Virus record (IMG/VR): IMGVR_UViG_3300029448_000459
Coordinates: 1-20,776 of that record
DNA length: 20,776 nt
From: a virus
Strand: one strand, 5' to 3'
Below are positions 1 to 20,776 of the stretch, in pieces (positions within the stretch are counted from its first letter, which is position 1; every line of letters starts with the position of its first letter). The position numbers were made by a program, and so were the translations under genes. Below the pieces are notes generated by a model, which searched no databases, was not told the DNA's origin, and saw nothing but the letters and a program-made list of their open reading frames with translations.

Positions 1-1
1 C

Positions 2-2248
2 GATGCAGGATTTTTAGATGTCTACGTTAATGGTGTTCGTATGAGTGCAGCAGACATTACAACTACTTCAGGTAATGCAATTGTCTTTCCTAATGAAAAC
101 TTATCAAACGGAGATGACGTAGATATAGTGTGTTACGGAACTTTCGTAATTTCACAGTTAAACGCCAGTAACTTAAATAGTGGCACAATACCTGACGCAA
201 GGTTCCCTGCTACTTTACCTGCAATCAGTGGTGCAAACTTAACTAACTTACCAGTAGACTTAACAACATTAAGTGCAACCAACCTAACAAGTGGTACAGT
301 ACCAAGTGCAAGAGTATCAGGTGCATATACTGGGATTACAAGTGTTGGTACGTTAACTGGTTTTACATCAACTGGCATAGATGATAATGCTGATGCCACA
401 GCTATTACTATTACAAGTGCTGAAAAAATCGGTATAGGTCATGCTAATCCAGCCGCTACAGTAGATATAAGAAAAAGTGGATTAGCTTCATTAGGCATTG
501 GTTCGACTGATGCAAGTGGAGCAATTATTTCTCTTGATGGTGATAGTAACGGAGATTTTAGTGGTAGTGACTATTCTTACATACAACATGTGAATGATGG
601 CAGATTAGATATAGTTCAAGACAGTCCATCAGGCACTAATGAAATAAGACTTTATACAAATGCTTCAGAACGTATGCGTATTGATGCGTCAGGCAATGTT
701 GGTATTGGTACGACCTCAATATCAAGTTCTGACAAATTGAGTATAAGTGGTGGTCGTGCAAGAATTGTTAATAGTGTTGCTCAATCAGGTAATACATTAG
801 ACAATAGTTCATTTTCAGGTCTTATAATTAATAATTCAAATAATGCTAATGGAGATTTAGCAGGTATAGTTATGTACCCAACAAGTCAATACACAGCGGC
901 GGCTGGTGTGTTTGGCTATAGGGAAAGTCAAACGGCAGGTGGTTTAAGTTTTTGGACTGGTTCAAATACTGGCTCAGAACGTATGCGTATTGATGCGTCA
1001 GGCAATGTTGGTATTGGAACTGCCAGTCCATCAGTTTTATTGGATATATTAAATAGTGGTAGTGGCGATGCAACTGTAAAGATAAAATCTACTACTGGTG
1101 GCGATCCTACTATACAATTTGATAGTGCCGCCGCAAATAGAAATGCAGTGATTAAATTTTTAGATCAAGGCAATGCCGCTGGTGGTAGAATACAGTATAA
1201 TCACAGTGGTGACCGCATGGATTTCCAAGCTGGTTCAAGTAGTGGTACCACAATGTCTATTTTAAATGGAAAAGTTCTTATTGGTAGCACCTCTAGTAGT
1301 GCAAGTGCTGATTTTGATGATTTACAAATAGGCAGTACTGGTGGAACAAGTGGCTTAACAATACTTTCTAGTGGAAGTGCAACTGCTGGAATAGCGTTTG
1401 CAGATCCAGCAGAATCAGTGGCTCATTCTTTAGTATGTCATCATGCTGATAACAGTATGAGATTTAATGTTCATGGCAATACAGAACGTATGCGTATTGA
1501 TAGTTCAGGCAATATGATGGTTGGCATTACTAGCACTGACCATAAATTTCATGTTAATCAAGGAACAGTCAATAAAATTGGAGGATTTTTTTATAACAAC
1601 ACATCAACTAATGCCGCTTGTTTAAAAGTGTTGCAAGATGGAGCAGGTGCTAGTGGACCTGCATTACTTGTTAGAAATGATGGAAGTGGTAATGCAGTTC
1701 AAGTAGATGATGGTTCTGATGGTAATACTGTTTTTAATATTGATTCTTCAGGCTTTATATATGTAAATACTGGTGGAGCAGTCCCTAGTGCTTCACAAGT
1801 TGGAGTTAAAATTACTGGCACTCAAGGTCAAAACTTTTGGAGAAGTGCTAACTCTGGAACTGGTGGTTATAGTCATCTTGTTTTTTTAAATGGTAATGGA
1901 GTAGTAGGAGAAATATATACTAATTTATCAGGTACAGTTTACGCCACCTCCTCAGACCACAGATTAAAAGAGAATGTAATTTATGATTTTGATGCAACAA
2001 CAAGATTAAAACAATTAAAACCTGCTAGATTTAATTTTATAGCAGATGGCACAGATAGTGTTGTTGATGGTTTCCTAGCACACGAAGTACAAGCAATCGT
2101 ACCTGAAGCTATTACTGGAACTAAAGATGCAGTCGATGATGATGGTAATGCAGTCATGCAAGGAATCGATCAATCTAAAATTGTACCTTTACTCGTTAAA
2201 ACCATACAAGAATTAGAAGCAAGAATAACAGCGTTGGAGTCTGCATAA
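2..2248 (+). CDS. Tail fibre protein with C-terminal S74 chaperone domain (5' partial)
   Basis: Receptor-binding fibre protein. The frame is open to the left edge (codons from base 2 read DAGFLDVYVNGVR before the ATG at 41), so the true start lies upstream and the ATG at 41 is probably internal. The body is low-complexity and rich in Ser, Gly, Asn and Thr. It contains repeated beta-type units of the form ERMRID-SGNVGIG, which begin near 665, 974 and 1485. The last 100 residues (DNA about 1949-2245) are an S74 intramolecular chaperone: SSDHRLKENV, then LKQLKPARFNF, GFLAHEVQ, and a helical end ELEARITALES. In this family the domain trimerises the fibre and then cleaves itself off just before the conserved Ser of the S-D-x-R-x-K motif. 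The stop overlaps the next start (TAATG). Family call is firm; the host receptor cannot be read from sequence. Confidence 0.9.
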   Translation, partial: DAGFLDVYVNGVRMSAADITTTSGNAIVFPNENLSNGDDVDIVCYGTFVISQLNASNLNSGTIPDARFPATLPAISGANLTNLPVDLTTLSATNLTSGTVPSARVSGAYTGITSVGTLTGFTSTGIDDNADATAITITSAEKIGIGHANPAATVDIRKSGLASLGIGSTDASGAIISLDGDSNGDFSGSDYSYIQHVNDGRLDIVQDSPSGTNEIRLYTNASERMRIDASGNVGIGTTSISSSDKLSISGGRARIVNSVAQSGNTLDNSSFSGLIINNSNNANGDLAGIVMYPTSQYTAAAGVFGYRESQTAGGLSFWTGSNTGSERMRIDASGNVGIGTASPSVLLDILNSGSGDATVKIKSTTGGDPTIQFDSAAANRNAVIKFLDQGNAAGGRIQYNHSGDRMDFQAGSSSGTTMSILNGKVLIGSTSSSASADFDDLQIGSTGGTSGLTILSSGSATAGIAFADPAESVAHSLVCHHADNSMRFNVHGNTERMRIDSSGNMMVGITSTDHKFHVNQGTVNKIGGFFYNNTSTNAACLKVLQDGAGASGPALLVRNDGSGNAVQVDDGSDGNTVFNIDSSGFIYVNTGGAVPSASQVGVKITGTQGQNFWRSANSGTGGYSHLVFLNGNGVVGEIYTNLSGTVYATSSDHRLKENVIYDFDATTRLKQLKPARFNFIADGTDSVVDGFLAHEVQAIVPEAITGTKDAVDDDGNAVMQGIDQSKIVPLLVKTIQELEARITALESA
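665..1017 (+). repeat. Perfect 44-bp direct repeat within the tail-fibre gene (two copies)
   Basis: The 44 bases at 665-708 recur exactly at 974-1017, in the same reading frame, and encode SERMRIDASGNVGIG. Diverged copies occur at about 1485 in the same gene and at about 2625, 2860 and 3340 in the next fibre gene. Identity at the DNA level, in a region where the surrounding sequence differs, points to recent duplication or gene conversion rather than protein-level selection alone. Confidence 0.85.
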
Positions 2249-4008
2249 TGACTAGAGCAAAAGATATATCAAAGATAATTACTGATGGTAACATCAGTGG
2301 CACATTAGATGTGTCAGGTGCATTTACTTCTCAAGGCATAGATGACAATGCAGATGCTACAGCTATTACAATTACAAGTGCAGAACTTGTAGGTATTTCT
2401 GAAACTTCCCCATTAGGAAAATTGCATGTTAAGTCTGGAGATAGTGGAGCTTCATCTGTTAGTGTTAATGCTAATGAATTAGTTGTAGAAAATTCAGATT
2501 ATACTGGCATCACAATACTTGGTGAAAATGAAACAAATATTATGTTTGGTGATAACGAAGACCCTGATGTAGGTAGAATTGAGTATCATCATAGCGATAA
2601 TTCTATGAGCTTTAGAACTAATGCTAGTGATAGGATGCGTATTGATGGGTCAGGTAATGTTGCGATAGGTGGCACTTCTGCAAGTGGTTTGCTACATTTA
2701 CATTCATCATCTACTGCTTTGATGTATATTCAATCAGGAAACTCAAGTGTAGCAGGACTTATACTTGGAGACACTGCTGATTCTGCCGTTGGTGGCATTG
2801 TCTACGATAATAACACAGATAAACTTGCTCTTAGAGGTAGTAATAATGCAGATAGATTAACTATTGATTCATCAGGCAATGTTGGTATAGCTCATAGTAA
2901 TCCAGATCAAAAATTAACTGTAAATGGTCATATAAATTTACCTACTGGAAACTCTTACTTTTATGGTGCTGGACATAATGTATTTCAAGTTGATAGTACA
3001 TATACATATTTTTATGGTGGTACAAATGGCGTTCAAATAAGAAAATCTGATAATTCAGTTCCGTTAGTTGTTGTTAATGACAGTGGAAGAGTTGGTATTG
3101 GCACGAGTAGTCCAAGTGAACCACTTAGAATACAAAGTGATGATGGTGGTGATTTTGATCCATCTAATGTCGTTTTAAATAATGCACTTATGCTAAAAAA
3201 TTCTACTTCAGGTGCTAATAATTGTATTACACTTGCTATGGCAACTGAAAGTAATGGTGAAGTTTATTTAAGCACTGTTCAAAACAGTAGTAACAATGCC
3301 GCAGATTTTGTTATTTCTACAAGAGATAGTGGAGCAAGAGCAGAACGTGTGCGTATTACAAGTGCAGGCAATGTTGGTATAAACGAAAGTAGTGCAGACA
3401 CTAAACTACACGTTTCACACAATGTGGCAGGAACACCACTTGCTACTTTTGAAAATACTGCAAGTCATGAAGCAAGTATAAGATTTAAATCTGCCCACAG
3501 TTCTAATAGTGATTTTCGTGTTGGTGCATCAATTAGTGCTTCAAACAACTTTGAGATTTACTCAGTTGGTGCTGCGACAGCCCGTTTGAAAATAGACAGC
3601 ACTGGTATTGTAACTATGCCAAATCAACCATCTTTTCAAGGCAGTAGTGGAATGTTCAGTACTACTGGCTCAAATATAGTTGCGTCTAGTGTTTATCATA
3701 ATATAGGAAATCATTATAACACAAGTACTGGTGTATTTACTGCTCCAATTACTGGAAGATATTTAATTAACTTTTTTGCTATCAGTAATGGTGCTGCAAC
3801 TCAAGACGTAGAGCTTAGAATAAATGGGTCTACTAGCAATCAATTTGCACCCTATAGCACTGATAGTGGTCAGCATACTCATATTAGTGGCTCTTGTATT
3901 GCCGCTGTATCAGCAAACGATCAATTAGCACTTAGATTAAATAATGGTTCTATTTATGGTGGTTCTAATGGCAGACATAACGGAATGAGCTTTCATTTAT
4001 TAAGTTAG
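2248..4008 (+). CDS. Second tail-fibre protein with C1q-like C-terminal domain
   Basis: 586-residue structural protein, probably a second fibre or tail spike. Residues 28-46 (SQGIDDNADATAITITSAE) nearly duplicate a stretch of the preceding fibre protein (DNA 367-423), and units such as SDRMRIDGSGNVAIGG and VPLVVVNDSGRVGIG belong to the same repeat family, so the two genes are partial paralogues. The end differs: instead of an S74 domain, the last ~120 residues look like a C1q/TNF-type jelly roll (YHNIGNHYNTSTGVFTAPIT, then GRYLINFF, a second strand set and GMSFHLLS at the terminus). Such domains trimerise and bind ligands at the fibre tip. The ATG overlaps the upstream stop (TAATG), so the two are translationally coupled. 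The C1q call rests on pattern only. Confidence 0.8.
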   Translation: MTRAKDISKIITDGNISGTLDVSGAFTSQGIDDNADATAITITSAELVGISETSPLGKLHVKSGDSGASSVSVNANELVVENSDYTGITILGENETNIMFGDNEDPDVGRIEYHHSDNSMSFRTNASDRMRIDGSGNVAIGGTSASGLLHLHSSSTALMYIQSGNSSVAGLILGDTADSAVGGIVYDNNTDKLALRGSNNADRLTIDSSGNVGIAHSNPDQKLTVNGHINLPTGNSYFYGAGHNVFQVDSTYTYFYGGTNGVQIRKSDNSVPLVVVNDSGRVGIGTSSPSEPLRIQSDDGGDFDPSNVVLNNALMLKNSTSGANNCITLAMATESNGEVYLSTVQNSSNNAADFVISTRDSGARAERVRITSAGNVGINESSADTKLHVSHNVAGTPLATFENTASHEASIRFKSAHSSNSDFRVGASISASNNFEIYSVGAATARLKIDSTGIVTMPNQPSFQGSSGMFSTTGSNIVASSVYHNIGNHYNTSTGVFTAPITGRYLINFFAISNGAATQDVELRINGSTSNQFAPYSTDSGQHTHISGSCIAAVSANDQLALRLNNGSIYGGSNGRHNGMSFHLLS

Positions 4009-4021
4009 AAAGGATAAATAA

Positions 4022-4291
4022 ATGGCAGATATAACAGTTAAATTAACAGACATACAAACAAAGTGTCTCGAATACGCTTCATATTCAGTTCAAGATTGGT
4101 GTGATAATGCTATTCATAATCGTGCAAGGATTGCACAAGATGAAATTATTGCAGCTTTAGTTGCTCATTGTAATGAAAATTCCATTGCTCTTGCAGTCGG
4201 TACAGATGCACAAGTAACCCAAGCATACACATTAAAAGTAGTAGATACTGCAAAAAATGTATCAGATGCAATGGAATTATTAAAAGAATAA
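4022..4291 (+). CDS. Small tail-proximal protein of unknown function
   Basis: 89 residues, no recognised domain. The protein is mainly helical by composition (DIQTKCLEYASYSVQDWCDN, DEIIAALVAHCNENSIAL) with three Cys and no signal peptide or membrane segment. It starts 13 bases after the fibre stop with AAAGGA upstream (spacing about 7). Position directly after the fibre genes and before the lysis block suggests a minor virion or fibre-assembly protein; that is inference from context only. Confidence 0.75.
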   Translation: MADITVKLTDIQTKCLEYASYSVQDWCDNAIHNRARIAQDEIIAALVAHCNENSIALAVGTDAQVTQAYTLKVVDTAKNVSDAMELLKE

Positions 4292-4312
4292 CAACCCTAG
4301 AAGGAGCTTAAC

Positions 4313-4621
4313 ATGGCTATAACATGGAAGATAAACTCAATGGATCGAGACTTAAAAAGTGGAGACCATGAGAACATAATAACAACGATACACTGGACTG
4401 CCTCAGACGTAGATTCAGATGGTAACACTGGATCATCATACGGATCAGTCGGTGTAACTCTTGTTGGCACACCAAAGGCATATGCAGACGTAACCGAGTC
4501 TGATGCTATTGGTTGGGCAAAAGATGCTCTTGGAGATCAAGTTGCAGAAATTGAGTCAAATATAGCCAACCAAATATCACTAATGAAGAACCCAATTACA
4601 GCAAGTGGTGTTAATTGGTAA
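4313..4621 (+). CDS. Conserved phage structural-region protein, function unknown
   Basis: 102 residues. The opening (MAITWKINSMDRDLKSGDHE, then ITTIHWTASDVD) resembles a small protein family often found next to tail genes of marine phages, with an N-terminal beta-strand core (W5, the DRDLKSG turn, HW) and a helical C-terminal half (WAKDALGDQVAEIESNIANQ). A strong AGAAGGAG ribosome binding site lies upstream. The stop TAA overlaps the ATG of the next gene, coupling it to the lysis block. I cannot assign a reaction or partner. Confidence 0.75.
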   Translation: MAITWKINSMDRDLKSGDHENIITTIHWTASDVDSDGNTGSSYGSVGVTLVGTPKAYADVTESDAIGWAKDALGDQVAEIESNIANQISLMKNPITASGVNW

Positions 4622-4815
4622 TGAAGATGGAGTTGAAGCCTGAACTCCAAGTACAGTTAGAGCTAGATGCCCACGAGAAGGAGTGTGCGTTAAGATACAA
4701 AATGGTAGAAGAAAAACTACATGCTCTTGATAAAAGACTTTGGCGATTAGAAGCAATGCTTATGGCAAGTACCGTAACTGTTGTAGCATTAATGATAAGC
4801 ATTATTATAAAATAG
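4621..4815 (+). CDS. XhlA/holin-like small membrane protein
   Basis: 64 residues. An acidic and basic coiled-coil region (LDAHEKECALRYKMVEEKLH, ALDKRLWRLEAM) is followed by one C-terminal transmembrane segment (MASTVTVVALMISIIIK). That order, N-terminal coiled coil then C-terminal TM helix, is that of XhlA-type haemolysin/holin accessory proteins. I chose the ATG at 4621, which overlaps the previous stop as TAATG, over the in-frame TTG at 4615, because the overlap is the rule in this region. Likely an accessory holin or antiholin partner of the 3TM holin downstream; the role is inferred. Confidence 0.65.
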   Translation: MKMELKPELQVQLELDAHEKECALRYKMVEEKLHALDKRLWRLEAMLMASTVTVVALMISIIIK

Positions 4816-4823
4816 GAAATTAA

Positions 4824-5003
4824 ATGTTTTGGTTTGTTCTGGTTACAATGCTAGGAACCAAGGTAATTTCAACAGAAAAATTTTATGATATAAATCGTTG
4901 TTTATATTTTGCAGAAAAATTAAATAGACAACCACTAGTACCTCAACCTGATAATAAAAATCTAAAAATAACATCTTACTGTAAGCCTATTAGGAGTAAA
5001 TAA
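4824..5003 (+). CDS. Small secreted-type Cys protein (59 aa)
   Basis: Short gene: MFWFVLVTMLGTKVISTEKF at the N-terminus, two Cys further on (in INRCLYFAEKL and TSYCKPI). The hydrophobic start reads as a signal peptide or membrane anchor. It has an upstream GGAAA, begins 8 bases after the previous stop and ends as TAATG with the next gene, so it sits exactly in the chain of coupled genes. The 72-residue protein at 6228-6446 has the same plan (MF start, hydrophobic segment, Met-x-Gly-Thr, two Cys at similar places), so the two are probably paralogues. Role unknown; a periplasmic or envelope role in lysis is possible. Confidence 0.7.
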   Translation: MFWFVLVTMLGTKVISTEKFYDINRCLYFAEKLNRQPLVPQPDNKNLKITSYCKPIRSK

Positions 5004-5455
5004 TGATAGATCCGATTAGTGCATTTGGTGCACTTACGGCTGCTCATGGTGCAATTATGAAATGCGTGCAAATGGGTAGAGATCTTTCTTCTGCTACTAA
5101 TGCAATAACTAAATATGCAAAAGCTGAAGCAGAATTAGGTCACGGTAAGGAGAGAAAAAAGAAAGCCATATTTGGTGGAGTAATGGACGACGCTATTGCT
5201 CAACATTTTAAAGAAGAAGAGCAGCAAAGACTTAAAGATGAACTTAGATCTATGTTTTTACTTTATGGTGCTCCAGGTCAATGGGAGAGACTTCAGGCAA
5301 CCATTGCTGAAGCAAGAGCACAACATCAAAAATATTTAAGAGAGCAACAAAGAATTAAAGACAGAAATTTAATAATAATTGTTGGTACAACTATTGGATT
5401 AGTTGGCATCGCAGTTATTTATTATTTTGCTTTATATTTAAAGGGAGCATTGTAA
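5003..5455 (+). CDS. Membrane-anchored coiled-coil protein in lysis block
   Basis: 150 residues. The N-terminal part is Ala-rich and helical (DPISAFGALTAAHGAIMKCV). The middle is highly charged (KAEAELGHGKERKKK, HFKEEEQQRLKDELR, EARAQHQKYLREQQRIKDR) and predicted coiled coil. A single TM helix lies near the C-terminus (about residues 123-147, IIIVGTTIGLVGIAVIYYFA). Starts by TAATG overlap and ends directly before the endolysin ATG. The family is common in marine podophages but has no function I can name. A spanin-like role is a weak guess, since i-spanins carry the TM helix at the other end. Confidence 0.75.
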   Translation: MIDPISAFGALTAAHGAIMKCVQMGRDLSSATNAITKYAKAEAELGHGKERKKKAIFGGVMDDAIAQHFKEEEQQRLKDELRSMFLLYGAPGQWERLQATIAEARAQHQKYLREQQRIKDRNLIIIVGTTIGLVGIAVIYYFALYLKGAL

Positions 5456-5869
5456 ATGCAAAAAATACTTGAACAAATTGAACGACACGAAGGATTGGAG
5501 CTAAAACCATACAGATGCACATCGCAAAAATTAACAATTGGAATTGGAAGAAATTTAGAAGATGTTGGAATATCCAAAGAAGAAGCATATCTGTTACTGG
5601 AAAACGATGTGAAGACAGTTCAAAAACAAATAAAAACTTATATGCCATGGGCATCAAATCTGAACTCTGCGAGGCATGCGGCACTGACAAATTTTGTATT
5701 CAATGTGGGAATAGGAACAGCACTCAAATTCGAAAACGCAATGGAAGCGCTAAAAGCCTCAGATTTCGGCACCGCCGCAGAAGAACTACTCGACTCCAAG
5801 TGGGCAAATCAGGTTGGACAACGGTCCACGGAAATTTCAAGACAGATTAAAACAGGAGAATGGCAATGA
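5456..5869 (+). CDS. Endolysin, GH24 (T4-type) lysozyme with E-Cys-T catalytic triad
   Basis: Cleaves the beta-1,4 MurNAc-GlcNAc bond of peptidoglycan. 137 residues, close to minimal T4-lysozyme length. The motif HEGLELKPYRCTSQKLTIGI aligns with T4 EGLRLKIYKDTEGYYTIGI. It gives E12, eight residues, C21, five residues, T27: the E-8-(D/C)-5-T arrangement, with Cys where T4 has Asp20. Further matches are NFVFNVG and the final IKTGEWQ. No signal peptide or SAR helix is visible, so export to the wall should depend on the holin. It follows the previous stop directly, and its own stop overlaps the holin start (ATGA). Confidence 0.92.
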   Translation: MQKILEQIERHEGLELKPYRCTSQKLTIGIGRNLEDVGISKEEAYLLLENDVKTVQKQIKTYMPWASNLNSARHAALTNFVFNVGIGTALKFENAMEALKASDFGTAAEELLDSKWANQVGQRSTEISRQIKTGEWQ

Positions 5870-6228
5870 TTGCTTTACTCGGTCAAGCTTTAGGTTTGGT
5901 TGGAAATGTAGCAGGTAGTTACATGGAACGAAAAGCTGAAGAACAAAAAGCCAAAGGTCAAATAGCCAAAAAAATGGCAACTGCTGAAATTGATTGGGAA
6001 CAGCAAATGGCTAAAAATGCAGGTAATGGGTGGTTAGATGAATTTTACGGTGTATGTTTATTTATACCTATCGCTCTCTGTTTTATTCCTGGCTATGCCC
6101 CAGTTGTAAAAGAAGGTTTTTTAGCGTTAAGTGAATCGGTTCCTGAATGGTACATAGGTGCTTGGTTAACTGCTGTTGCTGCAGCATTTGGTGTTCGTGG
6201 TTTAGCTAAAATGAAAACAAAGAAATAA
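5866..6228 (+). CDS. Holin, 3TM family
   Basis: Forms the membrane lesion that releases the endolysin. 120 residues from the chosen start. An N-terminal amphipathic stretch (MIALLGQALGLVGNVAGSYM) and a charged helix (ERKAEEQKAKGQIAKKMATA) precede hydrophobic segments at FYGVCLFIPIALCFIPGY and WYIGAWLTAVAAAFGVRGLA, and the tail is basic (KMKTKK). The spacing W-x-DE, IP-x-x-L-x-F-x-PG and FGVRG matches the Holin_3TM family. An ATG exists at 5860, but the AGGAG at 5854-5858 sits 7 bases before the ATG at 5866, which also forms an ATGA overlap with the lysozyme stop; I therefore prefer 5866. Confidence 0.8.
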   Translation: MIALLGQALGLVGNVAGSYMERKAEEQKAKGQIAKKMATAEIDWEQQMAKNAGNGWLDEFYGVCLFIPIALCFIPGYAPVVKEGFLALSESVPEWYIGAWLTAVAAAFGVRGLAKMKTKK

Positions 6229-6446
6229 TGTTTAAAGCAATGATATTGTTATGCATGATTGGAACATCTGATCAATGTATAATTTTAGAAGATATAGAAG
6301 GTCCATATCTTACTAAAAGTAAATGTATTGAAAGAGCTTACGAAATGGCAGCAGATTTAAAATCTTGGAACCCAGATTATAAAGCAAAAAAATATAAATG
6401 CTTAAGAAATGATTTTGAAGATTTAAAAGGAAAAATTAGACTTTAA
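6228..6446 (+). CDS. Small secreted-type Cys protein (72 aa), last gene of the lysis block
   Basis: Begins at a TAATG overlap with the holin. N-terminus MFKAMILLCMIGTSDQCIIL is hydrophobic and could be a signal peptide; later Cys residues lie in KSKCIERAYEM and KKYKCLRNDF. The C-terminal half is Lys-rich. Same plan as the 59-residue protein at 4824-5003. Function unknown. It ends two bases before a phage promoter, so it closes the late transcription unit. Confidence 0.7.
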   Translation: MFKAMILLCMIGTSDQCIILEDIEGPYLTKSKCIERAYEMAADLKSWNPDYKAKKYKCLRNDFEDLKGKIRL

Positions 6447-6447
6447 T

Positions 6448-6465
6448 CAATTAGCCTCACTTAAG
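6448..6465 (+). promoter_or_regulatory. T7-like phage promoter, copy 1 (upstream of integrase)
   Basis: CAATTAGCCTCACTTAAG. Identical in 17 of 18 bases to the copy before the RNA polymerase gene (identity continues through the next two bases). Aligned on CTCACT it matches the T7 class III promoter TAATACGACTCACTATAGGG in its AT-rich upstream box, central CTCACT and a G at +1 (6465). Probably read by the phage RNA polymerase encoded at 8087. Confidence 0.75.
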
Positions 6466-6509
6466 CAGAAAGCGTTAAAATTTTCAGACGCATTTTTTGT
6501 ATCTTGATG

Positions 6510-6539
6510 CACTGGTCCAATTATGGACCGGTGTTTTTT
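6510..6539 (+). terminator. Rho-independent terminator between lysis block and integrase
   Basis: Stem CACTGGTCC / GGACCGGTG (9 pairs, one G-T) with loop AATTAT, followed by six T. It ends 16 bases before the integrase ATG and lies only 45 bases after the promoter start at 6465, so it should cut both late readthrough and transcripts from that promoter. A weaker stem just upstream (GCGTT at 6472-6476 with GACGC at 6487-6491, followed by a T run) could be a tandem partner. Confidence 0.85.
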
Positions 6540-6555
6540 AAAATAGGAGTACAAG

Positions 6556-7380
6556 ATGAAGTTAAGTGAACTGCTGTCCGTAGCAGGCAAGCCTTTATGG
6601 CGCGATAAAGTTGGTTGTTCTACATTTCATTCACAAACAGAACGTGCAATTAAAATAATGGACGATCCAATGATAGTTGATATTGATACAAATATGCTCG
6701 ACAAATATGTCGAAGTTCTTGAGACTTTAAAAAGTCATAAGGGCAAGCCATTAACCGGTACAACTATAAATCGCAATGTAAGTGTTATAAGCACTTTATT
6801 AGGCTATGCACGTAAAAGAAATTGGATTGATAAATTACCATATTTTCCAAGAAAGACTGAGTCACCTCACAGAGTAAGATGGTTAGCACCTGCAGAAGAA
6901 ACTGCTGTTTTTAATGCTATAGAAACTGCTAAATATCTTATTGCTAGAAAACATCGTGAAGAGATGAAAGCTGTTGTTCGTATTTTAATTGATACAGGCA
7001 TGAGGCGAGGTGAAGTATTAGGATTAACTAAAGATAATCTTGATGGTAAATGGGTCAGACTTTGGAAGACTAAAACTGGTAAAGCTAGATCCGTTCCTTT
7101 AACACCTGAAGCACAAAGATTATTAGAAGAACATGTACCGTTTGAAATCAAACCGTGGCAAGTTCATCGTCTATGGGCTAAAGTAAGAGAAGATATTGGA
7201 TTAGAAAAAGATGAGCAATTTGTACTACATACTTTGCGTCATACTACTGCTACTCGTCTGTTAAAAAAGACAAGTAACATAGCTATGGTACAAAGAATGT
7301 TAGGTCACTCTAACATAAGTACTACGTTAAGATATGCTCATATTGATGACCAGGATCTGCTTGATGCAGTCAATTCCTGA
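6556..7380 (+). CDS. int: Tyrosine recombinase integrase
   Basis: Site-specific recombinase that would integrate the phage at a host tRNA gene. 274 residues, compact for the family. The N-terminal SAM-like domain spans about residues 1-100 and the catalytic domain follows. Catalytic set: R150 in DTGMRRGEVLGL, a Lys in the KTKTGKARSVPL hairpin (K173 or K176), H225-x-x-R228 in LHTLRHTTATRL, H251 in MLGHSNIS, and nucleophile Y260 in TTLRYAHI. All are present, so the enzyme should be active. AGGAG lies upstream of the ATG with good spacing. The gene ends 20 bases before the attP core, the usual int-attP pairing. Transcription may come from the promoter at 6448 if the terminator between them leaks. 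Confidence 0.95.
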   Translation: MKLSELLSVAGKPLWRDKVGCSTFHSQTERAIKIMDDPMIVDIDTNMLDKYVEVLETLKSHKGKPLTGTTINRNVSVISTLLGYARKRNWIDKLPYFPRKTESPHRVRWLAPAEETAVFNAIETAKYLIARKHREEMKAVVRILIDTGMRRGEVLGLTKDNLDGKWVRLWKTKTGKARSVPLTPEAQRLLEEHVPFEIKPWQVHRLWAKVREDIGLEKDEQFVLHTLRHTTATRLLKKTSNIAMVQRMLGHSNISTTLRYAHIDDQDLLDAVNS

Positions 7381-7399
7381 TTGCAAAAGGACACAGTTT

Positions 7400-7464
7400 T
7401 GGTGCGCTCGAGAAGATTCGAACTCCTGACCCCCAGATTCGTAGTCTGGTGCTCTAACCGACCA
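7400..7464 (-). other. attP core: 3' portion of a tRNA-Arg(ACG) gene
   Basis: Read on the minus strand, the segment is a tRNA lacking its 5' acceptor strand. It has a D-loop piece GGTCGGTTAGAGC, anticodon stem CCAGA / TCTGG around loop CTACGAA (anticodon ACG, Arg), T arm AGGAG-TTCGAAT-CTTCT, acceptor strand CGAGCGC, discriminator A and encoded CCA. Upstream of the D loop the sequence stops resembling tRNA and no partner for CGAGCGC is present, so this is not a functional gene. It is the identity block that would rebuild the 3' end of the host tRNA after integration. It lies just after the integrase, as expected for attP. Confidence 0.85.
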
Positions 7465-7558
7465 CAAAAATAGTAGGGTAAAGGAGAGAATAGAGTGCAC
7501 CTTTTCTGTGTAATTAGGTAAATCTAAAGAACAATAACCGATACGGACATAAATAAAC

Positions 7559-7586
7559 TTGATATGTTCATTAATCTAAGTATTAA
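7559..7586 (+). promoter_or_regulatory. Candidate host sigma70-type early promoter
   Basis: TTGATA at 7559-7564, 16-base spacer, TATTAA at 7581-7586, in the 245-base gap between integrase and the regulator/RNA polymerase genes. A T7-type phage needs a host-read promoter ahead of its RNA polymerase and this is the best match there. The background is AT-rich, so chance matches are likely. Confidence 0.3.
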
Positions 7587-7625
7587 GTTAATCATTAACC
7601 TTTTTTTAACTCGTGGAAATTTAAA

Positions 7626-8045
7626 TTGTCCGGAATATTGTTCGAAAATATGTACCTTATTTCGATGGCAAACACAGAATTTAGAACTTCATTAAGAAAA
7701 TTATATAAGCACCATGCATCTACAGATGTTATGGGTGTATTAGGTCAAGCTTATATGTCTCAAATATTAAAGCAAGCTAACGATTTAAACATGAAATTGC
7801 CTTATCTTGATGATCCTAAACACGTTATAGCAATAAAAGATTTTACGGTGTCAGCTTTATCTATTTCAGATATTTTAGCTATACCAAGAACCACAATATT
7901 AAGATGTCTATCATCGTTAATAATACAACAATATGTGGTTAAATCTTCTAAAGGATACCATATATCGTTAGAAGAGTTCAAAAGGGATACTCTCCCTATA
8001 TACCAAAAGTACTATTTCAACTTAAATAAAATCACCAGAATTTAA
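7626..8045 (+). CDS. Putative winged-helix DNA-binding regulator
   Basis: 139 residues with no close family I can name. Residues about 68-118 read as a winged helix: VSALSISDILAIPRTTILRC as helix-turn-helix (helix SISDILA, turn, recognition helix RTTILRCLSSLI), then a wing QYVVKSSKGYHIS. The N-terminal part is helical (EFRTSLRKLYKHH). It sits between integrase and RNA polymerase, where a lysis/lysogeny or early-transcription regulator would be expected. Start is uncertain: TTG at 7626 has GTGGA 8 bases upstream, while ATGs at 7650 and 7665 lack a clear Shine-Dalgarno. The stop overlaps the upstream edge of the promoter driving the RNA polymerase gene. Confidence 0.65.
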   Translation: MSGILFENMYLISMANTEFRTSLRKLYKHHASTDVMGVLGQAYMSQILKQANDLNMKLPYLDDPKHVIAIKDFTVSALSISDILAIPRTTILRCLSSLIIQQYVVKSSKGYHISLEEFKRDTLPIYQKYYFNLNKITRI

Positions 8046-8060
8046 TTAGCCTCACTTAAG
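8043..8060 (+). promoter_or_regulatory. T7-like phage promoter, copy 2 (upstream of RNA polymerase)
   Basis: TAATTAGCCTCACTTAAG with the G at 8060 as predicted +1. It shares TAAT and CTCACT at the same spacing as T7 TAATACGACTCACTATAGGG. The 27-base leader that follows carries GGAGG (8078-8082) before the ATG at 8087. A phage promoter here implies positive autoregulation of the RNA polymerase gene. Confidence 0.78.
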
Positions 8061-8086
8061 CATAAGGCTAAAACTTTGGAGGAAAT

Positions 8087-10597
8087 ATGTATTCTCTTAA
8101 TGAGCTTACTATGATTTCTGATGGTGCAATAAGATGGGACAAACAAGAAGAACAACTTAGAAAAAATGGGATCTTAGGATCCATTGATACTCAAATAACT
8201 AAAGGTGTTCTTCCTCTGGTCGCACATGAGTTACTTACAGAAATTGCTACCGTTGCAACTAACAGAGGTGCAAAACCATTTTGGTTAAAAGCTCTGGAAA
8301 ACTTAGATGTAAAAACCACATCTTATATTGGTTTAAATTATGCATTTATCGGTGTAGGTCAGCAAACTGATGTTACCAACATTTGCATAAATATAGGCAA
8401 AGCAGTCTGTATTGAATTATGGTCTAAAGACTTTGAAACTACTAATAAGCCTTTGTTTGATCGTCTATTTAATATGGCTGTTCGTAATCATAATAGCCCT
8501 AGACACAGACTTAAAGCTATTTCTGCTGTCGCTCAAAGAGAAGGCTATGGTTTAAATAGATGGAATGCAGAACAACAACTTAATGTTGGTCAAGCTATTT
8601 TAAATGCTGTTCTTCATTCTTCAAAGCTATTTGAACTTTTTGAACTACCTAGAAAAAATGGTAAGACACAGCCTAAGCAATTAGGTCTTACTGAATTAGG
8701 TTCAAAACTAGTATCTGAATTAACTGAAGATGTTAGATGGTTGTCTCCTATTTTTAAACCTATGTTACAAAAACCTAAAGAGTGGACAGACTTTTCTACT
8801 GGTGCTTATCATGATGCTAAATTAGCTAGCTTGGTACCTCTAGTAAGAATGGCTCCTCATGAGCAAAAGCAACGCATTGATATGCGAACTAAGTCAGGTA
8901 AAATGGACAGAGTTTATGCTTCAATTAATGCTATTCAAAATACTGAACTAGCAATTAATAAAGTTGTCTATGAGCAAGTAAAAGCTGCATGGCATAGAGG
9001 AGATGTAATTAAAAAGTTTCCTCGCATGAAAAAAGTCAAGACTCCAAGTAAAGTAAATAACTGGGACGAGCTTGATACTAAGCAACGTAAAAAAGTAAAG
9101 AAAATAAAAGAGTCTATTGTTTTAAGAAATAGAGCAATTGATGCTGATATTGTAAACTTTACTTGTGATCTTCAAACTGCTGAAGACTTACTTAAGCACG
9201 ATAAATTTTATCAGCCACATAATTTAGATAAGCGTGGTCGCATTTATCCTATACCTACATTTAATCATCAGCGTGCTGATCACATAAGAGCTATGTTTCA
9301 GTTTGCTAAAGGTAAACCGTTAGGTAAAGAGGGTGCGTATTGGCTTGCAATTAGTGTAGCTAATAATGGTGACTTTAATAAAGTAAGTAAAAAAAGTTTA
9401 AATGATCGCATTGATTGGGTTAATGCAAATCAAAGATCAATTTATTTGATTGGCAAAAAACCTACACTAACTAGACATATATGGCAAAACGCTGATAAGC
9501 CTTTTAGTTTTCTTGCAGCTTGTATTGAGTTTGCAGGATACATGGAAGAAGGTGATAAATATGTGTCTTATTTACCTTGTTCACTTGATGGAACTAATTC
9601 AGGTGTTCAACATTATTGTGCCGCACTAAGAGATGCTGAAGGTGGCTCAACAGTAAATTTAGTACCTCATGAAAAGCCTGCTGATGTTTATCAAATAGTA
9701 GCAGATAATGTACTAGATCAAATTAGATCTGATACTGAAAATATTGAGATTGCTAAACTGTGGCTTAACTATGGTGTTACAAGATCTGTAGTTAAACGCA
9801 ATGTTATGACTTTTGCTTATTCATCTGAAAAGTATGGATTTAAGCAGCAGCAAATGGAAGATCTTATGAAACCACTAGCAGACGATGTGCTTGATGGAAT
9901 TTTAAGTGAACACCCATTTGGTGAAGACGGAGGTCATAAAGCAGCAAGTTATTTAGCTGATAAAGTTTGGAAAGCTGTCAACGTAGTAGTTAATAAAGCT
10001 GCTGTTGGCATGAAGTTTATTCAACGCTGTGCATCATTATGTGCACATGAAGCTAAACCACTTACTTGGACTACTCCAATCGGATTGCCTATTGTTCATG
10101 CATATCAACAATGGGATATAAATAGAGTACGCATATTTTTATATGATAAAGAAATAAACTTAGCTAATGCTAGTGTTAATAGCAAAGTTACGCCTAATGG
10201 TGATGTTTATAAATGTATTATGTGTAATATACGTACTAAGCCTAAAGGTACTATAGATAAAATTAAACAGCGCAATGCTGCTGCACCAAATTTTATTCAT
10301 AGTTTAGATGCAAGTCATCTTATGTTTACTGTTCTAGCAGGACTTGAAGATGGTATTGAAGATTTCTTATTAATTCATGACTCTTTTGCTACTCATATGG
10401 CAGATACTCAAAAGTTTTTCTATTTAATTAGAGAACAATTTGTAGCTATGTATGAGCATTTTGATGTCATGCAAGATCTTCATGATTCAACGTTTGAGCA
10501 GTTAAGTCCTAGTGGTCGAAATAATATTATTGATACACCAGAAAAAGGCAATCTCATTATAACTAAAGTATTGGAGAGTGACTATGCATTTGCGTAA
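8087..10597 (+). CDS. T7-type single-subunit DNA-directed RNA polymerase
   Basis: Transcribes phage genes from phage-specific promoters. 836 residues against 883 in T7. All catalytic motifs are visible. Motif A is SLDGTNSGVQHYCAALRD (D501, T7 D537). Motif B is RSVVKRNVMTFAYSSEKYGF (K570 and Y578, T7 K631 and Y639). Motif C is LLIHDSFATH (D765, T7 D812). PNFIHSLDASHL is the conserved stretch after the specificity-loop region, and the protein ends SDYAFA like T7's SDFAFA. The stretch between TTPIGLPIVHAY (662-673) and about 735 should hold the promoter-specificity loop and differs from T7, consistent with the altered promoter. Strong GGAGG upstream. The next gene overlaps its end. Confidence 0.97.
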   Translation: MYSLNELTMISDGAIRWDKQEEQLRKNGILGSIDTQITKGVLPLVAHELLTEIATVATNRGAKPFWLKALENLDVKTTSYIGLNYAFIGVGQQTDVTNICINIGKAVCIELWSKDFETTNKPLFDRLFNMAVRNHNSPRHRLKAISAVAQREGYGLNRWNAEQQLNVGQAILNAVLHSSKLFELFELPRKNGKTQPKQLGLTELGSKLVSELTEDVRWLSPIFKPMLQKPKEWTDFSTGAYHDAKLASLVPLVRMAPHEQKQRIDMRTKSGKMDRVYASINAIQNTELAINKVVYEQVKAAWHRGDVIKKFPRMKKVKTPSKVNNWDELDTKQRKKVKKIKESIVLRNRAIDADIVNFTCDLQTAEDLLKHDKFYQPHNLDKRGRIYPIPTFNHQRADHIRAMFQFAKGKPLGKEGAYWLAISVANNGDFNKVSKKSLNDRIDWVNANQRSIYLIGKKPTLTRHIWQNADKPFSFLAACIEFAGYMEEGDKYVSYLPCSLDGTNSGVQHYCAALRDAEGGSTVNLVPHEKPADVYQIVADNVLDQIRSDTENIEIAKLWLNYGVTRSVVKRNVMTFAYSSEKYGFKQQQMEDLMKPLADDVLDGILSEHPFGEDGGHKAASYLADKVWKAVNVVVNKAAVGMKFIQRCASLCAHEAKPLTWTTPIGLPIVHAYQQWDINRVRIFLYDKEINLANASVNSKVTPNGDVYKCIMCNIRTKPKGTIDKIKQRNAAAPNFIHSLDASHLMFTVLAGLEDGIEDFLLIHDSFATHMADTQKFFYLIREQFVAMYEHFDVMQDLHDSTFEQLSPSGRNNIIDTPEKGNLIITKVLESDYAFA

Positions 10598-10835
10598 GCA
10601 CGACACCACAAAAGAGTGGCAAAGACTTTATGGCGATCGCGTCCATAGAGATGACGAAAAGGATCATTGGATAGCTACAGCTATTGCTATGGTTCTTGAA
10701 AATAAAGATATACCTGTAGATGTCTTAGCTAATTTAGATCTACACGGTGTAAGCATTAATTGGATTTTTAAAGAGGCAGCAAGTATGTCTCATGATCCAG
10801 ATCAAACTAATTATTATGTCATAGGAGAAGACTAA
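10584..10835 (+). CDS. Small hypothetical protein
   Basis: 83 residues from the ATG at 10584. A GTG at 10578 is in frame, but GGAG at 10573-10576 is correctly spaced for the ATG and too close for the GTG. It overlaps the RNA polymerase stop by 14 bases. Acidic and helical (EKDHWIATAIAMVLENKDIP, INWIFKEAASM), with no Cys, signal or membrane segment. Placed like T7 class I/II small genes between polymerase and SSB; function unknown. Confidence 0.7.
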   Translation: MHLRKHDTTKEWQRLYGDRVHRDDEKDHWIATAIAMVLENKDIPVDVLANLDLHGVSINWIFKEAASMSHDPDQTNYYVIGED

Positions 10836-10836
10836 T

Positions 10837-11352
10837 ATGGCGAAAGCTAAGTTTACAAGTCCTAAAGGTACGGCTATGTGGCCGTGGTTGTCTAAACCTG
10901 ATACTAGGTTTGACGCTGAAGGTAAGTATAAAAGCGATCTTCTTGTTAAAAAAGAAGATGCTAAAGAATTTGTTGCAATGGCCAAACAAATTTTTATTGA
11001 AGAATTTGGTGAGAAATCACTAGCTAAAGCAAAATGGCCATATATGAATGACGATGAAGCTGGTGGCATAAAAATACGTGCTAAGTCTAGCAAAAAACCT
11101 ACATTATTTGATGCAAAAGGTAACGTCATAAGAGCAGATTTACCTGTTGGTAATGGTTCAACTATTAAATTAAGTGGAGTAATGGGAACATACTCTGCTG
11201 GTGGTAATATAGGAGTTACTGCATACCTTAATGCTGTTCAAATAATAGACCTTGTTGAATTTGGAGGTTCTACATTTGAAGAGGAAGATGGATATGTTCA
11301 TGAAGCTGCGGAAGGTGCAAATGACACAACGGAAGAGTTCAACGACTTTTAA
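10837..11352 (+). CDS. Single-stranded DNA-binding protein, T7 gp2.5-like
   Basis: Binds ssDNA at the replication fork and recruits polymerase and primase-helicase. 171 residues. The N-terminal KFTSPKGTAMWPWLSKPDTR, the central KKPTLFDAKGNVI and the strand NIGVTAYLNAVQIIDLV fit an OB-fold protein of the gp2.5/DUF2815 type. The tail is strongly acidic and ends in an aromatic residue (TTEEFNDF), as in gp2.5, where the terminal Phe contacts partners. AGGAG lies upstream, one base separates it from the previous gene, and the next gene (endonuclease I) overlaps its end by 32 bases, the same order as T7 genes 2.5 and 3. Confidence 0.85.
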   Translation: MAKAKFTSPKGTAMWPWLSKPDTRFDAEGKYKSDLLVKKEDAKEFVAMAKQIFIEEFGEKSLAKAKWPYMNDDEAGGIKIRAKSSKKPTLFDAKGNVIRADLPVGNGSTIKLSGVMGTYSAGGNIGVTAYLNAVQIIDLVEFGGSTFEEEDGYVHEAAEGANDTTEEFNDF

Positions 11353-11719
11353 GAATATAAAGTTTGTTAATAACTATCGTAGTGGACTTGAAGCACAAGT
11401 AGCAGAACAACTAGATAAAACAGGTATAAAATATGAGTATGAGACAATTAGATTGCCATACAAGCTTGATGCTAAATATATTCCTGATTTTATTATAGGT
11501 GATTTAATAGTCGAGTGTAAGGGGCGCTTTACATCTGAAGATCGCAGAAAAATGCGACTCGTAAAAGAGCAACACCCGGACTTAGATATTAGGTTTGTGT
11601 TTTCACGTTCATCATCAAAAATCAATAAAGGTAGTAAAACAACATATGCTGACTGGTGTCAAAAATATGGTTTTCCTTTTGCTGATAAACTAATACCAGA
11701 AATATGGTTAGGAGAGTAA
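11321..11719 (+). CDS. Endonuclease I, Holliday-junction resolvase (T7 gp3-like)
   Basis: Resolves branched replication intermediates and helps degrade host DNA. The open frame extends to 11252, but the ATG at 11321 has GGAAGG about 7 bases upstream and gives 132 residues, near T7 endonuclease I (149). From that start the catalytic residues fall almost where T7 has them: E24 in RSGLEAQVAEQL, D56 in YIPDFIIG, and E65-x-K67 in LIVECKGRF (T7 E20, D55, E65, K67). The C-terminal KTTYADWCQKYGFPFAD is also typical. The next gene starts immediately after the stop. Confidence 0.92.
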   Translation: MTQRKSSTTFKNIKFVNNYRSGLEAQVAEQLDKTGIKYEYETIRLPYKLDAKYIPDFIIGDLIVECKGRFTSEDRRKMRLVKEQHPDLDIRFVFSRSSSKINKGSKTTYADWCQKYGFPFADKLIPEIWLGE

Positions 11720-11935
11720 ATGTCTCAGAGTACTGAAATGTTAAGCCACATGAAACGTGGTAAAAGGCTTACAAGATTAATAGCCTTGTATGAATATAGA
11801 GTTCAAAATATAACTGCAAGAATAAGAGATCTTAGAATAGCAGGTTGGAATATAAAAACCGATAAAAAGCGCGATGCGCATAATGCAATTTATGCTGAGT
11901 ATTATCTTGGCAAACCTCATAAAATAGCAAATTAA
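11720..11935 (+). CDS. Small helix-turn-helix protein (HTH_39-like)
   Basis: 71 residues. MLSHMKRGKRLTRLIALYEY followed by NITARIRDLRIAGWNIKTD fits the short phage HTH family whose consensus runs 'hL..G..lT...Al..y....l..RI..LR..G..I.T'. DNA binding is likely but no target is known. AGGAG upstream. Last gene of this unit, followed four bases later by a strong terminator. Confidence 0.75.
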   Translation: MSQSTEMLSHMKRGKRLTRLIALYEYRVQNITARIRDLRIAGWNIKTDKKRDAHNAIYAEYYLGKPHKIAN

Positions 11936-11939
11936 ATAG

Positions 11940-11963
11940 CGGGGCTTCGGCCCCGTTTTTTTT
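11940..11963 (+). terminator. Rho-independent terminator closing the early unit
   Basis: CGGGGC-TTCG-GCCCCG with a UUCG tetraloop, then eight T. One of the most GC-rich stretches in the window. It separates the RNA polymerase/SSB/endonuclease unit from the nucleotide-metabolism genes, which start 10 bases later; I see no phage promoter between, so those genes rely on partial readthrough or on a promoter not detected. Confidence 0.95.
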
Positions 11964-11973
11964 AGGAGTTTAA

Positions 11974-12756
11974 ATGTTAGATTTGAACGCAGATATAGTT
12001 TGGAAACAAGCATTAGAGGATTGCGGAAAAGATTATCATTACGAAAGTAATCCTAGAAATCTTAAAATAAAAGAAAGAATTAATTATAATTATACTGTCA
12101 ATATGAAAGAACCATTAATCTGTAATTTAGAAAGAAATCTTAATTATGGGTTTATGTTTGGTGAAGCATCATGGATTTTAAAAGGTAGAAATGATTTAGA
12201 ATACATAGAAAAATTTATGAAAAACTACGCTAAATATAGTGACGATGGTTTTTCATTAAATGGTGCTTACGGTCCTAAAATTATGGATCAATTATCATGG
12301 GCAGCAAATGAACTTAAACAAGATAATGACTCAAGACGTTGCTATATAAATATTTGGCGAGAACGTCCAGGCGAAAGTAAAGATATTCCATGTACTACAG
12401 GTATGCAGTTTCTAATAAGAGATGGTTTGCTTAATGCTGTAGTTAATATGAGATCACAAGACATAGTTTACGGAATGACCTATGATGTATTTACATTTAC
12501 AATGGTCGCTAAAGCTCTTCAGCTATTACTGTACTCTAGTTATAATCTTATGGTTGATATAGGTTATCTTCATGTTAGAGCAGGTTCAGCTCATATATAT
12601 GAACCTGATTATGATAAAATTGATACTTGGATTAATAATAAAGCATTTAATAAAAAAGTACCTCTAACATTACAATCTGTTTTAAATTCTTCACTAACTG
12701 TAAATGATTTAGCAGATAAATTAAGTAACGCAGGTAAAGCACTTGGTAATAATTGA
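11974..12756 (+). CDS. Thymidylate-synthase-fold enzyme, probably dCMP (hydroxy)methylase
   Basis: TS-superfamily enzyme, 260 residues. Visible motifs are GEASWILKGRND (E64, TS 'ELLWFLKG'), NDSRRCYINIW (R121/R122, phosphate binding), DIPCTTGMQFLIRD (nucleophile C140), LNAVVNMRSQDIVYG (R160-S161) and AGSAHIYEPDYDKI (H207, Y209). Two positions separate it from true thymidylate synthase. The nucleophile is followed by Thr (PCT, as in T4 gp42 CTNT) rather than His (PCH). The Asn that reads uracil in TS is Asp171 (YGMTYDVF), as Asp179 in T4 dCMP hydroxymethylase. CTTGMQFLIRD and LNAVVNMRSQDIVYG are strikingly like gp42. I infer dCMP as substrate; 5-hydroxymethyl-dCMP or 5-methyl-dCMP as product cannot be told apart here. 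AGGAG upstream; 14-base overlap with the kinase gene. Confidence 0.82.
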   Translation: MLDLNADIVWKQALEDCGKDYHYESNPRNLKIKERINYNYTVNMKEPLICNLERNLNYGFMFGEASWILKGRNDLEYIEKFMKNYAKYSDDGFSLNGAYGPKIMDQLSWAANELKQDNDSRRCYINIWRERPGESKDIPCTTGMQFLIRDGLLNAVVNMRSQDIVYGMTYDVFTFTMVAKALQLLLYSSYNLMVDIGYLHVRAGSAHIYEPDYDKIDTWINNKAFNKKVPLTLQSVLNSSLTVNDLADKLSNAGKALGNN

Positions 12757-13240
12757 GGGTGCTGACGGTACAGGCAAGACTACTTTAAGTCATGCAATTG
12801 CAGACTATATAGGTGGTCAATATTTTCATTGTGGTTATCACAAAGACTGGAATATAGAAATTTATCATAGACATATAATTCACACTGCTGCTCGTTTAGA
12901 ACAGCAAGCAAATATACCATGTATTATTGATCGGCTTGCATTAAGTGAAGAAGTTTATGGTCATGCTTACAGAAGTTATCCATCTTATAATACAAGTAAT
13001 TTTATGAATGAAATTATACGAGATTACAAGCCAATGCTTATTCTTTGTAGCAATGAAAATGCTGAAAAAAATCATGAGCTTAATAAAGAAAAACGTACTG
13101 AAATGTTTGATACAATTAAAGGTATTTCAGAAGCATACCAAAGGCTTGTTTCAATGGGTAGGTATGGTCAGTGGTTTAAATATGATTTTGATAAAAACGA
13201 TATGAATAATTTTATTTCAAGTTATTTTAAGGAGAATTAA
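12743..13240 (+). CDS. Deoxynucleoside monophosphate kinase (thymidylate-kinase-like)
   Basis: Phosphorylates a dNMP to dNDP. 165 residues. Walker A GADGTGKTT (residues 6-14) lies at the extreme N-terminus after MVIIE, a DR motif in CIIDRLALSEEVYG is as in thymidylate kinases, and a Lys/Arg-rich lid-like segment lies around NKEKRTEMF. Because the P-loop begins at residue 6, the only sensible start is the TTG at 12743 inside the end of the preceding gene, an unusual start codon with weak Shine-Dalgarno (AGGT), implying translational coupling. Coming directly after the dCMP-type enzyme it is the natural candidate to phosphorylate the modified dCMP, as gp1 does in T4. A plain dTMP kinase is the alternative. 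Confidence 0.82.
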   Translation: MVIIEGADGTGKTTLSHAIADYIGGQYFHCGYHKDWNIEIYHRHIIHTAARLEQQANIPCIIDRLALSEEVYGHAYRSYPSYNTSNFMNEIIRDYKPMLILCSNENAEKNHELNKEKRTEMFDTIKGISEAYQRLVSMGRYGQWFKYDFDKNDMNNFISSYFKEN

Positions 13241-13629
13241 TGTCTACATTAGTTGCAGATGTTTATGCTTTACAAGCAAAATATGGTTTTAATCACGAGC
13301 CATTAAATCGTGAAAAATTAGCACTTAGAGTTGATCAAGTTGAAGAAGAATTTGATGAACTACTTTCTGCATTTTCTGAAAATGATGCTGAAGCAATGGT
13401 TGATGCTTTAATTGATATTACGGTGTTTGCACTAGGTACTCTTGCAATTGCAGGTGTTGACGTAGAAGAGGCGTGGCAAGAAGTTCATTTAGCCAACATG
13501 TCTAAAATACGCGGCACTAAAGAGGGTCGTGACCACAGTGGTGGTTGGGATTTAATTAAACCTAAAAATTGGGAGGCACCAGATCATGGAAACAACCTCG
13601 GCTTCATTCCAGACGCACTCGAGTTGTGA
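13240..13629 (+). CDS. MazG-like all-alpha NTP pyrophosphatase
   Basis: Hydrolyses (d)NTP to (d)NMP and PPi. 129 residues. The metal-binding motif is VEEEFDELL (E36, E37, E40), with a second acidic pair D55 and D59 in MVDALIDITVFALG, then EAWQEVHLANMSKI, the standard end of this fold. The C-terminal GRDHSGGWDLIKPKNW is typical of phage members. AAGGAGAA upstream and a TAATG overlap with the kinase. In this neighbourhood it could be a dCTPase that removes unmodified dCTP and feeds dCMP to the TS-fold enzyme, the job of T4 gp56, although gp56 specificity cannot be read from the motif. A general house-cleaning or ppGpp-related role, as proposed for cyanophage MazG, is the alternative. Confidence 0.85.
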   Translation: MSTLVADVYALQAKYGFNHEPLNREKLALRVDQVEEEFDELLSAFSENDAEAMVDALIDITVFALGTLAIAGVDVEEAWQEVHLANMSKIRGTKEGRDHSGGWDLIKPKNWEAPDHGNNLGFIPDALEL

Positions 13630-15181
13630 AGCATGTGGAAGTAGCGATGCAAAGGCCATTTACGATGATGGCCATGCATACTGCTTTTCATGTAACACAT
13701 ATTATGGAGGAGAAGATCAAGAACATAATAGCACGCCAACTGAGTTCTCCAAAACTACGGCAGCGAATAACCAAGCAGCGCAAGCGGTATACTCGCAAGG
13801 TAAAATTCAAGAACTCAAAAGCCGAAATATCTCAGCTGATACAGCGAGGCATTTCGGCTATAAAGTTGGTAGTGGTAGACATCTTGCTCCTTATTTTAAA
13901 AATGGAAAACTTGTTGCGCTTAAGACACGCGACCAAAATAAAAATTTTAGTGTTGTTGGTGAAGGTTCGAAGTTACCACTCTTTGGACAAAACCTACAAA
14001 GCAAAGGTAAAAGACTATTTGTAGTAGAAGGTGAACTAGATGCACTTTCTTTATCTCAGGCATTAGGAAATAAATGGCCTGTAGTTTCTGTACCTAATGG
14101 AGCTAAGTCAGCACCAGATGCTATTAGAAGAGAACTAGAATATATTATGAACTTTGAGACAGTTGTCTTTATGTTTGATGAAGATAAACCTGGTCAAGAA
14201 GCAGTTGCTCAATGTGCTGAGTTACTCGAACCAGGCAAAGCTCATGTAGCTAATTTACCTCTAAAAGATGCAAGCGAAATGCTTAAAAATAATAGAGTTA
14301 AAGAGTTAATAAAAGCGGCATGGGACGCTCCTGTTTATAGACCTGATGGTATAGTAGCAGCAAAAGATCTTTTCCACTTAGTGGCAACGGAAGATAAGGT
14401 ATCAAGTGTTCCTTATCCTTACGATTTTATGAATGATAAAACAAAAGGTCTTAGAAAAGGTGAACTTGTAACTATTACCGCAGGTAGTGGTATTGGTAAG
14501 TCAGCTTTTGTTCGTGAAATTGCTCATCACTTACTAACTCAAGGAGATAAAGTTGGTTTACTCTTTTTGGAAGAAAGTATTAAAAGAACTCTTACAGGTT
14601 TGGTCAGTATTGATATTAATAAACCACTTCACATTGATAGATCAGGTGTTGAAGTGGACCAAATACGTAAGTCTTTTGACAATTTGTTCTCTAATGGGAA
14701 CTGTTTTGTTTACGATCATTTTGGCAGCGTTACTCTCGAGCATGTCCTTGCTAAGTTACGTTACTTGGCCCACGGAGAACAGTGTAATTGGATTATCATT
14801 GATCATCTTTCCATTATGGTTAGTGGTCTTGATGTACCTGATGAGAGAAAAGCCATCGATATGATAATGACTAAACTGCGTACATTTGTTGAAGAAACAG
14901 GTGTAGGTATGTTGTTAGTTTCACACTTGCGACGACCTGAAGGAAACAAAGGTTTTGAAGATGGTGCGCAGGTATCACTAAATTCTTTGCGAGGTTCTCA
15001 TTCAATAGGTCAATTATCAGATATGGTAATTGGTTTAGAACGTGATCAACAATCGCAAAGCAATGAAACTGTAGTGCGTGTAGTTAAAAATAGATTTACA
15101 GGTGCAACAGGTATGGCCGGAAGCCTCATGTATAATGAGGAAACTGGTAGATTGGAGAGCATAGATGCAGTTGGTTTTTGA
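13586..15181 (+). CDS. Bifunctional DNA primase-helicase (T7 gp4-like)
   Basis: Unwinds the fork and lays RNA primers. 531 residues (T7 566). The N-terminal zinc-binding domain carries C14-x2-C17 and C33-x2-C36. The TOPRIM primase core has FVVEGELDALSL (E148) and MFDEDKPG (D198, D200). The RecA-type helicase has Walker A TAGSGIGKS (GSGIGKS at 300-306), Walker B NWIIIDHLS (D406), VSHLRRPEG, and RVVKNRFTGATG as the likely arginine-finger region. Both halves are intact, so this is the full primase-helicase. The ATG lies within the end of the pyrophosphatase gene (44-base overlap) with GGGAGG 9 bases upstream. It overlaps DNA polymerase by 17 bases. Confidence 0.95.
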   Translation: METTSASFQTHSSCEACGSSDAKAIYDDGHAYCFSCNTYYGGEDQEHNSTPTEFSKTTAANNQAAQAVYSQGKIQELKSRNISADTARHFGYKVGSGRHLAPYFKNGKLVALKTRDQNKNFSVVGEGSKLPLFGQNLQSKGKRLFVVEGELDALSLSQALGNKWPVVSVPNGAKSAPDAIRRELEYIMNFETVVFMFDEDKPGQEAVAQCAELLEPGKAHVANLPLKDASEMLKNNRVKELIKAAWDAPVYRPDGIVAAKDLFHLVATEDKVSSVPYPYDFMNDKTKGLRKGELVTITAGSGIGKSAFVREIAHHLLTQGDKVGLLFLEESIKRTLTGLVSIDINKPLHIDRSGVEVDQIRKSFDNLFSNGNCFVYDHFGSVTLEHVLAKLRYLAHGEQCNWIIIDHLSIMVSGLDVPDERKAIDMIMTKLRTFVEETGVGMLLVSHLRRPEGNKGFEDGAQVSLNSLRGSHSIGQLSDMVIGLERDQQSQSNETVVRVVKNRFTGATGMAGSLMYNEETGRLESIDAVGF

Positions 15182-16883
15182 TATTGAAGCTGACAATTTT
15201 TTAGATAAATTAACAAAAATACATTGCATAGTTACTAAGGACGTTAAAACCGGTGAAATGGTTAGCTATCGTCCTGATCAAATAGACGACGCAATAAAAG
15301 CATTAGAAAATGCAGACGAAATAATAGGTCATAATGTTATAGGTTATGATGTACCGGCAATACAAAAAATTTACTTTAAATTTAAGCCAAAAAAAGTAAC
15401 CGATACATTAACTCTTTCTCGCCTTATATGGCCTAATATTAAAGACAAAGACTTTTTACAAAAACCAGACAACATGCCTACTAAGTTATATGGAAGATAT
15501 AGTCTAGCAGCTTGGGGTTACAGACTAGGGAACTACAAAGAAAACTATGCAGATGATTTCAGTAAATTCAACGAAGAAATGCTTACTTACTGCGAGCAAG
15601 ATGTTAGTGTTACTAATAGTCTTTACAGCCATTGCCGTAGCGCCGGGGTTAATAACAGCGCTGAAGTACTCGAACATGGTATAGCAGAAGTATGCGCAAA
15701 AATGGAAGCAACAGGCTTTCACTTTAACACCGTTGCAGCAGCTGATCTGTATGGTCAGCTCGCTGCAAAGCGTGATGCAATCAAAAAATATATGGAGGAG
15801 AACTTTGAAGGAACTATTAAAACGTTTAAAACTAAAGCTTCTGTCACAATTCCGTTTAATCCGTCGAGTAGACAACAGATTGCAAATCAATTTATTAACA
15901 AATACCAATGGAAGCCGAAAGACTGGACACCAGCCGGTCAGCCTCGAATTGATGAGGAGACGTTAAGTAAATTAAAATATCCTGAAGCTCAACAGCTAGC
16001 AGAATATTTTTTACTTGAAAAACGCATCGGCATGATTGCGGAGGGAAACAATGGGTACTTACGACTTATCGATGGCTGTTCCAAACTTAGGGGCAGATAC
16101 ATTACAAACGGTGCCATCACAGGAAGAGCAACCCATTTCAGTCCAAACTTGGCACAAGTGCCCTCATTGCGGGTGCCTTACGGTAGCGAAATTAGAAAAT
16201 GTTTTACCGTGCCAGATGGGTGGTCCATGGTCGGCTGCGACTTGTCGGGTATCGAGCTTAGATGCCTTGCGCACTACTTATCTAAATGGGATAAAGGCAA
16301 ATACGCTAATATAATTTTATCTTCAGATATTCATACTGCAAATCAAGAGGCTGCAGGTTTACCTGATCGTGATGCTGCTAAAAAGTTTATTTATACACTT
16401 GTTTATGGTGGTGGAGATCAAAAGTTAGGTGAAATTATTGGTAAAGGTAGAGACGCAGGTAGACTTATGAAAGATAAGTTTTTCAAGTCGATACCTGCAT
16501 TTAATGCTTTACGATCAGCAGTTGAAACTGCATTAGACATTAAAGGTCACTTAACTGGATTAGATGGAAGACTATTATATCCACGATCACAGCATGCAGC
16601 ATTAAATACTTTATTACAATCGGCAGGAGCACTCATAGCTAAACAATGGTTAATATTTGCTTTTGAAGATATTAGCAAAACTTATGAACATGGTTGGGGT
16701 AATCAATTTGTATTTTCAGGTTGGATACATGATGAAGTTCAAGTGTCTTGCAGAAAGGAAATAGCAGAAGATGTCGGTAATAGACTTAGAAGAGCAGCGG
16801 AAAAAGCTGGCGAGCATTTCAAATTCAGATGCAAAGTTGACGCAGAGTTCGGCATCGGAACTGATTGGTCAGCAACCCACTAA
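15165..16883 (+). CDS. Family A DNA polymerase, T7-like, lacking the thioredoxin-binding loop
   Basis: Replicative polymerase with 3'-5' exonuclease. 572 residues against 704 in T7. Exonuclease: D6/E8 in VFDIEAD, D62 in GHNVIGYDVP, D146 in YCEQDVSVT. Polymerase: motif A VGCDLSGIELRCLAHY (D359), motif B RDAAKKFIYTLVYGGGDQK (R402, K406, Y410), motif C SGWIHDEVQVSC (D523). Y410 aligns with T7 Y526. Between the thumb helix LYGQLAAKRDAIKKY and PFNPSSRQQI there are only about 20 residues where T7 has some 80, the thioredoxin-binding domain. Start ATG at 15165 with GGAGAG upstream, inside the primase-helicase end. Confidence 0.96.
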   Translation: MQLVFDIEADNFLDKLTKIHCIVTKDVKTGEMVSYRPDQIDDAIKALENADEIIGHNVIGYDVPAIQKIYFKFKPKKVTDTLTLSRLIWPNIKDKDFLQKPDNMPTKLYGRYSLAAWGYRLGNYKENYADDFSKFNEEMLTYCEQDVSVTNSLYSHCRSAGVNNSAEVLEHGIAEVCAKMEATGFHFNTVAAADLYGQLAAKRDAIKKYMEENFEGTIKTFKTKASVTIPFNPSSRQQIANQFINKYQWKPKDWTPAGQPRIDEETLSKLKYPEAQQLAEYFLLEKRIGMIAEGNNGYLRLIDGCSKLRGRYITNGAITGRATHFSPNLAQVPSLRVPYGSEIRKCFTVPDGWSMVGCDLSGIELRCLAHYLSKWDKGKYANIILSSDIHTANQEAAGLPDRDAAKKFIYTLVYGGGDQKLGEIIGKGRDAGRLMKDKFFKSIPAFNALRSAVETALDIKGHLTGLDGRLLYPRSQHAALNTLLQSAGALIAKQWLIFAFEDISKTYEHGWGNQFVFSGWIHDEVQVSCRKEIAEDVGNRLRRAAEKAGEHFKFRCKVDAEFGIGTDWSATH

Positions 16884-17118
16884 AGAAGATGCCGAAGCAG
16901 TTACAGTATTATGTCAAGCTCATTTTAAAGGTTTTACAACTAAAAGTGAATTTGCAAGAAGACACGCAGATACAGTTGCAATGCTTACACGATGTGGACT
17001 TATTTCTACAGAAATTGGCAGAAATACATGGACTAATATTTTTAAAATTACAGCTGAAGGTCTTCAATATTTAGAAGATCTTTTAGAGGAGAGTATATAT
17101 GAACCACCTGTTAATTGA
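16771..17118 (+). CDS. Small protein with winged-helix-like C-terminal half
   Basis: 115 residues, starting 113 bases inside the polymerase gene, an unusually deep overlap for this window; a start further in is possible, but the next Met is near residue 70. The N-terminal third is helical and charged. The C-terminal part (FTTKSEFARRHADTVAMLTR, CGLISTEIGRNTWTNIFKIT, AEGLQYLEDLL) reads as a winged helix: helix, recognition-type helix, two-strand wing, final helix. No family recognised. Possibly DNA binding at the fork; its stop overlaps the exonuclease start by 20 bases. Confidence 0.65.
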   Translation: MSVIDLEEQRKKLASISNSDAKLTQSSASELIGQQPTKEDAEAVTVLCQAHFKGFTTKSEFARRHADTVAMLTRCGLISTEIGRNTWTNIFKITAEGLQYLEDLLEESIYEPPVN

Positions 17119-17842
17119 CGGTGATGGTATTGCATATAGTATTTGTTCAGGTGTTGAGCAAGAAATTAGATGGGACGAAAATTTACATACGCTACATTCA
17201 CGATTAGAAGATTGTATAGATATATTTAATAAGTATTTAAATGATCTAACTAATCTATTCGGTGAGTATAAAGCTACATGGGTATTTAGTTCTAAAACTA
17301 ATTTCAGAAAAACTATAGATCCAACTTATAAGTATCATCGTAAAAAAACACGTAAGCCATTAGCATATAAATCTTTAGTTGAGTATATATGCAATAAATT
17401 TCCTAATGAAACATGGGACGATTTAGAAGCAGATGATGTGCTTGGTTACTTAGCAACGTTAAAAGTTAACTTAAATAAAGTAATTGTTATATCTGATGAT
17501 AAAGACTTACTAACTATACCTGGTCGAATATACAGATTAGGTGAAATGCATGAAATTAATCAAAAAACTGCAGATTACAATTGGTTGTGCCAAACGCTTA
17601 CTGGAGATACAGCAGACGGTTATAAGGGTTGCCCTGGTATCGGTCCGAAAGCTGCTATGAACATACTTAATAAAGACTGTTCGTTTAAAGCAGTAGTAAA
17701 GGCGTTTGAAAATGCAGGCTTAACGTATGATGATGCACTTCGACAAGCAAGATTAGCACGTATCCTCAGATATGAAGATTATGATTTCGAACATAAAAAG
17801 GTAAATCTATGGGAACCAAAGCAAGAGTCTATCTCGAGTTAG
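17099..17842 (+). CDS. 5'-3' exonuclease, FEN/PIN-type (T7 gp6-like)
   Basis: Removes RNA primers and degrades DNA from 5' ends. 247 residues. Metal-binding acidic motifs in order: LLIDGDGIAYS (D7, D9), DDLEADDVLGYLAT, VISDDKDLLTI and LTGDTADGYKGCPGIGPKAA. The last includes the helix-3-turn DNA-binding GxGPKAA. The basic arch FRKTIDPTYKYHRKKTRKPL is also typical. AGAGGAGAG upstream of the ATG. It overlaps the preceding gene by 20 bases and the following 37-residue frame by 34. Confidence 0.92.
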   Translation: MNHLLIDGDGIAYSICSGVEQEIRWDENLHTLHSRLEDCIDIFNKYLNDLTNLFGEYKATWVFSSKTNFRKTIDPTYKYHRKKTRKPLAYKSLVEYICNKFPNETWDDLEADDVLGYLATLKVNLNKVIVISDDKDLLTIPGRIYRLGEMHEINQKTADYNWLCQTLTGDTADGYKGCPGIGPKAAMNILNKDCSFKAVVKAFENAGLTYDDALRQARLARILRYEDYDFEHKKVNLWEPKQESISS

Positions 17843-17922
17843 CCAGATACTTCGGTAAAATACACAGTTATTTTTATATGAAACACGTAACAACAATACG
17901 TAAAGGTCAGGAACGCTTATGA
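17809..17922 (+). CDS. 37-residue basic miniprotein
   Basis: ATG at 17809 with AAAAGG 7 bases upstream, inside the exonuclease end. It ends TGA at 17922, overlapping the ATG of the next gene as ATGA. The product is basic and aromatic (MGTKARVYLELARYFGKIHS, then YFYMKHVTTIRKGQERL). Good ribosome binding site and coupling at both ends support a real gene that fills what would otherwise be a gap in the coupled chain. No homologue recognised. Confidence 0.55.
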   Translation: MGTKARVYLELARYFGKIHSYFYMKHVTTIRKGQERL

Positions 17923-18221
17923 GACATATGGAGTATATGAAAATGAAAGCAGAACAAGCTATGCAGCAATCAGATAATGTAGAAATGCAGCGAGGATTAT
18001 TTGATAAAATAGAAAAGCCTAAACATTATAATATAGGTATAGAACCTGCAGAATATATGGAAAGCCTTAACATTGCCGAAGATTACTACGCAGGCAACAT
18101 TATTAAGTATATTTCCAGATATAAGTACAAAAATGGCACAGAAGATGTCAGGAAAGCGAAACAGTACTGTAAGATGCTTATAGAACTGCTTGAGAGCCAG
18201 TCTACAGAGGGAGAGCTGTAG
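17919..18221 (+). CDS. DUF3310-domain protein
   Basis: 100 residues. The core KPKHYNIGIEPAEYMESLNI, then YAGNIIKYISRYKYKNGTED and VRKAKQYCKMLIELLE, is a clear DUF3310 signature. The same domain is part of T7 gp1.7, a nucleotide kinase, but this protein is just the domain without a recognisable P-loop, so a kinase activity is not implied. The N-terminal 30 residues are Met- and Gln-rich. ATG at 17919 overlaps the previous stop; in-frame ATGs at 17928 and 17940 are alternatives. Last gene before the non-coding gap. Confidence 0.82.
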   Translation: MRHMEYMKMKAEQAMQQSDNVEMQRGLFDKIEKPKHYNIGIEPAEYMESLNIAEDYYAGNIIKYISRYKYKNGTEDVRKAKQYCKMLIELLESQSTEGEL

Positions 18222-18230
18222 GCTAATCAG

Positions 18231-18304
18231 CAAAAAGGCAGTCTGACTACCTATGGTGATCTAAGGATCAATAAACCATGTTTGTAGTTTCAGACGCCTT
18301 TTTG
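18231..18304 (+). terminator. Long near-continuous hairpin, possible bidirectional terminator
   Basis: CAAAAAGGC (18231-18239) pairs perfectly with GCCTTTTTG (18296-18304). After a one-base bulge GTCTGA pairs with TCAGAC (18290-18295), CTAC with GTAG (18284-18287), ATGGT (18253) with ACCAT (18275), and GATC-TAAG-GATC forms the tip. The A5...T5 base suits a two-way terminator, but the 74-base rod is much longer than needed. It may instead be an RNase III-type processing site or the first domain of the RNA that follows. Confidence 0.6.
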
Positions 18305-18317
18305 CACACTATTTGAA

Positions 18318-18361
18318 ATCTAAGAACATAGAGTAGATTAAGTTGCGAAAATTTCTTAGAT
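18318..18361 (+). other. Hairpin with perfect 9-bp stem upstream of tRNA-Trp
   Basis: ATCTAAGAA (18318-18326) pairs perfectly with TTCTTAGAT (18353-18361) around a 26-base loop. It stands between the long rod and the tRNA, 13 bases before the tRNA 5' end. There is no T run, so it is not a terminator; it could guide tRNA 5' processing or belong to the larger RNA. Confidence 0.5.
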
Positions 18362-18374
18362 ACCAGGACAAAAT

Positions 18375-18448
18375 AGAGGTGAAGTGTTACGGCAGCACAT
18401 GTGGCTCCAAACCATAAAGATAGGGTTCAATTCCTTACACCTCTGCCA
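18375..18448 (+). tRNA. tRNA-Trp(CCA)
   Basis: Complete cloverleaf. The acceptor AGAGGTG / CACCTCT has 7 perfect pairs. The D arm is GTG / CAC with loop TTACGGCAG, including the GG. The anticodon stem TGTGG / CCATA surrounds CTCCAAA, so the anticodon is CCA (Trp). The variable loop is AAGA, the T arm TAGGG / CCTTA with loop TTCAATT, the discriminator G, and CCA is encoded at 18446-18448. The short D stem and G-T pairs are mild deviations. The gene is free-standing on the coding strand and unrelated to the attP fragment. Confidence 0.88.
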
Positions 18449-18453
18449 AAAAT

Positions 18454-18472
18454 ACATACTCCAAAAGTATGT
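18454..18472 (+). other. Hairpin with perfect 7-bp stem just after tRNA-Trp
   Basis: ACATACT (18454-18460) pairs with AGTATGT (18466-18472) around CCAAA. It begins 5 bases after the tRNA CCA, has no T run, and may shield or mark the tRNA 3' trailer or belong to the larger RNA. Confidence 0.5.
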
Positions 18473-18479
18473 TGTCCAA

Positions 18480-18552
18480 GCATAGTTAGTGGTAACTTTG
18501 GTAGCCATTAATCTACAAGCGTGATTTGAAAAACTAATCGGTAGAGCTATGC
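18480..18552 (+). ncRNA. Compact three-way-junction RNA fold (73 bases)
   Basis: P1 is GCATAG (18480-18485) with CTATGC (18547-18552). P2 is TTAGTGG (18486-18492) with CCATTAA (18505-18511) around TAACTTTGGTAG. P3 is TCTAC (18512-18516) with GTAGA (18541-18545), extended inside by GATT (18523-18526) with AATC (18536-18539). P1, P2 and P3 abut with no unpaired base except G18546, so nearly every junction base is accounted for. It is not a tRNA (no T loop, no anticodon arm) and lacks the hammerhead core CTGATGA. Function unknown. Confidence 0.5.
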
Positions 18553-18554
18553 AA

Positions 18555-18690
18555 AACGCAATAAACTGACAATGATAGGCTAAGGCTTCGGGCTGGCCTA
18601 TCAGCCGACGGGCTACGAGGTGAGCGTTAAAATTTATAAATAATGAGATTACGTAAGGCTCGCAATAGCGCGGTAACCTTTATTTATATT
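18555..18690 (+). ncRNA. Multi-stem RNA domain with competing pairings
   Basis: AACGC (18555-18559) closes with GCGTT (18624-18628). Inside, TGATAGGC (18573-18580) pairs perfectly with GCCTATCA (18596-18603) and AGCC with GGCT around GACG (603-606 with 611-614 of the 18 kb block). An alternative GGCTG (18591-18595) with CAGCC (18602-18606) would exclude these. Next, TATAAATAA (18635-18643) pairs with TTATTTATA (18680-18688), enclosing CGC-AATA-GCG. GC-rich loops in an AT-rich genome suggest selected structure. Confidence 0.45.
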
Positions 18691-18695
18691 TTAGA

Positions 18696-18751
18696 CCCTC
18701 AGATCCAAGTACCAGCTTTACATAGCCAGTCGTGATCTGAGGGTTTTTTTT
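18696..18751 (+). terminator. Rho-independent terminator upstream of the reductase promoter
   Basis: CCCTCAGATC (18696-18705) pairs perfectly with GATCTGAGGG (18734-18743) and is followed by eight T. The 28-base loop is long for a terminator. It ends four bases before the phage promoter at 18756, so it insulates the reductase unit from upstream transcription. Confidence 0.85.
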
Positions 18752-18755
18752 CGAT

Positions 18756-18773
18756 TTATTCGCCGCACTTAAG
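18756..18773 (+). promoter_or_regulatory. T7-like phage promoter, copy 3 (upstream of ribonucleotide reductase)
   Basis: TTATTCGCCGCACTTAAG, matching the copy at 8043 in 15 of 18 bases, including the full CACTTAAG core, with G18773 as +1 and GAGAG following (T7 GGGAGA). It lies between a terminator and the reductase, about 70 bases before the ATG. Confidence 0.72.
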
Positions 18774-18843
18774 AGAGCCCTAAGGTCTTAGGATTTCCTT
18801 AAGTATGAAGAACTAGAACATCTATATAAGGAATTAAAGATCT

Positions 18844-20739
18844 ATGAGTACTATAGAACAAACCTATGGTGACTTTATACATAAGTCACGTTATGCAAGA
18901 TACTTAGACAACCAACAGAGAAGAGAGACTTGGGAAGAAACCGTAGATCGATATATCGATTTTATGGAAACCAAAGTACCTGAAATAGGTAGAGAAACTT
19001 TTGTCGAGCTTAAACAAGCTATCGTAAATAAAGATGTTATGCCATCGATGAGAGCCTTAATGACTTCAGGTCCTGCATTAGACCGTGATAATACTTGTGG
19101 TTACAATTGCTCGTATTTAGTTGCTGATGATCCCAAAGCTTTCGATGAAGCTATGTTTATACTAATGTGTGGTACTGGTGTAGGCTTTTCTGTAGAGAGA
19201 CAATATATCTCTAAGTTACCTGAGATCCCTGAGAAGTTATATAAAACTGATACATGCATTAGTGTGTCTGATAGTAAAGAGGGTTGGTCTAAGGCTTTTA
19301 GAATGCTGATAGCATTGCTATATGCAGGCGAAATACCAACATGGGATATATCAAAGGTACGAGCAGCAGGAGAACGACTAAAACAGTTCGGTGGAAGAGC
19401 TTCTGGTCCTGAACCGTTGGTAGAGTTATTTAAGTTTACTGTTGCATTATTTAAGAAAGCTAAAGGTAGACGATTGTCTTCCATAGAAGCTCACGATTTA
19501 TTTTGTAAGATAGGGGAAATTGTCGTCGTAGGAGGAGTGCGCAGAAGCGCTATGATAAGTCTTAGTAACTTAACTGACGACAGAATGAGACATGCTAAGA
19601 GTGGCGAATGGTGGAACCAAAACGGCCAAAGAGCCTTAGCTAATAATTCAGTATCGTTTACTGAGAAACCTGATGTAGGTGCATTCTTACGAGAATGGAC
19701 ATCGCTATATGAAAGCAAGTCAGGTGAAAGAGGAATTTTTAATAGAACGGCTAGTCAGAAACAAGCCGAAAAGTATGGTAAAAGAGATCCGAACTATGAG
19801 TTTGGTACTAATCCATGTTCAGAAATAATTTTACGACCATATCAGTTTTGTAATTTAACAGAGGTCGTTATAAGACCAAGTGATAATGAAGATAGCCTTG
19901 TAAATAAAGTTAGGCTCGCCACTATACTTGGCACAATACAATCGAAACTAACTCACTTTCCATATTTACGTAAAGTATGGCAAAAGAATACTGAGGAAGA
20001 AAGGTTGTTAGGAGTATCGTTAACAGGTATTTTAGATAACGAGATCACCTCAGGTATTGATAAGACTGTTGGCCTCGAAGGTTTGTTACATATTATGCGT
20101 CATGTAGCTGATGAAACAAATATTGAATACGCTGAGATGTTAGGTATCCCAAGATCGGCTGCTATTACTTGCGTAAAACCAAGTGGTACGGTTAGTCAGC
20201 TAGTTAATGCTGCATCGGGTATTCATACTCGTCATAGTAGGTATTATTTGCGTACGGTTAGAGGAGATAATAAAGATCCGTTAACTCAGCATATGATAAA
20301 TGTTGGAGTTCATCACGAACCCTGTGTTATGAAACCTGATACGACTACTGTATTTACGTTTCCAATAGAAGCGCCTGAGGGTTGCTTAACTCGTGAAGAC
20401 TTAACTGCCGTTGAGCACCTCGAGTTATGGAAAACGTATCAAGAAAATTGGTGCGAACATAAACCATCAATCACGGTTAGTGTAAAAGAAGATGAATGGC
20501 CAGAAGTTGGTTCGTGGGTATTTAATAACTTTGACGATATATCAGGTATTTCATTTTTACCTTACGATGGTGGTAGTTATCGACAAGCACCTTACCAAGA
20601 AATTGAACGAGAAGAATATCTGGAATTCGCAGGTAGATTTCCGTCTAACATCGACTGGTCATCAATGATAGAAGTCGAAGATTTAACAACTGGATCGCAA
20701 GAGTTAGCCTGTTCGTCAGGTAGTTGCGAAATATTATAG
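18844..20739 (+). CDS. Adenosylcobalamin-dependent (class II, monomeric) ribonucleotide reductase
   Basis: Reduces ribonucleotides to deoxyribonucleotides; the monomeric class acts on triphosphates. 631 residues, against about 740 for Lactobacillus RTPR. Seen: TCGYNCSYL (first redox Cys of the active site), CGTGVGFSVERQ, GGVRRSAMISLSNL, the radical-site motif TNPCSEIILRPYQFCNLTEV (N, radical Cys, Glu, then the partner redox Cys), CVKPSGTVSQLVNAASGIH, and the C-terminal reductant shuttle CSSGSC (C-x4-C) before the final EIL. No separate beta subunit or tyrosyl-radical partner is expected. Its cobalamin need must be met by the host. AAGGA lies 11-12 bases before the ATG. Confidence 0.92.
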   Translation: MSTIEQTYGDFIHKSRYARYLDNQQRRETWEETVDRYIDFMETKVPEIGRETFVELKQAIVNKDVMPSMRALMTSGPALDRDNTCGYNCSYLVADDPKAFDEAMFILMCGTGVGFSVERQYISKLPEIPEKLYKTDTCISVSDSKEGWSKAFRMLIALLYAGEIPTWDISKVRAAGERLKQFGGRASGPEPLVELFKFTVALFKKAKGRRLSSIEAHDLFCKIGEIVVVGGVRRSAMISLSNLTDDRMRHAKSGEWWNQNGQRALANNSVSFTEKPDVGAFLREWTSLYESKSGERGIFNRTASQKQAEKYGKRDPNYEFGTNPCSEIILRPYQFCNLTEVVIRPSDNEDSLVNKVRLATILGTIQSKLTHFPYLRKVWQKNTEEERLLGVSLTGILDNEITSGIDKTVGLEGLLHIMRHVADETNIEYAEMLGIPRSAAITCVKPSGTVSQLVNAASGIHTRHSRYYLRTVRGDNKDPLTQHMINVGVHHEPCVMKPDTTTVFTFPIEAPEGCLTREDLTAVEHLELWKTYQENWCEHKPSITVSVKEDEWPEVGSWVFNNFDDISGISFLPYDGGSYRQAPYQEIEREEYLEFAGRFPSNIDWSSMIEVEDLTTGSQELACSSGSCEIL

Positions 20740-20749
20740 GAGTTACCGA

Positions 20750-20776
20750 TGGGTAAATGTAAAGAAGGTTACGGCG
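20750..20776 (+). CDS. Start of a gene cut by the window edge
   Basis: AGGAGTT (20738-20744) precedes an ATG at 20750 that opens MGKCKEGYG and runs off the window. The ribosome binding site and 10-base gap after the reductase stop match the local pattern. Too short for any assignment; thioredoxin or another reductase partner would be plausible only by position. Confidence 0.55.

Follow-up and report, generated by a model that had tools for sequence, protein, structure and literature searches.

A predicted cytosine-replacement cassette of three overlapping genes in a marine phage with T7-type replication genes

Three overlapping genes, occupying 1.66 kb (positions 11974-13629) in the genome of a marine phage whose replication genes are T7-like, probably constitute a compact cytosine-replacement cassette, in which an enzyme of the thymidylate synthase (TS) fold would make 5-hydroxymethyl-dCMP (5hm-dCMP). 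This reading is built on the order and overlap of the genes, on the predicted folds and active-site residues of their products, on conserved linkage, and on fusions of MazG with the kinase; from these we infer the activity of each enzyme, the order of the steps, and both the presence and the extent of 5-hydroxymethylcytosine (5hmC) in the virion. A first-pass annotation of the same DNA had proposed dCMP modification, and nearly all of the residue and context tests that were run supported it.

Exchanging cytosine for 5hmC is a known phage defence against host restriction enzymes, and phages with T7-type replication are usually assumed to have ordinary DNA. The genes in question are routinely annotated as serving thymidylate synthesis, as they are in HTVC200P and HTVC119P, two pelagiphages in culture. 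If our reading is correct, a recognisable group of marine phages has cytosine-modified DNA, which would bear on escape from restriction and CRISPR, on bias in sequencing libraries, and on the counting of such phages.

Genome context of the cassette

The window, i.e., the whole stretch of 20,776 nucleotides that was analysed, is part of a 23,383-base IMG/VR record. Its genes are ordered integrase, T7-type RNA polymerase, gp2.5-like single-stranded DNA-binding protein (SSB), endonuclease I, a small winged-helix gene, the cassette trio, primase/helicase, DNA polymerase A, an exonuclease, and a class II ribonucleotide reductase, an order similar to that of marine phages with T7-type replication (Table 1). 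The location of three overlapping genes directly ahead of the replication genes was confirmed in that all three ORFs are intact, and each overlaps the next: the TS and kinase genes by 14 nt, the kinase stop and the MazG ATG by 1 nt, and MazG and the primase/helicase start by 44 nt. In close relatives, dN lay far below dS for every gene with an estimable dS (that of the kinase relative to L011 was not estimable); relative to L003, dN and dS were 0.05 and 0.38 for the kinase and 0.05 and 0.36 for MazG. The cassette genes are under purifying selection, and since dN is so far below dS and the 14-nt overlap is kept in near relatives, the ORFs are not due to chance.

Table 1. Features of the window and residues noted in the TS-fold enzyme.
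Feature	Coordinates	Strand	Details
Terminator-like hairpin and T run, directly 5' of the cassette ribosome-binding site	11938..11957	+	kept in relatives
TS-fold enzyme, predicted dCMP 5-hydroxymethylase	11974..12756	+	260 aa, ATG; PF00303 64.8 bits
Thymidylate-kinase-like nucleotide kinase, predicted 5hm-dCMP kinase	12743..13240	+	165 aa, TTG; phrog_761 'thymidylate kinase' 8.6e-13
MazG/PRA-PH all-alpha NTP pyrophosphatase, predicted to convert dCTP (and dUTP) to dNMP	13240..13629	+	129 aa, ATG; PF01503 44 bits, above cutoff
T7-type primase/helicase, 3' of cassette	13586..15181	+	phrog_239 1.1e-184
T7-type single-subunit RNA polymerase	8087..10597	+	tblastn vs phage RNA polymerases, 31-33% over 99%
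Class II ribonucleotide reductase	18844..20739	+	TIGR02505 302.9 bits, slightly under cutoff 340
Residues noted in the TS-fold enzyme			E64, Y99, R121, R122, D137, C140, T141, R160, S161, D163, D171, H207, Y209

Both arms of the hairpin 5' of the cassette are changed in L059, L061, and L064, yet the stem stays GC-rich and has a TTCG loop; a functional terminator or attenuator is suggested. The phage does carry a reductase, as first annotated, and it is nearest to the adenosylcobalamin ribonucleoside-triphosphate reductase family. The window had been described as having no glucosyltransferase; we likewise saw no glycosyltransferase there and found no sugar-handling genes nearby.

The TS-fold enzyme

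The AlphaFold2 model of the first cassette protein (pLDDT 93.2, pTM 0.92) has a TS fold, with Z scores of 22-25 to TS-superfamily structures. MilA, the CMP 5-hydroxymethylase of mildiomycin biosynthesis, was the best match both by sequence and in the PDB (Z 25.5, 30% identity across the structural alignment); the TS-fold dCMP hydroxylases 9iqc and 9iqu came next (Z 22-23), with thymidylate synthases after them.

The dCMP-type residues attributed to this enzyme from the outset were verified at Cys140, Asp171, Asp137, Thr141, and the Arg121/Ser161 pair. Cys140 corresponds to the catalytic Cys148 of T4 gp42, and Asp171 corresponds to Asn177 of E. coli TS and to the cytosine-selecting Asp179 of gp42; Asp or Asn at this site sets the choice between dCMP and dUMP (PMC8670742, PMC6400193). 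The Asp was present in all relatives examined, including a set found by search patterns that did not contain it; a second relative search used one pattern containing the Asp, which makes its conservation in that set partly a product of the search. Asp137 lies at -3 from Cys140; it too is present in all relatives examined and is equivalent to the water-activating Asp145 of gp42, which is required for hydroxymethylation: the D145N mutant yields no 5hm-dCMP, and TS has Leu at that position (PMC6400193). SPO1 gp29, annotated as a dUMP hydroxymethylase, and the phage Ab18 homologue also have Asp at -3. The residue after the Cys is Thr141, as in gp42, where TS has His, and D137, D163, and Y209 are constant across the relatives. 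Arg121 and Ser161 are a pair of the deoxyribose type, favouring dCMP over CMP. MilA has Lys133 and Ala176 for CMP, and swapping both to the deoxy type turned it to dCMP (PMC5175136); a CMP hydroxymethylase of the MilA/BcmA kind was rejected on the basis of this pair.

Ser94 of the published T4 signature, two residues before Tyr96, is replaced by Gly97 in the window protein (Gly97-Ala-Tyr99), and Ab18 and SPO1 gp29 are likewise without Ser at this position. Because of the change to Gly97, the window protein was kept out of the strict T4 subfamily, for which it serves only as a working analogue. There is an alignment gap at TS Trp80, and the TS C-terminal closing residue and tail have no counterpart. 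In the tree, the window protein groups with Asp-type phage enzymes in a clade that neighbours SPO1 gp29 and the Ab18 homologue (96/89), and T4 gp42 is placed elsewhere; because gp42 and Xp15 sit on very long branches, their positions are unsure. Asp-type enzymes may have arisen twice, and the window enzyme was judged to be gp42-like in function, not close kin.

The TS gene seems to have been swapped by recombination independently of its neighbours. Compared with the window, L008 shares 99% of the TS protein over the part present and just 84% of the kinase, and the corresponding values for L003 are 79% and 89%. In L010:2708-3480, the TS gene lies in two frames with a break near residue 208, reflecting either a real frameshift or an assembly error.

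The kinase and the MazG pyrophosphatase

The AlphaFold2 model of the kinase (pLDDT 94.6) best matches YorR, which is encoded by a B. subtilis prophage (Z 15.4), and next thymidylate kinases at Z about 14; YorR and the thymidylate kinases together span Z 13-15. Residues G6, D8, G11, K12, T14, D63, R64, S68, E69, and Y72 are invariant; they include parts of the P-loop GxxGxGKT, found as G6-A-D-G-T-G-K-T-T, and the DR motif, D63-R64. Sequence similarity to T4 gp1 is confined to the P-loop (5.4 bits), and descent from the T4 gene thus found no support for the kinase; as judged from sequence, it is not a gp1 orthologue. T4 gp1 does not figure in the list of fold matches to the kinase model, an absence that carries no weight against kinship. 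The RB69 cluster (L209:9048-11214), with a TS-fold gene of the AfhB type, contains a relative of the window kinase (profile E 1e-9) that is likewise thymidylate-kinase-like, a hint that kinases of this type commonly serve modified dCMP.

The third gene product was correctly named a MazG-type pyrophosphatase: its PF01503 match is accompanied by an intact metal-binding motif (ExxE and DxxxD), and E36, E37, E40, D55, D59, N86, and K89 are invariant. Its nearest solved relatives are the DR2231 MazG-like enzymes, DR2231 itself being a dUTP-preferring enzyme. Similarity to T4 gp56 was borderline (4.4 bits over the metal-site region), and the two belong to different Pfam families (PF01503 and PF08761, respectively). 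The substrates of the window kinase and MazG are not readable from sequence, but cyanophage MazG prefers dGTP and dCTP (PMC6850273), and dCTP hydrolysis by the window MazG is therefore plausible.

Conservation of the three-gene module

TS sequences more than 90% identical were removed, leaving 46 relatives including the window, and a gene was counted as linked if it lay within 3 kb of the TS gene and on the same strand. The proposed survey of whether the trio stays together found that it largely does: the kinase was linked in 41/46 relatives, MazG in 37/46, and both in 34/46. At 58 viral control loci, made non-redundant and encoding a canonical ThyA, the respective counts were 0/58, 1/58, and 0/58. 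All of these linkage counts were obtained with kinase and MazG profiles that were built from this family and would miss unrelated kinases near the control genes. Asn177, His147, and Leu143 occur in all 58 canonical phage ThyA proteins, and cytosine-type residues in none. Gene order and orientation vary, from TS-kinase-MazG in the window to MazG-kinase-TS in distant phages, but linkage is kept, and in both L099 and L116 MazG and the kinase are fused as one protein directly before the TS gene. The TS-fold gene, the kinase, and MazG are a real module. A simple rule for re-annotating many 'thymidylate synthase' genes would follow from the hydroxymethylase reading: Asp at the position of TS Asn177 and Asp at Cys-3, beside a small kinase and MazG. 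Cultured relatives exist in which the residue rule can be tested.

Comparison with known phages

The AXL3 (Stenotrophomonas) and PW916 (Pseudoxanthomonas) cluster has the same three homologous genes, adjacent as in the window, and the active-site residues are the same as those of the window TS-fold enzyme. These phages differ in being siphophages with reversed gene order, a TS identity of about 38%, and additional genes for a dCMP deaminase, a methyltransferase, and ThyX; the AXL3 kinase is also larger, at 327 amino acids. Of 37 restriction enzymes, only TasI and Tru1I, both with A/T-only sites, cut AXL3 DNA, which resists the other 35; the AXL3 authors read the genes as thymidylate synthesis, leaving modification open, and a separate ThyX-type protein is present (PMC7504290). 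The PW916 authors likewise read the cluster as thymidylate synthesis. The methyltransferase and the dCMP deaminase may contribute to the restriction resistance of AXL3. ThyX was not found in the window record, its relatives, HTVC200P, or HTVC119P, nor was dCMP deaminase, save in one distant relative; as far as the records reach, the extra genes of AXL3 are therefore not in the window version.

The Votkovvirus pelagiphages HTVC200P and HTVC119P and the uncultured S28C10 (AP013540) resemble the window phage in being marine, in carrying an integrase and T7-type RNA polymerase and replication genes, and in having a kinase and a TS-like gene immediately before the primase. Unlike in the window, a PF01503 gene was not detected in either cultured relative; MazG is therefore either not needed in every phage or replaced in some. 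S28C10 has the full set before its primase, MazG, kinase, and 'thyA', together with a dCMP deaminase. Its TS (L227:5473-6231) offers a natural contrast to the window enzyme, for the cytosine-type Asp is combined with Leu at -3 and Tyr at 147, and because of this combination the S28C10 cassette may make 5-methylcytosine.

In T4, gp42, gp1, and gp56 have the same activities as those predicted for the window trio, and the window enzyme matches gp42 at Cys148, at Asp179, at Asp145, and at the Thr that follows the Cys; however, the T4 genes lie far from one another (gp56 at 16 kb, gp42 at 25 kb, and gp1 at 75 kb), whereas those of the window are adjacent, the T4 Ser94 is Gly in the window, and no glucosyltransferase was seen there. 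The 'T4-like' label of the first-pass annotation thus holds for pathway and function but not for descent, given the P-loop-only similarity of the kinase to gp1, the borderline match to gp56, and a TS-fold protein to which MilA and pelagiphage proteins are closer than gp42 is.

In Xp15, a carbamoyltransferase accompanies a related TS of the Asp type and a hydrolase of the PF01503 type. In the MetaGPA study, the TS domain was the top association with cytosine-modified contigs; it was mostly of the Asp177 type and co-occurred with PF01503 (PMC8670742). DNA hypermodification, with a gene content pointing to thymine, was proposed earlier for other uncultured pelagiphages (PMC9599517). The arrangement described here is not unique, as it is already in the deposited genomes of S28C10, AXL3, and PW916 under the label of thymidylate synthesis, and because of the AXL3, MetaGPA, and S28C10 evidence the cytosine-replacement cassette must be regarded as a known kind. 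New here are this member, the recognition of marine 'thymidylate synthase' genes as being of the cytosine type, and the quantified module.

Proposed pathway and alternatives

In the proposed pathway, MazG would hydrolyse dCTP to dCMP, thereby lowering normal dCTP and supplying substrate; a reductase of the triphosphate type would hand dCTP straight to it. The TS-fold enzyme would then place a hydroxymethyl group from methylene-tetrahydrofolate onto C5 of dCMP, with Cys140 attacking C6, Asp171 recognising and protonating the cytosine ring, and Asp137 activating water. The kinase would phosphorylate 5hm-dCMP, host NDP kinase would finish 5hm-dCTP, and incorporation by the phage DNA polymerase would yield virion DNA with bare 5hmC. 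Points that weigh against this pathway are the Gly97 in place of T4 Ser94, the lack of a PF01503 match in HTVC200P and HTVC119P, the further AXL3 genes that may share in its resistance, and the dUTP preference of DR2231.

The database labels 'thymidylate synthase' and 'thymidylate kinase', the thymidylate-kinase-like fold of the kinase, and the AXL3 and PW916 authors' own reading all agree with an ordinary thymidylate supply, whereby the TS-fold enzyme would methylate dUMP, the kinase would act on dTMP, and MazG would be a dUTPase, providing more dTTP for an AT-rich genome. That is nevertheless very improbable, as the substitutions Asn177Asp, His147Thr, and Leu143Asp were each found in 0/58 canonical TS proteins, the C-terminal closing residue has no counterpart, and AXL3 has its separate ThyX-type protein besides. 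Production of 5-methyl-dCMP by an Asp-type dCMP methylase, giving DNA with 5-methylcytosine, is in turn quite unlikely: the Asn177Asp change in TS alone gives a dCMP methylase, according to the literature as cited in PMC8670742, but the window enzyme has Asp137 at the water-activating site, a gap at Trp80, no TS tail, and a tree position beside hydroxymethylases, and a possible methylase-like form, that of S28C10 with Leu at -3, looks different. We give hardly any credence to a flavin-dependent dCMP 5-hydroxylase of the AfhB/RB69 ORF048c type, making 5-hydroxycytosine that might later be glycosylated, even though 9iqc/9iqu are the next-best structural family and the RB69 cluster also has a related kinase gene. 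In the RB69-type enzyme, Glu stands at -3, and Asn, Val, and Phe take the place of the pterin-contacting Asp163, of Gly167, and of Tyr209, respectively, whereas the window enzyme has the hydroxymethylase residue at all four positions, and no sugar-handling genes were found nearby.

A further possibility keeps the dCMP hydroxymethylase but has 5hmC either partial or further modified by an unrecognised small protein. Xp15, with its carbamoyltransferase beside an Asp-type TS and a PF01503-type hydrolase, is a precedent of sorts, carbamoylated 5hmC was shown by MetaGPA (PMC8670742), and no function could be assigned to several minus-strand ORFs of the window record and its relative. Against further modification, all unassigned ORFs outside the tail and virion genes are of 181 amino acids or fewer in a possibly incomplete 39.8-kb relative (G002, comprising L035 and L036). 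To our knowledge, glycosyl- and carbamoyltransferases on record are all larger. Partial or further-modified 5hmC is thus unlikely but deserves some weight, and, because the relative, though possibly incomplete as a contig, has no unassigned non-virion ORF above that size, bare 5hmC is the simplest prediction of the hydroxymethylase reading. We are evenly divided on the fullest version of that reading, namely, that marine podoviruses of one lineage, which carry an integrase and T7-type genes for replication and transcription, replace most or all cytosine by bare, unglycosylated 5hmC through a minimal three-gene operon with a kinase that is not T4-orthologous, and that T7-type RNA and DNA polymerases work on 5hmC DNA.

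Virion genes

The designation as a T7-type podovirus agrees with the RNA polymerase, SSB, endonuclease I, primase-helicase, and DNA polymerase A of the window phage, but it may not extend to the virion genes, which lie outside the window: the portal (phrog_1216) and capsid (phrog_1328) of the 39.8-kb relative had no match in the T7-type pelagiphage HTVC200P. The virion region of the same relative includes a 1751-amino acid ORF (L036:7962-13214) with a C-terminal match to the single-subunit RNA polymerase family PF00940 (39 bits, cutoff 22). An early RNA polymerase of the T7 type is encoded by this phage as well, and the large ORF is possibly a virion-carried polymerase or the remnant of one.
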